The translations under genes were made by a program, and so were the position numbers. From positions 434,001 to 498,000 of the forward strand of contig CP069394.1 in assembly GCA_016887485.1 (NCBI GenBank): DNA of 64,000 nt, in the 5' to 3' direction. Position 1 is the stretch's first letter. Every line of letters starts with the position of its first letter. The notes under the pieces were generated by a model. That model was not told where the DNA came from, did no database searches, and saw nothing but the letters and a program-made list of their open reading frames with translations. Positions 1 through 64,000 of the stretch are shown in pieces. This DNA comes from Chloroflexota bacterium. GTDB lineage: Bacteria > Chloroflexota > Anaerolineae > Anaerolineales > Anaerolineaceae.

Positions 1-2431
1 GGGAGGTCGGGTTTTGCTCCAGGGTGCTGCCGGAGGTCTTCTCCAGCTGCTGGAGGATCTCGTTCGCCCGTTGGATGACCGGACGGGGAAGCCCAGCGAT
101 CTGGGCGACATGGATGCCGTAAGAGCGATCCGCGCTCCCGGGGATGATCTTGTGGAGGAAGACGACCTTGCCATCCGCTTCGGAGACAGCCACGTTATAG
201 TTGCGCACGCCCGGCAGGAGGTCTGCCAGTTGGGTGAGCTCATGGTAGTGGGTGGCAAAGAGAGTGGTGGCTTTCAGGTCCGGGTGACTGTGAATATATT
301 CGATCATCGCCCAGGCAATTGAGACACCGTCATATGTGCTTGTGCCGCGCCCGATCTCATCCAGGATGAGCAGACTGCGTGAGGTGGCGTTATGCAGGAT
401 GTTGGCGGCTTCAATCATCTCGACCATGAAGGTGGACTGTCCGGCGTGGATCTCGTCCTGTGCGCCAATCCGGGTGAAAATTCGATCCACCAAGCCGATC
501 CGGGCTTTTTCTGCCGGTACGAAGGATCCCATCTGTGCCATCAACACGATCAGGGCTACCTGGCGCAGGAAAGTTGATTTACCGCTCATATTAGGCCCGG
601 TGATGATCCGGACGATCTCTTCAGGGTCATAGGTGGTGTCGTTGGGGATGAAGCGCTCGGAAGCTCGCAGCTTTTCAACCACGGGATGTCGTCCATCGGT
701 GATCTCCATACAACGTTCAGCAACGATTTCCGGCCGGTGATAGTCATTGATCGCAGCGGTCTCCGCCAGAGAAAGGAATACATCCAGTTCGGCGATACCG
801 CGGGCGGTTTCCAGCAGGTCATGGGTACCTTCAGCCAGCTCACCGCAGACCTGGGCGAAAACCTGAGCTTCGACTTGATGGATTTGATCCTCGGCATTGA
901 GCACCAGGGTCTCATATTCCTTCAATTCGGGGGTGATATAGCGTTCGGCGTTGACCAGGGTCTGCTTGCGAACATATTCATCGGGAACCTGAGAGGTGTT
1001 CGAATGTGTGACTTCAATGTAATAGCCAAAGACCTTGTTATAGCCCACCTTGAGGGTTTTGATTCCAGTGCGGGCTTTTTCATTTTTTTCCAGTGAGCCA
1101 ATCCAATCCCGCGCATGGCGAGAGGAATCGAGGATTTGATCCAGTTCAGTTGAGAAACCGGGGCGGATAATGCCGATATTGGCGAGAGTTGCAGGGGGTT
1201 CGTCCTCAATAGCGGCTTCCAGTAAGGCCAGCTGGTCCACGCAGAGGTGGATTTTTCGGAAGGTAGCGTTCAGCGCTGGCCCATCTTCGGGGAAGAGCGA
1301 GCGGATCTTGGGCAGACGGCGCAGGTTCTCCCGCATTGCAACCAGGTCGCGCGGAATGGCGTGACCGGAGAGCACTCGATTGGTGAGACGCTCGAGGTCG
1401 TCAATCTCACTCAGGGCTTCCCGAATTTCTGCCCGCAGCAGGCCATTCTGGTGGAAAGCGCTGACGGCATCCAGACGTTTTTCAATCTGTTCCACATCTA
1501 ATAGGGGTTTGCTGACCCAGTGGTGGATTAAGCGGCCGCCCATCGGGGTTTTGGTTAGATCCAGAATGCCCAACAAAGAGCCCTGGACTTTGCCGCTGCG
1601 AATGGTCTCGGTCAGTTCCAGGTTGCGCCGGGTTTCAGCGTCCAGCACCATGAATTCATCCAGGGTGTAGGTGCTGAGGTCGGTGAGCAATTTGAGGGCC
1701 TGGCGCTGGGTGTCTTCCAGATAGGAGAGGATTGCCCCGGCGGCCCGGATGGCCATTGGCTTACCCCGCAGGCCATAGCCATCCAATGTGGCGACCTGAA
1801 AATGGGATTTGAGGTTCTCGGTGCAGTGACCAAGTTCGAAATGCCAGGTTTCATAGGTGGTCAGGAAGCCGGGTAGGTTTTCAGGTTGGGGGAGGGTATC
1901 CGGCCAGAGGATTTCAGTTGGCTGGAGGCGGTGCAGCTCGGAGCGGATCTGGTGCAGTAATTCCTGCCCTTCCAGTTCCGTCGTGGCAAACTCACCGGTG
2001 GAGATATCGACATAGGCCAAGCCGGCGCGGTTCTCATGGAAATAGACCGAGGCCAGATAGTTGTTTTGATGATGCTGAAGCAGGGCCGGTTCAACCACCG
2101 TCCCCGGGGTCACCACTCGGACCACTTCCCGATCCACAAGCCCCTTATCGGGCACAGCGCCGACCTGTTCGCAGATGGCGACATGGTAACCCTTATCGAT
2201 CAGGCGGGAGAGGTAATTATCGACCGCATGGTGGGGAATACCCGCCATAGGGACCCGCATGCCCTTGGATACGGGGCGTGAGGTCAGTACAATATCCAAT
2301 TCCCGCGAGGCTGTCTTGGCATCCTCGTCAAAGGTCTCGTAAAAATCACCTAGGCGGAAAAAGACGATCGCGTTGGGATAGTTTTTTTTGATATCAAGAT
2401 ATTGCTGGCGCAGTGGTGTGGTTTTACTCAT
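1..2431 (-). CDS. mutS: DNA mismatch repair protein MutS (3' end cut by window)
   Basis: This is the mismatch-recognition ATPase of methyl-independent repair, which binds mispaired DNA as a dimer and recruits MutL. The reading frame runs open to base 1, giving about 810 of the usual 850-870 residues, so the C-terminus lies outside. The N-terminal mismatch-binding domain is intact, with the Phe-x-Glu type signature in RLGDFYETF. The C-terminal ATPase has a Walker A loop GPNMSGKST and Walker B region LLILDEIGRGTST, followed by a conserved ATHYHEL motif. The ATG at 2431 begins MSKTTPLRQQY, the usual start for the family. The gene follows alaS on the same strand, with a hairpin between them, so it may have its own promoter or depend on read-through. 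The identification is secure; only completeness is uncertain. Confidence 0.97.
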   Translation of the reverse strand, partial: MSKTTPLRQQYLDIKKNYPNAIVFFRLGDFYETFDEDAKTASRELDIVLTSRPVSKGMRVPMAGIPHHAVDNYLSRLIDKGYHVAICEQVGAVPDKGLVDREVVRVVTPGTVVEPALLQHHQNNYLASVYFHENRAGLAYVDISTGEFATTELEGQELLHQIRSELHRLQPTEILWPDTLPQPENLPGFLTTYETWHFELGHCTENLKSHFQVATLDGYGLRGKPMAIRAAGAILSYLEDTQRQALKLLTDLSTYTLDEFMVLDAETRRNLELTETIRSGKVQGSLLGILDLTKTPMGGRLIHHWVSKPLLDVEQIEKRLDAVSAFHQNGLLRAEIREALSEIDDLERLTNRVLSGHAIPRDLVAMRENLRRLPKIRSLFPEDGPALNATFRKIHLCVDQLALLEAAIEDEPPATLANIGIIRPGFSTELDQILDSSRHARDWIGSLEKNEKARTGIKTLKVGYNKVFGYYIEVTHSNTSQVPDEYVRKQTLVNAERYITPELKEYETLVLNAEDQIHQVEAQVFAQVCGELAEGTHDLLETARGIAELDVFLSLAETAAINDYHRPEIVAERCMEITDGRHPVVEKLRASERFIPNDTTYDPEEIVRIITGPNMSGKSTFLRQVALIVLMAQMGSFVPAEKARIGLVDRIFTRIGAQDEIHAGQSTFMVEMIEAANILHNATSRSLLILDEIGRGTSTYDGVSIAWAMIEYIHSHPDLKATTLFATHYHELTQLADLLPGVRNYNVAVSEADGKVVFLHKIIPGSADRSYGIHVAQIAGLPRPVIQRANEILQQLEKTSGSTLEQNPTS

Positions 2432-2460
2432 AGATTGATTTTAACTATAGATGCTGAATA

Positions 2461-2488
2461 AAGGTGAGCATTTGGCTGTGCTCACCTT
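2461..2488 (-). terminator. Hairpin between alaS and mutS
   Basis: A perfect 9-bp inverted repeat (AAGGTGAGC at 2461-2469 and GCTCACCTT at 2480-2488) with a 10-nt loop lies 22 bases past the alaS stop. On the minus strand the stem is followed by TTTATT, a weak U-tract. It may terminate alaS transcription partially or protect the 3' end. Confidence 0.6.
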
Positions 2489-2510
2489 AAAATGTTTGAA
2501 TTGACAGGGC

Positions 2511-5246
2511 CTATTTAAAGTTTTCTTTGATGTAGCCAGGAACCTGATCCAGCGCCTCAGAGAGCTTGCTGGCATCCTTGCCCCCGGCCTGGGCCATATT
2601 GGGGCGGCCACCGCCCCCGCCGCCAACCACTTTGGCGACTAGCTGGATAAGCTTGCCGGCATGCAGGCCCCGCTTGACCAGGTCATCGGTGACGGCTGTG
2701 ATCAGAATGGGCTTGTTGTCCAGATCCGAAGCCAGCACGACCACGCCGGAAGGATACTTCTGCCGGAATTTGTCGGACATCTCACGCAGGGCGTCCATAT
2801 CCGCATTGGGCAGGATGGCTCTGAGCACGGGGATGCCGCTGATCTCTTCGGCGTTATTGAGTTGTTCGTCAAAGGCACCGGCCACCAACTGTGTCCGCAG
2901 TTTTTCAACTTCCTTTTCAGCGACAACCCTAGCATCAGTTGAACTTTGTGCAGCTTTAAAAATGTCAGATTGAGAAACGCCATAGTACATACTCATATCG
3001 TATACCTGATTCATCCGCTGCCGGGCAAGTTGGTAAGCCCGCCATCCGGTGACGGCTTCGATCCGGCGTACGCCGGCAGCGATACTGCCTTCATAGGTGA
3101 TCAGGAACAGGCCGATATCGCCCGTCTCGTCCACGTGAGTACCGCCGCAAAGTTCGTAGGAGACACGTTTTTCATCACCAATGGTGATTGTACGAACGGT
3201 TGCGCCGTATTTTTCACCAAAGAGGGCCATCGCACCTTCATTGATCGCTTCCTGGAGGGGTTTTTCCACGATGTTCAGTGGGTGGTTTGCCAAAACCTCC
3301 CGGTTGACGATGGCTTCCACTTCGAGGAGTTCCTCGCGGGTCATCGGTTGGGGATGATTGAAGTCAAAACGCAGCCGGTCTGGCGCGACCAGTGAGCCGG
3401 CTTGTTGGGCATGATCACCGATGACCTGGTGGAGGGCGGCATGGAGCAAGTGGGTAGCGGTGTGGTTGCGCATGATCTCGCGCCGCCGTTCCCGATCCAC
3501 CTCGGCCAATGCACTGTCGCCAACTTTAGGCGTCCCGGCCATGACCTTGCCCTGATGGACGATCACGCCCGCTGCGGGTTTACGCATGCCGGTGATCTCT
3601 ATCGCCCAGTCTTTGCCGTCGGCGTCGGCGATCCGACCGGTGTCGGAAACCTGACCGCCGGATTCAATGTAGAAGCCGGTCTTGGGGAGCAGGACGTCTA
3701 CTTCGTCGCCAACTTCGACAGTGGTGACGGGCTGTCCATCTCGGATCAGACCCAGAAGTTCGACCGGACCCACAAATTCATGGTAGGGATCATAAGCCAC
3801 ACCGGTATCGGTTAATTTCCCGGCCTGGATCAGGCTGGCAAGCAGATCAGTGTAGACTTCCACGTCTACTCCGCCCATCTCGCCGAATTCTTTCCCAGCG
3901 CCTGAGGCTAAGCGGTGGGCTTCCATTGCTTCCTGGAACCCTTTAGTATCGACATCCAGCCCTTGTTCATTGGCGATATCTTTGGTGATCTCGAGGGGCA
4001 GGCCGAGGGTGGCATAGAGGTCAAAGGCCACACCGCCATCCAGAACGGTTTCGTTCCTGGCTTTTAGTTCTGCCAGCAGTTCATCCAGATGTTCCAGGCC
4101 AGCCCGGACGGTCTTCTGGAATTGCTTTTCCTCACGGGTGAGGTTATCCAGGATCGTGGCGGCATTGCGCTGCAGCTCGGGATAGAAATTGCCATATTCA
4201 TCAATCACCACCTGGGCGACCTTGGCCATGAAGGGCTCATTCAGGTCCAGTTTCATGCCAAAGCGGGCAGCTCGCCGCACAAGCATCCGGCAGACATAGT
4301 TTCGCCCAACATTGCCGGGGACCACACCGTCGGCAATCAGGAAGGTGGTGGCGCGGGCATGATCGGCGATCACGCGGTAGGGGGTCAGGTTGGCCTCGCG
4401 TTCTGCGTCGCTGTGCCCGGTCAGCTCCTGCACACGGGCGATCAGCGGCAGGAAGAGGTCGGTTTTATAGTTGGAGGACGCGTCCTGAAGGATCGAGACG
4501 ATCCGCTCGAAGCCCATCCCGGTATCCACGTGCTTTTTCTCCAGGGTCACCAATTCGGTGGGAGAAAGCCGGTTATATTGGATGAAGACGTTGTTCCAAA
4601 TCTCCAGGTATCGTTCGCAGTCGCCATTAACGCCGCAGACATGACCAGGGACGTCCTTCATATTGCAGAATTCAGGGCCGCGGTCATAGTGGATCTCGCT
4701 GTCAGGGCCGCAGGGGCCGGTTTCGGCCATTTCCCAAAAGTTATCCTTACGTCCAAATGGCAGGAGGTGAGCGGGGTCAAAGCCGGCTTGAGTCAGCCAG
4801 ATATCGGCGGCTTCCCGGTCTTCCGGGATCTGATCCAGTTCATCTTTGAAGAAGGTGGCCCAAAGTCGGTCTTTCGGCAGTTGCCAGACTTCCGTCAGTA
4901 ACTGCCAGGCCCAGGAGATCGCTTCTTTCTTGTAGTAATCACCAAAGGACCAGTTACCCAACATCTCAAAGAAGGTGTGGTGGGTGTTGTCTCGGCCCAC
5001 TTCATCGAGATCGTTGTGCTTGCCGGAGACCCGTAGACATTTCTGCGAATTGACAGCACGGGTGTAGGGGCGCTGGTCAGTGCCGAGGAAAACGTCCTTG
5101 AACTGGACCATGCCGGCATTGGTGAACAGCAGGGTTGAATCACCACCCGGAACGAGTGATGAAGAGGGGACGAAGGTGTGGCTGTGCTCTAAAAAGAAGT
5201 CGATGAAATCCTGTCGGATCTCCGAACCTTTAGGTTTGTCTTGCAT
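2511..5246 (-). CDS. alaS: Alanyl-tRNA synthetase
   Basis: The protein charges tRNA-Ala with alanine in the cytoplasm. It has 911 residues, close to the usual bacterial length of about 875. The class II catalytic core begins at once (SEIRQDFIDFFLEHSH, then the motif around LFTNAGMVQFKDVF). The editing domain carries the zinc-binding HxxxH in HTATHLLH and the downstream CGGTHVDETGDIG. The C-terminal C-Ala/DHHA1 domain ends in a Gly run followed by RPNMAQAGG, typical of the family. The ATG at 5246 is preceded by GGAG. The 200-base upstream region has no T-box-like specifier stem or tandem Ala codons that I can see, so no special regulation is called. Confidence 0.98.
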   Translation of the reverse strand: MQDKPKGSEIRQDFIDFFLEHSHTFVPSSSLVPGGDSTLLFTNAGMVQFKDVFLGTDQRPYTRAVNSQKCLRVSGKHNDLDEVGRDNTHHTFFEMLGNWSFGDYYKKEAISWAWQLLTEVWQLPKDRLWATFFKDELDQIPEDREAADIWLTQAGFDPAHLLPFGRKDNFWEMAETGPCGPDSEIHYDRGPEFCNMKDVPGHVCGVNGDCERYLEIWNNVFIQYNRLSPTELVTLEKKHVDTGMGFERIVSILQDASSNYKTDLFLPLIARVQELTGHSDAEREANLTPYRVIADHARATTFLIADGVVPGNVGRNYVCRMLVRRAARFGMKLDLNEPFMAKVAQVVIDEYGNFYPELQRNAATILDNLTREEKQFQKTVRAGLEHLDELLAELKARNETVLDGGVAFDLYATLGLPLEITKDIANEQGLDVDTKGFQEAMEAHRLASGAGKEFGEMGGVDVEVYTDLLASLIQAGKLTDTGVAYDPYHEFVGPVELLGLIRDGQPVTTVEVGDEVDVLLPKTGFYIESGGQVSDTGRIADADGKDWAIEITGMRKPAAGVIVHQGKVMAGTPKVGDSALAEVDRERRREIMRNHTATHLLHAALHQVIGDHAQQAGSLVAPDRLRFDFNHPQPMTREELLEVEAIVNREVLANHPLNIVEKPLQEAINEGAMALFGEKYGATVRTITIGDEKRVSYELCGGTHVDETGDIGLFLITYEGSIAAGVRRIEAVTGWRAYQLARQRMNQVYDMSMYYGVSQSDIFKAAQSSTDARVVAEKEVEKLRTQLVAGAFDEQLNNAEEISGIPVLRAILPNADMDALREMSDKFRQKYPSGVVVLASDLDNKPILITAVTDDLVKRGLHAGKLIQLVAKVVGGGGGGRPNMAQAGGKDASKLSEALDQVPGYIKENFK

Positions 5247-5484
5247 AAAATCTCCTGCATAAGAAATAAATAGGACGTAACTTATGAATTATACAATATT
5301 TGAAAAGGAAACTGAACGGGTGAAAGGTTTTTAGAGGTTGATATTATAAATAGAAGCCGATAACCATAAATAAAAAGTATAATAGCTTATACACTCTAGA
5401 GGGTTTATTGGAATCCAAAATCAGGTATTAACCTAAGTAGTACAAAACAATTTGGCAAAATCAACCACAGATCAAGGGGAAGAC

Positions 5485-6060
5485 ATGACGAAAAAGAAAA
5501 AGGCCTGGCTGTTTTTTTTATTTTGGTCCATTTTTAGCATTGTGAATCTCAGAATAATGTATAACCGTTCATTATCCGGGAAGTCTTTGTCAACCACATT
5601 AATTACGGAAACATTTAAGAATATCAATATTTCTATATTGGTTCCAGATGATTGGATAATTTATGATGTAACTAATTCATCCGAATATGGTGAAGGAATA
5701 AACACCAATCTAATAATCCAGGGAGGAAAACCTGCTGGATCCTTACCTTGGTTAAAGATCTTCCAATTCGACCAAAATTCTGATCAATTTCAATCTATTG
5801 ATGAAATAATTTATTCGGATATTTTGAGAATAAATAACGAATATCAGCTTCGATTCATAGATGTGGTGGATCGAGAAAATCACACAGATATTCTATTTGA
5901 ATATCCTTATGGCAATTCAGAGAGAGTGAAATCTTGTATTGATAGGATTGGCGAAAAAGACGGTTTTATCTTTATCACTTCAATCTGTGCAACATCTGAG
6001 CAGTGGGAAGTTATTGAACCGATATATGATCAAATTGTGAATTCGATAACAGTAAATTAG
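5485..6060 (+). CDS. Membrane-anchored protein of unknown function
   Basis: I do not recognise this 191-residue protein. It begins MTKKKKAWLFFLFW: a basic N-terminus followed by one hydrophobic segment (about residues 7-24), so it is probably anchored in the membrane with the remaining 165 residues outside. The C-terminal part is rich in Ile, Asn and aromatic residues and predicts as a mixed alpha/beta domain, with two cysteines near the C-terminus that could pair. The ATG at 5485 was chosen over the upstream in-frame start at 5452 because AAGGGGA lies at the right distance before it. The gene is clearly more A+T-rich than its neighbours, stands alone between alaS and azlC, and may have been acquired by transfer. 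Confidence 0.7.
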   Translation: MTKKKKAWLFFLFWSIFSIVNLRIMYNRSLSGKSLSTTLITETFKNINISILVPDDWIIYDVTNSSEYGEGINTNLIIQGGKPAGSLPWLKIFQFDQNSDQFQSIDEIIYSDILRINNEYQLRFIDVVDRENHTDILFEYPYGNSERVKSCIDRIGEKDGFIFITSICATSEQWEVIEPIYDQIVNSITVN

Positions 6061-6370
6061 GATAATTCTCCGAAATCTAATTTTCTATTTATATTATTAT
6101 TTTTGTGCTGCGGATTTGACTTATGTGTTCACAGCACAGGTGTTTTTGGTTTTTATCTGAAAACAATCCTGAAAAAAACATATTAAAACAAGAGATATTC
6201 CTGATTCAGGAAAGATGATTCTGTTGAAATTTATGTAGAAAAGAGTTTATTTTCCTCACCAATATTAACAAAACGATAATCCTGCCGCGGGTGTGATCCA
6301 TTACGGCCATAGTAAAATGGAGCAATTATCACCACCTCAGGTGAGTGCGTTATTTCCATGAGTAAATCTG
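6061..6370 (+). other. A+T-rich intergenic region upstream of azlC
   Basis: These 310 bases hold no convincing gene on either strand. GTGCTG near 6104 and CAGCAC near 6132 can form a weak hairpin without a U-tract. A TAGTAAAAT stretch near 6310 could be the -10 region for azlC, but no good -35 accompanies it. Confidence 0.5.
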
Positions 6371-7093
6371 ATGAATGAGAACAGCGAAGTGAAATCAAGC
6401 CGCCATCAACGCCCCTGGCTGCAGGGGATGGTGCAGGCAGTGCCGATCGTACTGGGCTATATCCCGGTGGGATTTGCCTATGGTGTTCTGGCGCAAAAAG
6501 CGGGCATATCTGCTTTCAACACTCTGCTGATGTCGATTATTGTCTATGCCGGTTCAGCCCAATTGATCGCCGTTGGGTTGGTCTCTTCCGGGTTGGCGCC
6601 GCTTTCCATCATTATCACCACATTTATCGTCAACCTGCGGCACATGCTGATGTCCGCTGCGCTCTCGCCTCATTTGCAGTCCTGGCGCAAACCGGCGCTG
6701 GCTGTTTTTGCCTATGAACTCACTGACGAGTCCTTTGCCCTGCATGCCACCCGGATGGACGGGCATGAGCGGCCCAAGAGCGAGACCTTTGCAGTCAACG
6801 TCACAGCCCAGGCCTCCTGGGTGCTGGGGACTGCCCTGGGCATCTTTGGCGGGCAGATGATTGCGGAGATTGAGCCCTTTGCCCTGGATTATGCGTTACC
6901 GGCGATGTTTATTGCCCTGCTGGTGATGCAGATTACGAACAAGGTTCAGGTGATCGTGGCGGTTTTGGCGGGGTTATTTTCTCTTGGCTTATATCTACTC
7001 GGTATGCAGCAGTGGTATGTGATTATCGCGACCATCCTGGCTGCGACTTTAGGAGTGGTACTGAAAAAATGGACCAAACAACCATCCTCCTGA
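6371..7093 (+). CDS. azlC: AzlC family branched-chain amino acid exporter, large subunit
   Basis: AzlC and the small partner AzlD together form an inner-membrane exporter for branched-chain amino acids; that role is established in Bacillus and Corynebacterium (BrnFE). The 240-residue protein has the usual length and family features: the early motif GYIPVGFAYGVLAQKAG, then MSIIVYAGSAQLIAVG, then a TTFIVNLRHMLMSAAL segment. About six to seven hydrophobic helices are visible. Its last 25 bases overlap the start of azlD, so the two are translationally coupled. The ATG at 6371 is the only sensible start because the upstream in-frame-looking ATG runs into a stop. Substrate specificity cannot be read from the sequence. 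Confidence 0.93.
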   Translation: MNENSEVKSSRHQRPWLQGMVQAVPIVLGYIPVGFAYGVLAQKAGISAFNTLLMSIIVYAGSAQLIAVGLVSSGLAPLSIIITTFIVNLRHMLMSAALSPHLQSWRKPALAVFAYELTDESFALHATRMDGHERPKSETFAVNVTAQASWVLGTALGIFGGQMIAEIEPFALDYALPAMFIALLVMQITNKVQVIVAVLAGLFSLGLYLLGMQQWYVIIATILAATLGVVLKKWTKQPSS

Positions 7094-7395
7094 CCATTTT
7101 AGGTATGGCTGCGGTGACTTACCTGCCGCGGGTCATCCCTCTGCTTGCACTCACGGGCCGCCGTTTGCCGGAGGTTGTGATTGACTGGCTGGGTTATGTC
7201 CCACCAGCGGTGCTGGCTGCCATGCTGCTGCCGTCATTGGTGGTGTCCGATGGGCAGTCGGCGATCAATGCAGAGAACTTGTTCTTTTGGGCTGCGTTAC
7301 CAACGTTTGCAGCAGCGATCCTGACCCGTAATTTATTCGTCCCTGTGCTGGTCGGGATGGCGGTGGTGATTGTCGGCCGGTTATTGATGGTGTGA
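7069..7395 (+). CDS. azlD: AzlD family branched-chain amino acid exporter, small subunit
   Basis: This 108-residue membrane protein is the small partner of AzlC. It begins MDQTTILLTILGMAAVTYLPRVIPLLAL; the TYLPR-x-IP pattern in the first helix is the family hallmark. Three to four hydrophobic helices fill the rest. The ATG at 7069 lies inside the last codons of azlC and has an AGGAGTGG sequence about 10 bases before it, whereas a longer reading from 7012 would add residues with no resemblance to the family. The gene ends just before a strong hairpin, so azlCD forms a two-gene transcript. Confidence 0.92.
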   Translation: MDQTTILLTILGMAAVTYLPRVIPLLALTGRRLPEVVIDWLGYVPPAVLAAMLLPSLVVSDGQSAINAENLFFWAALPTFAAAILTRNLFVPVLVGMAVVIVGRLLMV

Positions 7396-7418
7396 TGTAA
7401 TATCCCCCAACAAAGGTG

Positions 7419-7446
7419 AACGCCAACCTTTAGGGTTGGCGTTTTG
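7419..7446 (+). terminator. Terminator of azlCD
   Basis: CGCCAACC (7421-7428) pairs with GGTTGGCG (7434-7441) around a 5-nt loop and is followed by TTTT. It overlaps the stop codon of the convergent gene at 7430, so it may serve both directions. Confidence 0.8.
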
Positions 7447-7903
7447 TGATTAATTGCTTTAGGTGATTGAACTGCCAGTTTCGCTCTTGTACAACTGCTT
7501 GTTGAGTGTCCTTTGGGAGGGCAGCCCGAAACGCCGCTTGCTGGGCATATTTTGTTGCGCCCAGTGCGTGGGTGCGAACATGCGCCGTGGCCACAGCCTG
7601 ACCGGCTGCTCTGGCTGCGGATTTGGCCGGCGTATCGTTATTGACCTGCCGGGCCGCAGCGTGTGCATTGAGGGAAGCTGAACGGATGACAGATATACTG
7701 AACTCCCCTGTGTCAATCCAGTCCTGAAGTGTATCCAGCGCCTGGCGGGGATGGGGATTATGGGGAAATTGGGATTCGTACATCGGCAGGACACGCAACG
7801 CACAATCCCTGGCCCAGATTGCCAGAGTCACATGGTTGGCCTGACCGACCAGCTCCTGCAACGCCTCATCCGGCGTGGCGAGCGAGAATTTTGGTTGGCT
7901 CAT
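7430..7903 (-). CDS. Imm-5-like domain protein (putative immunity family)
   Basis: The 157-residue soluble protein matches my memory of the Imm-5-like family: a WARDCALRVLP segment near residue 30, a PRQALDTLQDWI segment near 52-63, and a long Ala-rich helical half with AARAAGQAVATAHVRTHALG near 90-110. Family members are annotated as putative immunity proteins by association, but most occur without a toxin. No toxin gene is visible here. The gene overlaps the upstream flavodoxin by four bases (ATGA), so the two are translationally coupled, which argues more for a housekeeping or redox-linked role than for toxin immunity. The fold would be all-helical. The function is not established. Confidence 0.6.
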   Translation of the reverse strand: MSQPKFSLATPDEALQELVGQANHVTLAIWARDCALRVLPMYESQFPHNPHPRQALDTLQDWIDTGEFSISVIRSASLNAHAAARQVNNDTPAKSAARAAGQAVATAHVRTHALGATKYAQQAAFRAALPKDTQQAVVQERNWQFNHLKQLITKRQP

Positions 7904-8367
7904 GCTTTGGGCAGAATTGCCTCAGCCCATGCCACTGCTCGTTCAAGTTCGCCGTCTGCCAGTGGACCTTCTGAATCAACCACGGCAAATCCGGTGGGTT
8001 CGAGCGCTAAGGTCGCACCGGTTTTCTGATAGGCTTTAGCCATTTTGGAGCCCGCATAACCGAAAAGTCGGATCATGAACTTCAGGAAGCCAGAGTTGGT
8101 TTTATCAATTGGGATGCGGGTATCGAAGACACTGCCTCGAACGCCAGCCAGCTTACCTTTCTGTTCCTGCAGAAGGATTTGCACCTTCTGGGTGGGTCGG
8201 AATGCCCGGGTGGGAGAGCCAATAATGAAGATCTGCAATCCTTCAAAATCAGCGGGTTGGACGTCGTCAACTTTCTTGGTAACTGCACCGATCGCTTCGC
8301 CAATCGCTGTGGCTACTTTGGCAGTATTGCCAAAATAGGAATCGTAGAGGACCAATCGTTCTGTCAT
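7900..8367 (-). CDS. Flavodoxin family protein
   Basis: The 155-residue protein has a flavodoxin fold: beta-strand LVLYDSYFGNTAKVATAIG carries the FMN phosphate-binding loop (S/T-x-x-GNT-like YFGNTAKV), and IFIIGSPTRAFRPT matches the second flavin contact loop. The ATG at 8367 was preferred because GAAAGGA lies 7 bases upstream; a longer reading to 8406 has no such site. It probably carries electrons or acts as a small quinone/FMN-dependent regulator; the partner is unknown. The Imm-5-like gene follows with a 4-base overlap. A TATAAT sequence lies about 40 bases upstream on this strand. Confidence 0.85.
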   Translation of the reverse strand: MTERLVLYDSYFGNTAKVATAIGEAIGAVTKKVDDVQPADFEGLQIFIIGSPTRAFRPTQKVQILLQEQKGKLAGVRGSVFDTRIPIDKTNSGFLKFMIRLFGYAGSKMAKAYQKTGATLALEPTGFAVVDSEGPLADGELERAVAWAEAILPKA

Positions 8368-8451
8368 GCTGAATTCCTTTCTGTTGGTTAATTGGATTAA
8401 TTTCATTATAGCGAAATTCTGAGCTTTTTAAATCATGAATGGCTAAATCAA

Positions 8452-8475
8452 AAGAAAAAAGCGCTTCAATAGCGC
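8452..8475 (-). terminator. Terminator of the dnaX-ybaB-recR operon
   Basis: Read on the minus strand, GCGCT pairs with AGCGC (8461-8475) and is followed by a run of Ts (plus-strand A run 8451-8460). It lies about 30 bases past the recR stop. Confidence 0.75.
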
Positions 8476-8504
8476 CTAATTAATTAATTTATTATTATTC
8501 GGTT

Positions 8505-9113
8505 TTAGTCCAAATCCTGTCGACCGGCCAGTGCACGCAGCAGGGTGTTCTGATCAGCGTATTCCAGGTCGCCCCCAACCGGCAGCCCGCGGGCCAGACG
8601 AGTCACCCGAATGCCCATCGGTGCAATCCGCTCATTGAGGTACATTGCCGTGGCGTCGCCTTCCATGCTGGGATTGGTTGCCAGGATCACTTCTTTGATC
8701 TCGTCAGCATCCAACCGGGCATAGAGTTCCTTGATCTTTAAATCTTCAGGGCCAATGCCTTCAATAGGGGAGAGAACACCGTGCAGCACATGGTAGAGCC
8801 CGTTGAAGCCGGCGGTCTTTTCAATCGCCAGGACATCCATTGGCTCTTCGACCACACAGATCGTGTGGCGGTCCCGCTGGTCACTGCCGCAGACCTCACA
8901 AATGGGCGTATCTTTGCGGGTGATGTTGAAACAGGTCTCGCATAGACCGGTCTCTTCCTTAAGGCCGTGCAGCGCGTCCGCCAGGCTGAGCGAAATATCC
9001 TCCGGTGCGCGCAGGAGGTAAAAGGTCAGCCGAGAAGCGGTCTTGGGGCCGACACCGGGCAGCCGGGCGAGGGCATCCACGAGATTCTGAACGGGTTCAG
9101 GTAAGGTACGCAT
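8505..9113 (-). CDS. recR: Recombination protein RecR
   Basis: RecR works with RecO and RecF to load RecA at gapped DNA. The 202-residue protein has the family length and layout: N-terminal helix-hairpin-helix (LARLPGVGPKTASRLTFYLL), the C4 zinc motif in CETCFNITRKDTPICEVCGS around residues 56-73, and the Toprim domain with ICVVEEPMDVLAIE and ILATNPSMEGDATAMYL. The Walker-like C-terminal end is present. It begins 10 bases after ybaB on the same strand, and the order dnaX-ybaB-recR is conserved across many bacteria. It is the last gene before a terminator. Confidence 0.97.
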   Translation of the reverse strand: MRTLPEPVQNLVDALARLPGVGPKTASRLTFYLLRAPEDISLSLADALHGLKEETGLCETCFNITRKDTPICEVCGSDQRDRHTICVVEEPMDVLAIEKTAGFNGLYHVLHGVLSPIEGIGPEDLKIKELYARLDADEIKEVILATNPSMEGDATAMYLNERIAPMGIRVTRLARGLPVGGDLEYADQNTLLRALAGRQDLD

Positions 9114-9122
9114 AGTGAGGGA

Positions 9123-9467
9123 CTAGAGCCCGAGTCCCATTCCACCCAGCATATTGGTGAAGGGAGCCATTTTTTCGGATGCCAGGGTGCGGGATTGATC
9201 CAGCGCGGCGTTGACACCGGAAGTGATCAGATCCTGCAGCATTTCCAGATCGGCATCTTCGAGGATTTCCGGCGCAATGGTGATGGATTTGCAGATCTGA
9301 TCGCCTGTCATGGTGACGCTGATCACGCCGCCGCCAACAGTGGCGGTCACGGTCTCTTGAGAAAGCTCTTCCTGAGCCTGAGCCATTTGCTGCTGCATCT
9401 GTTGGATTTGGGCCATCATCCCACCGGCGCTTTTGCCGCCGGGGGCGCGATTATAACCTTTTGCCAT
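9123..9467 (-). CDS. ybaB: Nucleoid-associated protein YbaB/EbfC
   Basis: This small DNA-binding protein forms tweezer-like dimers. It has 114 residues. The N-terminal half is a Gln/Met-rich helix (MMAQIQQMQQQMAQAQEEL), then strands VTATVGGGVISVTMTGDQ and the helix after ITIAPEILEDADLEMLQDLI. The C-terminus ends in a Gly/Met tail as in many homologues. The N-terminus is preceded by AAAGGAAATAAC. It sits between dnaX and recR, its usual place. Confidence 0.95.
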   Translation of the reverse strand: MAKGYNRAPGGKSAGGMMAQIQQMQQQMAQAQEELSQETVTATVGGGVISVTMTGDQICKSITIAPEILEDADLEMLQDLITSGVNAALDQSRTLASEKMAPFTNMLGGMGLGL

Positions 9468-9500
9468 TGTTATTTCCTTTCAAAATCCATAATTACTTTT

Positions 9501-11201
9501 TTAGTCAGCTTCTTTAGCTTTGGTGATTTTACCACCCAGGTCACGGGTGGCGGTGCCGACCATTCCATCATTATCAATTTCAATATCTTCGGGCACAGCA
9601 CTGCTTTCATGTGTGCTCACGATGCAGTTTACATTGATTGGTGTACCGAATACTTCTTCAAGGATATCGGCGGTCAGGGTCAGGTTGCCGCCCTTATCCA
9701 TCATGTCCTTGAGCGTGTCGGATGAGAAGCCCAGGATGAGCGTGTTGTCTTTCAAGCCCACGACTTTGGAGGTGTTCAATAGGCCCTCCGTGCGGGGATT
9801 ATGCTTCCCGACCATTGATTTGACCTTGCGCCACTGCTTGTGGATATCGCTGAGCTTTAGGTCGCCTTCCACGGTAGGCGCAGCGGATTTTGTCTGAGGA
9901 GGTTCTTTCTCGATTGGCTCCTGCCTGGGTTTGGCTGGTTTTTCTTCCTTGATCTTCTCCGGCCGGGGTTCGGTTTTTTGAGAATCAACCGCCTTTTCCT
10001 GCACAGGTGTTTCAACCGGCTCAGGTTTGGGTTTGGGCTTTGGTTGGCTTTGTTGGGGTTGGACTGGTGTTGTTTCCGTGGGTTGGGTTTGTGGGGTTGG
10101 GGTTTGCTCTGCCACAACGACAGCTGGCTTAACGAGATATTCCGTGAAGGCTAATTCCAGACCCAAGCCTGGATGCCAGTTGGCCTGTTCATCCACGGTT
10201 GCCTGGTTGAAGGCATTGATTGCCTTCAATAATTCGGGCAGGGGAAGCTGGTTTCCGTGCGCATGGATTTTGGGCTTGATGTCATCGGTGATATCGGTCG
10301 AGTTGAGGTGATCCATTTGATAAAGCAGGACATTGCGGAGGTAGGACACAACTTGCCGGGCAAGCTGGCGGGGGTCCGTACCGGTATCCAGCGCCTGGTC
10401 GATCTGTTCCAGTCCGGCTGCGGCGTCTTTCGCCACCAGGGCATCCACGATCTCAATCACTCGCAGGCTGGTAGCTGTTCCCAGAATGGTCTGGGCCTTC
10501 TCTAGCGAGATTTCCTCTTCGGTAGAGGTCAGCTGGTCAAGCAGGGAGATCGCGTCCCGCAGGCTGCCTGTGGCCTGCCGCGCCACTTCCATAAAAACGG
10601 GTTCTTCGATCTTCAATCCCTCAACCTGGCTCTTCTCTTTGAGGTAGTTGACAATGATCTCAATTGGAATCCGCCGGAACTCATGCCGCTGACAGCGGGA
10701 AAGCACGGTGGCTGGGATCTTATGGATTTCAGTGGTCGCCAGCACGAAAATGGCATGGGCTGGCGGCTCCTCCAGGGTTTTCAGGAGGGCATTGAAGGCC
10801 GCGGTGGATAGCATGTGGACTTCATCGATGATATAGACTTTAAAACGCCCCTGAGAGGGGGAGAAGTTGATCTTGTCACGCAGGTCGCGAACGTCATCCA
10901 CGCTGGTGTTGGACGCGGCGTCAATCTCGATCAGGTCCATGAACCGGCCGGCGGTGATGGCCTTGCAGTGATCGCATTCATTGCAGGGACGGTTTTCCAG
11001 GTCCGGATTGAGGCAGTTGACGGCTTTGGCCACCAAACGGGCACAGGTCGTTTTACCTGTGCCGCGGGGGCCGGAGAAGAGATAAGCATGCGCCACGCGG
11101 TCCAACATGACGGCGTTGCGCAGCGTTTGGGTAATATGTTCCTGACCGGCGACTTCATCCCAGCTTTGGGGTCGCCATTTGCGGTAAAGGGCTTTAGGCA
11201 T
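9501..11201 (-). CDS. dnaX: DNA polymerase III subunit gamma/tau
   Basis: DnaX is the ATPase of the clamp loader. The 566-residue protein has Walker A GPRGTGKTTCAR near residue 45, the zinc-binding cysteines in NRPCNECDHCKA, Walker B IIDEVHMLS, and the SRC motif LSRCQRHEF. After the AAA+ and lid domains (to about residue 365) comes a low-complexity linker rich in Pro, Gln, Lys and Glu (about 370-455), then a folded C-terminal domain that could be the polymerase/helicase-binding tau part. I saw no clear A-rich slippery site with a following stem that would yield a short gamma form. Genes follow in the order ybaB, recR. Confidence 0.96.
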   Translation of the reverse strand: MPKALYRKWRPQSWDEVAGQEHITQTLRNAVMLDRVAHAYLFSGPRGTGKTTCARLVAKAVNCLNPDLENRPCNECDHCKAITAGRFMDLIEIDAASNTSVDDVRDLRDKINFSPSQGRFKVYIIDEVHMLSTAAFNALLKTLEEPPAHAIFVLATTEIHKIPATVLSRCQRHEFRRIPIEIIVNYLKEKSQVEGLKIEEPVFMEVARQATGSLRDAISLLDQLTSTEEEISLEKAQTILGTATSLRVIEIVDALVAKDAAAGLEQIDQALDTGTDPRQLARQVVSYLRNVLLYQMDHLNSTDITDDIKPKIHAHGNQLPLPELLKAINAFNQATVDEQANWHPGLGLELAFTEYLVKPAVVVAEQTPTPQTQPTETTPVQPQQSQPKPKPKPEPVETPVQEKAVDSQKTEPRPEKIKEEKPAKPRQEPIEKEPPQTKSAAPTVEGDLKLSDIHKQWRKVKSMVGKHNPRTEGLLNTSKVVGLKDNTLILGFSSDTLKDMMDKGGNLTLTADILEEVFGTPINVNCIVSTHESSAVPEDIEIDNDGMVGTATRDLGGKITKAKEAD

Positions 11202-11219
11202 AATGATTTTTTTATTTCA

Positions 11220-11747
11220 CTAGGGTATTTGATAAGTGGCCTGCGTTTCCCCGCCGGAGTCAACCAGAGTGACCGTGTCACCGGGTTGCCAGATGGGGGT
11301 GTCGGACTGCCAGTACAATTCTATCACCGTATTAGTGCCGGCTTTTGAGTGCACCTCTACCGCGCCATCTTGGTTGAGGATCATCGCAGGGAAAGTGAAC
11401 CGTTGTCCCCGATCATTTAGAATCTGCCAGCCACTCAGGTTGATCGCGCCGTCGCTCCGGTTGAGGATTTGGACGTTTTCAATTTCCAAATTCCCGGCCC
11501 CGATAACGGTTGGGATGGTGAGTACCAGTCCCTCTTGCAGGAACTCAGTAGTGGGCTGGGGTGTTATAGCAAAGGTTTCACCGGTCGATTCAATGTCACC
11601 TGACCCGCTGTTTGGGTCAGTCAAGGTGATGGATACATCCGGTGTGGGGTGGGTAGCTTGCCAGATGAGCAGGACGATCAGGGTCGTTGCCGCGGAGATC
11701 AGAATATTTAGCAGGATGTAAAAAAGGAGACTTTTTTTGGTCTTCAT
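11220..11747 (-). CDS. Membrane-anchored lamin-tail-domain protein
   Basis: The 175-residue protein starts MKTKKSLLFYILLNIL, with one N-terminal hydrophobic segment (about 5-30) that is probably a signal anchor. After a Thr/Pro-rich linker, residues from about 80 on resemble the lamin tail domain (LTD): an NLEIENVQILNRSDGAINLSGWQI stretch, then RFTFPAMILNQDGAVEVHS, ending with a W-Q-P-G-D-x-V-x-L-V-D-S-G-G pattern. LTDs are extracellular Ig-like folds common in Chloroflexota. The ATG at 11747 has AGGCAGAGG upstream and was preferred over 11801. Only 18 bases separate it from dnaX, so it probably heads the dnaX operon. The function is unknown. Confidence 0.8.
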   Translation of the reverse strand: MKTKKSLLFYILLNILISAATTLIVLLIWQATHPTPDVSITLTDPNSGSGDIESTGETFAITPQPTTEFLQEGLVLTIPTVIGAGNLEIENVQILNRSDGAINLSGWQILNDRGQRFTFPAMILNQDGAVEVHSKAGTNTVIELYWQSDTPIWQPGDTVTLVDSGGETQATYQIP

Positions 11748-11772
11748 TGCCTCTGCCTTATCATTTTTATCA

Positions 11773-11801
11773 ATGATAGCACAGCTTGACTTGATTCCCA
11801 A
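11773..11801 (-). promoter_or_regulatory. Candidate sigma-70 promoter of the dnaX operon
   Basis: On the minus strand TTGGGA (11801-11796) is separated by 17 bases from TATCAT (11778-11773), 26 bases before the LTD-protein start. The -35 is only a partial match. Confidence 0.4.
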
Positions 11802-12019
11802 AGTCCGTGATAGACAGTTGGAAAATCGGGATATATTTTAGTGGTTTAGGCCTCATTTCTTCGCAATTAACAATCTGATAACAATTCATTGAGGGTTTAT
11901 TAATCGCAATATGATAACCTTCTTCTTAAGGAATTTGATTTCTCTCCTTTCGAATTCCGAGCATAACCTAAAAGTTGTGGTAGTGACCCCCAACTGAGAT
12001 AAAGGTGAGGTTAACGAAG

Positions 12020-12051
12020 CAAAGCAGGCGTTTGGTGAGGCGCCTGCTTTG
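12020..12051 (-). terminator. Hairpin downstream of the HicB-DinB gene
   Basis: CAAAGCAGGCG (12020-12030) and CGCCTGCTTTG (12041-12051) form a perfect 11-bp stem with a 10-nt loop, 17 bases past the stop codon. No U-tract follows on either strand, so it may be a 3'-end stabiliser or factor-dependent terminator. Confidence 0.6.
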
Positions 12052-12068
12052 TGACTTTAATGGAGCAG

Positions 12069-12785
12069 TTACTTTTCCGGAAAGACCAACTTCTTAATAT
12101 GTTCGATATGGTCCCGCTGGTGCCAGAGTGTGCGGCGGACGATCTTGCGGGGGGACCAGAATTCCCCTTCGAGCCCAAGGACTTTCACTACGCTAGCGAA
12201 GGTTGGGAAGACTCGGTCAATTTCAGACGCCAACTGATTGAGCCGTTCCACGGGATCTCCGGCCAGGTCCTGGCGTTCACGATCGGTCAGGTTCAGGCGG
12301 GAAAGGTACCAATGTTCGGCATTGGCGACATGCTTGACAATCCCGGTGATATTCCAGCGTTCATCTGGGCGCTGCATTTCAAGGATTTCCGGTGAAAGGG
12401 TGGTGTAACCAGCCAGAAGCTCATCCCGTTGCCAGTGGAAAACTTTGAGGGCGATGTCGATTTCATCTTTGGTCAGTGGCCGCCAGTCATCATGAAACCA
12501 GGCGTTGACCTGATAGCCAATGCCGGGGGCTGTGGATTGATAGCTTTCATTCAGGTTGTAGGTCGTAAACCTTTCCACAATTCTGAAATCCAGGTCTGTG
12601 AATTCTGCCCAGGGTTCAGCGGTGTGATCTCGGATCCATTTATCGAAGGTAAGTACAGCCAATGGCATACGAATCAAGGTTTCGGCTTCATCTTCACCAT
12701 AGGTAAAACATCCCGGGTGATCGAGGGCATAGGCCAGAAAGCGACCTTCTTCAGTATTTTCTTCCAATCCGATACGGATTTGCAT
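12069..12785 (-). CDS. HicB-like domain fused to DinB-like domain
   Basis: The 238-residue protein starts MQIRIGLEENTEEGRFLAYALDHPGCFTYG, a pattern like HicB-type degraded RNase H domains (residues 1-50). From about residue 90 a four-helix DinB/YfiT-like domain follows: the first helix holds FHWQRDELLAGY, a later helix has NITGIVKHVANAEHWYLSRL, and the C-terminus has WHQRDHIEHIKKL. The His residues in HVANAEHW and WHQRDHIEH are the usual metal ligands of the DinB fold. GGAGGA lies five bases before ATG 12785, so longer readings into 12887 are rejected. No HicA toxin is adjacent. It is probably a metal-dependent enzyme of the thiol-transferase superfamily with a sensing or dimerising N-terminus. 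Confidence 0.75.
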   Translation of the reverse strand: MQIRIGLEENTEEGRFLAYALDHPGCFTYGEDEAETLIRMPLAVLTFDKWIRDHTAEPWAEFTDLDFRIVERFTTYNLNESYQSTAPGIGYQVNAWFHDDWRPLTKDEIDIALKVFHWQRDELLAGYTTLSPEILEMQRPDERWNITGIVKHVANAEHWYLSRLNLTDRERQDLAGDPVERLNQLASEIDRVFPTFASVVKVLGLEGEFWSPRKIVRRTLWHQRDHIEHIKKLVFPEK

Positions 12786-12827
12786 TTGTTCCTCCAAAAT
12801 GATTTTTATTTCCATCCCTATCATAAC

Positions 12828-12851
12828 AAAAAACCGCCAGGACGGCGGCTT
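12828..12851 (-). terminator. Rho-independent terminator upstream of the DinB gene
   Basis: On the minus strand CCGCC pairs with GGCGG (extended by G-T and A-T pairs), then TTTTTT follows (A run 12828-12833). It lies after the small gene at 12938-13030 and would isolate that gene from the DinB gene. Confidence 0.7.
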
Positions 12852-12878
12852 CTTGATATAAATTGGTCTGTCAGGGAA

Positions 12879-12918
12879 GCACCCCAACAGATGAAACCCA
12901 TTATAGCTGTTGGGGTGC
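12879..12918 (-). terminator. Strong hairpin 20 bases after the small membrane peptide gene
   Basis: GCACCCCAACAG (12879-12890) and CTGTTGGGGTGC (12907-12918) give a perfect 12-bp stem with a 16-nt loop. No U-tract follows, but a second hairpin with a T6 tract comes 30 bases later, so the two may act together as a 3' end. Confidence 0.55.
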
Positions 12919-12937
12919 CCGTTTGAGTGGCAGGGGA

Positions 12938-13030
12938 TCAGTCATTGTGTGTTTGCTCCAGCCCAGTGAAACTGATTAAAGCAAATACAACGCTAATCAA
13001 GCCAATTACAAAATAAATAACAGCGCTCAT
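12938..13030 (-). CDS. 30-residue single-pass membrane peptide
   Basis: This short gene encodes MSAVIYFVIGLISVVFALI followed by SFTGLEQTHND: one hydrophobic helix (residues 3-21) and a short polar tail. It is supported by an ideal ribosome-binding site (AAGGAGGAAG, six bases before the ATG at 13030), by two hairpins right after its stop, and by a TATAAAAT sequence upstream. Length and design resemble bacterial small membrane proteins that modulate larger membrane complexes, but I recognise no family. It lies alone between the phosphoribosyltransferase terminator and the DinB gene. Confidence 0.6.
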   Translation of the reverse strand: MSAVIYFVIGLISVVFALISFTGLEQTHND

Positions 13031-13224
13031 GGACTTCCTCCTTCTTCTTCTTTAAATTATTTTATATAAAGCCAGTTTAATTAATCTCTACTATTAATAC
13101 GTCTAAAAACGAAAAAAGTTCCAGGTTTTGACTTAATTAAATAACACCAAAATGAAATTGAAGTAACGAACAGCTTTTATATGATGCAATATCTGTACCA
13201 TTGGGCTTTTGAGGGAAAGGTGAT

Positions 13225-13256
13225 TAAAAAAACCGGTCAGAATACTCTGACCGGTT
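13225..13256 (-). terminator. Terminator of the phosphoribosyltransferase gene
   Basis: AACCGGTCAG (13231-13240) pairs with CTGACCGGTT (13247-13256). On the minus strand the stem runs into seven Ts (A run 13226-13232). It lies 27 bases past the stop. Confidence 0.88.
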
Positions 13257-13282
13257 GGCTGAGCTAATTTTGTTTGAAACGA

Positions 13283-13837
13283 TTAATCTGAGAAAACAGG
13301 CAGATGGCCCAGGGCGATGATATCAGCCCATTTGGCACGCTCACCCTCTGTGAGGATAGCGACTTCGGCTGTGATCGTTCCACCGGCTTTCTCCAGGATC
13401 ATTCGCATGCCCTGCAGGGTGGAACCGGTGCTAATCACATCGTCCACAATCACGACCTTATGACCATCAATCAATTTGCGGTCTTTTTCATCAAGGTAGA
13501 GGGTTTGCGGTTTGCCGGTTGTGATGGAAAGGGTTTCGGAAGCGATAGCATCGCCCATATAGGCTTTGTAGGTCTTACGAAGGATGGCGAAAGGCTTGCC
13601 GGTCACAACGGAAAGCGCATAGGCAATTGGGATGCTCTTGGCTTCGGCCGTCACCAGGACGTCAAATTCGATATCGGATAATTTCTCGGCCAGGGCTTTG
13701 GCACAGGCTTCAACCAGTTCTGTGTCGCCAAGGATATTCAGAATGGCAATGCGCAGGCCGGGTTTGATTTCAAAAAGTTCAAGTTCCCGATGGATGCCGG
13801 CGATGTCAATGCCGTAGGTCTCGCGTTTCTCACTCAT
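13283..13837 (-). CDS. apt: Phosphoribosyltransferase, adenine phosphoribosyltransferase-like
   Basis: The 184-residue cytoplasmic protein belongs to the type I phosphoribosyltransferases, which join a base to PRPP. The PRPP loop VVIVDDVISTGSTLQGM is intact (about residues 120-136) and preceded by a hood and core typical of adenine/xanthine enzymes (VLVTAEAKSIPIAYALS as the base- or pyrophosphate-contact segment, then an RKTYKAYMG stretch). ATG 13837 has GGAG eight bases upstream. The exact base is not certain: apt-like proteins of this length include regulatory PRTs, so the symbol is a best guess. A strong terminator follows. Confidence 0.78.
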   Translation of the reverse strand: MSEKRETYGIDIAGIHRELELFEIKPGLRIAILNILGDTELVEACAKALAEKLSDIEFDVLVTAEAKSIPIAYALSVVTGKPFAILRKTYKAYMGDAIASETLSITTGKPQTLYLDEKDRKLIDGHKVVIVDDVISTGSTLQGMRMILEKAGGTITAEVAILTEGERAKWADIIALGHLPVFSD

Positions 13838-14181
13838 TTTCAGGTCTCCAGTTCGTCTCAAAAATCGACCTAATTATAATGCAACCTGAAATAGATGAGA
13901 TGTCTAGACCTTAAAAGATTTCAATTATTTGGAAGTGGGGATTAAATTATGTGAGTGCCGGAGACGCCGACCCCGGCACTCATTTTAAGGAGGAGAAGAA
14001 GAGAAGTCGCCCTTACTTACTTATATCTTACAGGATAGGTCGGATTTATGCTTGACGGTTACCCTACGATTGCCCTACGATAGTGCTTCTATTTTGCAGG
14101 TCAAAACCCAGGGATTTGGACACCTTCCAGTCGAAGTATTAAGGTAAGATTGGTAGAAAGCTATTCACTCAGAGGTGTAAA
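13838..14181. other. Intergenic region with one strong hairpin
   Basis: This divergent gap of 344 bases holds no gene I can support. GAGTGCCGG (13953-13961) and CCGGCACTC (13973-13981) form a 9-bp stem; on the plus strand it is followed by ATTTT and by AAGGAGGAGAAG, but no start codon stands at a useful distance from that purine run. The hairpin may be an orphan terminator. Confidence 0.5.
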
Positions 14182-14712
14182 TTGGGAAAAATTTTCGGTG
14201 TATTGGATCAAACACCCGTTGGACCGGTCAGCTTCATGGCGGGCGATCAGGGTTTGGAGCAGGTTGCATTTTCACCATTGATGGCGTTCAAAGCAAGCCT
14301 GCCGGTTGTGGATGACCAACCTTCGCTTAAAGGGATGGAGGTCGTTTCCACCCTCCTGGCGGAACTGAGTGAATATTTCTTTGGTTTACGGAAAACATTT
14401 ACTACCTCCATAGATTGGGATGTGATCAATGGCTTCCAGAGGGATGTGCTCCAACTGACAGCCGAGATACCCTTTGGCGAGGTCCGCACTTATGGCGAAC
14501 TGGCTCAACAATTGGGAAAACCCGGGGCTTCACGTGCGGTGGGCACGGCACTGGCCCGCAATCCGATGGCGTTGGTGATCCCTTGTCACCGGGTGATTGG
14601 CAGCGATCGAAAAATGCATGGTTTTGCCGCACCGGATGGGATCAAGACCAAGGCCTGGCTGTTGAAACTTGAAGGCCATGAAATCAAGAATGATCGTGTG
14701 GTAGGGGATTAG
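14182..14712 (+). CDS. ogt: Methylated-DNA--protein-cysteine S-methyltransferase
   Basis: The protein repairs O6-alkylguanine by transferring the alkyl group to its own cysteine. The 176-residue protein has the active-site motif ALVIPCHRVIGSD (Cys near residue 135), the arginine-finger helix EIPFGEVRTYGELAQQLGKPGASRAVGTALARNP, and the C-terminal WLLKLEGHE. The N-terminal ribonuclease-like domain is degenerate, as usual. I chose the TTG at 14182 because AGAGGTG lies four bases upstream and the reading gives the expected full N-terminal domain; an ATG at 14236 would truncate it. The gene is followed 13 bases later by era, so they probably share a transcript. Confidence 0.94.
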   Translation: MGKIFGVLDQTPVGPVSFMAGDQGLEQVAFSPLMAFKASLPVVDDQPSLKGMEVVSTLLAELSEYFFGLRKTFTTSIDWDVINGFQRDVLQLTAEIPFGEVRTYGELAQQLGKPGASRAVGTALARNPMALVIPCHRVIGSDRKMHGFAAPDGIKTKAWLLKLEGHEIKNDRVVGD

Positions 14713-14725
14713 GTCAGGACTAATT

Positions 14726-15649
14726 ATGATGGAAATGAATGTGTCCCAATTTGATGGGTTCAAATCGGGCTATGTCGCACTGGTCGGCAAACCCAATGTG
14801 GGTAAGTCCACCTTGCTCAATGACTATGTGGGGCAGATGATTGCCGCTGTTTCAGCCAAACCACAGACCACCCGTCGGCGTCAATTGGGAATTATCACCC
14901 TGGAAAAAGCTCAGATCGTATTTGTGGATACGCCGGGTATGCACAAAGGGGATTATAAGCTCAGCCGCTTTATCAATGAGGAAGCCCAATATGCGTTAAT
15001 GGATGCGGATTTGATCTTATTCATTGTGGATGCCAGCTTGCCGCCGGATTCGGAAGACCAGGCCCTTGCCGGAGAGATTACTGCTTTGAAAGCACCGCCG
15101 CAGGTGCTATTGGTGCTGAATAAGATTGACCTCATCCCTCCGGATTTGGTACCGGAGCGCCGGGAGCAGTTTTCCAAGTTAATGGATTTTACCGATGTTG
15201 TTCAGATCTCGGCCCTCACAGCGCCGGGACGGGAGCAGCTGTTGGAAAAAGTGATTGATATGCTGCCCGAAGGACCTCGGTATTTCCCTGAGGATCAGAT
15301 CACGGATATTTATGAGAAGGATATCGCAGAGGACTTGATCCGGGCTGCGGCTCTGGAGAACCTTCATGAAGAAGTGCCTTATGGCATCTTCGTGCGGGTG
15401 GATGATTACAAGGTCCGCAATGATAACCTGCGCTATATCCATGCAACAATCCTGGTCGAGCGTGATTCGCATAAGGGAATTGTGATCGGCAAGCGGGGTT
15501 CAATGATCAAAAAGATCAGCACACAAGCCCGCGAGAAAATAGAAGAACTGAGCGGGGAGAAGGTTTATCTGGAACTACAAGTGAAAGTGGAAAAGAACTG
15601 GCGCAATAACCAGGACTTTCTGCGAAGGGTGGGACTGAGCCATGACTGA
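14726..15649 (+). CDS. era: GTPase Era
   Basis: Era is an essential GTPase that binds 16S rRNA and helps assemble the 30S subunit. The 307-residue protein carries G1 GKPNVGKST, G2 around TTRRRQLG, G3 DTPGMHKG, G4 NKIDL and G5 SALTA, followed by the KH domain with VIGKRGSMIKKISTQAREKI near the C-terminus. All motifs are intact. Start ATG 14726; ATGs just downstream (14729, 14735) are possible alternatives. The last eight bases overlap the YhhN gene, giving tight coupling. Confidence 0.97.
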   Translation: MMEMNVSQFDGFKSGYVALVGKPNVGKSTLLNDYVGQMIAAVSAKPQTTRRRQLGIITLEKAQIVFVDTPGMHKGDYKLSRFINEEAQYALMDADLILFIVDASLPPDSEDQALAGEITALKAPPQVLLVLNKIDLIPPDLVPERREQFSKLMDFTDVVQISALTAPGREQLLEKVIDMLPEGPRYFPEDQITDIYEKDIAEDLIRAAALENLHEEVPYGIFVRVDDYKVRNDNLRYIHATILVERDSHKGIVIGKRGSMIKKISTQAREKIEELSGEKVYLELQVKVEKNWRNNQDFLRRVGLSHD

Positions 15650-16370
15650 ACTGGGGGGGCTGGCAAAATTCGGGGCTTTGATCGTTTTTGCAGGTTTTCT
15701 ATCTGATTGGCTTTCAGTTATATTCGGTTGGAAGAAGTTGCGCCCCTATGCCAAAACACTGGCATTGATCCTTTTGATCTTATGGATTGCGCTGTTATTT
15801 GATTTTGCCCCGAACAGGCTGGGGGTTCTATTGCTCTTGGCGCTGGGATTTGGCTTGTTGGGGGATATTCTGCTGCTTTTTCCCACTCGGTGCTTCAAGT
15901 GGGGGTTGGGCGCTTTCCTGTTGGGCCATATAACCTATCTGTTTTTGTTTTATAAGCTATTTCAAATTGGCAGAGTTGAAGGTCTGATCGCACCAATCGC
16001 GCCCTGGGTTTGGGGTGTGATAGGGGTTGTTGTTCTGGCAGCGTTGATGATTTTTAACCGGGTGATCATCCGGAAGATACGGGACCCGCACCCCAGGTGG
16101 CTTTTCCAGGTCGCGCTCTATCTTTACGCTGTATGCCTAAGTGTTGTGATGGTGTCTGGTTGGTTAACGGCGGGACTATATACCAGTGGGGGAATCTGGA
16201 TTTGGGCTTTGGCACTGGGAGGAACCTCATTCTTAATCTCTGATTTTAATTTAGCCTATGACCGGTTTGTGAAACCCTTCAAGCCAGCGCATTTTCTCAT
16301 CATGGTCACCTATCACCTGGCTCAATTCTTTCTGGCAATCGGCTTCTTTATGTTAATTTCCAGATTCTAA
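15642..16370 (+). CDS. YhhN family membrane protein (lysoplasmalogenase-like)
   Basis: This 242-residue integral membrane protein has about eight hydrophobic helices and matches the YhhN/TMEM86 family. Visible family marks are the GLLGDILLLFP segment (with the GD pair) near residue 72, the GHITYLFLF helix near 95-105, and the late TSFLISDFNLAYDRF segment with the conserved S-D. Family members TMEM86A/B hydrolyse the vinyl ether bond of lysoplasmalogens; whether the bacterial protein does so is inferred. Plasmalogens do occur in anaerobes. Its start overlaps era by eight bases. No terminator follows before the next promoter. Confidence 0.85.
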   Translation: MTELGGLAKFGALIVFAGFLSDWLSVIFGWKKLRPYAKTLALILLILWIALLFDFAPNRLGVLLLLALGFGLLGDILLLFPTRCFKWGLGAFLLGHITYLFLFYKLFQIGRVEGLIAPIAPWVWGVIGVVVLAALMIFNRVIIRKIRDPHPRWLFQVALYLYAVCLSVVMVSGWLTAGLYTSGGIWIWALALGGTSFLISDFNLAYDRFVKPFKPAHFLIMVTYHLAQFFLAIGFFMLISRF

Positions 16371-16393
16371 GTTGTATTGCCCATTTTCGCTAT

Positions 16394-16422
16394 TTGAATT
16401 TGGCTTCTGTTATTTGTATAAT
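16394..16422 (+). promoter_or_regulatory. Sigma-70 promoter of the lipoprotein gene
   Basis: TTGAAT (16394-16399), a 17-base spacer, then a perfect TATAAT (16417-16422). The 5' leader would be about 170 bases long, with no obvious structure. Confidence 0.65.
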
Positions 16423-16597
16423 CGAATTGAGTTACTTATGGTTAGGTAACCTATTTGATTATTGGTTCTGTTCGCCTTATTTCCCCAAGATTTCTACGCA
16501 GCAAATTAAATAAATTGTAATCATTCACTCTTGTTATTCGTAAATCATCTCTGAAGTTTTCCTGAACTTAAATAAATAATTAATGAAAGGAAGAAAG

Positions 16598-17437
16598 ATG
16601 AAGAATAAAAGCAGACTCATCAGCCTAAGCTTTCTCATTTTTATCCTATTACTTACCGGCTGTAATCTTCCAGGCGCCAATCAGGATCTCTCTGTAGAAG
16701 ATTGGGTTGCCACCTATGAGCAACAAACCGCCGTGGCGATGGGTGGTGAGGTTTTACCGGGCGATGACGGGGCCGGCGCTGCTCCCACTGTCACTCAGAC
16801 CATTCAGCCCACGATCACGCTCACCCCGACCTTCACCCTGACGCCGACGGAATCCAAGCCGATGGTGAGTGTCAGTGTGGACACCAACTGCAGGACCGGG
16901 CCCGGGAAGATCTATGACTGGATTGGCGCGCTGTTAGTTGGCGAAGTTGCTGAGGTGGTTGGCAAAACTGCAGACGGTCAATATTGGGTGATCAAAAATC
17001 CCGACCGGGCAGGCGAGTGCTGGCTTTGGGCGAATTACGCCTCTGTGAAGGGACCGACAGCTGATCTGGTGGAATATACACCTCCACCAACACCGACACC
17101 CATGATTGATTGGGCGGGATCCTGGACGACCTATAATGTGGCCCAGGATAACAGCTGGCACTTTTCCTATCCAATGACCTTATCTGTCAGCGGCTCAACA
17201 CTGACGGGTGTTGTGGACCTCGGCGGTGGGCAAACCGTAAATTTGACCGGCACCATCAGCGAAGATTTTACAACCATCAGCGGCACCTGGATTGGGCCTA
17301 CGCTAGATGGCACCTTTGAATTCTTTGCCCTGGGTCCGAATCAGTTCCAGGGTAACGGGGATAATGGCTCGCAGGTCTTTGGCTGGTGCGGCAGCAGGAG
17401 CGGTGCAGGAGAACCATCTCCGTGTTACACGCCTTAA
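16598..17437 (+). CDS. Lipoprotein with bacterial SH3-like domain
   Basis: The 279-residue protein has a lipoprotein signal peptide: KNKSR, a hydrophobic stretch, then the lipobox LLTGC with Cys at about residue 22, so it should be exported and lipid-anchored after Lgt acts. A Thr/Pro linker (TPTFTLTPTESKP) leads to an SH3b-like domain (about 90-150) marked by CRTGPGKIYDWIGALLVGE and WVIKNPDRAGECWLW, which in homologues binds glycans or peptidoglycan. A C-terminal beta-rich domain (about 175-270) has repeated Gly/Thr strands. ATG 16598 was preferred to 16583 because AAAGGAAG precedes it. Such lipoproteins are abundant in Anaerolineae; no catalytic residues are evident. Confidence 0.85.
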   Translation: MKNKSRLISLSFLIFILLLTGCNLPGANQDLSVEDWVATYEQQTAVAMGGEVLPGDDGAGAAPTVTQTIQPTITLTPTFTLTPTESKPMVSVSVDTNCRTGPGKIYDWIGALLVGEVAEVVGKTADGQYWVIKNPDRAGECWLWANYASVKGPTADLVEYTPPPTPTPMIDWAGSWTTYNVAQDNSWHFSYPMTLSVSGSTLTGVVDLGGGQTVNLTGTISEDFTTISGTWIGPTLDGTFEFFALGPNQFQGNGDNGSQVFGWCGSRSGAGEPSPCYTP

Positions 17438-17462
17438 TATGAAGTAGAAATGAGTTTTCGGA

Positions 17463-17493
17463 AGAGAGGTTCCACCGGGAACCTCTCTTTTTT
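17463..17493 (+). terminator. Terminator of the lipoprotein gene
   Basis: AGAGAGGTTCC (17463-17473) and GGAACCTCTCT (17478-17488) form a perfect 11-bp stem with loop ACCG, followed by TTTTT. Confidence 0.93.
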
Positions 17494-17511
17494 GATGGAA
17501 AAGATTGGTTC

Positions 17512-17540
17512 TTGACAAAATAGAACACAAGTTCTATACT
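17512..17540 (+). promoter_or_regulatory. Sigma-70 promoter with LexA-type palindrome in the spacer
   Basis: A consensus TTGACA (17512-17517) and TATACT (17535-17540) are separated by exactly 17 bases. A perfect 16-base palindrome with 6-base arms, TAGAAC-ACAA-GTTCTA (17521-17536), fills the spacer and reaches into the -10. The core GAAC-N4-GTTC is the form of the LexA (SOS) box of Firmicutes and Actinobacteria. A repressor bound here would block RNA polymerase. The next start codon is ATG 17577. Confidence 0.7.
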
Positions 17541-17576
17541 GTAAAAACTAACAGTCCAGCCTATATGGAGGTTCTC

Positions 17577-18308
17577 ATGAATGTCAGCCAATCTATCAAA
17601 AATTCATTTTCCACCTCAATTTCCAGCCTGAAAAACCGCAAGGGATGGATGTATCTAATAATCATCGTTCTGGCCCTGGTTGCATTTGAGGCGTTTAACT
17701 TCAGCACAACCGATTTTGCCCTCTCTGATTTATTGGGTAATCTGCGTTTCATGGGCGTCCGCTGGGCCACATTGCTGGCACTGGCCTTTTGCGGGATTGA
17801 CTTTGCGGGGATTGCCCGCTTATTCGGTCCACAAAACACGGATGATGAGATGCGGTCGAATTGGTTCATGTTTGGTGCCTGGATCCTGGCCGCTACAATG
17901 AACGCGATCCTGACCTGGTGGGGTGTGGTGATGGCGATGCAGACCCATTCCGTTTTGAGCGTCAGCCTGGTCAACTCCTCATTCATCAGCAAGTTTGTCC
18001 CGATCTTCATTGCGCTGATGGTCTGGGTGATCCGAATCCTGTTGATCGGTACGCTTTCCAAACAAGGCGACAAGTTGCTCCGTGAGGCAAAGCAGCAGAA
18101 AACTGGTGGTGTGTCCCGCCGGGAATATCGCCAGTCCCAAAGCAGGGCGGCACACCCAAGCAGCACCCCGGTTGTCGGGTTGGGACGGGCAGCTTCTGCA
18201 CGGTCCGCCTCCCGCAGGAAGAACAATAGGCCCGAACCGACCTATATCCCGATGAATGACGAAGGTGCATATCGGACTATGAAGGCTTCCGGGGTCACCC
18301 GTCGCTAG
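17577..18308 (+). CDS. Multipass membrane protein of unknown function, possibly SOS-controlled
   Basis: I do not recognise the family. The 243-residue protein has an N-terminal amphipathic region, four clear hydrophobic helices (about residues 24-42, 60-80, 98-122 and 140-162), and a basic, Ser/Arg-rich cytoplasmic C-terminal tail of about 75 residues (SRREYRQSQSR, then SARSASRRKNNRPEP). ATG 17577 has GGAGG six bases upstream; the longer reading to 17505 would begin inside the promoter and is rejected. The gene is isolated by a terminator upstream and a tRNA promoter downstream. Its promoter carries a LexA-type palindrome, so it may be induced by DNA damage; roles such as a division checkpoint are speculation. 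Confidence 0.75.
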   Translation: MNVSQSIKNSFSTSISSLKNRKGWMYLIIIVLALVAFEAFNFSTTDFALSDLLGNLRFMGVRWATLLALAFCGIDFAGIARLFGPQNTDDEMRSNWFMFGAWILAATMNAILTWWGVVMAMQTHSVLSVSLVNSSFISKFVPIFIALMVWVIRILLIGTLSKQGDKLLREAKQQKTGGVSRREYRQSQSRAAHPSSTPVVGLGRAASARSASRRKNNRPEPTYIPMNDEGAYRTMKASGVTRR

Positions 18309-18325
18309 CCTTTCCGAAAAAATCG

Positions 18326-18354
18326 TTGACAATTCCCGGAACCCATAGTAATAT
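18326..18354 (+). promoter_or_regulatory. Promoter of the tRNA gene
   Basis: TTGACA (18326-18331), a 17-base spacer, and TAATAT (18349-18354) stand 22 bases before the tRNA 5' end. Confidence 0.8.
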
Positions 18355-18376
18355 ATCGAACACGTTTGTGTGTTCC

Positions 18377-18448
18377 GGCGAGGTAGCTCAATGGTAGAGC
18401 AGTGGACTCATAAGCCATTGGTTGGCGGTTCAAATCCGCCTCTCGCCA
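18377..18448 (+). tRNA. tRNA with CAT anticodon, probably elongator tRNA-Met
   Basis: The cloverleaf is complete: acceptor GGCGAGG/TCTCGCC, D-stem GCTC/GAGC, T-stem GGCGG/CCGCC with loop TTCAAAT, variable loop TGGTT, and anticodon loop CTCATAA (anticodon CAT at 18409-18411). The discriminator base is A, and CCA is not encoded. The anticodon stem GTGGA/GCCAT has an A-G mismatch at the base pair next to the loop. CAT could also mean tRNA-Ile2 (lysidine-modified) or initiator, but the paired first acceptor base pair argues against the initiator. Confidence 0.93.
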
Positions 18449-18456
18449 CTAAAATA

Positions 18457-18482
18457 AATCTCCCGTTTATCGGGAGATTTTT
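18457..18482 (+). terminator. Terminator of the tRNA gene
   Basis: AATCTCCCG (18457-18465) pairs with CGGGAGATT (18471-18479), then TTT. It starts eight bases past the tRNA. Confidence 0.9.
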
Positions 18483-18553
18483 GTTTTCCCAAAAGCCTAC
18501 ATTAATGAGTAAATTTTGTTTGATTTATTTAATTATTTAAGAACTTAGCGGTT

Positions 18554-18581
18554 TTGAAACCTGGATAAAAAAATATATAAT
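18554..18581 (+). promoter_or_regulatory. Promoter of the DUF4177-like gene
   Basis: TTGAAA (18554-18559), a 16-base spacer, and a perfect TATAAT (18576-18581), 50 bases before the start codon. Confidence 0.6.
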
Positions 18582-18630
18582 GACTATACAAGTGCGCCAC
18601 TCAACCCTGTAACTCTCAAAAGGAGAAATC

Positions 18631-18810
18631 ATGAAATACATGGTTCATCGCGTTGAAGTTGACGAAGATTCCGTGCAGGAAAAGTTGGAGCTATTCTTGA
18701 ATCGACTGGATGGGGAAGTCATGGCGGTCATACCCATTTCAACGCCAAAGTTTCTGGCAATGGGTGCGACTTCCGTTGTGAAATATGTCCTGATCGTGGA
18801 AAAGAAGTAG
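18631..18810 (+). CDS. Small DUF4177-like protein
   Basis: This 59-residue protein, MKYMVHRVEVDEDSVQEKLE and onward to VVKYVLIVEKK, has the strand-helix-strand-strand plan of DUF4177: a first strand with the pattern K-Y-x-V, a helix with ELFLNRLDG (in place of the common L-N-x-x-G), then GEVMAVIPI and a closing strand ending in Lys. The start ATG 18631 has AGGAGA five bases upstream. It has its own promoter and follows the tRNA terminator. DUF4177 proteins are small soluble proteins with no established function. Confidence 0.7.
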   Translation: MKYMVHRVEVDEDSVQEKLELFLNRLDGEVMAVIPISTPKFLAMGATSVVKYVLIVEKK

Positions 18811-18985
18811 CGGTTTACCTGAGATAATCATGGGGTTTAAGGGCTGGTTTGATACGGCTCTTGTTGTGAATGAATTTGAATGCTCAAGAAATTCCCGGAG
18901 GAGAATTTTCATAGGGTTGTAACCTTTTTAGTTTCGAAGTGTTATATTTTATAGTTAAATCAATATTACGAAAGGAATTAATATT

Positions 18986-19159
18986 ATGCGACTAACTCCC
19001 CCTAAGAAGAATGTGTTTTGGATTGCGACGATTTTCGCCGTGCTTGGTGTTCTCGGTGAAGTTGTCCCCAGTATCCCATTCGTTTCGACTTATGCAATTT
19101 GGTTCGTGGTTGTAGGCTTTGTCCTGCTTTGGATGGGCAATGCTGTCAAAGGTTTCTAG
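18986..19159 (+). CDS. 57-residue two-helix membrane protein
   Basis: Begins MRLTPPKKNVFWIATIFAVLG and contains two hydrophobic helices (about 10-28 and 36-52) separated by a PSIPF turn. AAAGGA stands about 10 bases before ATG 18986. A strong terminator follows 27 bases past the stop, which supports a real transcription unit. No family is recognised with certainty; proteins of this type (short, two helices, Pro/Lys N-terminus) recur in Chloroflexota as hypothetical genes. Confidence 0.6.
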   Translation: MRLTPPKKNVFWIATIFAVLGVLGEVVPSIPFVSTYAIWFVVVGFVLLWMGNAVKGF

Positions 19160-19186
19160 TCAGAAATTCTTTTAATTTATAAAAAG

Positions 19187-19215
19187 AAAACTCTCGGTGC
19201 AAACCGAGAGTTTTT
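19187..19215 (+). terminator. Terminator between small convergent genes
   Basis: AAAACTCTCGGT (19187-19198) and ACCGAGAGTTTT (19203-19214), loop GCAA; T run on the plus strand and A run at 19181-19190 for the minus strand, so it is bidirectional. Confidence 0.9.
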
Positions 19216-19218
19216 GTT

Positions 19219-19476
19219 TTAGGGGGTAGGGGATACGAATATTAATTGTCTTAGGAAATTGATCACAAAATAGACCCCGACCAGAGCAGCGATAAATAGG
19301 GTCAGTGCAAAGACTGCACCCGCAATAAATCTGGCCCGTTCGCCATTGTTCATACTTTTCCATTGCTCCTGAAGGTCACCTTTATAGTCTTTGTCCCATT
19401 CAGCACGGGACATCAGGGCCTGGAGCAGAGAGGGCTTGGGGGGTTGGGGGTTGTTTGGTTTCTTTTCTTTTGCCAT
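19219..19476 (-). CDS. Small single-pass membrane protein, paralogue of its neighbour
   Basis: The 85-residue protein starts MAKEKKPNNPQPPKPSLLQA, followed by a charged region and one hydrophobic helix (about 54-77) ending near FVSPTP. ATG 19476 is chosen because the longer reading to 19617 gives an unlikely N-terminus. It is similar over about 60 residues to the product of the adjacent upstream gene (QWKSMNNGERARFIAGAVFAL against HWKILTPEKRHKMLAGAAFGL), so the pair arose by tandem duplication. The function is unknown. Confidence 0.62.
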   Translation of the reverse strand: MAKEKKPNNPQPPKPSLLQALMSRAEWDKDYKGDLQEQWKSMNNGERARFIAGAVFALTLFIAALVGVYFVINFLRQLIFVSPTP

Positions 19477-19531
19477 TGCAGTAATTTCCAGAGTATGAAC
19501 CGGTTGGATAATGATTATATCCCGTTTATGG

Positions 19532-19783
19532 TTATAACCCTGGATTGAAGAAATAATAATATTGAAACCAAATGAAGGTTTTTCCGAAGAGGAAATATCC
19601 AACTGTAATAATTGCAATTAATAAAACCAGACCGAAGGCTGCTCCTGCCAGCATTTTGTGTCTCTTCTCGGGTGTCAGTATTTTCCAATGGGTGACCATG
19701 TTTGCCCAAAAGACTTTGTCTTTATGGCGTCGGCCGAATAGTTTTTGCAGGATTTTCCCGTTTTGCATATCCGGGTGAGACAT
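19532..19783 (-). CDS. Small single-pass membrane protein, paralogue of its neighbour
   Basis: The 83-residue protein begins MSHPDMQNGKILQKLFGRRH and has one hydrophobic helix (about 46-68) with an aromatic C-terminal end. AAGGGGAAG precedes ATG 19783. The adjacent downstream gene encodes a related protein, with the shared core H/QWK-x6-R-x-x-x-x-AGA-x-F. It is divergent from punA. Role unknown; the soluble N-terminal half and single C-terminal helix would place most of the protein in the cytoplasm. Confidence 0.65.
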   Translation of the reverse strand: MSHPDMQNGKILQKLFGRRHKDKVFWANMVTHWKILTPEKRHKMLAGAAFGLVLLIAIITVGYFLFGKTFIWFQYYYFFNPGL

Positions 19784-19933
19784 TTCACTTCCCCTTTATT
19801 ATGTGTTTTGATTTACTTGGATATTTTACCAAATGGTAAGGAATTTTTATTATTAAAGGTATGAAAATCCCTTAAAAATGAACGGGTGTTATAATGGATT
19901 AGGAGTCCTAACCAATTTAAAGAGGTTAATTTT

Positions 19934-20770
19934 ATGAGTGAATTTATTACGATGACGGATATTGATCGGGCGGTAGACGCCATTCGGTCCCGAATTGAAG
20001 TTAAGCCAGAAATTGGTATGATCCTGGGCACAGGCCTGGGGCCGCTGGCAGACAGTGTTGATGGGGCCACAATTATCCCCAACCAGGAAATCCCATGCTG
20101 GCCGATTTCGACTGTGCAGGGCCATAAGGGCCGCCTGGTGATTGGTGAACTCGAGGGGAAGACTGTATTTATCCTTCAAGGGCGGACTCACTTCTATGAA
20201 GGATATACGATGGGGCAGACCACTTTCTCCGTGCGTGTGATGAAACGTCTGGGCTGCGAAACGCTGGTTGTGACCAACGCGGCTGGAGCAATCAACCCGG
20301 ATTACATCCCCGGCGATCTGATGCTGATCACTGATCACATCAATCTGATCGGGATGGGCGGGTCAAATCCCTTGTTTGGACCCAATATGGAAGAGTTTGG
20401 GGTTCGGTTCCCGGATATGAGCCAGCCTTATGACAGCGAACTGCTTGCAACAGCTCGAGAGGCTTGTGACGACGCTGATATTCCTTATCAGGAGGGTGTC
20501 TATGTTGGATTAGCGGGGCCTTCTTTTGAAACGCCGGCTGAACTACGCTTCCTAAAAGCCATCGGTGCGGATGCCGTGGGTATGTCCACTGTGCCGGAGG
20601 TCATTATTGCCCGGCATAGCGGCATGCGTGTGCTGGGTATTTCCGGCATCTCGAATAAGGCCAACCTGGACGGCAGCACGGTAACGACCCATGAAGAGGT
20701 TCTGGAAGCAGGGCAGGTTCTTGTACCCAAGCTGACCGGATTGATCCGCGGGACATTATCAAGGCTCTAG
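19934..20770 (+). CDS. punA: Purine nucleoside phosphorylase (trimeric PNP-I type)
   Basis: The enzyme splits inosine or guanosine with phosphate to base and ribose-1-phosphate. The 278-residue protein has the PNP family marks: MILGTGLGPLADSV (phosphate-binding loop), the AGAINPDYIPGDLMLITDHINL segment, a PSFETPAELRFL stretch (catalytic Glu), GADAVGMSTVPEVIIARH, and ISGISNKAN with the purine-binding Asn. These are the signs of the trimeric, 6-oxopurine-specific class rather than the hexameric one. AGAGGTTAATTTT precedes ATG 19934. A TATAAT at 19891 may be its -10. Confidence 0.95.
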   Translation: MSEFITMTDIDRAVDAIRSRIEVKPEIGMILGTGLGPLADSVDGATIIPNQEIPCWPISTVQGHKGRLVIGELEGKTVFILQGRTHFYEGYTMGQTTFSVRVMKRLGCETLVVTNAAGAINPDYIPGDLMLITDHINLIGMGGSNPLFGPNMEEFGVRFPDMSQPYDSELLATAREACDDADIPYQEGVYVGLAGPSFETPAELRFLKAIGADAVGMSTVPEVIIARHSGMRVLGISGISNKANLDGSTVTTHEEVLEAGQVLVPKLTGLIRGTLSRL

Positions 20771-20809
20771 GCCAAAACAATTACAAATTTTTTCTAACCT
20801 GCATCTTTT

Positions 20810-21502
20810 ATGGAAAATTTTCTCAATAATATTCTGCGAGGTCTGGTCGATTATGGCGTTGGCATATTTGTCGTCCTGATCCTGGGATTCCTCGTTTATA
20901 CAAGAAGGTTCCTGATCGCGCTCAAGGAGTGGCAAAGGTCAGTCTTTGGGCTGGAGCGATCTATGGCGCAGCGGCAGCTGGTGACATCTACCACGGGCCT
21001 TGCTTTGTTGTTATTCCTCATTATTGGCGAATTTCTGATTGTTACCATTGTTGGCCCGAGGATGCCTTCCATCCAGGTGAGCGCCACCGAAGCACCAGAA
21101 AACCCATTTGCGACGCTGACCGTCTCGGTAGAGCCGGAGGAAGCTACTCTCGTACCAACCGCAACCGTTGGACAGGATACATTGGTATCCGACTGTATCC
21201 CTGAGGTAGTTGAAATCACTTTTCCTGCGGATGGCGATACGATCAGTGGCACGGTTGAGATCATTGGCTCGATGAATCCTGAAAATTTCGGTTCATATAA
21301 ATATGAGTTTTCACCCACCGGTGCGATCAGCTGGACGACCATTGCGGCTGGGAATCAATTGAAGCTTGATGAGCTTTTAGGCTATTGGTATACCAATTCG
21401 TTAACCCCCGGTGTCTATTTATTGCAGCTCGTACCCCTGGATAATGAAGGGAATGATATGACACCCTGTATTATCACCGTTGAAGTTGTGTCTGAAGAAT
21501 AG
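20810..21502 (+). CDS. Membrane-anchored protein with extracellular Ig-like domain
   Basis: The 230-residue protein has two hydrophobic segments (about 18-36 and 63-83) and a C-terminal beta-sandwich. The extracellular part shows a motif seen in many Chloroflexota surface proteins: ITFPADGDTISGTVEIIGS, then FGSYKYEFSPTGAISWTTIA and GVYLLQLVPLDNEGN, with two cysteines (DCIPEV and MTPCII) placed to form a disulfide across the domain. The same domain is often attached to penicillin-binding proteins in this phylum. No enzyme motif is visible. It is followed eight bases later by an acetyltransferase gene. Confidence 0.75.
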   Translation: MENFLNNILRGLVDYGVGIFVVLILGFLVYTRRFLIALKEWQRSVFGLERSMAQRQLVTSTTGLALLLFLIIGEFLIVTIVGPRMPSIQVSATEAPENPFATLTVSVEPEEATLVPTATVGQDTLVSDCIPEVVEITFPADGDTISGTVEIIGSMNPENFGSYKYEFSPTGAISWTTIAAGNQLKLDELLGYWYTNSLTPGVYLLQLVPLDNEGNDMTPCIITVEVVSEE

Positions 21503-21510
21503 GTGGAACT

Positions 21511-22050
21511 ATGCCAGAAATTGAACTTCGTCCAGTCGATCAGCATGATATTGATAGCCTGACAGCCTTTGAGCATGGGTATTACAGTGAATTTGTCTGG
21601 CAGGTCACAATGGAAACTGATCCCCAGAACCTGCAGGCTGGTTTGCGGCGAACCCATTTACCCAGGCGCGTTTTTGTACCTTATCCCCGGAGCAAGGAAC
21701 TAATTTTCGGCGCGTTAGGTCAGGTTGAAGCTTTTCTGGTGGCTCTATTGGAGAATCAGCCGGTTGGCTATATCAAGGTCCTCGTGGAGCACGGGGAAAA
21801 AGTGCTGCGGGTAAGTGATTTGGTGGTATCAACGCCGATGCGCCGCCAGGGGATTGCCAGCGGGTTGATGGTAGCTGTAATGGATATGGCTTCCAGCCGC
21901 AATTACCCCTATGTGATGATGGAGATGCAATCCCGGAATGACCCCGCTGTGGCGCTCGCAGAGAAGATGGGCCTCACATTCTGTGGGTTCCGTGATAATT
22001 ACTACCCCAATCAGGATATGGCCTTATTCTTTAGTAGATTTGTGAGATAG
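21511..22050 (+). CDS. GNAT family N-acetyltransferase
   Basis: The 179-residue protein has the GNAT fold: acetyl-CoA-binding motif A is in VLRVSDLVVSTPMRRQGIASGLM (Q/R-x-x-G-x-G/A as R-R-Q-G-I-A), and motif B covers MMEMQSRNDPAVALAEKMGLTFCGFRDNYY. AGGTGGAA lies five bases before ATG 21511. The substrate is unknown. Neighbours are an Ig-domain membrane protein upstream and a membrane-bound regulator 13 bases downstream, so these three may be co-transcribed. Confidence 0.88.
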   Translation: MPEIELRPVDQHDIDSLTAFEHGYYSEFVWQVTMETDPQNLQAGLRRTHLPRRVFVPYPRSKELIFGALGQVEAFLVALLENQPVGYIKVLVEHGEKVLRVSDLVVSTPMRRQGIASGLMVAVMDMASSRNYPYVMMEMQSRNDPAVALAEKMGLTFCGFRDNYYPNQDMALFFSRFVR

Positions 22051-22063
22051 GGCTGGCTCACCT

Positions 22064-23971
22064 ATGTTTCTAAGTATTTACTGGGATGAAGCGATTGAGA
22101 CCATCAGCCAAATTTTGTCGGCTGGTGTGGCTATCACGGCGTTTTCGCTGTTGTTGTATGCCTTTGCTTTCAATTTGCGGGAAAACGTCGCACGGGCTTT
22201 CATCCTGATCCTGACCAGCGTTGTAATTGTCTTCACAATGCACTCGATTGCAACTGTGGGCGCGAATGTGGCATTGGTTGAGTTGATGCTCAAGTTGAAA
22301 TGGGTTGGGATCGTTTTCCTGCCTGCAACCTATCTTCATTTTTCTGATTCATTGCTAACCATCACAGGACGCCCCAGCCGCGGCAGACGTTATTGGCTGG
22401 TTCGGTTGACCTATCTGTTCTCGTTAGTTCTGGTAGTGATGATCCCACTAAATATTCTGATCGGGACCTACACACCTGTGGATTCTCCCGTACCTTATCT
22501 AACACATAATTTCTTCACGAAATTATTTTCCTTTTACTATATTGCTGTGATGCTGGTGGCCGGCTCATTACAGTTCAGGGCCTACCAACGGACAGTGACC
22601 AAGACCAGCCGTCGGCGAATGATCTACCTGCTGGCAGGTGCAACCGTCGCAGCGATTGGGATTTTCCCCTTCTTGCTAACGGGCTCTGGCCTGATCGCCC
22701 TGAACTCGATTGTCTTTTGGATTTTGGTCAGTCTGAGCAGTGTGGCAGTCGGTGTGTTCTTGGTTATCATGGCCTATTCCGTGGCCTTTTTTGGCGTCAC
22801 CTGGCCTGACCGCCTGGTCAAGAGCCGTTTATTTAAGTGGCTTTTGCGAGGACCCTTCACAGCTTCGATAGCTTTGGCGGTTACGACGATTGTGCGCCGG
22901 CTAGGCTTGCTCTGGGGTGAACAATATAATGCCTTTGTCCCAATCTTTATGGTTGTGACCATTTTATTCCTGGAATATATCATCACGATCTTGGCACCGT
23001 TTTGGGAGCGCCTCCTTTTTTATGGCAGCGATCGTAAAGATGTCGCAATGATCCAATCTTTGGAGGATCATTTATTGACCCGGTCGGACTTGAGCCAGTT
23101 CCTTGAGATCGTCACAGCTACGGTCTGTGACCTTTTACAGGTGCATGAGGCGTTTATCGCGATGATGAATGGCAGCAAGTTGGAATTGCTGACCACCACC
23201 GGCGATAAAAACGCATTCAAGGCTATTGAAGAATCGGATGAACTGGTAGATCTCTCTCTGGAAAAGGAATCAGATCTTCAGGGAGATTTCAAGTATTGGA
23301 ATGGGCATTTATTGGTCCCGCTGGTTTACGATGACCCCCAAAATAGCCAGGTGCTATTGGGTCTTTTGGGCTTCCAGTGGGAACTGGACCGGGAAATGGA
23401 TGAGGAATATCTCCATTCCATCAACCTTTTGGCGGTCAGAGTGGCGATTGCTTTACGTGATTGGCGCATGCAGCAACAGGTTTTCCAATCTCTGGAATCT
23501 TTACAGCCCCAGGTTGCATTGATCCAGCAGTTACGGGCTGCTTCAAGTTATAACAAAATCGGTGTATTATTGGATGAAGTGGATTTACCGGATGAGGATT
23601 TCGTCTCCTGGGTCAAGGACGCCTTATCACATTACTGGGGAGGGCCCAAGCTAACGGAAAGCCCCTTGCTGAACCTGAATATTGTTCAGGCTGCAGTGAA
23701 GGACTACGATGGCAATCCAGCCAATGCACTTCGTGCGATATTAAAGTCTGCCGTAGACAATATTAAACCTGAGGGTGAAAGACGGTTTACAGGAGAGTGG
23801 ATATTATATAATATATTAGAGTTAAAATTTTTAGAGGGGCGGAAGGTCCGGGAAGTGGCTGCACGTTTAGCAATGTCGGAAGCGGATCTTTACCGTAAAC
23901 AGCGGGTCGCTTTGGAAGAGGTCTCGAAAGTGATTATTGGCATGGAAATGGCCACTCGCGAAGAGGAATAA
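22064..23971 (+). CDS. 7TM sensor protein with GAF domain and C-terminal helix-turn-helix
   Basis: The 635-residue protein has an N-terminal multi-helix membrane domain like the histidine-kinase 7TM region (helices about 17-37, 43-63, 72-92, 111-135, 154-172, 186-206, 212-242, and a further segment near 290-312). A GAF domain follows (about 340-470), then a helical linker, then a C-terminal region of about 55 residues with a helix-turn-helix (FLEGRKVREVAARLAMSEADLY, about 589-610) resembling Fis or sigma region 4 DNA-binding helices. There is no histidine kinase, cyclase or phosphatase domain. It therefore looks like a one-component membrane-bound transcription regulator. No target is suggested by the neighbours. 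Confidence 0.78.
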   Translation: MFLSIYWDEAIETISQILSAGVAITAFSLLLYAFAFNLRENVARAFILILTSVVIVFTMHSIATVGANVALVELMLKLKWVGIVFLPATYLHFSDSLLTITGRPSRGRRYWLVRLTYLFSLVLVVMIPLNILIGTYTPVDSPVPYLTHNFFTKLFSFYYIAVMLVAGSLQFRAYQRTVTKTSRRRMIYLLAGATVAAIGIFPFLLTGSGLIALNSIVFWILVSLSSVAVGVFLVIMAYSVAFFGVTWPDRLVKSRLFKWLLRGPFTASIALAVTTIVRRLGLLWGEQYNAFVPIFMVVTILFLEYIITILAPFWERLLFYGSDRKDVAMIQSLEDHLLTRSDLSQFLEIVTATVCDLLQVHEAFIAMMNGSKLELLTTTGDKNAFKAIEESDELVDLSLEKESDLQGDFKYWNGHLLVPLVYDDPQNSQVLLGLLGFQWELDREMDEEYLHSINLLAVRVAIALRDWRMQQQVFQSLESLQPQVALIQQLRAASSYNKIGVLLDEVDLPDEDFVSWVKDALSHYWGGPKLTESPLLNLNIVQAAVKDYDGNPANALRAILKSAVDNIKPEGERRFTGEWILYNILELKFLEGRKVREVAARLAMSEADLYRKQRVALEEVSKVIIGMEMATREEE

Positions 23972-24007
23972 GGCGTATGTTACCAATATTGGGGAGGAAT
24001 GATTGAA

Positions 24008-24976
24008 ATGAAAACCAGGGAGATTAATGGTAGTCGGAGGATCCCGCCCGGGGAGCCAGATGAAAATTGGTGGGCGGCTGTGCTCTTAGATGAACCGCAA
24101 AGTGATTTTTCAGTTGAACAGACTGGATCAGTAGTTGTCTCTGGAATAACAACAGAGGAGGTGACGAAATCAACGGTCAATTGGGATCGCATTAAAACGA
24201 TCTACACCAATGACCAGATCGTGAACCTGAATGTTGTTGGATTTAACCGAGGTGGGATCCTTGTGGCCGGGGATGATATTCATGGTTTTGTCCCGGCATC
24301 GCACCTTATTGATGTGCCAGCCGAACTCTCGGATGATGATCGCGAGACTTATTTCACCAGTTACTTGGATCGAAGTATAGCTTTAAAAATCATCGAATGT
24401 GAACCCGAAAAAGAGCGGGTTGTGTTCTCTGAACGGGCGGCTCTGGCAGGTGAGGGTTGTCGGCGGGAGTTGCTGCACAGCCTAAAGATTGGTGATGTGG
24501 TTGAAGGCGTGGTTACGAATGTGACCGATTTTGGCGCTTTTGTGGATCTGGGCGGTTTGGAAGGGCTGATTCATGTTTCAGAACTTTCCTGGGGCCGCGT
24601 GATCAGCCCATCGGATATTCTCAAAGTATGTGAGACTGTGACCACTCTGGTGCTGCAGGTATCTGAGGATAAAGGTCGGATTGCGCTCAGCTTGAAGCGG
24701 TTGACTGAAAACCCGTGGGAGATCCTGGTAGATAAAATGGCGCCAGGTGACGTTGTTCCGGCTACAATCACCAGCGTGGTGAAGTATGGCGCTTTTGCCC
24801 GTTTGGAAGAAGGCGTTGAAGGATTGATCCATATATCTTCAATGAGCTTTCCTGACGGATGTACTCATATTGACGATTTCCTTTATAAGGGCCAGGTTGT
24901 TAACGTTTGCATTTTACATGTTGATCCGAAAAAACGCAGACTTGGTCTGAAACTGGAAGACCCTACGATTGAATAA
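24008..24976 (+). CDS. S1 domain RNA-binding protein (ribosomal protein S1-like)
   Basis: The 322-residue protein has three S1 OB-fold repeats, roughly residues 65-135, 165-235 and 245-320. The second and third are the clearest: GDVVEGVVTNVTDFGAFVDL with GLIHVSELSW, and GDVVPATITSVVKYGAFARL with EGLIHISSMS. The first 60 residues are acidic and unstructured. GGGGAGG stands 11 bases before ATG 24008 and only two before ATG 23999, so the former is chosen. It probably acts as S1 does, unfolding mRNA for the 30S subunit. The next gene, ftsK, starts on the last base of its stop codon. Confidence 0.9.
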   Translation: MKTREINGSRRIPPGEPDENWWAAVLLDEPQSDFSVEQTGSVVVSGITTEEVTKSTVNWDRIKTIYTNDQIVNLNVVGFNRGGILVAGDDIHGFVPASHLIDVPAELSDDDRETYFTSYLDRSIALKIIECEPEKERVVFSERAALAGEGCRRELLHSLKIGDVVEGVVTNVTDFGAFVDLGGLEGLIHVSELSWGRVISPSDILKVCETVTTLVLQVSEDKGRIALSLKRLTENPWEILVDKMAPGDVVPATITSVVKYGAFARLEEGVEGLIHISSMSFPDGCTHIDDFLYKGQVVNVCILHVDPKKRRLGLKLEDPTIE

Positions 24977-27222
24977 TGGCAAATAAACCCAAGACAAGCG
25001 GTAAGAAAACAACAGATTCGAAGCAGCCCGGCCTGTTCAAGGACGGTGATTGGCAATCTCAGACTGTGGATGTGTTTCAGCGATTCCTCCGTTATGGCTG
25101 GGACCTTCTGGGGGTTCTGTTATTTGCATTTGCAGCGATTTTGTTGTTGGGCTCGATTGGCGTCACCCAGGGCGCACTGATTTCACCGCTCTCGGACTTT
25201 CTGGCGCGTTGGCTTGGATTGGGACGTTTTCTGCTTGTGGCAGCTCTGGTCGTGATTGCCCTGCAGGTCGTCCGCTGGCGGAAACATCCGCCAGAGCGGG
25301 TGCCATTGGGCAAAATCATCGGCATTGAATTTGCTGTATTCTCTTTGATGGGTCTACTTTCCGTCATTGACGGTGCGACCATTTCTGAGGCTGAAACCGG
25401 TCAGGATTTGGGCGGTCTGGTGGGTTGGGGGATTGCAGAGATCTTCCGTTCAGCGGTCGGTCCCACATTCGCATTCTTAATTCTCTTTATTCTCTTTGGG
25501 ATCGCATTGATCGCAGTGTTGGATCTTGTGCCCAAGTTGGAGAAAGCGGTTGATGCCCGAATCAATGAATCAGCATTGATCAATGAGGAAGGTATTCAGT
25601 TCAGCCGGCAAGCGCCTGCGGTTGTTGCGGAACCAGAAGAAGAACCGGAAGAGCCTGTGGAACAGCCGAAGAAACAGGTTTACCTCCCGCCGGAATTCAG
25701 GAAATCATTTGATACACCTGATATGGCGGACGAGGCGGCTGTGAACCCACAAGAGCGATCAGAAGCCTTGCCCCCGCTAGATCTGCTCCAAAAAGGTGAA
25801 ATATACCGGCCGGATAAGCGCTCAATTAATCTCACGGCTGGGTTGATTGAAAAAACACTGGCGGAATTTGGCATTCCCGCCAAGGTGGTTGGTTTCCGCA
25901 CCGGCCCGACTGTGACCCAGTTTGCGGTTGAACCGGGATATATTGACAAAACAGACGAGGACAAACAAAAGGTCCGTGTTTCACAGATTTCATCCCTGCA
26001 GAGGGACCTGGCTTTAGCGCTTTCCGCTGAGCGGTTGCGGATTGAAGCGCCCGTGCCGGGCAAATCCTATGTGGGTATTGAAATTCCCAATCCGAATGCT
26101 GCTCAGGTCCAGTTGCGGCCGCTGATCGAATCGGAAGAGTTCAGCCGGGTCAATTCTCCTTTGGCATTAACCTTGGGGCGGGATGTGTCCGGGCGACCTG
26201 TTGTGGCTGACCTTTCTACGATGCCGCACCTTTTGATTGCTGGGACGACCGGATCCGGGAAGAGTGTCTGTATCACAGCCCTGACGGCTTGTTTGGTGAT
26301 GAATAACACGCCAGAGGATTTGAAGCTGGCGATGATCGACCCCAAGCGGGTGGAGTTGATGCGCTTCAACGGTATGCCGCATCTGATGGGCAGTGTGGAA
26401 ACGGAAATCGAGCGGATCCTGGGCGTCTTGCGCTGGGCCACCGCTGAGATGGATTACCGTTATAAACTGCTAGAAAAAGCCCGCGCCAGAAACATTGATT
26501 CCTATAACATGAAGATGAAACGGCAGGGGAAGAAAACCTTGCCGAAGATTGTGGTTCTGATTGATGAGCTGGCCGACCTGATGATCTCCGCACCTGACCA
26601 GACGGAACATACCCTGGTGCGCCTGGCGCAAAAAGCCAGAGCGATTGGCATTCACCTGATCGTGGCGACTCAGCGGCCCAGCACCGATGTCGTGACAGGT
26701 TTGATTAAGGCCAACTTCCCGACAAGGATTTCCTTCACGGTTGCATCCTCGATCGATTCCCGGGTTATCCTGGATACCAGCGGTGCAGAAACGCTGCTGG
26801 GTAAGGGCGATATGCTCTTCCTCCATCCCGAAGTTGGGCTGCCCATTCGCGCTCAAGGCGTGATTGTCACGGACAGGGACCTGAACCGAGTGATCCGCTG
26901 GTGGCAGAAGAACGAAGACCAGGGTGAACCACCCAAACAGGACCGTTATGATGATACTGAAGCGCCTCCCTGGGAAGAAAAGGTGGGTATCGGGGATGAT
27001 GAGGATGAGGACGAAGCGCTGATTGATGAGGCTATTGCCCTGATCCGCAAAGAGGGGCATGCCAGTGCATCCTTTTTCCAGCGGCAGCTCCGGGTGGGTT
27101 ACCCGCGGGCAGCCAGGCTGGTGGATCAGTTGGAAGAAAAGGGCATCCTGGGGCCGTCTCAGGGTGGCGGGCGTGAACGTGAGATCCTGATTGAACTGGA
27201 TGATGACAACTCAGAGGAATAA
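24976..27222 (+). CDS. ftsK: DNA translocase FtsK/SpoIIIE
   Basis: This septal DNA pump clears chromosome arms during division and activates XerCD at dif. The 748-residue protein has four hydrophobic helices at the N-terminus (about 35-60, 70-95, 115-135, 160-185), an acidic/proline linker (about 210-265), and the alpha-beta motor: MPHLLIAGTTGSGKSVCITAL (Walker A, about 421-429), DPKRVELMRF, KIVVLIDELADLM (Walker B), and ATQRPSTDVVTGLIKANFPTRI. The gamma domain (about 680-745, with AIALIRKEGHASASFFQRQLRVGYPRA) should read KOPS-type sequences. Start ATG 24976 overlaps the upstream stop by one base. It is at the short end for FtsK, more like SpoIIIE. Confidence 0.96.
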   Translation: MANKPKTSGKKTTDSKQPGLFKDGDWQSQTVDVFQRFLRYGWDLLGVLLFAFAAILLLGSIGVTQGALISPLSDFLARWLGLGRFLLVAALVVIALQVVRWRKHPPERVPLGKIIGIEFAVFSLMGLLSVIDGATISEAETGQDLGGLVGWGIAEIFRSAVGPTFAFLILFILFGIALIAVLDLVPKLEKAVDARINESALINEEGIQFSRQAPAVVAEPEEEPEEPVEQPKKQVYLPPEFRKSFDTPDMADEAAVNPQERSEALPPLDLLQKGEIYRPDKRSINLTAGLIEKTLAEFGIPAKVVGFRTGPTVTQFAVEPGYIDKTDEDKQKVRVSQISSLQRDLALALSAERLRIEAPVPGKSYVGIEIPNPNAAQVQLRPLIESEEFSRVNSPLALTLGRDVSGRPVVADLSTMPHLLIAGTTGSGKSVCITALTACLVMNNTPEDLKLAMIDPKRVELMRFNGMPHLMGSVETEIERILGVLRWATAEMDYRYKLLEKARARNIDSYNMKMKRQGKKTLPKIVVLIDELADLMISAPDQTEHTLVRLAQKARAIGIHLIVATQRPSTDVVTGLIKANFPTRISFTVASSIDSRVILDTSGAETLLGKGDMLFLHPEVGLPIRAQGVIVTDRDLNRVIRWWQKNEDQGEPPKQDRYDDTEAPPWEEKVGIGDDEDEDEALIDEAIALIRKEGHASASFFQRQLRVGYPRAARLVDQLEEKGILGPSQGGGREREILIELDDDNSEE

Positions 27223-27262
27223 GTCTCCGCGGCTACCGAAGACATTGTGATAGACTTAAATT

Positions 27263-27904
27263 ATGACCTTGCCAAACCCCACTGAATCAAAGACATTTAC
27301 CGCGTTTCTACGACGATTATTCGCCGGATGGCTTAATGCCATTGCCGGTTTCTTTCAACGGATTGGTCTTAGACCGAATACCATCACGATTATTGGTGTG
27401 GTGGGCAATATCCTGGCAGGCGTTCTGATTGCTTTTGATAAGCTGACCTGGGGCGGGCTGGTGGCCATGCTGGTGGGCCCGTTGGACGCGCTGGATGGCA
27501 GCCTGGCCAGATTGCGAGGGGAAGAGAGCCGCTTTGGCGCATTCTTCGATTCGGTAACTGACCGTTATTCTGAGATCGTGCTTTATACCGGCCTGCTGAT
27601 TCACTTTTATCATCTGAACAACTGGCGAGGGGCTGTCCTCATCTTCTTTGCCGCTCTGGGATCGGTGATGGTTTCGTATATGCGTGCGAGGGCCGAAGCA
27701 CTGAACTACTCCGCAAAAGTAGGGCTGCTTACAAGGGCAGAACGCTATATCGTCTTGATCCCCGGTATTATCTTTAATTATCCGGAAATTTCCCTCTGGA
27801 TTTTGGCCATTTTGACCCATTTTACAGCCTTTCAGAGGTTCTTTTATGTCCGCAGGCAGGCAGTGAATGCACAGGAGCCTGAAGCGCTAAAGAAAGAAGA
27901 TTAG
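27263..27904 (+). CDS. CDP-alcohol phosphatidyltransferase family protein
   Basis: The 213-residue membrane enzyme belongs to the family that transfers a phosphatidyl group from CDP-diacylglycerol to an alcohol. The diagnostic motif D-x2-D-G-x2-A-R-x8-G-x3-D-x3-D is complete: LDALDGSLARLRGEESRFGAFFDSVTD (given here in parts: DALDGSLARLR, then GAFFDSVTD). Five to six hydrophobic helices surround it. It may make phosphatidylinositol phosphate, phosphatidylglycerol phosphate or archaetidyl-type lipids; the head group cannot be read. It lies one base before lgt, so the pair is probably co-transcribed. Confidence 0.9.
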   Translation: MTLPNPTESKTFTAFLRRLFAGWLNAIAGFFQRIGLRPNTITIIGVVGNILAGVLIAFDKLTWGGLVAMLVGPLDALDGSLARLRGEESRFGAFFDSVTDRYSEIVLYTGLLIHFYHLNNWRGAVLIFFAALGSVMVSYMRARAEALNYSAKVGLLTRAERYIVLIPGIIFNYPEISLWILAILTHFTAFQRFFYVRRQAVNAQEPEALKKED

Positions 27905-27905
27905 C

Positions 27906-28748
27906 ATGGTTGAAGGATTTCAAATTGGACCGCTGACGATCCGCTATTATGCCTTGATATTGTTGGGGGGGATCATTGCAGCAGCGATTTTAAGTTATTA
28001 TCAGGCAAAACGGCAGGGTAAAGACCCGGAAGTCGTATTGGATAGCCTGACCTGGATTGTGCTTGGCGGCGTGATTGGCGCGCGGATCTGGCATATCCTT
28101 ACCCCACCGGCCTCAATGGTGGAGCAGGGGATCACCACCTGGTATTACCTGACACACCCTTTGGATGCGATTGCGATCTGGAAGGGCGGCCTGGGCATCC
28201 CTGGTGCAATTGCCGGTGGTGCACTGGCTTTTTACCTTTACGCGAAGAAGCGCAAACTTCAATTTGGTGCTTGGGCGGATGTTTTTGCCCCAGGCCTGGC
28301 GTTGGGACAGGCCATTGGTCGCTGGGGGAACTTCGTCAACCAGGAGGTTTATGGCAGCCCTTCGACCTTACCCTGGGCGATCACAATTGAACCGGCTTAC
28401 CGTTTACCGCAGTTTAAGGACGTGGCGACCTATCATCCACTCTTCCTTTACGAATCCATTTTCAACCTGTTAAATATGGTTTTCCTGTTGTGGTTTTCCC
28501 GCAAATATGCGGACAAGCTCAAGGGCGGGGATGTGTTCCTGACCTATCTGATCTCCTACCCAGTATTCCGCTTTTTAATGGAGTTCCTCAGGTTGGATAA
28601 CAGCCTGGTCGGCGGCATCAATGCCAACCAGACCCTGATGCTGGTCATCGCAGTGGCTTCGGCTGGGTTCCTGTTCTGGCGGCACAAGAGAGATAAACAA
28701 GAATCGGCTGATGATGGTTCCTCAGACGATCTGAACAGCGAAAAATAA
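27906..28748 (+). CDS. lgt: Prolipoprotein diacylglyceryl transferase
   Basis: Lgt attaches diacylglycerol to the lipobox cysteine of lipoproteins in the membrane. The 280-residue protein has seven hydrophobic helices and the signature GRWGNFVNQEVYGSP, in which Arg, Asn and Glu are needed for catalysis. The N-terminal IRYYALILLGGI and the C-terminal RFLMEFLRLDN segments also match the family. It would process the LLTGC lipoprotein encoded at 16.6 kb. The starting ATG comes one base after the upstream stop. Usual length, no anomalies. Confidence 0.96.
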   Translation: MVEGFQIGPLTIRYYALILLGGIIAAAILSYYQAKRQGKDPEVVLDSLTWIVLGGVIGARIWHILTPPASMVEQGITTWYYLTHPLDAIAIWKGGLGIPGAIAGGALAFYLYAKKRKLQFGAWADVFAPGLALGQAIGRWGNFVNQEVYGSPSTLPWAITIEPAYRLPQFKDVATYHPLFLYESIFNLLNMVFLLWFSRKYADKLKGGDVFLTYLISYPVFRFLMEFLRLDNSLVGGINANQTLMLVIAVASAGFLFWRHKRDKQESADDGSSDDLNSEK

Positions 28749-28775
28749 TCAGCAAAGAAGATTTTAGGAAAAAGC

Positions 28776-29525
28776 ATGTCAAAGATCACATTTTTAGGAA
28801 CAGCCAGTGCAGTACCTGATGCAACGCATCACAATGCCCATTTCATTCTTGAATCCGGCCAGCGAAAGGTGCTGGTTGATTGCTCAGGTAATCCGATTGT
28901 TCGGCTGGAACAGGCTGGGGTGGACCCATTGGCGCTGACAGATGTGATCCTGACTCATTTCCACCCGGACCATGTCAATGGCCTGCCGTTGATGTTGATG
29001 GACTTGTGGCTGATGGGCCGGAAACAGCCTTTGACCCTCCACGGCCAAGAAGCAAATCTGGAAAAAGTTCAAAAGTTGATGGCCTTGTTTGAGTGGGAAG
29101 CCTGGACAGGTTGTTACCCGGTTGAACTTCATGCCCTGCCACCTGAAGAAATGGCACCCGTCATTGCGGATGAGGAATTGACCATCATGGCCTCACCGGT
29201 TTGCCATATGATCCCTGCCATTGGTCTGCAGATGATGATGCCGGAAGGAATTGTTACTTATTCGACCGACACCAGTCCTTGCGATCCGGTCATCCGGCTG
29301 GCAATGGGGGCCAATGTGCTGATCCATGAAGCTGCAGGGTTCGCAGCAGGACATACCAGCGCGGCTCAGGCTGGCGAGGTAGCGGCTCAAGCGGGGGTTG
29401 ATACCCTGGTGCTGATCCACTATTCACCCCAAGCTGATCCGGAAGAACTGGCTGCTGAAGCCGGCATGACATTCAATGGTGATGTTCTGGTTGCAGAAGA
29501 TTTAATGGCGCTGGAATTGAATTAA
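28776..29525 (+). CDS. Metallo-beta-lactamase fold hydrolase (RNase Z/ribonuclease-like)
   Basis: The 249-residue protein has the MBL fold metal site: THFHPDHVNGLP (HxHxDH, about residues 68-73), a later His in SPVCHMIP, Asp in TYSTDTSPCDPV, and a C-terminal LIHYSP with the final His. The start FLGTASAVPDATHHNAHFIL matches the RNase Z / AtsA-like subgroup. The long exosite arm of true RNase Z is not obvious, so I stop at the family level. It is convergent with the HNH gene 23 bases beyond its stop. Confidence 0.85.
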   Translation: MSKITFLGTASAVPDATHHNAHFILESGQRKVLVDCSGNPIVRLEQAGVDPLALTDVILTHFHPDHVNGLPLMLMDLWLMGRKQPLTLHGQEANLEKVQKLMALFEWEAWTGCYPVELHALPPEEMAPVIADEELTIMASPVCHMIPAIGLQMMMPEGIVTYSTDTSPCDPVIRLAMGANVLIHEAAGFAAGHTSAAQAGEVAAQAGVDTLVLIHYSPQADPEELAAEAGMTFNGDVLVAEDLMALELN

Positions 29526-29548
29526 ACTTTCCCCCAAGAAATTAAGTA

Positions 29549-30052
29549 CTACCAACCAACCAGGAATTCCTGCCATTCCTGGGTTTCGTGCGTGTGTTTA
29601 CCAAAGAGGTAAACAGCGGTGCTGGGTGGGGCCTGAGGTTTGCGCAGCGGCACCATTCCGGATTGTTCTGGAGTCATGCCGCCTTTGAGATGGTTGCATC
29701 GGGAACAGGCTGTGACCACATTGCTCCAGGTGGTTTCTCCACCCATGTGCCTGGGAATGACATGGTCAATGGTTAGTGTATTGGTCTGCCGGCCGCAATA
29801 TTGACAGGTGAAATTATCGCGTCGGAAGATCTCCTTGCGGGTCAGTTTTACGATGGGGCGGGGGCGTTTGACCATCCGGTTCAGCCGGATGACGGAGGGC
29901 AGGGGAAAGACTTCGGAAACGCTATGGATGACTCCTCGACCATTCATCACCAGTGTGGCTTTCTCGGCCAGGACCATATTGATTGCTCGGTACGTCGAGG
30001 TGATGTTGATGGGTTGGAAATTAGCGTTTAAAACTAATACCGGTTCATTCAT
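29549..30052 (-). CDS. HNH endonuclease family protein
   Basis: The 167-residue protein has a complete HNH nuclease motif: CQYCGRQTNTLTIDHVIPRHMGGE, then WSNVVTACSRCNHLKGG. The two CxxC pairs (CQYC, CSRC) bind structural zinc, and the DH/N residues form the nuclease centre. The N-terminal half has the strand pattern VLNANFQPINITSTYRAI, typical of the housekeeping HNH family found across Actinobacteria, Cyanobacteria and Chloroflexota. It is not associated with a methylase or phage genes here. Its cellular role is unknown. Confidence 0.88.
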   Translation of the reverse strand: MNEPVLVLNANFQPINITSTYRAINMVLAEKATLVMNGRGVIHSVSEVFPLPSVIRLNRMVKRPRPIVKLTRKEIFRRDNFTCQYCGRQTNTLTIDHVIPRHMGGETTWSNVVTACSRCNHLKGGMTPEQSGMVPLRKPQAPPSTAVYLFGKHTHETQEWQEFLVGW

Positions 30053-30162
30053 GGCACACCAGATTTGATTATATCAGCTTTGGAACGCTTGGCGTGAAAG
30101 TGATTGATTTTGAAAGCGCACCTTTTTTAATGAGTGGGACTGTAATTTCCTCAAATTCCCGT

Positions 30163-30270
30163 TATAATTATCCTATGAGAAGTAATTCATTTAATTATTA
30201 CGCCTAGTTAAAAGTTGCACCCGTCAAGGGCAGAGAACGCGCCTTGATTGACGGGCGCGTTTTATTTTTG
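30163..30270 (+). promoter_or_regulatory. Candidate transcription attenuator of tyrS
   Basis: A perfect TATAAT (30163-30168) places the transcription start near 30175, the A of an ATG. The leader then encodes a 10-residue peptide with Tyr-Tyr. Downstream, CCCGTCAAGG (30220-30229) can pair with CCTTGATTGACGGG (30242-30255), while AACGCGCC (30236-30243) can instead pair with GGCGCGTT (30254-30261), which runs into TTATTTTTG as a terminator. The two stems share bases and exclude each other. Ribosome stalling at the Tyr codons would favour the antiterminator. No T-box consensus is seen. Confidence 0.68.
30175..30207 (+). CDS. Leader peptide with tandem tyrosine codons
   Basis: The short frame reads MRSNSFNYYA then TAG. 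TAT and TAC codons are adjacent (30196-30201), just before the stop, the layout of classic amino-acid leader peptides. It has no upstream ribosome-binding site; the predicted transcript starts at or next to the ATG, so it would be leaderless, as known for leader peptides in Actinobacteria. Its in-frame placement before a tyrosyl-tRNA synthetase gene is the main support. Confidence 0.6.
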   Translation: MRSNSFNYYA

Positions 30271-30312
30271 CCCTATAGTTTTTATTGGATGCGTTTGTTT
30301 CAGGAGGCAACA

Positions 30313-31524
30313 ATGAACATTGACCAACAAGTAGCATATTTGATGCGGGGAACCGATTATGGTGATGACACCACCCGCAAGATGATGGAAAAAGAACTGC
30401 GGGAACGGCTGATCCTGGCAGAAAAAGAAGGACGGCCGCTGCGCATTTATTGTGGTTATGACCCAACTAAACCTGACCTGCATATTGGCCATACAGTGAC
30501 CATGCGGAAGCTGCGCCAGTTCCAGGAATTGGGCCACCATGTGATCTTTCTAATCGGGACCTATACCTCCCTGATCGGCGATCCTTCGGATAAGGACAAA
30601 CTGCGCCCCGTGCTCACCCAGGAACAGGTCCAGGCGAATGCTGAGACCTATGCCACCCAGGCCTTCAAGGTTCTGGACCGGGAAAAGACCGATTTGCGCT
30701 ATAACGCAGAATGGCTGGATGACCTGATGCTTAAGGACATGATCTATATGGCATCCAATTTCACCATTCAGCAATTCCTGACCCGTGAGAATTTCCGCAA
30801 ACGTTGGGATAAGGACGAGCCGGTCTACTTCCACGAGCTGTTCTATGCGATCTTGCAGGGTTACGACGCCTATAAGCTGGATACGGATGTCCAGGTGGGC
30901 GGCACCGATCAGATGTTCAATATCATGACCGCCGGCCGGAAGATCATGGCCTATTTTGATAAGAAACCAAATATCGGCATCATCCTGCCAATTCTCCCCG
31001 GCACGGATGGGGAATTGAAGATGAGCAAGTCCCTTGGCAACGATATCCCCCTGGAGACGACCCCTGAGGATATGTTCGGCAAGGTGATGAGCATTCCGGA
31101 TAAGGCGATGGGCAGCTACAGCCGCCTAGTGACCCGCTGGACCAATGAGCAGGTTGAAGCCTTTGAAAAGGCGATGGAAAATGGGGATCTGCATCCCCGT
31201 GATGCCAAGATGGAATTGGCAAAGGAGATCACTTCTGCTTTCTTCGGTGATGAACCCGCCGAACACGCCAAGACAGAATTCATCAACATGTTCCAGAAGG
31301 GCGACATGCCTGATGAGATTCCTGAGTTCCACCCTGAAGGAGAGCCGGTTCTGTTGGATGTGCTGGTGGATAGCAGCCTGGTGAAGAGCAAAAGTCAGGC
31401 CCGGCGATTGATCCAGCAAAATGGTGTGAAGATTGACGGCGAGGCAGTTACAGATCCTTTTATGATTCTCTCTGTTGGTTCCATTGTTCAGGTTGGCAAG
31501 CGCCGCTTTGTCAAAGTGATCTGA
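30313..31524 (+). CDS. tyrS: Tyrosyl-tRNA synthetase
   Basis: TyrRS charges tRNA-Tyr. The 403-residue class I enzyme has HIGH as PDLHIGHTV near residue 55, the KMSKS loop as LKMSKSLGND near 235, and a C-terminal S4 RNA-binding domain (VDSSLVKSKSQARRLIQQNG, about 345-364). The motifs and length (about 400 residues rather than 420) put it in the TyrRZ-like group. ATG 30313 has AGGAGG six bases upstream; an in-frame start at 30244 lies inside the attenuator stem and is rejected. A strong terminator follows 19 bases after the stop. Confidence 0.97.
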   Translation: MNIDQQVAYLMRGTDYGDDTTRKMMEKELRERLILAEKEGRPLRIYCGYDPTKPDLHIGHTVTMRKLRQFQELGHHVIFLIGTYTSLIGDPSDKDKLRPVLTQEQVQANAETYATQAFKVLDREKTDLRYNAEWLDDLMLKDMIYMASNFTIQQFLTRENFRKRWDKDEPVYFHELFYAILQGYDAYKLDTDVQVGGTDQMFNIMTAGRKIMAYFDKKPNIGIILPILPGTDGELKMSKSLGNDIPLETTPEDMFGKVMSIPDKAMGSYSRLVTRWTNEQVEAFEKAMENGDLHPRDAKMELAKEITSAFFGDEPAEHAKTEFINMFQKGDMPDEIPEFHPEGEPVLLDVLVDSSLVKSKSQARRLIQQNGVKIDGEAVTDPFMILSVGSIVQVGKRRFVKVI

Positions 31525-31542
31525 GAATAGAAATTTATGGAG

Positions 31543-31573
31543 AAAAAGGACTGCGAAAGCAGTCCTTTTTTTT
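31543..31573 (+). terminator. Terminator of tyrS
   Basis: AAAAAGGACTGC (31543-31554), loop GAAA, GCAGTCCTTTTT (31559-31570), followed by more Ts. Confidence 0.95.
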
Positions 31574-31618
31574 GTTAACCCTTTAGGGAGTTGAGGGCGG
31601 AACGCCCGAAACAGAAAA

Positions 31619-31637
31619 CCACCGGCTAAGCCGGTGG
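31619..31637 (+). repeat. Left subterminal hairpin of the IS200-type element
   Basis: Perfect 8-bp stem CCACCGGC/GCCGGTGG with loop TAA. It closely resembles the right-end hairpin and is probably bound by the transposase. Confidence 0.75.
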
Positions 31638-31658
31638 AAGCCAAAGGCTTATAGGAAA

Positions 31659-31716
31659 GAAATCACTCCGGTAGAATGGCAGATGTTCAAGCCGCCAAAC
31701 GGAAAGGAGTGATTTC
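31659..31716 (+). promoter_or_regulatory. Inverted repeat that can mask the tnpA ribosome-binding site
   Basis: GAAATCACTCC (31659-31669) is perfectly complementary to GGAGTGATTTC (31706-31716), which contains the GGAG ribosome-binding site and ends one base before the tnpA ATG. In IS200, a similar 5'-leader stem represses transposase translation. Confidence 0.75.
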
Positions 31717-31717
31717 T

Positions 31718-32167
31718 ATGGTTAAGAGTCTAGCACACACAAAATGGATGTGTAAATATCATATAGTATTTACGCCAAAATATAGAAGGAAGATTGTGTA
31801 AGCCAAGTACAAAGAGAGCATAGTGGAGATAATAAGAGATCTATGCAAATGGAAAGGTGTAGAGATCATAGAGGGGACAGCGATGATAGATCATATTCAT
31901 CTGCTCGTATCAATCCCCCCGAAGTACAGTGTATCAAGCTTCATGGGATACCTGAAAGGGAAGAGTGCTCTGATGATATTTGATCGACATGGGAATCTGA
32001 AGTACAAGTATGGGAATCGGCATTTCTGGTCGAGAGGATACTCTGTGAGCACGGTGGGGTTGAACGAAGCGACCATAGCGAAGTATGTGAGGGAGCAAGA
32101 GAAACACGACCAGATGACGGATAAGATCACAACGAAAGAAGCAGAAGACCCCTTTAGGGGTAGCTAG
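31718..32167 (+). pseudogene. tnpA: IS200-type transposase TnpA with an in-frame stop
   Basis: Read through, the 149-codon frame gives a typical Y1 (HUH) transposase: MVKSLAHTKWMCKYHIVFTP and PKYRRKIV, then a TAA stop at codon 28 (31799-31801), then AKYKESIVEIIRDLCKWKGVE and IIEGTAMIDHIHLLVSIPPK with the HUH motif as HIH, a PPKYSVSSFMGYLKGKSALM segment, YKYGNRHFWSRGYSV, and the candidate catalytic Tyr in KYVREQEKHD. Everything except the stop is intact, and a full homologue would carry Tyr or a similar residue there. So the gene was disabled recently, or is a copy mobilised in trans. AAAGGAG precedes the ATG at 31718. Confidence 0.85.
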
Positions 32168-32200
32168 GTAATCGGTGCACCAGGCTTGAACGAAGTGAAA

Positions 32201-32220
32201 GCGGCACCTTGAGGTGCCGC
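32201..32220 (+). repeat. Hairpin in the right flank of the IS200-type element
   Basis: GCGGCACC-TTGA-GGTGCCGC, a perfect 8-bp stem. A shorter one, GACCC-TTATA-GGGTC, follows at 32229-32243. Confidence 0.7.
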
Positions 32221-32245
32221 AAGTAAAAGACCCTTATAGGGTCAG

Positions 32246-32277
32246 GTCAAGCCACCCGCTATGCGGGTGGTCTTGAC
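32246..32277 (+). repeat. Right subterminal hairpin of the IS200-type element
   Basis: GTCAAG at 32246-32251 pairs with CTTGAC at 32272-32277, and CCACCCGC with GCGGGTGG inside, loop TAT, one unpaired T. Its last base is the first of the stop codon of the convergent SEDS-PBP gene. Confidence 0.75.
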
Positions 32278-34916
32278 TAGTTACTGGTTGAAAGGTTCAT
32301 GGCCTGGTTTAAGAGGGTCAGACCAATCTGTGTAGCCTGGTTCGGATTTTTGGCTTCCAGGGCCACCACGATCACATAGGGTTGCCCCTGCCAGTTGGGT
32401 GTGGAGCCTGCGACAAACCAGGTGATTGGGTCGCCTTCGTCGGTCTCCGTGCTGGAGACTGTTTGCCATTGCAAAGCGGTCTCGTTTTCGAGTAATGTTG
32501 TTAAGCTTTCCACTTGTGAAGAAGTGAAGGCTGTACTGGCCGATCCCAGTTTCGGCAGGGTTACCCAGGCTGCGTTTTCATCCTCATAACCGTTGACAAT
32601 CCGAGGTGCTGTCAAGACGCCATCATTGGATAGGGCGCTGGCTGCAATTGCCAACTGCAATGGGCTGATGCTCAGGTCTTGCCCGGTGAAGAATTCCCAA
32701 TCGTCGGTTATTCCGGTTTGGGCGGCTTCTGCAACCGTTAGGCGAAGATCAGGGCTGGTGTAGTATCCCAGATTTTGAATGAGATCCGATACCGGGGCCA
32801 GGCCAATATAGCTGGCTAGATCAGCCTGGGCGTTCACGCACCCGTATTGTACAATCGAAGCCCAGTCCAGGGTTTCCGGTGCTGTTGCGCAACCTGGACC
32901 AGCGGAGAGACTGGAGAGGATTGTTTCCGGCCGGGTGAATGTATTCAGAAGGTTGATTTGGTCAGCCAGCAGGAAGGGGAACAGCGTGCCGCCGATGGGG
33001 TAGGCACCCTGGGTCACCCGGTTGACCAGCGGTCCATTTTCTTCATCGCTGAAGGAGGCCCAATCTTCCGCCAGGGTATCGAGGTTGAAATAGGGGTGGG
33101 AGGCCATTGTCAGGATTTCACCGGTCTCCGCGTTCATCAGGATTACTGCACCATGTTCATCTCCTAGAAGGTCATCTGCCACACGCTGAAGGCTCAGATC
33201 CAGGGTTAGGCGGACATTCAAGCCCTCCGGTGGCTGGTTGTTGACCCACTCCATGAGCGCATCTTTCAGGCTGCGTTCGCTGGTTAGACCGCGTAAATAG
33301 GAATACATGGAGGCTTCAATGCCGGTTTGCCCATAGATGGAGCTGGTATAGCCGACAACGGAAGAGAGCGCAGGGTAAGTGGCGGTCCGGCTGATATCAC
33401 CGATCTCACCGATGCTGGTGATGATGACCTGGCCATTGCGATCCACAATATTGCCCAATGGGACAAACCGATCCGCAACCGCCCAGCGGGGGTTCTCAGG
33501 CCGCTCAACCAGAGGGGCTTTAAACCAGAAGCCATAGAAGGTTGTTACGGTGAATTCGACGATCAGCAGACCGACCAGGACGATGGTTGACCAGTTGATT
33601 CTGCGGCTCTGCGGCGTTGATTGCAGGACTGTGTGTTCTTCGGGAATTTGATTGATGGTAATCAGAATGCCCAGGGCGATAAACGAGATCAGCAGGGAGG
33701 ACCCGCCATACGAAATAAAGGGTAGGGTGACCCCGGTGAGGGGGAGCAGGCCAACATTGCCACCGATGATCAATATGCTCTGGAAACCGAAATAATACGC
33801 TATCCCAATTGCCAAATGGCGGTTGAAAAGATCGCTGGATTGGTTGGCCCTTTTTATGGCTCGATAGATCAATAGACTGATCAGTCCAACAACGACTGCC
33901 AATCCAGCCAGGCCCAGTTCTTCACCAAGCGCAGCATAAATGAAATCAGAAATGGCAACTGGGATCAAGCCCGGGCTGCCCATTCCTAAACCTGCCCCCA
34001 GGGTGCCTCCGGAGGCAATCCCGATCATCGATTGGATGATCTGATAAGAAGTGCCGGTGGGATCGGAGAAGGGGTGCAGCCAGGTATAGAGTCGAACATG
34101 GACGATATCAATGAAGAAATAGCCAACCACACCGGCTGCGATCAACGCTAAGGGTGTGGTCCAAAGGATCCAGCGGCTGCCGTTGATCGAATATAGCATC
34201 AGCAGATAGATGGCCATGAAGATGATCGCGGTGCCCAGGTCACGCTGGGTGACCAATAACACCAGGGCCAGCCCAATGACAAATAAGGTTGGCAGGACAG
34301 GCGCCAGGGTGTTTTTCTTCAGGATCAGCCGATCGGTGAAGAAACCCGAGAGATAGATGACCATCAGGAGCTTGAGCGGTTCGGAAGGCTGGAAATAGAA
34401 GCCAAAAACGTTCAGCCACAAAGCCGGGCCAAAACCGGTTGGGTTTTCACCGAAGATGATCGTCAGGGCAACCAGGACCAGACCCAATACCAGCCAAATA
34501 TATTTATATTTTTTGAGGATCGTCAGGAATTGAGGGAATTGGAAACCCAGAAAAACAATCCCACCGGAAAGGATCAGCCAGACGGTTTGGCGCAGGCCCA
34601 TATTGGGAAAAAGCCGCCAGACCATCATCAGGCCAATACCCGTCAGTGCTGCCACAATTGGCAGCAGGTAGGGATCACGGTGGGGGAGCTTCCGGCTGGA
34701 TTGCCAATTCAGGGCGGCAAACACAGAAAACCAGCCCAACACGCCTAACCAGTGCGTCCAGCGGTAATCCTCACTGGTGCTGTGATAGCGGACGGCAGTG
34801 CTGATGGTCAGAGTCGCCGCCAGAGCGAGGACCAATAAGGCCGCGATGATCAGCAGGCGGCTTTGCAGTCGGTCCGTCCTGGAATCCTGCTCACGAATAG
34901 GGAAAAAGCGATACAC
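32277..34916 (-). CDS. SEDS glycosyltransferase fused to a degenerate penicillin-binding domain
   Basis: The 879-residue protein joins two normally separate cell-wall partners. Residues 1-425 are a SEDS (FtsW/RodA/SpoVE) polymerase with about ten helices, QPSE at 176-179, the proposed catalytic Asp at 324 in ISDFIYAALGEELG, and ISYGGSSLL at 401-409. After a linker and one more helix (about 443-462), residues 470-879 follow the class B PBP plan (pedestal, then transpeptidase). All three active-site motifs are lost: the SxxK nucleophile is G643-T-L-F646 within YPIGGTLFPF, SxN is G692-C-V694, and KTG is S838-T-P840. The SEDS half looks active, the transpeptidase half cannot acylate. Start 34916 follows the mtnP stop by two bases. 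The IS200 right end touches the stop codon. Confidence 0.9.
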   Translation of the reverse strand: MYRFFPIREQDSRTDRLQSRLLIIAALLVLALAATLTISTAVRYHSTSEDYRWTHWLGVLGWFSVFAALNWQSSRKLPHRDPYLLPIVAALTGIGLMMVWRLFPNMGLRQTVWLILSGGIVFLGFQFPQFLTILKKYKYIWLVLGLVLVALTIIFGENPTGFGPALWLNVFGFYFQPSEPLKLLMVIYLSGFFTDRLILKKNTLAPVLPTLFVIGLALVLLVTQRDLGTAIIFMAIYLLMLYSINGSRWILWTTPLALIAAGVVGYFFIDIVHVRLYTWLHPFSDPTGTSYQIIQSMIGIASGGTLGAGLGMGSPGLIPVAISDFIYAALGEELGLAGLAVVVGLISLLIYRAIKRANQSSDLFNRHLAIGIAYYFGFQSILIIGGNVGLLPLTGVTLPFISYGGSSLLISFIALGILITINQIPEEHTVLQSTPQSRRINWSTIVLVGLLIVEFTVTTFYGFWFKAPLVERPENPRWAVADRFVPLGNIVDRNGQVIITSIGEIGDISRTATYPALSSVVGYTSSIYGQTGIEASMYSYLRGLTSERSLKDALMEWVNNQPPEGLNVRLTLDLSLQRVADDLLGDEHGAVILMNAETGEILTMASHPYFNLDTLAEDWASFSDEENGPLVNRVTQGAYPIGGTLFPFLLADQINLLNTFTRPETILSSLSAGPGCATAPETLDWASIVQYGCVNAQADLASYIGLAPVSDLIQNLGYYTSPDLRLTVAEAAQTGITDDWEFFTGQDLSISPLQLAIAASALSNDGVLTAPRIVNGYEDENAAWVTLPKLGSASTAFTSSQVESLTTLLENETALQWQTVSSTETDEGDPITWFVAGSTPNWQGQPYVIVVALEAKNPNQATQIGLTLLNQAMNLSTSN

Positions 34917-34918
34917 GG

Positions 34919-35785
34919 TTATGCCAGGTACTTCCTGACCAGCAGATCCACCTCTTCACGCTTTTGGGGATCAATGGCTTTCGGATCGGTGGTAAGGGCA
35001 CTGCCCAGCGCGTTTTCACATTCGCAGCTGGCCTCAGGATCGATCATATCCACCATTGTGCGGATGGTCTCCTGGGCCAGTTTAACGTTCTTGGAAAGGG
35101 TCTTAATCAGCATTTCCACTGTTACAGGAGCTTCATTGGCATGCCAGACGTCATAATCGGTGACATGGGCCATAGTGGTATAGCATATTTCTGCCTCACG
35201 GGCCAGGAAGACCTCTGGTGAGGCGGTCATGCCGATGATGTCCAGACCCCACTGGCGGTACACTCGGGATTCACCCTTGGTGGAAAAGCGAGGCCCTTCA
35301 ATCGTGATATAGGTGCCGCCCCGGTGATATGGGGCATTTTGGGTTTTGACAGACTCTTCAAGGATGTCCGAAAGTGACTCGCAGAAAGGTTCTGCCACAC
35401 TGACGTGCGCCACAAGTCCCTTGCCAAAGAAACTGCGATCTCGTTTATGGGTGAAATCAAAGATCTGGTCGGGAATGACGATATGGCCGGGTGCATAGGC
35501 TTCACGCAGAGAGCCGCAAGCACTCACGCTGACGATCCGTCTCACCCCTAAGGACTTCAGAGCGTAGATATTGGCCCGATAAGGTACATCCGAGGGAGAT
35601 AAGGTATGGCCAAGCCCATGCCGGGCCAGGAACGCAACCTTTTTACCGTTGAGCCGCCCGGTGATGATAGGGGAGCTTGGATCACCAAAGGGTGTGGAGA
35701 TTTTAAGGGTCTCGATGTCAGTGATGTCATCGAATTCGTATAGTCCAGTGCCGCCAATTACGGCCAGTACAGGGGTTTCGTTCAT
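34919..35785 (-). CDS. mtnP: S-methyl-5'-thioadenosine phosphorylase (PNP/MTAP family)
   Basis: The enzyme splits methylthioadenosine with phosphate in methionine salvage and polyamine by-product recycling. The 288-residue protein has the MTAP marks: VIGGTGLYEF near the N-terminus, FLARHGLGHTLSPSDVPYRANIYAL, VSVSACGSLREAYAPGHIVIPDQ, TYITIEGPRFSTKGESRVYR, and IIGMTASPEVFLAREAEICY with the base-contact residues. The N-terminal ATG 35785 has GGAG six bases upstream. Its position between an FHA gene and the SEDS gene is unusual: in Actinobacteria that slot holds the phosphatase PstP. Its product seems unrelated to the wall. Confidence 0.88.
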   Translation of the reverse strand: MNETPVLAVIGGTGLYEFDDITDIETLKISTPFGDPSSPIITGRLNGKKVAFLARHGLGHTLSPSDVPYRANIYALKSLGVRRIVSVSACGSLREAYAPGHIVIPDQIFDFTHKRDRSFFGKGLVAHVSVAEPFCESLSDILEESVKTQNAPYHRGGTYITIEGPRFSTKGESRVYRQWGLDIIGMTASPEVFLAREAEICYTTMAHVTDYDVWHANEAPVTVEMLIKTLSKNVKLAQETIRTMVDMIDPEASCECENALGSALTTDPKAIDPQKREEVDLLVRKYLA

Positions 35786-35807
35786 GGGATACTCCAATAT
35801 TTCAATC

Positions 35808-36230
35808 TCAATTAAGGTTGACGGTAACTTTTACTTGTCCGAGTTGTAATTCGTCGCCATCCGTCAGGATGACAGGGGACAGCAGCGGGTCGCCGTTCAG
35901 ATAGGACCCATTGGTGGATTCGAGGTCTTCGGCCCACCAATGTTGATTACGATAGAATAATTTCAGATGCCGGAGTGACACCGTGCTGTCCTCAAGGTGG
36001 CAGACATTGGCCGGGTCACGGCCGATGATGATTTCCGGTTGAGCGTATTGCTTTGGTTCGACCAGGTCTTCTCCGAGTGGGATCAGGGTGATGGGGGCGA
36101 TAAACGCTTTACCATCCTTTTCGGTGGATTTCCGAAGGTCCATAAAAATGGTATATCCGATCCATCCGATGAAAAGATAGAGCAATAACAGAACAAGCAG
36201 ACGAAGGATGAAGAGTAGCAATGAGTTCAT
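35808..36230 (-). CDS. FHA domain protein with N-terminal membrane helix (FhaB-like)
   Basis: The 140-residue protein has one hydrophobic helix (about 3-28) and a C-terminal FHA domain (about 65-140), which binds phosphothreonine. Visible marks: IIGRDPANVCHLEDSTVSLRH (GR and S-x-R-H), then LESTNGSYLNGDPL with the conserved N-G near the end. Actinobacterial FhaB has the same plan and localises phosphorylated partners to the septum and wall. The start overlaps the preceding FHA gene by four bases (ATGA), so the two FHA genes are translationally coupled. Confidence 0.9.
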   Translation of the reverse strand: MNSLLLFILRLLVLLLLYLFIGWIGYTIFMDLRKSTEKDGKAFIAPITLIPLGEDLVEPKQYAQPEIIIGRDPANVCHLEDSTVSLRHLKLFYRNQHWWAEDLESTNGSYLNGDPLLSPVILTDGDELQLGQVKVTVNLN

Positions 36231-37018
36231 TCGTGATTATCTCCAAACGGGGGATCCTCTGGCTCGATCAGGACAGCGGTGGTGGCCTGCTCTGAGGTGA
36301 CATCCTGGATGTAGATGAGATTGACCATCCCGATTTTTAGGACATCGCCAGGGCGCAGGGTGGCCTGGGAGACTTTTTTCCCGTTGAGCAGGATGCCGCC
36401 AGTGGAACCCACATCAAACACCACATAGTGTTTGTTGATGGCTCTGATCTGAGCGTGATGACGAGAAACATAGAGATCATCAAGCACCAGGTCATTATCA
36501 GAGTGACGCCCGATGTTGATGATGGGGGTCAGCAAGGGGAAATTGGACCGGCCGCCAATTACCAGAAAGGCGTTTCCCGGCAGGGGTGTTGTGGAGGCAG
36601 CCAGAAATGGCTGCTCCATAGCCGCAGTATCAGGCAAATTCGTCACCTCTGAGGAAAAGCTGGCCTGAATGGTGATGGCGGTCTGCTGACTATTGGGAAC
36701 GCCTTGTAACTGAATTTGAGGCTCTGTGAGGAATTGGAAGTCATCCATCCGCCCCAGGGATTGCAATTTGGCGGTAATTTGGCCCAGAATGTCCTGTTGA
36801 TTCTCCCAGGCAGAGATCTGCCCCTCTGGGATCAGGAAGGTATAGCGGTCAGGCGCGTAGACGGTCCCTTTGTGATTCTCGATGAGGTTGGCTTGAATGA
36901 CCTGAGAAAGCTGTTCAATGATGTTGAACTGGCTGCCCTCACTGTTCGTGAGTTTATAAAGGCCGTCTTCGAACAAGGCGCGTAAATGTGCTTCAATTAA
37001 ATCTAAATTCAGTTTCAT
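36227..37018 (-). CDS. DUF3662/FHA domain protein (FhaA-like)
   Basis: The 263-residue protein begins with the FhaA N-terminal domain (DUF3662; residues 1-110: LIEAHLRALFEDGLYK, then YAPDRYTFLIPE) and ends with an FHA domain (about 155-240: VIGGRSNFPLLTPIINIGRH, then DLVLDDLYVSRHHAQIRA and GGILLNGKKV). In Mycobacterium FhaA binds the peptidoglycan regulator CwsA and MviN. Here, as in Actinobacteria, it is followed by FhaB and then, after mtnP, by the SEDS-PBP gene. No Ser/Thr kinase is found in the window. It starts the operon; the upstream gene is on the same strand but 120 bases away. Confidence 0.88.
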   Translation of the reverse strand: MKLNLDLIEAHLRALFEDGLYKLTNSEGSQFNIIEQLSQVIQANLIENHKGTVYAPDRYTFLIPEGQISAWENQQDILGQITAKLQSLGRMDDFQFLTEPQIQLQGVPNSQQTAITIQASFSSEVTNLPDTAAMEQPFLAASTTPLPGNAFLVIGGRSNFPLLTPIINIGRHSDNDLVLDDLYVSRHHAQIRAINKHYVVFDVGSTGGILLNGKKVSQATLRPGDVLKIGMVNLIYIQDVTSEQATTAVLIEPEDPPFGDNHE

Positions 37019-37141
37019 AATTATCTATCCTGAGTAATTATACTCATTCTGACAGCCGACGTGCGCTTTCACGAAAAAAGGATATCACTATGTATACCAG
37101 TGAAATGTAAATGGTGTGTGAGAGTTTTTAGAGTTTTGGGA

Positions 37142-38209
37142 TCAGCCCCAGGCATAAATCGGGTTGGAAAATATCCATCCCCTCAGCTGCCTTTTGAAGG
37201 GGATCAGGGCTTCCACCCGGTAAACTCCTGGTTCTGTGGTGAGGTGGGTGGCGACTTCCCTATTTTCCCATTGTTTGATGACTTCACCATCTTTGATCAG
37301 CCGGCAATTGGCCTTTTGAGGCATACGGATCTGAAGGGTCAGCCCTCGTTTGATTTGTACCGTATCACCCATAATGAAGGTGCCGTCGTCATTATCAGCC
37401 AGGAAGCGGAATCCATCGGTCAATGCCGGGAGGTCATAAGCCACCCAACAATGGCCGGCTTTCAGCGCATCCATCACCATCCGGCGGTCTTCCAGGAAAT
37501 TACCTGTCAGCGGCTTGGGGATCAGTAGATGGGTAGTGATGCTTTTAAATTGGTGCAGATACGGATAGAGCTTGATCTTGAAGGGTCCAACCTTTTTTAC
37601 GAGCTCGTGGGCATCCACACCGCCCACTGCGACAATCTTGCGTTTTCGTGAGGCGATCAATTCATCCCAAAGTGCCAGTGTGCGTTCCAGCGGTCCAAGA
37701 GTCATCCGGGCCGGGAAAAGGGCGTTTCTGGCCGCTGAAGTGAGAGTTGTGCTCACGCTCTTGAATTCGCTCATCTGGTTCCAGAGTTCAATGCCCGTGA
37801 ATTGTTTTACTTCCCAGTTTCGCCAGCTGAAGGCCAACTCGCCAAAGCGCGGTAATGGGTCCTCAATGGGGTGAGCGATGAATGAGAGACCGTCGTGCTT
37901 TTGGATCTGGTCAATTAGTCGCTGCGGATTGCTGCCAAAGGGTGAAAGTTCCTTGTGCGCACCAATGGCCAGCATGTGGTTTCCGGGTGGGTCCAGCGTG
38001 CGATCGTGGATTTCTTCACCGACCATCAACATCACCCGCTGCTTACCTTCGCCATAATATCCTTCAATGTCCTGAACCCAAATATTATGGTCGGTCGTGA
38101 TGATTCCATCCAGGCCTGCTTTTTGGGCAGTTTGGGTTAGTTCAGAATGGCTGGCATTGCCATCTGAATATCGGGTGTGCATGTGAAGGGCAATTTTGAT
38201 TTCGTTCAT
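37142..38209 (-). CDS. PHP domain metal-dependent phosphoesterase
   Basis: The 355-residue protein has the PHP metal-binding pattern HMHTRYSDGNAS near residue 10, then IITTDHNIW (DH), EEIHDRTL, and later FIAHPIEDP and GGVDAHEL with the remaining His and Asp ligands. A C-terminal beta-domain (about 270-355, with LADNDDGTFIMGDTVQIKRG) follows, probably an Ig-like fold. PHP proteins of this type hydrolyse phosphoesters such as nucleotides or histidinol phosphate, but the substrate here is unknown. The product starts at the secG promoter region and is transcribed away from it. Confidence 0.85.
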   Translation of the reverse strand: MNEIKIALHMHTRYSDGNASHSELTQTAQKAGLDGIITTDHNIWVQDIEGYYGEGKQRVMLMVGEEIHDRTLDPPGNHMLAIGAHKELSPFGSNPQRLIDQIQKHDGLSFIAHPIEDPLPRFGELAFSWRNWEVKQFTGIELWNQMSEFKSVSTTLTSAARNALFPARMTLGPLERTLALWDELIASRKRKIVAVGGVDAHELVKKVGPFKIKLYPYLHQFKSITTHLLIPKPLTGNFLEDRRMVMDALKAGHCWVAYDLPALTDGFRFLADNDDGTFIMGDTVQIKRGLTLQIRMPQKANCRLIKDGEVIKQWENREVATHLTTEPGVYRVEALIPFKRQLRGWIFSNPIYAWG

Positions 38210-38213
38210 TGGG

Positions 38214-38243
38214 TTGACTGTTTTTTTAGATTATGGGTATAAT
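38214..38243 (+). promoter_or_regulatory. Promoter of secG
   Basis: TTGACT (38214-38219), an 18-base spacer, and a perfect TATAAT (38238-38243), 24 bases before the secG start. Confidence 0.78.
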
Positions 38244-38266
38244 CATTCCAGTTAAAAGGAGGTTCC

Positions 38267-38500
38267 GTGGCAAATTATTTTAGCATCGCACTGATTATAA
38301 CGTCAATTGCCTTGATCGCCAGTATCATCATACAAAGTAAGGGTGTTGGATTAGGTGGTCTGACAGGTGGCGGCGATCCCTCGGGTGGGGTTTATACCCA
38401 ACGCCGTGGTATTGAAAAAGTCTTGTTCTGGGTCACGATCGGCCTGAGCGTTGTCTTCTTTATTTTGATTCTGCTCACCGTCACGACTATGGCTGGGTAA
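38267..38500 (+). CDS. secG: Preprotein translocase subunit SecG
   Basis: The 77-residue protein has two hydrophobic helices (about 4-23 and 52-74) and the SecG loop motif SIIIQSKGVGLGGLTGGGD between them, then a short RRGIEKVLF segment. It stimulates SecYEG-dependent export. It starts with GTG at 38267, with AAAGGAGG seven bases upstream, and follows a good promoter. A hairpin follows about 55 bases past the stop. Confidence 0.92.
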   Translation: MANYFSIALIITSIALIASIIIQSKGVGLGGLTGGGDPSGGVYTQRRGIEKVLFWVTIGLSVVFFILILLTVTTMAG

Positions 38501-38555
38501 TTTCGATTCTTTTCGAACCGCCCTGGCGAAATTTCTAATCTCACATGGACTAATT

Positions 38556-38585
38556 GGGCAACTCGCCGAATGGGTTGCCCTTTTA
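38556..38585 (+). terminator. Terminator of secG
   Basis: GGGCAAC (38556-38562) pairs with GTTGCCC (38574-38580), then TTTT. It lies just before the binding-protein gene. Confidence 0.75.
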
Positions 38586-38601
38586 TCTTAAAACGAAACC
38601 T

Positions 38602-40302
38602 ATGAAAAAATTCAGATGGCAGTTCCTCATAATATTGGTCACTGGATTGGTCGTTGGTGTTTTGTTAATTCTCCAACAGGTCAATACCGGTCAGGAAGTT
38701 GATTCAACCCCGGAACCGATCACAGGTGGTGTCTATACTGAAGCTTTGGTCGGTGAGTTCCTGCGGCTCAACCCTTTCCTGGATATCTATAATCCCCCAG
38801 ACCATGCCGTTGATAAGATGATTTTTGACGGTTTGATCAAATTCGATTCTGAGGGAATTGCACAGGCAGACCTGGCAGAATCGTGGGGAGTATCCCAGGA
38901 TGGGACGACCTACAATTTTAGCCTGCGGACAGATGTCTATTGGCATGATGGTGAACAGTTTACCTCTAGCGATGTCATGTATACCGTTGGACTGCTGCAA
39001 TCCGGTCATGCTTTGATCCCGCAGGACCTGCAAAACCTTTGGGCGGAAGTCCAGGTTGTGCAGCTTTCGGAATATCAGCTACAGTTCTTGTTGCCTGAGG
39101 CCTTTGCACCATTCCTCGATTATTTGACCTTTGGGATTTTGCCTGAGCATCTCCTGGCAGGTAAGGGCCTGGAAGAGTTGATTGACGATCCTTTCAACCT
39201 GGCGCCGGTCGGCACTGGACCTTTTAAATTCCAGCGGCTGTTGGTTGAAAACGACAAGATTATCGGGGTGGTGATGGAAGCCTTTGATGCCTATTTCGAA
39301 GGCAGGCCCTATTTGGATGAGATCATCCTACGCTATTACCCGAGTTCAGAGGCTGCTTATGTTGCTTATCAGGACGGTATTGTTGAAGGTATCGGCGAAG
39401 TAGATCCATCCATTCTGTCAGCGGTTCTGGCAGATCCGAAGCTCTCCATTTATACTGCCCGTGAACCCATTGTGACCATGACCTATCTCAATTTGGATAA
39501 TAACGAGGTTGGTTTTCTGAAAGATGCGAATTTCCGGCGTGCGCTGATGGAAGCGATTGACCGGGATTTGATCATTGAGAAGGTTTATGGCGGTCAGGCG
39601 ATTAAGGCCAATGGCCCCATAATGCCCAGCACCTGGGCCTATTACCCTGACCTTGAGAAGATTCCCTATGACCCAGTTAGTGCCAAGGAGTTCTTTATGG
39701 CTTCCGGCGCCACCTGGGATGAAGAGGCTTCTTCTTATGTGACTGAAGAGGGGCTTGAAATTGCCCTGACCCTGCTCTATCCGGATACCGATCAACATGC
39801 TCAAATTGCCAGCTATATCCAACAAGGCTGGGAAGCGCTGGGCGTGAAAGTGACCCTTGAGAGCAAACCTTATGATGAGGTCCTGGCTGATTTGCAGGCC
39901 CGAACGTATCAGGCGGCTTTGGTGGATATTAATTTCACCCGCTCGCCGGATCCCGATCCCTATCCACTTTGGGGACAAGCCCAAATCGGGAACGGTCAGA
40001 ACTACGCAGACTGGGATAATCGCTCAGCAAGTGAATTCCTGGAACAGGCTCGAATCTCCGTGGATATAGCGGAACGCGAGCGGCTCTATAAGAACTTCCA
40101 GGTGTTGTTCATGCGAGATTTGCCATCTCTGCCATTGTTTTACCCGGTTTATACCTATGCCATATCATCGGATATCAATGGGATCAATTTTGGGCCCATC
40201 TTTGAATCCGCAGATCGCTTCAATAGCGTCCATGAATGGTATATCCTTTCCGGTCGGTCCGATGGGGCTGACACGGTGGAAACACCCACAGTGGAGGAAT
40301 AG
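38602..40302 (+). CDS. Family 5 extracellular solute-binding protein (peptide ABC type)
   Basis: The 566-residue protein has an N-terminal signal or anchor (MKKFRWQFLIILVTGLVVGV) followed by the SBP family 5 fold: ITGGVYTEALVGEFLRLNPF, PDHAVDKMIFDGLIKFDSEG, LAESWGVSQDGTTYNFSLRTD, then the two-lobe core with VGTGPFKFQRL and NFRRALMEAIDRDLIIE, closing with PLFYPVYTYAISSDINGI. Homologues bind oligopeptides, nickel or sugars. There is no lipobox, so it is probably anchored by its N-terminal helix. No permease or ATPase gene is adjacent. ATG 38602 has no clear ribosome-binding site; an in-frame TTG at 38554 lies in the terminator. Confidence 0.9.
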   Translation: MKKFRWQFLIILVTGLVVGVLLILQQVNTGQEVDSTPEPITGGVYTEALVGEFLRLNPFLDIYNPPDHAVDKMIFDGLIKFDSEGIAQADLAESWGVSQDGTTYNFSLRTDVYWHDGEQFTSSDVMYTVGLLQSGHALIPQDLQNLWAEVQVVQLSEYQLQFLLPEAFAPFLDYLTFGILPEHLLAGKGLEELIDDPFNLAPVGTGPFKFQRLLVENDKIIGVVMEAFDAYFEGRPYLDEIILRYYPSSEAAYVAYQDGIVEGIGEVDPSILSAVLADPKLSIYTAREPIVTMTYLNLDNNEVGFLKDANFRRALMEAIDRDLIIEKVYGGQAIKANGPIMPSTWAYYPDLEKIPYDPVSAKEFFMASGATWDEEASSYVTEEGLEIALTLLYPDTDQHAQIASYIQQGWEALGVKVTLESKPYDEVLADLQARTYQAALVDINFTRSPDPDPYPLWGQAQIGNGQNYADWDNRSASEFLEQARISVDIAERERLYKNFQVLFMRDLPSLPLFYPVYTYAISSDINGINFGPIFESADRFNSVHEWYILSGRSDGADTVETPTVEE

Positions 40303-40310
40303 GGGCATCC

Positions 40311-40859
40311 ATGGCGCCATTCTACACGGGCTTGGGTGATTCAGGTGATACAGGTTACCTCGGGGAAGGCCGGATCTCGAAGGCTTCTTTACGAATCGAA
40401 GCTATCGGGAGCGTGGATGAAGCCACGGCTTTCCTTGGATTAGCTCGTTCGCTGACGACCAGTGACCATCTGGCAGAGGTGATTCTGGAGATCCAAAAAC
40501 ACCTTTACCAGTTGATGAGTGAACTCGCCGCCTCACCCGAAAACGCCGGCTTATTCGATTCAGTGCATCCCGAACAGGTGACCTGGCTGGAAGAAACCGT
40601 GGCAAAAATTGAAGGGGCCACGGAGATGCCCAAAGGTTTCATTATCCCGGGGGAATCCACTGCCAGTGCAGCCCTTTCCGTTGCGCGAACTGTTGTCCGT
40701 CGGGCAGAACGAGATGTTGTGGCACTATTAGAAGCTGGTGAGATCACCAAGCCGATTTTAGCAACTTATTTGAACCGTTTATCTTCCCTGCTTTTTATCA
40801 TGGAAGTCGCTGAATCCGCCTCATCGGGAGATGGTTTTCGATTGGCAAAAGAGGACTGA
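40311..40859 (+). CDS. Cob(I)yrinic acid a,c-diamide adenosyltransferase (PduO type)
   Basis: The 182-residue enzyme adenosylates cob(I)alamin, using ATP. Visible marks are the TGLGDSGDTGYLGEGRISKAS loop (ATP binding), GSVDEATAFLGLARS, the IPGESTASAALSVARTVVRRAERDV segment with the catalytic Arg and Glu, and the C-terminal YLNRLSSLLFIM (N-R-L-S-D/S). AGGGG precedes ATG 40311 by six bases. Its placement between a binding protein and a DUF554 gene does not show a vitamin B12 pathway nearby, so it probably serves imported cobamides. Confidence 0.92.
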   Translation: MAPFYTGLGDSGDTGYLGEGRISKASLRIEAIGSVDEATAFLGLARSLTTSDHLAEVILEIQKHLYQLMSELAASPENAGLFDSVHPEQVTWLEETVAKIEGATEMPKGFIIPGESTASAALSVARTVVRRAERDVVALLEAGEITKPILATYLNRLSSLLFIMEVAESASSGDGFRLAKED

Positions 40860-40862
40860 CGA

Positions 40863-41579
40863 TTGATTGGTACATTCATTAATGTTGGCACGATCTTATT
40901 AGGTTCAATTGTTGGCGTAAGCATTGGTTCCAGACTTTCTCCTAAACTGCGCAACACGATTGTTGCCGGTCTGGGACTTTTTACCTTTGGCTATGGCCTG
41001 ATAACATTTATTGACACTGCTAACCCTCTGGTGCCATTGGGGGGCTTGTTGATTGGTGCGCTTTTGGGTGAATGGTGGAAGGTTGAAGAAGGCCTGGAAA
41101 AGTTGGGTTTCTTCTTGAGATCCAAATTCATGCCCAAAGAGGATGGCGAGGGTGGGGATTCCCGTTTCGTTGAGGGATTCGTGACCGCTTCTCTGGTCTT
41201 TGTGATCGGACCGATTGCTATTTTAGGTTCCATTCAAAACGGCCTGACAGGAAATTATGAGATGCTGGCGATCAAAGCCATTTTGGATGGTTTCGCCTCC
41301 ATCGCTTTTGCGTCCTCACTGGGGATTGGAGTGGCCTTTTCTGCGTTTTCCATTCTGGTTTACCAAGGCGCCATTACGTTATTGGCCGGCTTCTTCAGCC
41401 AGTATTTCTCAACTGCGATGATGAACGAAATGACTGCAGTTGGGGGCCTGATCCTGATGGCGATTGCCATTTCCAGTCTATTGGAGATCAAGAAGATACG
41501 TACGGGGAGCTTTTTGCCAGCTTTGTTCACCACACCTTTGATCACCTGGCTGCTTGAGCGCTTCTTCGGGGGGCTTTAA
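40863..41579 (+). CDS. DUF554 family membrane protein
   Basis: The 238-residue protein has the DUF554 (YdfK) plan: six to seven helices, with the repeated small-residue pattern IGTFINVGTILLGSIVGVSIG, then LGGLLIGALLGEWWKVE, FVTASLVFVIGPIAILGSIQNGL, and ASSLGIGVAFSAFSILVYQG. The TTG start at 40863 follows the adenosyltransferase by three bases and gives the right family N-terminus. Function is unknown; the family is thought to transport small ions or solutes but evidence is thin. Confidence 0.88.
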   Translation: MIGTFINVGTILLGSIVGVSIGSRLSPKLRNTIVAGLGLFTFGYGLITFIDTANPLVPLGGLLIGALLGEWWKVEEGLEKLGFFLRSKFMPKEDGEGGDSRFVEGFVTASLVFVIGPIAILGSIQNGLTGNYEMLAIKAILDGFASIAFASSLGIGVAFSAFSILVYQGAITLLAGFFSQYFSTAMMNEMTAVGGLILMAIAISSLLEIKKIRTGSFLPALFTTPLITWLLERFFGGL

Positions 41580-41580
41580 A

Positions 41581-41609
41581 ATAAAAAGAGCCTTGAATTT
41601 CAAGGCTCT
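41581..41609 (-). terminator. Terminator of the DsbA-like gene
   Basis: AGAGCCTTG (41587-41595) pairs with CAAGGCTCT (41601-41609). On the minus strand the stem runs into TTTTTAT (A run 41583-41587). It lies 24 bases past the stop and five bases past the convergent DUF554 gene. Confidence 0.85.
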
Positions 41610-41632
41610 GAATATCTTCAGTCAATCTGATA

Positions 41633-42289
41633 TTAATTGTTTAGATATTTCTCAATGGTTGATTCCAGCTCATTGGTCGTCACCAGATCTGTGCCGTTGA
41701 CCAGGAAGGTCGGGGTTGCTGTGACACCATTGGCAGAAGCAAAACTAATATCCTTGTCATAAGCGCTGATAAATTTATCGCTTTCCATACAGCTTTGGAA
41801 GGTATCGGGGTCCATTCCGGCTAAACTGGCGAAATTGGCCAGGCTCGCTTCGGTGAAGGTCATCCCACCGGCGCTGTAGGGGAAGATTTGATCCTTGAAT
41901 TCATAGAATTTCCCCTGATCATCAGCACAGTAGGAAGCCTCAGCAGCCAGGAGAGAGCTTTCAGAATTGGCTGGAAGGTTGACATAAACAAAATAAACTA
42001 AACCGGTATCCACATATTTTGTGAAGAAGTCTTCAGTTGCATTCACGTTGAAATCATAACAATGGCTGCAGGTATAGCTGGAGAATTCATAGACAGTGAC
42101 AGGGGCATCAGGGTCACCCATTGGGAATCCAGGTTCGGAAAGTTTAAGAAGCATATCAGGCAGGAATATCAGCAATAGAACGAGGATAACCGCTGCCAGA
42201 CTGACTAATAGAAAGGTCGTCGTTTTATGTCTTTTTTGTTGAATGCGATTCTGGCGCAATAGCTCTCGTTTGCTTAAGTCAGTACCCAT
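41633..42289 (-). CDS. DsbA-like thioredoxin fold protein, membrane-anchored
   Basis: The 218-residue protein has a basic start, one hydrophobic helix (about 23-45), and a thioredoxin/DSBA domain outside the membrane. The redox motif is CSHC in EFSSYTCSHCYDFN; the cis-Pro loop is in GVTATPTFLVNG. It is of the BdbD/DsbA type that forms disulfides or acts as a disulfide-sensitive exported oxidoreductase; a vitamin K epoxide reductase partner is not adjacent. ATG 42289 has AAGGAG seven bases upstream, better than a start at 42331. Confidence 0.9.
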   Translation of the reverse strand: MGTDLSKRELLRQNRIQQKRHKTTTFLLVSLAAVILVLLLIFLPDMLLKLSEPGFPMGDPDAPVTVYEFSSYTCSHCYDFNVNATEDFFTKYVDTGLVYFVYVNLPANSESSLLAAEASYCADDQGKFYEFKDQIFPYSAGGMTFTEASLANFASLAGMDPDTFQSCMESDKFISAYDKDISFASANGVTATPTFLVNGTDLVTTNELESTIEKYLNN

Positions 42290-42397
42290 ATATAACTCCT
42301 TATATCGTAGTGACGGTATTGATTTTGCCACAAGACAAGTGCTTTGTCTAGCAAAACGCTGATATAGGAAAATGATGGTTTGTGTCTTGTTTTGGGT

Positions 42398-43267
42398 TTA
42401 GATATCCACTTCAAATACGGTGATTTCTTCTCCCGTACGTTTGAAATTCAGTCTGTTATAGAGCTTTGCTGAATTCTTATTATCCGATTGCGTGTTGACG
42501 GTTATTCGCCAGAATCCAAGGCGTTCAAACTGCTTCAACAGGTCATGAATCAGCGTATAGGCGATCCCCTGATGCTGATGTTCCGGCGAAACGGCCAGCC
42601 TGGCAAGGTGCCCATAAATGGTCATAGTCGTGCTGATTTGGTAGCCAACGATTTTTCCCTCTTTGATCGCCACAGTGCTGATGCCGGTTTGGCCAAAGGC
42701 TTTTGTCAGGCCTTGGATCGAGTTTTGCCAAAGGGGTGGAAAGGCTGCATGGTCAATAATCTCCACCGCTGGCAGATCATCAATGTGCATGGGTCGGATG
42801 GTGATTTCAGGGTTGAGTTTCTGCTTTTTGGGGAAGGTGCCCTGCCATTCCATGACAACGATATTTTGGCGGTTAACAAACCTGGATTTTTTCACCAGCG
42901 CTTCGAACCAGGGATGCAGCACGAGGGTGGCGAGTTTCTTAATGCCTCTCTCTTGTAGTTGTTGGATCGCTTGAGGGAGCATCCTTTGCCAGGGTTCTGC
43001 TGGGTCAAGTCCCCTGCAAGCTGCATAGAGGCGGACCCAGGCAGCGTCCGCATTTTCCGCAGCCGCGCAGAGAACGGCCTGGATTTGATCGCCATTGAAT
43101 TCGACCAGATAGGGATGATAGCCAATCCAATCTAGTGATGAAAACCAGTCCAGATGACGATGCGTTTGAATGTTTTGATTCAGGAATCCGGCGAGTTGAG
43201 CATATATTTCGGGCGAGGCTTCAATCGCTGGAGGAAATGTTGTGGCTGCAGGTTTTTCTCGAACCAT
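42398..43267 (-). CDS. GNAT family acetyltransferase with extended N-terminal domain
   Basis: The 289-residue protein has a C-terminal GNAT domain (about 150-289): IRPMHIDDLPAVEIIDHAAFPP, LARLAVSPEHQHQGIAYTLIH (acetyl-CoA loop Q-H-Q-G-I-A), then NTQSDNKNSAKLYNRLNFKRTGE. The N-terminal 140 residues hold a second GNAT-like region that lacks a clear acetyl-CoA loop, so the protein is probably a tandem GNAT with one degenerate half. AGAAAGG precedes ATG 43267. Substrate unknown. Confidence 0.85.
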   Translation of the reverse strand: MVREKPAATTFPPAIEASPEIYAQLAGFLNQNIQTHRHLDWFSSLDWIGYHPYLVEFNGDQIQAVLCAAAENADAAWVRLYAACRGLDPAEPWQRMLPQAIQQLQERGIKKLATLVLHPWFEALVKKSRFVNRQNIVVMEWQGTFPKKQKLNPEITIRPMHIDDLPAVEIIDHAAFPPLWQNSIQGLTKAFGQTGISTVAIKEGKIVGYQISTTMTIYGHLARLAVSPEHQHQGIAYTLIHDLLKQFERLGFWRITVNTQSDNKNSAKLYNRLNFKRTGEEITVFEVDI

Positions 43268-43310
43268 ATTAACCTTTCTCCCATCTCAGTTATACCCCGA
43301 AAATCAATCA

Positions 43311-43343
43311 AAATAAAAATGAACGGGTGGGTACCCGTTCATT
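43311..43343 (-). terminator. Terminator of the double-HTH regulator gene
   Basis: AATGAACGGGT (43318-43328) pairs with ACCCGTTCATT (43333-43343). On the minus strand TTTTTATTT follows. The stem overlaps the stop codon at 43339-43341. Confidence 0.82.
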
Positions 43344-44001
43344 CTGCTTTCAATTTGTACAAGATTTCTCTGGCAATCTCAGCCTGATCCGCTTTGGGAA
43401 TTTCTCGAAGTTTTGTCAGAATCTGAACGAATGATTCGTCCAATCCGTCTCCTTCTCCGAAAATGTCCTCCTCAACCAGATCGTCCATGTTTTGCCCTGG
43501 CAGGTGTAAAGTTTCAGCAATCTGGCGGTCATCAGGGAAAAACGCATCAATATGCTTTCCGAGTTGTTGACAGATTTTCTGCAGGTCATCCAATGGGATT
43601 GGAACAATATCATCTTCATAACCCTGCAAAGTCTCTAGTGAGATTCCCGTGGCTTCGCCCAGCTGTTCCAGGGTAAGACCCGCTGCCTGACGTTCCAGCG
43701 AGAGCTGTGTCCGAATAACTTTCTGCCTGAGCAGTTGATAATGGGGACGAATGCTGTCTTGTAACAGGGTTAATTGATACAGACGTTTATATTGGTCTGT
43801 GAAAAAGGCTCCCAAAGGCAGTCCAAAGTACAGAGCAAGGATCTCAAGATCGGGCAGAGAAAGGTGAGTTTCGCCTTTTTCAAAAGCCAGATAATTCCCC
43901 TGTGAGATGCCAAGCAGCTTTGCACAATCATGGATACTGAAATGCAATGACATGCGAATGGTTTTGATCTTTTCGTGGAGTTCTTCTGGTATCTGAACCA
44001 T
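43339..44001 (-). CDS. Regulator with two XRE-type helix-turn-helix domains
   Basis: The 220-residue protein has two Cro/C1-type HTH domains. The first (about 8-65) has LHFSIHDCAKLLGISQGNYLAFEKGETHLSLPDLEILALYFGLPL (given here in parts: HDCAKLLGISQGNYLAFEKG and LPDLEILALYFGLPL). The second (about 92-150) has LSLERQAAGLTLEQLGEATG followed by ISLETLQGYEDDIVPIPLDD. Such two-domain proteins usually bind asymmetric or extended operators. The C-terminal 60 residues are acidic and contain no known enzyme fold. It stands alone with its own terminator. Confidence 0.85.
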   Translation of the reverse strand: MVQIPEELHEKIKTIRMSLHFSIHDCAKLLGISQGNYLAFEKGETHLSLPDLEILALYFGLPLGAFFTDQYKRLYQLTLLQDSIRPHYQLLRQKVIRTQLSLERQAAGLTLEQLGEATGISLETLQGYEDDIVPIPLDDLQKICQQLGKHIDAFFPDDRQIAETLHLPGQNMDDLVEEDIFGEGDGLDESFVQILTKLREIPKADQAEIAREILYKLKAE

Positions 44002-44114
44002 ATGTAGAGTTTACTCACCTGTTAAACAATTGGACCGATAATCGATTCTGGTGAATCGACGTTATTATTATAGCTGATTCCCAAAATTCTATTTCATTAT
44101 ATTGCCAACTAGTA

Positions 44115-45713
44115 TCAAACTCCGATACTTAAATCAGGGTGGAGATAGACCCAATCCTGATTAATCATGGTTGCAAGGGGCTGAATGGCCCCAATTTCAT
44201 GAGAGTCGAGGGTGAAGGGGTCATCTTTTAGCAGAATCAAGTCAGCTTTTGCGCCCGGAATGATCCGTCCTTGCCTGGTTCCTCGGTTGGCAATGCGGGC
44301 AGGTGCGGATGAGAAGCCATCCAGGGCATCTGCCAGCGAGAGCCGTTCCTGTGGGTACCAGCCATCGCTTCCGGGGCTGCCATCCAAACGACAGCGGGTG
44401 ACGGCGGCATGCAGACCGTGGAAGGGGTTGACCGGTTCCACGGGAGCATCCGAACCGAAGACCATTTCTGCACCGGTAGCTTTCAGTGAACGGTAAGCAT
44501 AGGAAAGTGCAGCGCGTTTCCCGAGGAAGTGATCCGCCATATCCATATCGGAAGGAGCGTGGACCGGCTGGACAGAGGCGACAATATCCAGCTCTGCCAG
44601 GCGGGGTAAGTCTTCCGGTGAGAGGATTTGGACGTGTTCGATGCGATGTTGGAAGTGCGGCAGTCTCTGTTCCTGTTCAAAATCCCTTAGTTTCGTATAG
44701 GCATTTAAGACGACCCGATTTGCACGATCACCAATGGCGTGAATGGCCAGGGATAAACCGTTTTGGCTAGTTTTTTTTCCAATTTCGAAGATCTCATCCT
44801 CACTCAACAGCAGTGCGCCGGTGTTGTTCGTGCCTTCAAACGGGGCTAGCATGGCGGCCGTCTGGGAGCCCAGAGCGCCATCGGAAAACAGCTTGACGCT
44901 GCCGACTTGCAGGGTGTCATCCCCATAATCCGACCTAAGTCCGGCACCAATGAATGCATCAAGATGATCGAAGGGAATCCCTTTCCGGACATGGAAATTA
45001 AGTTTGTTCTCCTGCTGCAATTCCTGCAAGGCAAGCCAACAGTCCATACCGTCAAAGTCATGAACGCCCACCAGGCCCACCTGCAAGAGTTCTGGGATAA
45101 GTGCCTGGATTTGGTTTTTCAAGGTGTCCTTGGTCGATTCAGGAATCACATCCAGCACCAGGTCCACAGCTTCAGCTTCAAACAGAATCCCGGTCAGGTG
45201 TCCCTCTTGGTCGCGCTGAAGGATGCCGCCTTCTGGGTCGGGGGAGGAATCGGACAAGCCGGCAAGGGCAAGGGCTTTGTTGTTTGACCAACCGATGTGG
45301 AGGGACTTGGCGGAGAGATAAGCGGGATGGCCGTGACTGACCTGATCGAGCAGCGCTGCCGTACCCAAACCTTCTGGCCATTGGTTGTGATTCCAGCCGT
45401 GGCCGCGAATCCAGGCCCCAACCGGTAGCTGTTGGGCGGCGGCTTCAATCCGTGCCAGGCATTCAGCCCTTGTGGCGGTTTCGCAATTCACAATTGCCCG
45501 GCTCTCAGCCAGGTATTTCAGGTGGACATGGGCATCGGTTAGCCCGGGCCAAAGGGTGAGGCCATTCAAATTTAATTTTTCTTCTGCCAGGGGAAAGGCA
45601 TCCAGAATTTCAACATCGGTGCCAACCGCGACAATCTGCCCGTGTGCCAGGGCCAGGGCTGTTGCGCCAGGGAAATCCGGCGCAAAGAGAGTTGCGTTAT
45701 ATAGGATTTTCAT
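44115..45713 (-). CDS. Amidohydrolase (YtcJ/AtzF-like metal-dependent hydrolase)
   Basis: The 532-residue protein has the amidohydrolase beta-barrel: the N-terminal beta-strand and GLTLWPGLTDAHVHLKYLAE (HxH metal site), then KLFSDGALGSQTA, SLAIHAIGDRANRVV with another metal His, the RIEHVQILSPEDLPRLAEL strand with a further His, and MVFGSDAPVEPVNPFHG. The C-terminal strand carries GKADLILLKDDPFTLD. Members split N-acyl or ring amides. ATG 45713 follows parB by five bases, so it ends the parA-parB operon, though no wall or segregation role is expected. Confidence 0.9.
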   Translation of the reverse strand: MKILYNATLFAPDFPGATALALAHGQIVAVGTDVEILDAFPLAEEKLNLNGLTLWPGLTDAHVHLKYLAESRAIVNCETATRAECLARIEAAAQQLPVGAWIRGHGWNHNQWPEGLGTAALLDQVSHGHPAYLSAKSLHIGWSNNKALALAGLSDSSPDPEGGILQRDQEGHLTGILFEAEAVDLVLDVIPESTKDTLKNQIQALIPELLQVGLVGVHDFDGMDCWLALQELQQENKLNFHVRKGIPFDHLDAFIGAGLRSDYGDDTLQVGSVKLFSDGALGSQTAAMLAPFEGTNNTGALLLSEDEIFEIGKKTSQNGLSLAIHAIGDRANRVVLNAYTKLRDFEQEQRLPHFQHRIEHVQILSPEDLPRLAELDIVASVQPVHAPSDMDMADHFLGKRAALSYAYRSLKATGAEMVFGSDAPVEPVNPFHGLHAAVTRCRLDGSPGSDGWYPQERLSLADALDGFSSAPARIANRGTRQGRIIPGAKADLILLKDDPFTLDSHEIGAIQPLATMINQDWVYLHPDLSIGV

Positions 45714-45718
45714 GGAGA

Positions 45719-46594
45719 TTATTCAGACAGGATTTTATCGAGAATGGTGTTCAGTTCCTCGTCGGAATAGTAATAGATCACCAGGCTGCCGCCCTTTTTT
45801 CCATTGTTCAGGTTCACCTTGGTGCCGAAATGATTTCTCAGCCGGGATTCAAGCTCTTTGATTTCCGGGGCGGGTTCTGCTTTGGGTTTGGCGGCTGGGC
45901 GTTCACCGCTCATCTTCTTCACCAGGGCTTCCGCCTGGCGAACGTTCAGGCCAAGGTTCATAATCGTGTTGAGTGCGGCACGCTGGGCCTGAGCGTTTGA
46001 AAGACTGAGGATGGCGCGGGCATGGCCTTCAGTGATTTTTCCATCCATCAATGCTTCACGGGCTTTATCGGGCAGGTTGAGCAGACGGAGGGTATTGGTG
46101 ACGCTGACGCGGCTCTTGCCGACCCGTTCAGCGATTTGTTCATGGGTCAGAGCGAAATTCTCAGCCAGCTGGTAATAGGCTTCGGCCATTTCCAGCGGTG
46201 AGAGATCGGAACGCTGGACATTCTCGATCAGGGCCAGTTCAAGCTGGTCTTGCTTGGTCACAATTCGTTCGATCACGGGAACCATCTTCAATCCGGCAAG
46301 TTCTGCAGCTCGCAGGCGGCGTTCACCAGCAACCAGGGTGTAGCCTTCTGCATCCGAAGAAGTGGAGACCACCAGGGGCTGCAGGATCCCGTGTTCCCGT
46401 ATGGAGGCAGCAAGCTCGTTCAGCTTTTCTACGTCCATTGCGGAACGGGGCTGTTGGGGGTTGGCTTTGATTTTCTCAATCGGAATTTGAAGGATACCCT
46501 GGGCACTTCTCGATCCCGCAGTTTGTTTCTCTTTTGAATCATCGCCAGGGATTAATGCATCCAATCCTCTTCCAAGACCAGGTCTACGGGCCAT
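45719..46594 (-). CDS. parB: Chromosome partitioning protein ParB
   Basis: ParB is a CTP-dependent clamp that loads at parS and spreads on DNA. The 291-residue protein has the ParB start GRGLDALIPG, the ParB/Srx domain (about 35-125; PRSAMDVEKLNELAASIREHG and LVAGERRLRAAELAG with the CTP-binding GERR), the HTH domain (about 155-180, LTHEQIAERVGKSRVSVTNT), and the C-terminal dimerisation region ending EELNTILDKILS. It overlaps the parA stop by one base. No parS-like GTTTCAC-GTGAAAC sequence was seen in the window. Confidence 0.96.
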   Translation of the reverse strand: MARRPGLGRGLDALIPGDDSKEKQTAGSRSAQGILQIPIEKIKANPQQPRSAMDVEKLNELAASIREHGILQPLVVSTSSDAEGYTLVAGERRLRAAELAGLKMVPVIERIVTKQDQLELALIENVQRSDLSPLEMAEAYYQLAENFALTHEQIAERVGKSRVSVTNTLRLLNLPDKAREALMDGKITEGHARAILSLSNAQAQRAALNTIMNLGLNVRQAEALVKKMSGERPAAKPKAEPAPEIKELESRLRNHFGTKVNLNNGKKGGSLVIYYYSDEELNTILDKILSE

Positions 46595-47397
46595 TAGTTT
46601 GCCTCCTGCACAATTGGTACCTTGACATCATCGGAAACAAGCAATTCCTTGGCGAGGGCTGCGTAGGCCTGGGCACCGCTGGATCCGGGGGCATAAACGG
46701 CAATGGGCATCCCATAAGAGGGGGCTTCAGCCAGCCGGATTGAACGGGGGACAACGGAATCGAAGACTTGCTTTCCGAAAAAACGCTTTACTTCATGGAT
46801 GACATCGGCGGAGAGGTTGGTGCGAGCGTCATACATGGTGAGGATCACGCCCCGGATTTTCAATTCCTTTGCCAGGGCGCTTTTGACACGATCAATGGTC
46901 TGAGTCAGCTGGCCCAGACCTTCCAGAGCGAGGTATTCACATTGAACCGGGATCAGGACGCCATCCTGAGCTGCCACGAGCCCGTTGAGGGTCAGCAAAC
47001 CTAATGAAGGCGGGCAATCGATCAGGATGTAGTCATAGCGATAGCGGATCGGTTCAAGCACCTGCTGGAGCCGGAATTCTCTTTGCGGAAGGTCGATCAT
47101 CTCGATTTCAGAGCCGGCCAGGGCAGGTGAGGAGGGCAGGAGGGAGAGCTTGAAGCGGGGATTGTGCAGGATTTGGGAAAGGATGGGCTGAGCGCCGATC
47201 AGTACCTCATAGGTGCCGCCTTCAATGGTGTTCTTCTCAACACCAAGGCAGGCCGTGGCGTTGGCCTGGGGGTCGATGTCCACGATCAGCACGCGCTGAC
47301 CGAAATAACCCAAGTAAGCGCCCAGGTTGATGGCAGTGGTGGTCTTTCCCACACCGCCTTTTTGATTCACAATCGTATAGATTTTTCCCAAACCCAT
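46594..47397 (-). CDS. parA: Chromosome partitioning ATPase ParA (Soj)
   Basis: ParA drives segregation of ParB-parS complexes by ATP-dependent DNA binding. The 267-residue protein starts MGLGKIYTIVNQKGGVGKTTT with the deviant Walker A KGGVGKTTT, followed by DIDPQANATACLG (Walker A'), IDCPPSLGLLTLNGL (Walker B region) and a C-terminal SIRLAEAPSYGMPI segment. The GTG/ATG choice is clear: ATG 47397 has AAAGGAAA five bases upstream, whereas the longer reading to 47418 overlaps pfkB. It follows pfkB by 10 bases and overlaps parB by one base. Confidence 0.96.
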   Translation of the reverse strand: MGLGKIYTIVNQKGGVGKTTTAINLGAYLGYFGQRVLIVDIDPQANATACLGVEKNTIEGGTYEVLIGAQPILSQILHNPRFKLSLLPSSPALAGSEIEMIDLPQREFRLQQVLEPIRYRYDYILIDCPPSLGLLTLNGLVAAQDGVLIPVQCEYLALEGLGQLTQTIDRVKSALAKELKIRGVILTMYDARTNLSADVIHEVKRFFGKQVFDSVVPRSIRLAEAPSYGMPIAVYAPGSSGAQAYAALAKELLVSDDVKVPIVQEAN

Positions 47398-47407
47398 AAG
47401 TTTTCCT

Positions 47408-48280
47408 TTAGCAGTCAATAATTTCAGTTTTCACCCGGTCGATTTCAGCTTTGGTTGGGATGCTTTCCAAACGGGGCCGGGAGACAGAAGCTGAGGCGAT
47501 TTGAACAGCGAAGCGGCCTGCTTCCCAGGGATCGCGGGTGGACCAGAACCGGTAAAAGAACGCGGTGGCGAAAATATCGCCCGCCCCGGTGTCATCCACT
47601 AATTTTACCTTAGGTGCTTTGATGAATCGGGCGTCATTATGCCAATAAACCCTGGCGCCCCGATAATTTTCCGTGACGACAAAAACCGGAATCTCACTTG
47701 CCATTTTGGAGATGATCTTCTCATCATATTGTACATCTTCGACGCTGATCACCGCAGCGTTTGCCATGCCCAGAGCATACTTGCTTTGTTCCCATGATCT
47801 TGGAACGACATGATTGTCTGCGTCGGTGTCCCGGAACCAGCCCTGAGGGGTGAGGCATTTCAAGCTATTTGGAAAAGCTGCCAGGATCTCCGGGTCCACT
47901 TCGTTGGCAACAGGACCCAGATGGACGATTTCCGGCGGCTTTGAGAAGCTGGGGATATCATCGATACCAATTGGCTTGGCTTTCTCATATAAGAACTGGG
48001 TGCGGTGAACGCCATCCGAGATATTTTTGAAGGTTGTGGTATCCAGGCTGCCGATATTCCTGACCCAAAGGGAGGCCAGGGAGGATGTATCCAATTCGGG
48101 ATTGAACGCCGTGATCATGCCGGTTTTTAAGCCCATTGCCGAGGCGGTTAATCCAGAGAAGGTCACAGTGCCACCTAATGCAGGGCCCGCATCTGTCAGG
48201 TCTGCAGTGACGTGGCCGATGACGAGGTAGTCCAGTTGTTCAGGAATTGATAATTTTGACGATGATGAAATTTCTGCCAT
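47408..48280 (-). CDS. PfkB family carbohydrate/nucleoside kinase
   Basis: The 290-residue protein is a ribokinase-type sugar or nucleoside kinase. The C-terminal signature LVDDTGAGDIFATAFF (D-T-x-G-A-G-D) holds the catalytic Asp, and the N-terminal half has PALGGTVTFSGLTASAMGL as the substrate-binding GG loop. A short central IEDVQYDEKII-like stretch (here SVEDVQYDEKII) is typical of the lid-poor group. It heads the kinase-parA-parB-amidohydrolase run, but its substrate is not shown. Start ATG 48280 has AAAGAGATCC upstream. Confidence 0.85.
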   Translation of the reverse strand: MAEISSSSKLSIPEQLDYLVIGHVTADLTDAGPALGGTVTFSGLTASAMGLKTGMITAFNPELDTSSLASLWVRNIGSLDTTTFKNISDGVHRTQFLYEKAKPIGIDDIPSFSKPPEIVHLGPVANEVDPEILAAFPNSLKCLTPQGWFRDTDADNHVVPRSWEQSKYALGMANAAVISVEDVQYDEKIISKMASEIPVFVVTENYRGARVYWHNDARFIKAPKVKLVDDTGAGDIFATAFFYRFWSTRDPWEAGRFAVQIASASVSRPRLESIPTKAEIDRVKTEIIDC

Positions 48281-48604
48281 GGATCTCTTTATTGGTAGTG
48301 AGCCGATTGGATTTCCAATCGGGGTTTATAAGCATTCTTGAAGATTATAGCATGGTTGGTATATTGAGCATTGCTCTATCTTATTTTTCCGTGATGTGTG
48401 GACGGCTGTCCAGGTTTTACCTCAATCAAATTACCGCAGAATGTTTGATGAACACGGGGTTAACGATCAATCTGATTGCAGTATATCAATACTGGAACGT
48501 AATATCATATAATATAAATGAGAAAAATGTCTTGAGAAAATCCGGTTTACTTAGTAATATTGGGGCTTGTTTGAAATCTAAAAATAAATAATTAGGAGTA
48601 CGAC
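48281..48604 (+). other. Intergenic region upstream of the ParB/UspA gene
   Basis: These 324 bases are A+T-rich. A short hairpin TGGAC-GGC-TGTCCA lies near 48398-48411. A perfect TATAAT (48508-48513) could be the -10 of the downstream gene but has no good -35. An open frame here overlaps the kinase gene on the opposite strand and lacks a ribosome-binding site, so it is not called a gene. Confidence 0.5.
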
Positions 48605-50344
48605 ATGCCTGATTCTAAGAGCCCATTTGAATATAACTATGCATTGGAGGATTTCCGCAAAGCGCGTTCTAAGGCGGAACTTCAACGCTTAAGGGCTTTA
48701 ATTACCGGAAAAACGGATAAACTGCTGCCTTATGACGAGATCACGCAGCGTTTGCATGCCACAGGTTTTTCTTCCAAGGGCTTGAAGGAAATCCCGGTGG
48801 ATGCTATTGTGGGCAGTGTTAACCGCTACCAGGATTTCAATCACAACTTCCTGCCTTTGCACGATGAAGACCGGCAGCGCTGGGCTACTGTCAAAGCGAT
48901 GATGACCACGCCAGGCAGCATGGGGCTGCCGCCGATCCGAGTGTATAAACTGGGGGATGCCTATTTTGTTCTGGATGGCAACCACCGGGTATCCATCGCC
49001 AAAGAGATGGGCCTGGAGATGGTGGAAGCTTATGTGACGGAAATTAAACCCAAGGTACCGCTTTCGCCGGATGACACGCCGGAAGACATCATTCTGAAAG
49101 AAGAGTATGCAGATTTTCTGGTGGAAACTCAGATGGATCGGATTCTCTCGGACGCGAATTTACAGCTAACTTTCCCCGGCCTCTATGAGACCTTATTGGA
49201 ACATATCAGAGTGCACCGTTATTACATGGGCATTGAACAAAAGCGGGAAATCCCCTGGGATGAGGCTGTCCGGGATTGGTATGATAAAGTTTACCTGCCT
49301 GTGGTCAGGGTCATCCGGGAACAAGACATCATGCAGGAATTCCCCGACAAGACGGAGACGGACCTTTATATCTGGATTTTGGATCATCAGACCTATATGC
49401 AGCAGGAAATCGGCTGGCCAATTCGAACTGAAAAGGCAGCCTCGGACCTCATTGAAGTGCAAGGGAAAAAAGTTGGTAGTTTGATAACGGATTTCTTTGA
49501 GAAGACACGTCAAACCCTCACACCTCGCAAATATGATCAGACCATGCGGCTCAACCCCCGAGACCTGTGGGACAACCGCGGGTCAAGTTTGTTCATGGAT
49601 ATCCTTGTGGCAATTAGCGGCCAGGGCAAAAGCTGGTTTGCACTTGATCAGGCCATTCAACTTGCAAAAATGGAACAAGCGGATGTTCGGGGACTGATCG
49701 TGGTTCCTGAAGATGAAATTGATAGCAAATATCAGGAAGAAGTTGAGCAGAACTTTTCTGAATGTATGCAGGAAGCTGGGCTAAATGGCAACCTGGTCCA
49801 TGTGGAAGGGCCAATAGCCGAGACCATCATTCAACGTTCACGGGTGAATGATCTGGTGGTGATCCGCCTGAGCCATCCACCAGTCGCCAAGATCTTCCCG
49901 CGCCTGGGTTCGGGTATCCGCAAGCTGGTACGTAAATGCCCTAAGCCGATTTTGATGGTCAGGAATCAGGTCACAACCTTTGACAAAATGCTACTGGCTT
50001 ATGACGGCAGTTCGAAGGGGAAAGAAGCGCTGTATATTACGACTTACCTGGCAGCGAAATACGGAAAATGCATCTCTGTGCTGGTTGTGAATGATGATAA
50101 GGACAAGGGTCAGGCCTTGCTTAAGGAGGCGAAGGATTATATAGGTGAGATGTGTACCCACGTCACCTTACGCCGAAATGTCGGAATTGTCAGTGAGACA
50201 ATTCTCAAAGCCGCCCAGGATGAGAGCGCAGATTGTATTGTTATGGGGGGATATGGACTTTCGCCGTTGATGGAAGCCCTATTCGGTAGCACTGTTGACG
50301 GTGTTTTGCGGAAGACTACCGTCCCTGTCCTGGTTTGTCAGTGA
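48605..50344 (+). CDS. ParB/Srx-like domain fused to tandem universal stress protein domains
   Basis: The 579-residue protein has three regions. Residues 60-147 resemble a ParB/sulfiredoxin-like NTPase domain (IPVDAIVGSVNRYQDF, then GLPPIRVYKLGDAYFVLDGNHRVSIAKEMG with the DGNHR motif at 124-128). Residues 150-290 resemble DUF4032: EAVRDWYDKVYLPVVRVIRE and TETDLYIWILDHQTYM. Residues 330-579 hold two UspA domains; the first lacks a clear ATP loop, while the second has KMLLAYDGSSKGKEAL and DCIVMGGYGLSPLMEALFGSTVDGVL (ATP-binding G-x-x-G-x9-GS). AGGAG precedes the ATG. Its last 66 bases overlap the convergent phosphatase gene. Role unknown, perhaps a nucleotide-binding stress regulator. Confidence 0.82.
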   Translation: MPDSKSPFEYNYALEDFRKARSKAELQRLRALITGKTDKLLPYDEITQRLHATGFSSKGLKEIPVDAIVGSVNRYQDFNHNFLPLHDEDRQRWATVKAMMTTPGSMGLPPIRVYKLGDAYFVLDGNHRVSIAKEMGLEMVEAYVTEIKPKVPLSPDDTPEDIILKEEYADFLVETQMDRILSDANLQLTFPGLYETLLEHIRVHRYYMGIEQKREIPWDEAVRDWYDKVYLPVVRVIREQDIMQEFPDKTETDLYIWILDHQTYMQQEIGWPIRTEKAASDLIEVQGKKVGSLITDFFEKTRQTLTPRKYDQTMRLNPRDLWDNRGSSLFMDILVAISGQGKSWFALDQAIQLAKMEQADVRGLIVVPEDEIDSKYQEEVEQNFSECMQEAGLNGNLVHVEGPIAETIIQRSRVNDLVVIRLSHPPVAKIFPRLGSGIRKLVRKCPKPILMVRNQVTTFDKMLLAYDGSSKGKEALYITTYLAAKYGKCISVLVVNDDKDKGQALLKEAKDYIGEMCTHVTLRRNVGIVSETILKAAQDESADCIVMGGYGLSPLMEALFGSTVDGVLRKTTVPVLVCQ

Positions 50345-53300
50345 GTCTTCCCGGCAAACAGCCAGAATAGTGGTGTCATCACTGAGGGGGGCGGACTTGC
50401 GAAATTCCTGCAGGTCTTCATCGAGCAGCGTTAGCAATTGATGTGCGGAAGCACCGCAGGCGGATTGTAATAGTTTGAACAGCCGATCAGTTCCATACAT
50501 TTCATCATCATTGTTGAAAGCTTCTGTCACACCGTCCGTATAGAGCATGAGGCAATCTCCCTTATCGAGGGTGAGCGAGCGGTCTTCCAGGTGGATATCC
50601 GGCAGCGCTCCCAAGGCAATGCCGCCTTTATTGAGCTCTTCTACCTGGTTGGCCAGTTTATGGAGCACAAGGGGTGGGTTATGCCCAGCGATGGTGTAAG
50701 TCAGCACACCATCGGTCAGGTCCAATAGGCCGTAGAAGGTCGTGACGAATAAGCCATTTTGAGAGTTCATCAACAGCAGTTCATTGACCCGTTCCAGGGT
50801 GCGTGCTGGGGAGGTATATTCGAGTGCCGCAGCTTTGATCAGAGTGCGGGTGACCGTCATATAGAGCGAAGCGGCCAAGCCTTTATTGGAGACATCCGCG
50901 ATGATAACAGCCAACCGGCCATCCGGCAACAGGAAGTAATCATAGAAGTCACCACCGACCTGATGAGCTGTGTTCCAGCGGACATCCATTTCCCAACCAG
51001 GCATTGGGGGAATCTGTGAGGGTAAGAAAGTCTGTTGAATCTCGCGGGCCAGCTGGAATTCGCGTTCCAGCCGCTGGCGGTCCAGCATCTCTTTGTTAAG
51101 AATGTCATTTTGGACAGCCAGTGATACCTGCTGAGCGATACCATTGATCAGTTCAAAGCGTCTTTCCCGGTTGGTAGAGAGGTTTTTATCCAGCGCCAGG
51201 AGGACGCCAAAGCGATTATCCTTGGCTGAGATGGGGAAACCCATCAACAACGGGAATGGGCTGACCAGAATAGGTGTGGGATCAGTCTGGCCTTCATCCG
51301 GGAGCGCTAAGTCCCAGTCTTCCAGGGGTAAGACGTTTTCGACAAAGGGGAAAACTATCGGCCGGTCATTCTCAAAGACCACATCCAGCATGGGAAAATC
51401 ACCCGGTTCGTAGCTTGTACCATTCAGCGGCTCCGCGCCTTCAGGGGCTTTTTCGGTTGATTCGGTCAGGATGAAGACCTTTTTATCAGCATCCCACATA
51501 TAGATCGCGCTAGATTCGATCCCTGCCAGAATTGGCATTAGGTGAACAATTGAATCAAGGGTGTCCACCAGATCTGCGCTGCTCACGACAACCTGGGCTG
51601 CTTGTAAAAGGACTGTGGAAATATAGGCTTCTTCCTGGCGAGCTTCCAGAAGCTGGATGTTTTCCACCGCCACAGCGGTTTGTTGGATGATGCCCATAAT
51701 GATTTTGAGGCGTTCTTCGCTGATGAGCTGCTTATCTGATGAGACAATCGGCAGAACCGGGTCGTTTGCCAGCATGAAAGCCCCGAGCACGTCATCATGA
51801 GAGATGATGGGCAAGAGGATCAAAGTATCCTTATTGATCTCATTTTCAAGCTGTTCCGGCAGGTTCAGGTCTTCAGTGGGATCAATAACCAGTAACGGCT
51901 CTCGAGTAAGTGTCAACTCAGCCAGAAGGGGAGCATTTGGCAACGGAAGCGGGAAAAGGTTGTCAGTTATTTCGCCGCTGTCGCCAATACCATACATCGC
52001 TTGCAGAGCGTAGATATCATTGGTGGTGTTGCGTAGGAAGAGGGCACAGCCCTTAATCCCAGCGACCATCGGTGTCAGGCGGACGATGGTCTGCGTAAGT
52101 TCATCCAGGTTGGTCATGGATTGAACGGCTTGGGCCACCTGCAAAAGGATGGTTGAGACCCAGGCTTGCTCCTGAGAACTCTCATAGAGGCGGGTATTTT
52201 CAATCGCAATCGCGCCATAGCTGGCGAACGCTGAGGTGATCTTCTGGGATTCCTGACCGTAGCGGCCAGGTTTACGATTGATCAGAGTCAGCATACCGAG
52301 GATTTCATCCCCAGTATGCAGTGGGGCGGCAATGGAGGAATACTCTTCCGTAAAGCCATAATGGGCGGCGATGGGGCCTATGCTTTGATCTGAATGACGG
52401 ATGGTGGGCTGTTCCTGCATCAAGGCTTTCTTGACCCAGGCATTCGGCAAGAAGTTGAGATCTCCCAGGTCTTCTGATTCGAGCCCTTCTGCTGCGAGTG
52501 AGGCTGCCAGATAGAGCCGGCGTTCTTCAATGGGGGTATTCACCGTTGAATTTGAGTCAAACAGCCAAATGCCAGCTACATCGCAGGGGAGATTCTTATG
52601 TAATTGTTCCAGAATGGCCTGGAGAACCTCATTGAGGTCAGCGTTATTGGAAAGCAGACCTGCGACATCTCGCAAGCTTTCAGCGACTTGCCGTCGCCAT
52701 TTCTCCGAACGGTAGAGCCGGGCATTGCGAATTGAGACGGCAATGTTGTCGGCAAATGTCTCCACTAATTGCTGGTCATCGCTGGTGAAGGCATTACGAT
52801 CTTCGCATTGGATATCCAGGACGCCGAGAACATCTCCGCCAAACTGGAGGGGGATAGATAACTCCGAGCCGGATTGATCTTCTGTGAGGGGATTGTTGCG
52901 ATAGAGCGGTTCTTTCTCAACATCATTGATCCGTTTACTTTCTTTATGCCGTACCACCCAGGGGATGACACCCTTTTTGGCGTTCAAATCGTAACCAACC
53001 TGGGCTTTATTGAACCGTTCACTTCGTTCGCCGCTGCCAGCCTTGAAGATGATCTTGGATTGCACAGGGTCCACCAGATAGAGGTGAACGAATTGGAAGC
53101 CAAAGCGCTCGTGGATCAAATCCACGATGCGTTGGAGGAGTTGGTCGGTATCCAGGATTTGGGTCAGGGCGCGGCTGGCCTCAGCCACGGTGGTCATCTG
53201 ATCTGCCCGCCATTGGAGGTCCTGGAAGAGGCGAGTGCTTTCAATGGCGATGGAGATATTCGCGGCGAGAACTCGCAGGACGATCAGGTCATTGTCATTG

Positions 53301-54157
53301 AAGCCGTAGAAGCGATCGGACTGGATGTCGAAGACGCCAAAAATCTTGCCCGTGACGGATAGAGGCAGTACCAGCTCGGATTTGGTGTCGTCAAGCGAGT
53401 CCACTTCCTTATATCGGGGCTCTCTCGTAACATCGGATGCGACTAATTCCTGTCCGGTTTCGGCCACATAGCCAATCATGTGCTCCCCGAGGGCGAAGCC
53501 GGGGTGGGCGGGAGTCTCAAAATCGGGACGGTCGCTCTCATCAGAGCAGGCGCTGGCCTTGAATTTGAGACGCTGGGATTCGTCATCAATCAGGAAAACC
53601 GCCACGTAGTACCATTCAAAGGTTTCCTGCACTAGGCGTGTGATTGCTTCGGTCAGGGAATCCAGGTCATTGATTTGGGATATCTGGGCGCTGACGGACT
53701 GCACCAGCTCCAGCTGTTTCTGCTGCCATTCGCGCTGGATGGTTTGCAGGGTGGCGTAGAGAGAGGTGCCGGCGATTGCGCCTATTTGGGTTAGTTTGTT
53801 TTTCTCGGCAGCGGTGAAAGGCGTTTCCCGATGGATGATCAGGTTGCCGATGTCAATTTCACCATGAGACATTGCCCCCGCAAGCCAGTAAGAGTGATCA
53901 TTTTCAGCAAATGTCTCACCCTCGATCAACATAGAAGGGTTCAGGGGGATGTTGAGTGGTGAACGGAAATCATCCAGGGGTAAAAATGCTTTATTGATTT
54001 CTAGATAGGCTTCGGATTGAAAATTAGTCTGGAGGAAATCCAGCATTTGTGCTTTTTGTTTTTCAAGCGCGGGATGATGCGCCAGAGTTTGACCCAGTTT
54101 GAGAATCCCACTTGGTGACATGCCGATAGGCTGCCGTGAACTGGATCGAGGGGTCAA
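50279..54157 (-). CDS. Multi-GAF sensor PP2C-type (SpoIIE/RsbU) phosphatase
   Basis: The 1292-residue protein carries about six GAF-type sensor domains (approximately residues 30-135, 155-310, 335-480, 505-655, 680-830 and 860-1040), a helical linker, and a C-terminal PP2C phosphatase (about 1055-1275). The phosphatase metal ligands are intact: GGDFYDYFLLPDGR, VIIADVSNKG, LYTDGVTEAF and LSDDTTILAV. Family members dephosphorylate the STAS protein and so release the partner sigma factor. The TTG start at 54157 comes two bases after the anti-sigma kinase stop and has AAGGGGG seven bases upstream; an ATG at 54121 is the alternative. The 3' end overlaps the ParB/UspA gene by 66 bases. Confidence 0.9.
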   Translation of the reverse strand: MTPRSSSRQPIGMSPSGILKLGQTLAHHPALEKQKAQMLDFLQTNFQSEAYLEINKAFLPLDDFRSPLNIPLNPSMLIEGETFAENDHSYWLAGAMSHGEIDIGNLIIHRETPFTAAEKNKLTQIGAIAGTSLYATLQTIQREWQQKQLELVQSVSAQISQINDLDSLTEAITRLVQETFEWYYVAVFLIDDESQRLKFKASACSDESDRPDFETPAHPGFALGEHMIGYVAETGQELVASDVTREPRYKEVDSLDDTKSELVLPLSVTGKIFGVFDIQSDRFYGFNDNDLIVLRVLAANISIAIESTRLFQDLQWRADQMTTVAEASRALTQILDTDQLLQRIVDLIHERFGFQFVHLYLVDPVQSKIIFKAGSGERSERFNKAQVGYDLNAKKGVIPWVVRHKESKRINDVEKEPLYRNNPLTEDQSGSELSIPLQFGGDVLGVLDIQCEDRNAFTSDDQQLVETFADNIAVSIRNARLYRSEKWRRQVAESLRDVAGLLSNNADLNEVLQAILEQLHKNLPCDVAGIWLFDSNSTVNTPIEERRLYLAASLAAEGLESEDLGDLNFLPNAWVKKALMQEQPTIRHSDQSIGPIAAHYGFTEEYSSIAAPLHTGDEILGMLTLINRKPGRYGQESQKITSAFASYGAIAIENTRLYESSQEQAWVSTILLQVAQAVQSMTNLDELTQTIVRLTPMVAGIKGCALFLRNTTNDIYALQAMYGIGDSGEITDNLFPLPLPNAPLLAELTLTREPLLVIDPTEDLNLPEQLENEINKDTLILLPIISHDDVLGAFMLANDPVLPIVSSDKQLISEERLKIIMGIIQQTAVAVENIQLLEARQEEAYISTVLLQAAQVVVSSADLVDTLDSIVHLMPILAGIESSAIYMWDADKKVFILTESTEKAPEGAEPLNGTSYEPGDFPMLDVVFENDRPIVFPFVENVLPLEDWDLALPDEGQTDPTPILVSPFPLLMGFPISAKDNRFGVLLALDKNLSTNRERRFELINGIAQQVSLAVQNDILNKEMLDRQRLEREFQLAREIQQTFLPSQIPPMPGWEMDVRWNTAHQVGGDFYDYFLLPDGRLAVIIADVSNKGLAASLYMTVTRTLIKAAALEYTSPARTLERVNELLLMNSQNGLFVTTFYGLLDLTDGVLTYTIAGHNPPLVLHKLANQVEELNKGGIALGALPDIHLEDRSLTLDKGDCLMLYTDGVTEAFNNDDEMYGTDRLFKLLQSACGASAHQLLTLLDEDLQEFRKSAPLSDDTTILAVCREDSLTNQDRDGSLPQNTVNSATE

Positions 54158-54159
54158 GG

Positions 54160-54573
54160 TCAGGCCCCCTTATACTTGATCAGGGTGAGCGTGTTGCCCT
54201 TCTGGTTTGAGAATTCAAAGATCACCCTGTCCATCAATTTTCGCATGAAGAAAACGCCCAAACCGCGTTCCTTGCGGATTTCGAGAGGGGAGGTGATGTC
54301 TGGGGAGGGGACGTCATCGGGGTCAAAGGGATCGCCTTCATCATGCAGGACAATCTGGATCCCGTTTTTTACCTGGGAGACTTCGATTTGGATATCTCCG
54401 ATGTCCTCACCGCCATAAGCGTGGTCAATGATATTGGAACAGGCCTCATCAACTGCGGTTTGAATAGCATAGACGTCATTTGGAGAAAAACCGGCATTCT
54501 GAGACAATTCAACGACGAAATCGCTAATGCTTGCTAGGCTTTGGAAATTGGCTGGGAAGTTTTTCGTCGTCAT
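54160..54573 (-). CDS. Anti-sigma factor serine/threonine kinase (RsbW-like)
   Basis: The 137-residue protein has the GHKL ATPase fold of RsbW/SpoIIAB: the N box QTAVDEACSNIIDHAYGGED (catalytic Glu and Asn), the D-x-G box LHDEGDPFDPDDVPSP, and GLGVFFMRKLMD as the ATP-lid Gly pattern. It phosphorylates the STAS antagonist and otherwise holds a sigma factor. It follows the STAS gene by nine bases and precedes the phosphatase by two, so all three form one operon. GAGG precedes the ATG at 54573. No sigma factor gene is adjacent. Confidence 0.92.
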   Translation of the reverse strand: MTTKNFPANFQSLASISDFVVELSQNAGFSPNDVYAIQTAVDEACSNIIDHAYGGEDIGDIQIEVSQVKNGIQIVLHDEGDPFDPDDVPSPDITSPLEIRKERGLGVFFMRKLMDRVIFEFSNQKGNTLTLIKYKGA

Positions 54574-54582
54574 CGCAGGTCC

Positions 54583-54918
54583 TCAGAATTTTCCAACAGC
54601 AGTAAGAACGTCGCCATAGATCTCAAAAAGCGTGTGAAAACCGGCGAGTTCTAGGTTGGTGTATATTTGTGGGGGCACATTCGCCAAGATGATTTTCCCC
54701 TTGCCGCCTTGCTGGCAGTGCTTGAGTGCGTTGATAAATGTGAGCATACCTGAGCTTGAGAGATAGGTCACATCTTGCAGATTGAGCACAAGTTTACAAT
54801 GCCCATCAGCGATCAATGATTCCAAAGCGTCCTTGATCTTGGGGGAGGTATAGCTATCCACTCGACCGGAAATTTCTATCAGGTCACAGTGTTTATATTC
54901 TGTGATGACAAATTTCAT
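54583..54918 (-). CDS. STAS domain anti-anti-sigma factor
   Basis: The 111-residue STAS protein is the phospho-switch partner of the anti-sigma kinase. The core CDLIEISGRVDSYTSPKIKDAL, then LVLNLQDVTYLSSSGMLTFINAL carries the phosphorylatable Ser in YLSSSGM. The ATG at 54918 is preferred over a TTG at 54930, which would add four residues. It begins the three-gene partner-switching operon. Confidence 0.92.
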   Translation of the reverse strand: MKFVITEYKHCDLIEISGRVDSYTSPKIKDALESLIADGHCKLVLNLQDVTYLSSSGMLTFINALKHCQQGGKGKIILANVPPQIYTNLELAGFHTLFEIYGDVLTAVGKF

Positions 54919-55017
54919 TTTATTTTCCAAATCTGCTCTTAGTTGGTGTTATTATAACATGGTGAAATAATTCAAAGCGATAGCTAAACGTTATTGACAG
55001 AACCAGGGAGGAGAGTG

Positions 55018-55728
55018 ATGGAAGAACCCACCAACCATAATCGCATCATGGATTTTGAGGAATCTCAGCGTCCCAGAGAGCGTCTGGAACAATCAGGCCC
55101 AGAGGCTCTTAGTAACGCTGAATTGTTGGCAATTCTGCTGCGGGTTGGGAAGAAAGGGGCTAATGCCGTCCAGATTGGCCAGCAGGCGCTGCGGCAATTC
55201 GGGGGACTTTTAGGACTGCATCGAACGACATTTAAGGAACTTTGCCAGGTGAATGGCATTGGGAAGGCTAAGGCGGCCCAGATCAAGGCAGCGATTGAGC
55301 TGGGACGGCGGATAAATGCCCTGACGCTGGATGACCGCGACCTGGTGAGTTCACCTCAGGATGTAGCGAACCTGGTGCAATATCAAATGATGGCCTTGGA
55401 ACAGGAAGAACTTTGGGTGATCCTGCTGGATTCGCGCAACCGTCACCTGGGTACGGAACGCCTCTATCGAGGCTCGTTGAATGCTTCCTCAGTGCGGCCA
55501 GTGGAGGTCTTCAAAATGGGTATCCGGCATAACGCAGCCAGCCTGATCATTGTGCATAATCACCCCAGCGGTGATCCAGCGCCCAGCCCGGAAGATATCA
55601 ACCTGACACGGGTGCTGATTGAAGCCGGGAAGCTCCTGGAATGCCCGTTATTGGATCATGTGGTGGTGGGGGCGAACAAGGTGGCATCCATCAAATCTCT
55701 GCGGCCTGACCTTTGGATTGACGGATAA
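55018..55728 (+). CDS. radC: RadC family JAB/MPN domain protein
   Basis: The 236-residue protein has the RadC plan: an N-terminal helix-hairpin-helix (LSNAELLAILLRVGKKGANAV, CQVNGIGKAKAAQIKAAIELG) and a C-terminal JAB1/MPN metalloprotease-like domain with SLIIVHNHPSGDPAPSPEDINLT (the HxH-x7-SxxD motif). The family role is uncertain; DNA-repair links are disputed. GGGAGGAG stands five bases before ATG 55018, which is why the longer TTG start at 54994 is rejected. It overlaps the convergent pseudouridine synthase by 38 bases. Confidence 0.95.
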   Translation: MEEPTNHNRIMDFEESQRPRERLEQSGPEALSNAELLAILLRVGKKGANAVQIGQQALRQFGGLLGLHRTTFKELCQVNGIGKAKAAQIKAAIELGRRINALTLDDRDLVSSPQDVANLVQYQMMALEQEELWVILLDSRNRHLGTERLYRGSLNASSVRPVEVFKMGIRHNAASLIIVHNHPSGDPAPSPEDINLTRVLIEAGKLLECPLLDHVVVGANKVASIKSLRPDLWIDG

Positions 55729-56392
55729 GCGCATAGACTGATCGGAAATCATCCGGATAGGGAGCGGAGAATTTTACGGATTGATGGTTTGCTGGGTGTT
55801 GGAAGCTGACCTCTTTGGCGTGGAGCATCACCCTAGGCGCTTGGATGGGTGGTTCTTGCAGACCTGCATTGTAGAGACCCTCTCCCAGAAGGATCATGCC
55901 CTGCTCACGTAGGTGGGCGCGGATTTGATGGGTCAATCCGGTCTTGATGAGGATGGCTAATTTGGCAGCCCCCGAGCCTTTTTCCAAAACAGCACATTGT
56001 GTCCAGGCAGGTTTACCCTGTGCCAGGTTCACCCTGGTTCTGTGCCGCCGATCAGCGTTGACTTTCAGCGGCTGATCCATCACGAGTTCGGTCCACTGAG
56101 GAACGGGCCAGGCCAACCCATGATAGATCTTTTCTACCTCACGGTTGCGAAATGCCTCGTTGAGACTTCGGTGGGCTTCTGCGTTGCGTGCCAGCAGCAT
56201 CACGCCGCTGGTGTCCCTATCCAGCCGGTGAACTATCCAAAGCTGACCGTAATGAGGCTCCAGAACCTGTTGGAGATAGGGTAGTTTCGGGTTGTAGCCA
56301 TCCGGAATGGAAAGCAAACCAGCCGGCTTGCTGATGACCAGCAGGTCGTCATCATCAAAAAGGATGGAAGGGATTAGGGCGGTGGTTTCCAT
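55691..56392 (-). CDS. RluA family pseudouridine synthase
   Basis: The 233-residue enzyme converts uridine to pseudouridine in rRNA or tRNA. The catalytic loop HRLDRDTSGVMLLARN (about residues 56-70) holds the Asp, and DLLVISKPAGLLSIPDGYN forms the earlier strand. The C-terminal motif with KTGLTHQIRAHLREQG completes the fold. There is no S4 domain, as in RluA/RluC-like short forms. The ATG at 56392 has GGGCTGAT upstream; longer readings to 56494 run over the promoter of the divergent gene. Which uridine it modifies is unknown. Confidence 0.92.
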   Translation of the reverse strand: METTALIPSILFDDDDLLVISKPAGLLSIPDGYNPKLPYLQQVLEPHYGQLWIVHRLDRDTSGVMLLARNAEAHRSLNEAFRNREVEKIYHGLAWPVPQWTELVMDQPLKVNADRRHRTRVNLAQGKPAWTQCAVLEKGSGAAKLAILIKTGLTHQIRAHLREQGMILLGEGLYNAGLQEPPIQAPRVMLHAKEVSFQHPANHQSVKFSAPYPDDFRSVYALIRQSKGQAAEI

Positions 56393-56462
56393 ATCAGCCC
56401 AATTCCTTTTCGTGTATACTGAAATTTGAGCGTGAACCATTGGATAGGCTGAGGAGGATTGG

Positions 56463-56771
56463 ATGGTTATTGTGCATGTCTTTTGCGAAGTCAAACCCGA
56501 TCAGGTGGAGGCTTTTCGGCAGGCTTGCGTGGCGAATGCAAGCGAAAGTGTGCAGGAACCTGGCATCGCCCGATTTGATGTCCTGCAAGACCCGGAGAAG
56601 CCGGAGCGGTTCGTGTTGGTAGAAGTTTACCGCACAAAGGAAGACCCTGCCAGGCACCGAGAGACCGCGCATTACCAGACCTGGAAGGCGGCTGTGGCGG
56701 ATATGATGGCCGGGCCGCGGACCAAGCAGATTTATGATAATGTCTATCCGGATGAGAATGGCTGGGGCTAG
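56463..56771 (+). CDS. Antibiotic biosynthesis monooxygenase (ABM) domain protein
   Basis: The 102-residue protein has the small dimeric ABM/YgiN fold: [43 protein letters not shown], and [14 protein letters not shown] near the end. It resembles LsrG and quinol-oxidising ABM proteins. AGGAGG precedes the ATG by five bases. It lies two bases before the iron alcohol dehydrogenase gene and is surely co-transcribed, so it may act on a small carbonyl compound. Confidence 0.9.
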
Positions 56772-56773
56772 AT

Positions 56774-57928
56774 ATGACATTTGAGTTTGCAACGGCTGGT
56801 CGGATCGTTTTCGGCAATGGCAGCCTGAAGAAGGTTGGTGAGATCGCCTCAGGTTTTGGCGGAAAAGCGCTGGTGGTCACTGGAAGCGGCTCTGTCCAAG
56901 TGGCACCTTTGCTGGCGTTGCTGGAGGGTGTAGGTGTGGAAGCCGAGATCTTCCGAGTGGGCCATGAACCGGATATTTCCACCATTGACAGCGGCCTGGC
57001 GCTGGCAAAGGAAAAAGGCTGCACGTTTGTGATTGGTTTTGGCGGCGGCTCCTCACTGGATTCCGCCAAGGCGATCTCAGCCTTGCTGACCAACCAGGGT
57101 GAGTTGATGGATTATCTGGAAGTGGTTGGCAAGGGTCAGAAAATAGCTAATCGGGCTGCTCCAATGATTGCACTGCCGACCACCGCCGGGACGGGGACGG
57201 AAGTGACACGGAATGCCGTGATCTCTTCGCCGGAACATAACGTGAAGGTCAGCATGCGCAGCCCCCTGATGATCCCCAGCGTAGCTGTTGTGGACCCGGA
57301 ACTAACATTGAGTATGCCGCCATCGGTCACAGCCAGCACTGGCATGGACGCGTTGACCCAGGTGATCGAAGCCTATGTCTCCAGCCGGGCGAACCCAATG
57401 ACCGATATCATCTCGGCTGATGGGATCCAACGCGGGGCTCGATCGCTTCTGGCAGCATATAAGGATGGACAGAACCTGGCGGCTCGGGAGGATATGGCAC
57501 TGACCAGTCTTTACGGCGGCCTGGCCTTGGCGAATGGTGGCCTGGGAGCGGTGCATGGTTTCGCTGGTCTGATCGGGGGGATGTTTCAGGCGGCTCACGG
57601 TGCGATCTGCGCCAGTTTGCTGCCGTATGTGATGAAATATAACGCCCAGGTGCTTCAGTCGCTGCCTGGGAAGGATGAAATGCTGCGACGGTTCCAACAG
57701 GTGGCCGCCTGGCTGACGGGTGATTCAAAAGCGACTATAGATGAGGGCGTGAGTTGGCTAGCAGAATTGGCGAAAGCCCTGCAGATCCCCGGCTTGCATG
57801 ATATGGGCATCACAAAAGCAGATTTTCCTCGAATCATTGAGAAATCGAAGGTGTCTTCCAGTATGCAGAAAAATCCGGTGAAACTCGATGAGCGGACCCT
57901 GGAAGCGATTTTGAGCGAAGCATTCTAA
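56774..57928 (+). CDS. Iron-containing alcohol dehydrogenase
   Basis: The 384-residue protein belongs to the group III (iron) alcohol dehydrogenases, reducing aldehydes or oxidising alcohols with NAD(P). The dinucleotide motif is GFGGGSSLDSAKAIS; metal ligands include Asp in STGMDALTQVIEAY, and His in GAVHGFAG and GAAHGAICA. The second ligand position, usually His in DALTHAIE, is Gln here (DALTQVIE); some subfamilies naturally have this. The ABM gene precedes it by two bases. Substrate unknown. Confidence 0.93.
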   Translation: MTFEFATAGRIVFGNGSLKKVGEIASGFGGKALVVTGSGSVQVAPLLALLEGVGVEAEIFRVGHEPDISTIDSGLALAKEKGCTFVIGFGGGSSLDSAKAISALLTNQGELMDYLEVVGKGQKIANRAAPMIALPTTAGTGTEVTRNAVISSPEHNVKVSMRSPLMIPSVAVVDPELTLSMPPSVTASTGMDALTQVIEAYVSSRANPMTDIISADGIQRGARSLLAAYKDGQNLAAREDMALTSLYGGLALANGGLGAVHGFAGLIGGMFQAAHGAICASLLPYVMKYNAQVLQSLPGKDEMLRRFQQVAAWLTGDSKATIDEGVSWLAELAKALQIPGLHDMGITKADFPRIIEKSKVSSSMQKNPVKLDERTLEAILSEAF

Positions 57929-57942
57929 GTAATATTGACAAT

Positions 57943-57971
57943 AAAAAAGGCCGCCCTGATTAGGGCGGCCT
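57943..57971 (-). terminator. Terminator of degV and the alcohol dehydrogenase gene
   Basis: AGGCCGCCCT (57948-57957) pairs with AGGGCGGCCT (57962-57971), a 10-bp stem with loop GATT. The A run 57943-57949 gives a T tract on the minus strand. It sits between the two convergent genes. Confidence 0.88.
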
Positions 57972-57989
57972 ATGTCTTAAAGGGGTGAA

Positions 57990-58832
57990 TTATTCAGCTT
58001 TGAAATAGCTCACAGTGATGACACCCGGGCCGGCATGCACCACGATGGCAGGGGGCACAACATAGATCGGGATTGAATCCAGATCCAGTTCTTTGGCCAA
58101 TTCTTTGGCTAAGGCTTTAGCCCGTTCCTGGCCACCGCAATGACTGATGGTGATGTAGGATTCGGGCCCTTTGGGGCAGTCTTCCAAAATTAATTCCTTA
58201 AACCGGGCCAGCGCTTTGGCAGAGGTTCTCTGCTTATCTATCGAGTCAACCTTGCCATTTACCAGGCCCAGGATGGGTTTGACTTGTAGGACACTGCCGA
58301 CCAGGTAGGAAGCACTGCCGATACGCCCACCCTTGTGGAGATAATCGAGGGTGTCCACCAGGAAGTAGACCGTCTCGCGCTTTTGCAGGGCTTGCAGGTC
58401 TTCAACAATCTTCTCGGCTGATTTTCCCTCGTCCGCCCACTGTTTAGCTTTCTTAACCAGGACGCCCAGACCGCCAGCAACCGTGCGGGTATCGAGGATG
58501 TGGACATCTGCCTCCGGGACATTTTCATAGGCGACCTCGGCCGAACGGAAGGTGCCGCTGAGGTCAGAGGAGGGCGTGGGAATGACAATTGATTCGCCTG
58601 CCTTGGCGCAAGCCTGATAGATCGGTTCGTAGAGGGCTGGGGGTGGGGCAGCCGTTTTTGGCAGCTCTTTCGCTTCCTGCAGTTTGGACAAGAACGTGGG
58701 TGTGTCAATTTCGTTATCATCGCGGTAAGGATGATCGTCAAAGATGATAATTTGCGGGATGACATCCACACCCATCGCTGCCAATTCCTCCAGTGGCAAG
58801 CCACAGGTGGTATCAGCGATGATTTTGGTCAT
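57990..58832 (-). CDS. DegV family fatty-acid-binding protein
   Basis: The 280-residue protein has the DegV fold: IIADTTCGLPLEELAAMGVDVIPQII (N-terminal D-T/S-T/S-C pattern), IVIPTPSSDLSGTFRSAE, and a C-terminal ISHCGGQERAKALAKELA plus VVHAGPGVITVSYFK. Firmicute members (FakB) present fatty acids to the kinase FakA; no FakA (DAK-type) gene is seen in the window. It is divergent from the methyltransferase gene. Confidence 0.92.
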   Translation of the reverse strand: MTKIIADTTCGLPLEELAAMGVDVIPQIIIFDDHPYRDDNEIDTPTFLSKLQEAKELPKTAAPPPALYEPIYQACAKAGESIVIPTPSSDLSGTFRSAEVAYENVPEADVHILDTRTVAGGLGVLVKKAKQWADEGKSAEKIVEDLQALQKRETVYFLVDTLDYLHKGGRIGSASYLVGSVLQVKPILGLVNGKVDSIDKQRTSAKALARFKELILEDCPKGPESYITISHCGGQERAKALAKELAKELDLDSIPIYVVPPAIVVHAGPGVITVSYFKAE

Positions 58833-58930
58833 AATGAATGCTCCTGATTAATATAAAGGATGAATAAATTAATTATAATCGGAATTAAAGATATGATGGT
58901 GAAGGATAAAATTTCCGCCTGGAGGGACCG

Positions 58931-59800
58931 ATGATGGATGAACTTGGAACGCTGGATTTTTCAGGTGTGGAAGAAACGGGGTTGCTCACGCTTTATAGCA
59001 AGGCGATGGAGAGCCAGAGTGCTGATCCAATTTTAAAAGACCCAATGGCGGAGGCGATTGTCGCGAGGATTGATCCCATCCTCCAGCAGAAAGATGACGC
59101 CATGGCCAGGCAATTGCGTAATCAGGCCGTGGATCCTCGCTTGATCGTCCATCTGGCACTGCGCAGCAGGAAATATGACGACTATGCCAGAGCCTTTCTC
59201 GCTCATAATCCTGCCGGCGTGATTGTGAATATTGGCTGCGGTCTGGATATGCGGTTTTTCCGAATTGATAATGGCGAGGTGCGTTTATTTGACCTTGATC
59301 TGCCCGATGTGATTGACTTGAAACGGCAGCTTTGCCCGCAGAATGAGCGCTATCACCTGGTGGCGACATCCGTGCTGGATTTTGATTGGATGGATCAAAT
59401 CGTGACTAATGGCGGTCCGTTCCTGATCCTCGCCGAAGGGATTTTTATGTATCTCCCGGAGCAGGAAGTCAAGCGGCTGTTGCTGGCAATTCAGGATCGT
59501 TTCCCGGAATCGGATCTGGTGTGTGAACTGACCAACCGTACCTGGGTGGAGGGGCTATGGGGTAAGCTGGCTCAATTCAAAATGCAGCACCGCCTGAAAA
59601 TGCAGTCTCAGTCAGCCTTTCAATTTGGGGTTTCCTCGCCAGAGGAATTTGAGTCATGGGGGAAGGGGATCGAATTTCGTGAGATGTGGTTCTATATGGA
59701 TGATGACCACCCGAAAATCGGCTGGTATCGGATCTTCAGGGGGATGAAGTTGATCCGGACGGCTCAATTCACGGTCCGCTACACCCTGCACGCGGCTTAG
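58931..59800 (+). CDS. Class I SAM-dependent methyltransferase (leucine carboxymethyltransferase-like)
   Basis: The 289-residue protein resembles the LCM/PPM family, which includes polyketide-type O-methyltransferases: LALRSRKYDDYARAFLAH, then VIVNIGCGLDMRFFRIDNGE (SAM-binding G-x-G), DLDLPDVIDLKRQL, and LILAEGIFMYLPEQEVKRLL. The substrate is unknown. GGAGG stands five bases before ATG 58931. The stop overlaps the stop of the convergent DUF4129 gene by four bases. Nothing nearby suggests a biosynthetic cluster. Confidence 0.88.
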   Translation: MMDELGTLDFSGVEETGLLTLYSKAMESQSADPILKDPMAEAIVARIDPILQQKDDAMARQLRNQAVDPRLIVHLALRSRKYDDYARAFLAHNPAGVIVNIGCGLDMRFFRIDNGEVRLFDLDLPDVIDLKRQLCPQNERYHLVATSVLDFDWMDQIVTNGGPFLILAEGIFMYLPEQEVKRLLLAIQDRFPESDLVCELTNRTWVEGLWGKLAQFKMQHRLKMQSQSAFQFGVSSPEEFESWGKGIEFREMWFYMDDDHPKIGWYRIFRGMKLIRTAQFTVRYTLHAA

Positions 59801-61401
59801 CCGGGTTGGGATTGCTGCTTGAGGATGGCGGCTTTCATCTTTGAGAGCAGGGTTTGGGCTGCTTCCAATTGTTCTTTGTCGATCTTCTGTTGCGTGTACC
59901 GGGCGGCGATGAAGTCGTTGGTGAAGGGGGTGAGATCGGCTTCGATCTCCGGCCAGCGCTGGTGAATGGCGGCGGCATATTCGTAGGGAGTTTGGGATTT
60001 ATTACGCTTGAGGCCGTGCCTGGCATTCCAGTTCACCCAGTCCAGATAATTGAGGATCAGCGCCTGACGGGGTGGCAGGTGGCGGATGAGGGTGCTTAGG
60101 TTGGGAAGTTTAATTTCGCGGTCTGTGAAATAGGCTCGAATCTGCTGAACACCTTTTTGAACAGTTTCAGTGGCCGCTTCACCCACTCTTTTTAGGCCCT
60201 GCTTGATCCACTGCCAAAAATCCGACAGCCAGGATTTGACCTTGAGTTTCTCGAAGAAAGCCTTCAGTCCCTGATGGTTGTTGATGAAGGTGCGAACTGC
60301 CAGAATGATCATCCCTACGAAGATAAGCCAGAAAAGGATGGACTTGACTAAATCCCACCAAGGCAGCGTACCGGTGGTTTGGATGGTTTCCGGTGTGAAT
60401 TCTGGGAGTTCGGGTTTAGATACGCTTTCGTTCTGGGGTGTACCCAGCAGGGTCCCCAACAAAGACAAAACAAATGAGATTGGCAGCAGGACCAGGAATT
60501 GAATCAGGCCGAAAATATAAACGATGACTGTGAACAGGGTTTGGGCAACAGGCAGGAAACCGAAGGCGAAATCCGTGGGCAGGAAGACCGTCAGCAGGAT
60601 AGCAACGGCAATGAAGATCACCGTGTAGAGCAGCCAGCGCTTGGAAAGATCCGGGCTGACCTGGATGTCATTGAAATACCAGCGGGCTTTCTGGATGGCA
60701 TAGTGGTTGAGCGCCAGGAAGATGAAAGCCATGGAGAAATAGACCAGCAGGGCGATGACGAAGCTTCGCATGGGCGTGGCTAGGGCAGGAAGGTTTTCAA
60801 AATTCCCTTTGATGATGACCGTCATTCCGACCATGATGAAACCAAGGACAAAAACAAGACCCATCAAACTGCGACGGGCTTCCTGACGGTCATTGAAGGT
60901 TATCCCGAGTTTTTCCTGTTCCATCAGTTCCTGATCTTCTTCCAGTTGGAAGAGCGGGGGACTGAACAAGCGGGTGAGTCCCCAGATGACAAGGAGGAAG
61001 AAAATTAAAAGGATGGCTTGGATATCAAAGAATTCTTCCAGGAAACCATGCTGCCAGGTGAGCACTTCCTGCCAAAATCCGCCAACCCCGGGTTGGAGCA
61101 TCAGAAAGATCGAGCCGACCAGCAGGATCAACACCCACTCAGCCGCAGCAGACAGGAAGGGGTTGTAGTCGCGGCGGACAATTCGTTTCTGAACGTAGTG
61201 CACCAGTAGGCTCACAAAAGAGATGAAAAAGGTCAGGACAGGCAGCCCGGTGACCATCCACTCCACATAGAAGACGCCGATGAACTGATTGGTGATGAAA
61301 GCCAGTGCGCTGAACATGCCGCTCAACAACAGGAGATTCACCAGGGTGATGAATTGCTGGGAATTCTGGGTGGTTTCGGGGGTAGGGGATGGCCTGCTCA
61401 T
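59797..61401 (-). CDS. DUF4129 domain membrane protein
   Basis: The 534-residue protein has nine or so hydrophobic helices across residues 25-375 and a cytoplasmic or extracellular C-terminal DUF4129 domain (about 440-530: YLDWVNWNARHGLKRNKSQTP, then YEYAAAIHQRWPEIEADL, and the FIAARYTQQKI segment). DUF4129 often follows transglutaminase domains in TgpA-type proteins; here the transglutaminase is absent and only membrane plus DUF4129 remain. It overlaps the DUF58 gene by four bases (ATGA) and is the last gene of the moxR operon. Confidence 0.85.
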   Translation of the reverse strand: MSRPSPTPETTQNSQQFITLVNLLLLSGMFSALAFITNQFIGVFYVEWMVTGLPVLTFFISFVSLLVHYVQKRIVRRDYNPFLSAAAEWVLILLVGSIFLMLQPGVGGFWQEVLTWQHGFLEEFFDIQAILLIFFLLVIWGLTRLFSPPLFQLEEDQELMEQEKLGITFNDRQEARRSLMGLVFVLGFIMVGMTVIIKGNFENLPALATPMRSFVIALLVYFSMAFIFLALNHYAIQKARWYFNDIQVSPDLSKRWLLYTVIFIAVAILLTVFLPTDFAFGFLPVAQTLFTVIVYIFGLIQFLVLLPISFVLSLLGTLLGTPQNESVSKPELPEFTPETIQTTGTLPWWDLVKSILFWLIFVGMIILAVRTFINNHQGLKAFFEKLKVKSWLSDFWQWIKQGLKRVGEAATETVQKGVQQIRAYFTDREIKLPNLSTLIRHLPPRQALILNYLDWVNWNARHGLKRNKSQTPYEYAAAIHQRWPEIEADLTPFTNDFIAARYTQQKIDKEQLEAAQTLLSKMKAAILKQQSQPG

Positions 61402-62588
61402 TGGGGCACCCCGAGAGCTTCCACTTCAAAGAGTGAGGTAGCTGTGTAAAGGGGAATATGGTAACCCGCAGCGATTCTTCGATCTGTTTGGATATCGTGG
61501 GGTTGACCGGTGAGCAGAATGACCGGGTTAAGCCCGGCTTTTCGTGCCTGGAAGAGCTGCTCAAAGGTCTCCGGAGAGACTTTCCCTGAGATGTAGATCA
61601 GGGTGGTTCCCCAGGTTAGTTGACCGCGGGTATCCTGAAGCCAGGGACCGACCGGGCAGGTCGTTCCCGGCTGGATGCGGGCTAATAATTCCAGCAGGCT
61701 GATGAGGTGGGCAGCGCCTTTGCGGGGTGGAAGGGCGTGTGATTCTGTATCCACAGATAAGGGGTCCAACCCGTTGGTGAATAGCCCGATGGATTGTTGG
61801 TGCTGTTTGGACCAGGCAGCCAGCGATGCCGCAGCGGTCACGGCCAATTCTGTTGCGTCATAAAACGAATCCATGTCGTAACTGGTCTTGTCCAAATCCA
61901 ATAAGACAGCCAATTCCAGAGTGATTGAGGCTTCGTATAGCTTTACAAGCAGCTCGCCGCTGGAAGCGCTGGATTTCCAATCGATTTTGCGAACCGAATC
62001 GCCATTCTGAAAGCCGCGTTTGCCCATCAAGCGGGTGGGGTCTTCATAAACCGGGTTTTCATTACGGATCGTGCCAAAGGGGGAGCGGGAAGGCAGCCCA
62101 AGAGCGGCCAGGTCAACGATTCGGGGGTAAATGGTCAGGTTTGATGCGGGAATACTGATCTGCGAGGGTTTGGTCAGGCCCAGGGGATCGCCGGATTCAA
62201 TGATTGACGGGCCAATTGGGTAATAGCCGCGCTTGAAAGCGTTGATCTCATAATGGACGGTCTTTTTGCTTCGCAGACCAAGGCTGAACACCTCTTTGAT
62301 GTCCCTGCCTGCCCGCAGGTTGACCGGCAGGCTCTCGTGAACTTCCAGCCAGAGGATTGGCAGCAGGCTGGTGTTTTCAATGGTGAGTTCAATCCGGACC
62401 GTCTCGCCGAGGTAGGCATGGTCAATGAAATGCCGGGTGACTTTGAGGTGTTTCAGGGCGCGTTTCTGCCACCATAATCCTAATAGGAAGCTGCCAATGA
62501 TCAAGTAAAAGACCGTGAGTGCAGGGCCCGCCTGCAGGAACACAGCCAGGATCATCAGGAAGATTAGGAAGGGCAGAAAATCCGCCAT
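61398..62588 (-). CDS. DUF58 domain protein (VWA-like)
   Basis: The 396-residue protein has two N-terminal hydrophobic helices (about 5-40), a beta-domain, and the DUF58 core with NGDSVRKIDWKSSASSGELLVKLYEAS (motif D-x-x-R-x-I-D-W), then LELAVLLDLDKTSYDMDSF with the VWA-like metal-site start. DUF58 proteins are partners of MoxR-family ATPases and are thought to act in membrane or envelope protein maturation. It follows moxR by three bases and precedes DUF4129 with a 4-base overlap. Confidence 0.9.
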   Translation of the reverse strand: MADFLPFLIFLMILAVFLQAGPALTVFYLIIGSFLLGLWWQKRALKHLKVTRHFIDHAYLGETVRIELTIENTSLLPILWLEVHESLPVNLRAGRDIKEVFSLGLRSKKTVHYEINAFKRGYYPIGPSIIESGDPLGLTKPSQISIPASNLTIYPRIVDLAALGLPSRSPFGTIRNENPVYEDPTRLMGKRGFQNGDSVRKIDWKSSASSGELLVKLYEASITLELAVLLDLDKTSYDMDSFYDATELAVTAAASLAAWSKQHQQSIGLFTNGLDPLSVDTESHALPPRKGAAHLISLLELLARIQPGTTCPVGPWLQDTRGQLTWGTTLIYISGKVSPETFEQLFQARKAGLNPVILLTGQPHDIQTDRRIAAGYHIPLYTATSLFEVEALGVPQ

Positions 62589-62591
62589 GAA

Positions 62592-63542
62592 CTATTCTTC
62601 CTGGTCTTTGAGCTTCAAGGGGGTCTCTTCGAGGATGCGCTCAACCAGATCAGCGCTGGTGATGCCACGCAGGGCAGCTTGAGGTTTAAGCATGATTCGG
62701 TGGGCCAACACAGGACGTGCCAGGGCTTTGATGTCGTCCGGCAGGACATGGTCCCTGCCATTCAGAGCGGCCAATGCCTGGCCGGCTTTGTAGAGCGCCA
62801 GGGAGGCACGTGGGCTGCCGCCCAGCAGCAAGTCAGGGTGATTGCGAGTGGCTTCTACCAAACGGATCAGGTAGTCCACAATGGTCTGATCTACATGGAC
62901 GTCCCAAACCAGGGGCTTGATCTGATCTACTTCTTCAGGCGTCGCAACGGACTTAAGGGAGTCGATGGGATGTTGGCGGGATAGGCGTTCGAGGATGGTG
63001 GCTTCTTCATCCGAACTGGGATAGCCCATGTAAATCTTTAACATGAACCTATCCAACTGGGCCTCGGGCAAGGGGAAGGTGCCTTCATATTCAACCGGGT
63101 TCTGCGTGGCCAGCACCATGAATGGGCTGGGCAGGGGATAGGTGACGCCATCCATGGTCACCTGGCGTTCCTGCATGGCTTCCAGCAGGGCGGCCTGGGT
63201 GCGGGGGGTGGCGCGGTTGATTTCATCCACCAACAGGACGTTGACAAATAAGGGACCGGGCCGGAATTCAAAGTCCTGTTCAGCCTGGTTGAAGATCGAC
63301 ACACCGGTGATGTCATTGGGGAGCAGGTCCGGCGTGCATTGCAGGCGCTTAAACTGCCCGCCCAGGCTGATGGCCAGGGAGCGCGCCAGCATCGTCTTGC
63401 CGACGCCGGGGACATCTTCGATCAAGACATGCCCGTCACACAGCAAAGCGACCAGCAGCAACTCAGTAGTTTTCTGTTTGCCAACGATCACTTTGGAAAT
63501 GTTCTTTTCGATCTTTTCCCGCAGTTGTGTAGTTACAGTCAT
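62592..63542 (-). CDS. MoxR family AAA+ ATPase
   Basis: The 316-residue AAA+ protein has Walker A EDVPGVGKTMLARSLA, Walker B LLVDEINRATPRTQAALLEAM, sensor 1 FMVLATQNPVEYEGTFPLPEAQLDRF, and the C-terminal lid with GGSPRASLALYKAGQALAAL and PVLAHRIML. This matches the MoxR/APE2220-type chaperone that works on substrates with DUF58/VWA partners. Its 5' end faces zwf across 100 bases. Operon order moxR-DUF58-DUF4129 is well conserved. Confidence 0.94.
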   Translation of the reverse strand: MTVTTQLREKIEKNISKVIVGKQKTTELLLVALLCDGHVLIEDVPGVGKTMLARSLAISLGGQFKRLQCTPDLLPNDITGVSIFNQAEQDFEFRPGPLFVNVLLVDEINRATPRTQAALLEAMQERQVTMDGVTYPLPSPFMVLATQNPVEYEGTFPLPEAQLDRFMLKIYMGYPSSDEEATILERLSRQHPIDSLKSVATPEEVDQIKPLVWDVHVDQTIVDYLIRLVEATRNHPDLLLGGSPRASLALYKAGQALAALNGRDHVLPDDIKALARPVLAHRIMLKPQAALRGITSADLVERILEETPLKLKDQEE

Positions 63543-63642
63543 ATATTATCCTCTTTTCAACGAGACCCTACGATTATTATAATGATAAAACATCAGGTAG
63601 AATTGAAATGCAATTCATTATAAGTACATAAATGGAGAATCT

Positions 63643-64000
63643 ATGCCTGAAATAGATATCATCAATGAACCCTGTTCGGATGGTGTTGCAATCGTTATCT
63701 TTGGAGTCACGGGGGACCTGACGCGCCGCAAACTGATGCCGGCGCTTTATGAGAATGCGAAGAATGGCCGCCTGCCCTATCCTTTTTACGTCCTCGGCTT
63801 TGCCCGTCGCCCCTGGGATCACGATAAAATGCGTGAAGTCCTACGGGAAGGCGTTATGGAATATTCGGGTGACAAGGAAGTGGATGTTGAGATCCTGAAT
63901 TTACTGCTGGAAAATGCCTATTATGTCGAATCGACTTTTCAGGATGAGGACGGCTATCATCGTTTAGATCAGGCGCTGCACCAATTGGGCGTGCAGAACA
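63643..64000 (+). CDS. zwf: Glucose-6-phosphate dehydrogenase (5' part)
   Basis: The first 119 residues match Zwf, which oxidises glucose-6-phosphate with NAD(P) at the entry of the oxidative pentose phosphate pathway. The nucleotide-binding GxxGDLxxR is complete in IVIFGVTGDLTRRKLMPALYE, followed by FYVLGFARRPWDHDKMR. The window ends before the catalytic RIDHYLGKE region. GGAG lies eight bases before ATG 63643. It is divergent from moxR. Confidence 0.93.
   Translation, partial: MPEIDIINEPCSDGVAIVIFGVTGDLTRRKLMPALYENAKNGRLPYPFYVLGFARRPWDHDKMREVLREGVMEYSGDKEVDVEILNLLLENAYYVESTFQDEDGYHRLDQALHQLGVQN

Follow-up and report, generated by a model that had tools for sequence, protein, structure and literature searches.

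On the current view a SEDS polymerase works under licence from its cross-linking partner, which keeps the cell from making uncrosslinked glycan, a product toxic to E. coli. The locus described here raises the question of what such a polymerase does when its partner is catalytically dead. The gene lies in what we call the window, the whole stretch of 64,000 nucleotides that was analysed, from a Chloroflexota bacterium (contig CP069394.1, positions 434,001 to 498,000). A preliminary description had proposed that it joins a complete SEDS domain to a class B PBP-like domain stripped of every transpeptidase motif, and that it represents a distinct class of wall synthase in this lineage.

The gene occupies 32277..34916 on the minus strand as a single open frame with a GTG start and encodes 879 aa. 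A Pfam scan of the protein placed FTSW_RODA_SPOVE (PF01098) at residues 107-423 (33648..34598, minus strand; 227 bits against a cut-off of 26.4) and, both above cut-off, PBP_dimer_2 (PF21922), the pedestal and by Pfam description the PbpA dimerisation domain, at residues 488-568 (33213..33455, minus strand; 30 bits) and Transpeptidase (PF00905) at residues 589-814 (59 bits), the last within a pseudo-transpeptidase domain that spans residues 586-879 (32280..33161, minus strand). In the AlphaFold2 model the final SEDS helix (405-421) is followed by a loop (422-434), a long helix (435-464; 33525..33614, minus strand) and then the extracellular domains; the long helix is taken for the membrane helix that class B PBPs usually have, which in the model would make the join between SEDS and PBP halves topologically natural. 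The protein missed the NCBIfam equivalog cut-offs for canonical FtsW (ftsW, 231.2 against 337.5 bits) and RodA (rodA_shape, 204.2 against 336.7 bits).

As judged from its residues, the polymerase site of the fusion protein is intact. The catalytic aspartate of SEDS proteins is D262 in E. coli RodA and D297 in FtsW; in a phmmer alignment with residues counted by hand, D324 of the fusion protein falls opposite Asp262 of the E. coli RodA chain 8tj3_B, for which PMC10449877 proposes the catalytic role. Both D324 and QPSE 176-179 are where the preliminary description had placed them, and D324, E179, Q176, R275, Q292, G404 and G405 were invariant in all 159 loci compared (window included), so that the catalytic aspartate is kept in 102 of the 102 loci whose partner is dead. 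P177 was kept in 157 of the 159 loci, and S178 in 99 of 102 dead versus 26 of 57 intact loci.

In the partner half, alignment bore out the earlier placement of SxxK at G643-T-L-F646 and of SxN at G692-C-V694. The KTG column had been misplaced at S838-T-P840, which comes after the WFVAG strand; this strand lines up with the AWFxG strand of intact enzymes, which there comes next after KTG, and the true column is T819-V820-S821. Loss of all three motifs stands despite this correction. An intact SxxK elsewhere in the domain, which the preliminary description had named as evidence against its own claim, was looked for and is absent: S..K, S.N and [KH][TS]G strings are all missing from residues 586-879, which rules out a relocated SxxK, and these residues include two lysines only (789 and 856).

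The AlphaFold2 model of the fusion protein (pLDDT 90.3, pTM 0.86) was built from an alignment of 45 fused proteins, including the window protein and one intact relative (L120). The best structural match of the PBP half was Atopobium parvulum 4r0q_A (Z 40.3, rmsd 2.6, 363 residues); it also matched M. tuberculosis PbpA 3lo7_A (Z 39.7, rmsd 2.7, 371 residues), and the SEDS half matched P. aeruginosa FtsW 8bh1_A (Z 36.7, rmsd 2.5, 30% identity, 328 residues). Several families of relatives are without the SxN lobe, and the model of one such protein (L043; pLDDT 89.6) resembles M. tuberculosis PbpA 3upp_A (Z 38.4, rmsd 2.7 over 336 residues). Taken together, sequence and predicted model describe a PBP half that keeps fold and pedestal but is without any catalytic motif, and the Z scores of about 40 to PbpA structures support the earlier view that this is an enzyme which has decayed, and not a domain of unrelated origin.

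Relatives of the window gene were drawn from two sets. A protein search matched 119 of 249 class genomes and 259 of 400 phylum genomes (E <= 1e-40, many matches covering the SEDS part only), and 100 of the matched places, picked for rank and spread, were taken; the best 80 among the loci listed in a scan of titled records were added, giving 181 loci with the window. We kept the 159 in which a SEDS domain was accompanied by a PBP of alignable length, and dropped 22, namely 20 without a PBP found in the stretch (ten per set), L153 (short SEDS) and L173 (short PBP). Some of the SEDS loci without a PBP are cut by contig ends; L123, L124, L150 and L151 are not. The dead or intact call was defined on the Ser and Lys of SxxK, with SxN and KTG unused for the call, and three of the kept loci (L167, L177 and L178) repeat another, leaving 156 distinct loci.

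By this definition 102 of the 159 loci, window included, were dead and 57 intact. The Lys of SxxK, itself part of the class definition, was kept in none of the dead and all of the intact loci; SxN was likewise present in 0 of 102 and 57 of 57, with a gap at that position in 39-40 of the dead loci, and the KTG Lys was present in 1 of 102 (L090; 4 gapped) and 55 of 57 (2 gaps). A few of the gaps at SxN and KTG are contig ends. Because SxxK and SxN are lost in all 102 dead loci, the losses lie above chance. The dead loci are all from Chloroflexota, by title or kinship. Among the 69 titled loci kept, all 38 from outside Chloroflexota are intact, while those within it, going by record title, are 26 dead and 5 intact; in the class and phylum set with the window, 75 of 76 dead loci carry kinship labels of the window's class or nearer, and the other (L118) is from the same phylum. 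The complete genome of Leptolinea sp. HRD-7 (L155) has a dead locus, as do the single-contig genomes G026, G199, G214 and G217. With 102 dead loci in many genera, the proposal of a lineage-wide class, as opposed to strain decay or sequencing error, is upheld.

Covalent fusion, which had been put forward as the defining trait of this class, did not prove to be one. The 159 loci comprise 72 fused dead, 30 split dead, 53 split intact and 4 fused intact (L120, L176, L181 and L206), or 71, 29, 52 and 4 among the 156 distinct loci, so that the partner is a separate gene in 30 of the 102 dead loci and fused in 4 of the 57 intact ones. Since split dead and fused intact loci both exist, fusion is ruled out as the cause of motif loss. 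Split status was judged from open frames, and a few of these loci may be frameshifted fusions; the PBP of L138 is spread over two frames.

Trees were built on the window and the loci from class and phylum genomes, leaving aside the 80 from titled records. In the SEDS-domain tree the third SEDS stands apart from 12 canonical RodA/FtsW rows of six genomes of the window's order (marked 99 with a star, and carrying a long-branch warning), and the dead L118 sits among intact rows inside a set likewise marked 99 with a star. On a quick tree with 32 open forks, the dead or intact state needs 3 changes and the fused or split state 9. Omitting L090, whose standing as a clean recent loss is doubtful since a low-complexity stretch replaces its cleft (it stays among the 102), brings the former to 2. 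Holding together the 74 dead rows other than L118 and L090 gave a log-likelihood 11.87 above that of the free search (p-AU 0.69), a result that fits a single clade, which is not rejected, and is no proof of one. Because the changes on the tree are few and the 74-row clade is not rejected, the simplest account has the class losing the motifs once, long ago, and L118 losing them separately, with repeated fusion or fission.

Among the 30 closest fused pairs of those listed, several of them near dS saturation, dN/dS was 0.06-0.39 for the dead transpeptidase part and 0.07-0.26 for the SEDS part, and on these codon ratios the dead PBP domain is under purifying selection. At SEDS identity 0.40-0.50, identity was 0.319 in the pedestal and 0.384 in the transpeptidase part of intact pairs (810 pairs), and 0.364 and 0.289, respectively, in dead pairs (3126 pairs); the remaining three bins show the same direction, in a comparison where pairs are non-independent and the dead and intact sets differ in breadth. 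Together, the dN/dS values and the identity bins suggest a transpeptidase half freed from catalysis, not from all constraint, beside a pedestal that is unrelaxed, in keeping with the kept pedestal of the preliminary description.

The fusion gene belongs to an operon with FHA genes that resembles the one of mycobacterial rodA-pbpA. Two bases upstream lies a PNP_UDP_1 phosphorylase gene (34919..35797, minus strand; Pfam), which we take to be MTAP-like, followed by a gene for an FHA-domain protein that is FhaB-like by position (35808..36230, minus strand; Pfam) and one for an FhaA-like FHA-domain protein (36227..37018, minus strand; Pfam), which overlaps the next gene by 4 bases. The two FHA genes scored 62.6 and 66.5 bits for FHA, above cut-off, and FhaA_N on the FhaA-like protein 24.7 bits, slightly below its cut-off of 25.0. 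In the window and the class and phylum set, where many stretches end at contig ends, FHA-type neighbours were found at 34 of the 76 dead loci and at 8 of the 14 intact ones, and the phosphorylase at 50 and 5, respectively.

The window genome has three SEDS genes, the fusion gene being the third beside two others. It has six transpeptidase matches, and the five besides the fusion gene carry SxxK and KTG, with SxN as the third motif in four and S-C-D in L004; a second class B PBP with intact motifs, which the preliminary description had suggested looking for, is thus at hand. We call these five presumptively FtsI (L001), PBP2 (L004), two MecA-like PBPs (L002 and L003) and a class A PBP (L005), names that rest on protein size, on the SEDS gene next door and on characteristic sequence features. 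The genome also has six YkuD matches. SxxK-like and KTG-like strings were found in 32 of 33 transpeptidase loci, L243 of G239 being unmatched. Three SEDS genes occur in 14 of the 16 genomes compared; G239, from a sister genus, has two and is without this third one, and G217, a genome 85% complete, has a dead pair and one other SEDS.

The reading that we favor, and consider probable though well short of assured, is that the fusion protein is a third SEDS-type polymerase, with kinship to the RodA-PbpA pair that is linked to FHA genes; its own class B PBP partner would have turned into a pseudo-transpeptidase and would act as a built-in activator and gate, with cross-linking done elsewhere. The conserved and motif-free PBP half suggests that a dead enzyme now controls the chain builder. 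In such an arrangement the pedestal would still switch the SEDS domain on, the dead transpeptidase domain would act as a movable gate by analogy with interfaces I and II in RodA-PBP2, and the glycan would be cross-linked in trans by the same cell's other PBPs or L,D-transpeptidases; the adjoining FHA proteins, going by synteny, probably tie the synthase to kinase signalling. In RodA-PBP2, according to PMC10257715, one interface activates polymerisation and a second restrains it, and motion rather than transpeptidase chemistry controls RodA. When PBP2 of E. coli is blocked, the glycan that RodA produces stays uncrosslinked and is broken down, a futile cycle that is toxic (PMC6207328); because of that cycle, a partner that is dead for good would call for some special arrangement. 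Two further observations count against our reading. All 102 dead loci still have the transpeptidase domain, which an activator working through the pedestal alone could do without, and the sister genus G239 is without the gene, which is therefore dispensable in some.

An unlikely alternative is that the glycan made by the SEDS half is meant to stay uncrosslinked, as a secondary or released polymer, with no cross-linking in trans. The catalytic set is kept in no dead locus and the polymerase site is untouched, and since 14 of the 15 genomes carrying the gene (16 were examined) have two further SEDS genes, the third need not build the main wall. However, intact relatives have identical residues at the SEDS positions checked, the five scanned genes of the stretch include no glycan-export or glycan-modification family, and G217 has, in its incomplete assembly, just one SEDS to spare beside its dead pair.

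It is rather improbable that the SEDS half alone matters and that the transpeptidase domain is a passive remnant shed piecemeal. Such slow erosion would agree with transpeptidase identity falling below pedestal identity in dead lineages and with the missing SxN lobe in several families, but the low dN/dS, the complete high-confidence fold and the universal presence of the domain among the dead loci speak against it. We regard as more doubtful the idea that the old active site has become a ligand-binding sensor pocket, for stem peptide for example, that informs the polymerase or feeds into FHA/kinase signalling. Where the SxN loop is kept, its N is replaced by Pro in 49 of 63 dead loci and the adjacent Cys is kept in 63 of 63; the SxxK Lys is replaced by Q or E in 41 of 102, and FHA-domain genes adjoin. 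Against this, the SxN loop position is gapped in 39 of 102 dead loci, the transpeptidase half is the least conserved part of the dead proteins, and the window protein, with G643, F646 and V694, is without the Q/Pro signature. Finally, sequencing error, a frameshift or a strain-specific pseudogene, of which L090 with its low-complexity cleft may be a case, is scarcely credible and for the window is refuted by the class-wide pattern, which extends over many genera and into single-contig genomes, the window gene itself being one open frame.

Returning to the gated third polymerase as the preferred reading, we see about an even chance for its wider form, namely that the Anaerolineae have an ancient, class-wide SEDS synthase in which the class B PBP serves permanently as a non-catalytic gate, the synthase's own partner does not cross-link the glycan, and beta-lactams have no effect at that step. 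A SEDS polymerase widely kept with a conserved dead partner in one bacterial class would be a natural break of the licensing rule and a natural separation-of-function system for asking how a class B PBP activates a SEDS enzyme, and it points to a cell-wall step out of direct beta-lactam reach. Because the fold, pedestal, SEDS site and operon features of a SEDS-bPBP synthase are present and the transpeptidase motifs are absent, we class the protein as a variant of that family. In the open literature, outside which most subscription papers fall, we found no SEDS protein with a catalytically dead PBP partner, which is weak evidence of absence.

Each half of the protein can be compared with known systems. 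P. aeruginosa FtsW (8bh1_A, from the FtsWIQBL complex) is a fold match to the SEDS half, and is a separate chain that works with a catalytic FtsI. The RodA-PBP2 pairs of E. coli and T. thermophilus match at the SEDS domain in sequence, and E. coli RodA has the catalytic Asp in common with the window protein; allosteric control by the class B PBP has been described for such pairs (PMC10257715, PMC6207328). In these pairs, however, PBP2 is catalytic, whereas the window SEDS falls outside the canonical RodA/FtsW clade and its PBP half is without motifs.

A SEDS-PBP fusion as such is not new, and natural examples exist (PMC10449877). In the Coriobacteriia the PBP domain of what is presumably such a fusion has been solved (Atopobium parvulum, PDB 4jbf, 4r0q and others) and has the same fold as the window PBP half; residue numbers of 523-950 in its chains show that the full protein is longer than the crystal and point to an N-terminal part of SEDS size. 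Two Coriobacteriia loci (L176 and L206) are single-ORF fusions with SEDS preceding PBP, like the window gene. They keep SxxK, SxN and KTG, and the fusion L181 is also intact, whereas the window protein is without all three; by their structure titles, the Atopobium domain was solved in beta-lactam complexes, in contrast to a window protein that has no catalytic motifs.

M. tuberculosis PbpA (PDB 3lo7 and 3un7) combines a fold match to the PBP half with FHA-gene neighbours as in the window. The mycobacterial cluster runs fhaA-fhaB-pstP-rodA-pbpA, with rodA and pbpA as separate genes. Structure titles list beta-lactam acyl-enzymes of PbpA, whereas the transpeptidase of the window is dead and a phosphorylase gene is inserted in its operon. 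In our best explanation, the likelihood given above belonging to that reading as a whole, the fusion protein is a relative of the RodA-PbpA pair that accompanies FHA genes in Actinomycetota and Bacillota.

Within the old SxN loop, alignment of the window protein with its relatives (loci L040-L233) showed that the Cys is conserved in all of the dead domains retaining the loop (63 of 63), with dead or intact judged by the Ser and Lys of SxxK. The Asn was replaced by Pro in 49 of these 63 domains, often followed by x-P-F. As read from this alignment, Cys plus Pro at the old SxN loop is a new signature common to dead domains that retain the loop; the window protein carries the Cys, but has Val in place of the Asn.

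Two loci of the same genus differ in the state of the cleft. PbpA is intact in L094 (genome G072), whereas in L090 (G005) the cleft is replaced by a Glu/Leu/Gly-rich low-complexity stretch, which may be an artefact or a very recent loss.

The third SEDS gene was absent from the single-contig genome of a sister genus (G239), which has only two SEDS genes and gave 3 YkuD matches, vs. 6, 6, 6, and 7 in four other searched genomes of its family. At L123, L124, L150, L151, L188, and L220 the third SEDS gene was present, with no PBP found within the fetched stretch. Such Chloroflexota include records titled Roseiflexus and Oscillochloris.

In the window, a nucleoside phosphorylase gene of MTAP-like type (34919-35797, minus strand) separates the SEDS gene from the FHA genes; it adjoins the SEDS gene in many relatives and was detected at 50 of 76 dead loci, in a comparison where contig ends truncate many stretches. 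The fusion gene is directly adjoined at its 3' end by an IS200/IS605-like element (31560-32276), whose transposase frame (~31718-32167) is interrupted by a TAA at 31799-31801, and a second, 99% identical copy is located at G000:C1:2526510-2527211.
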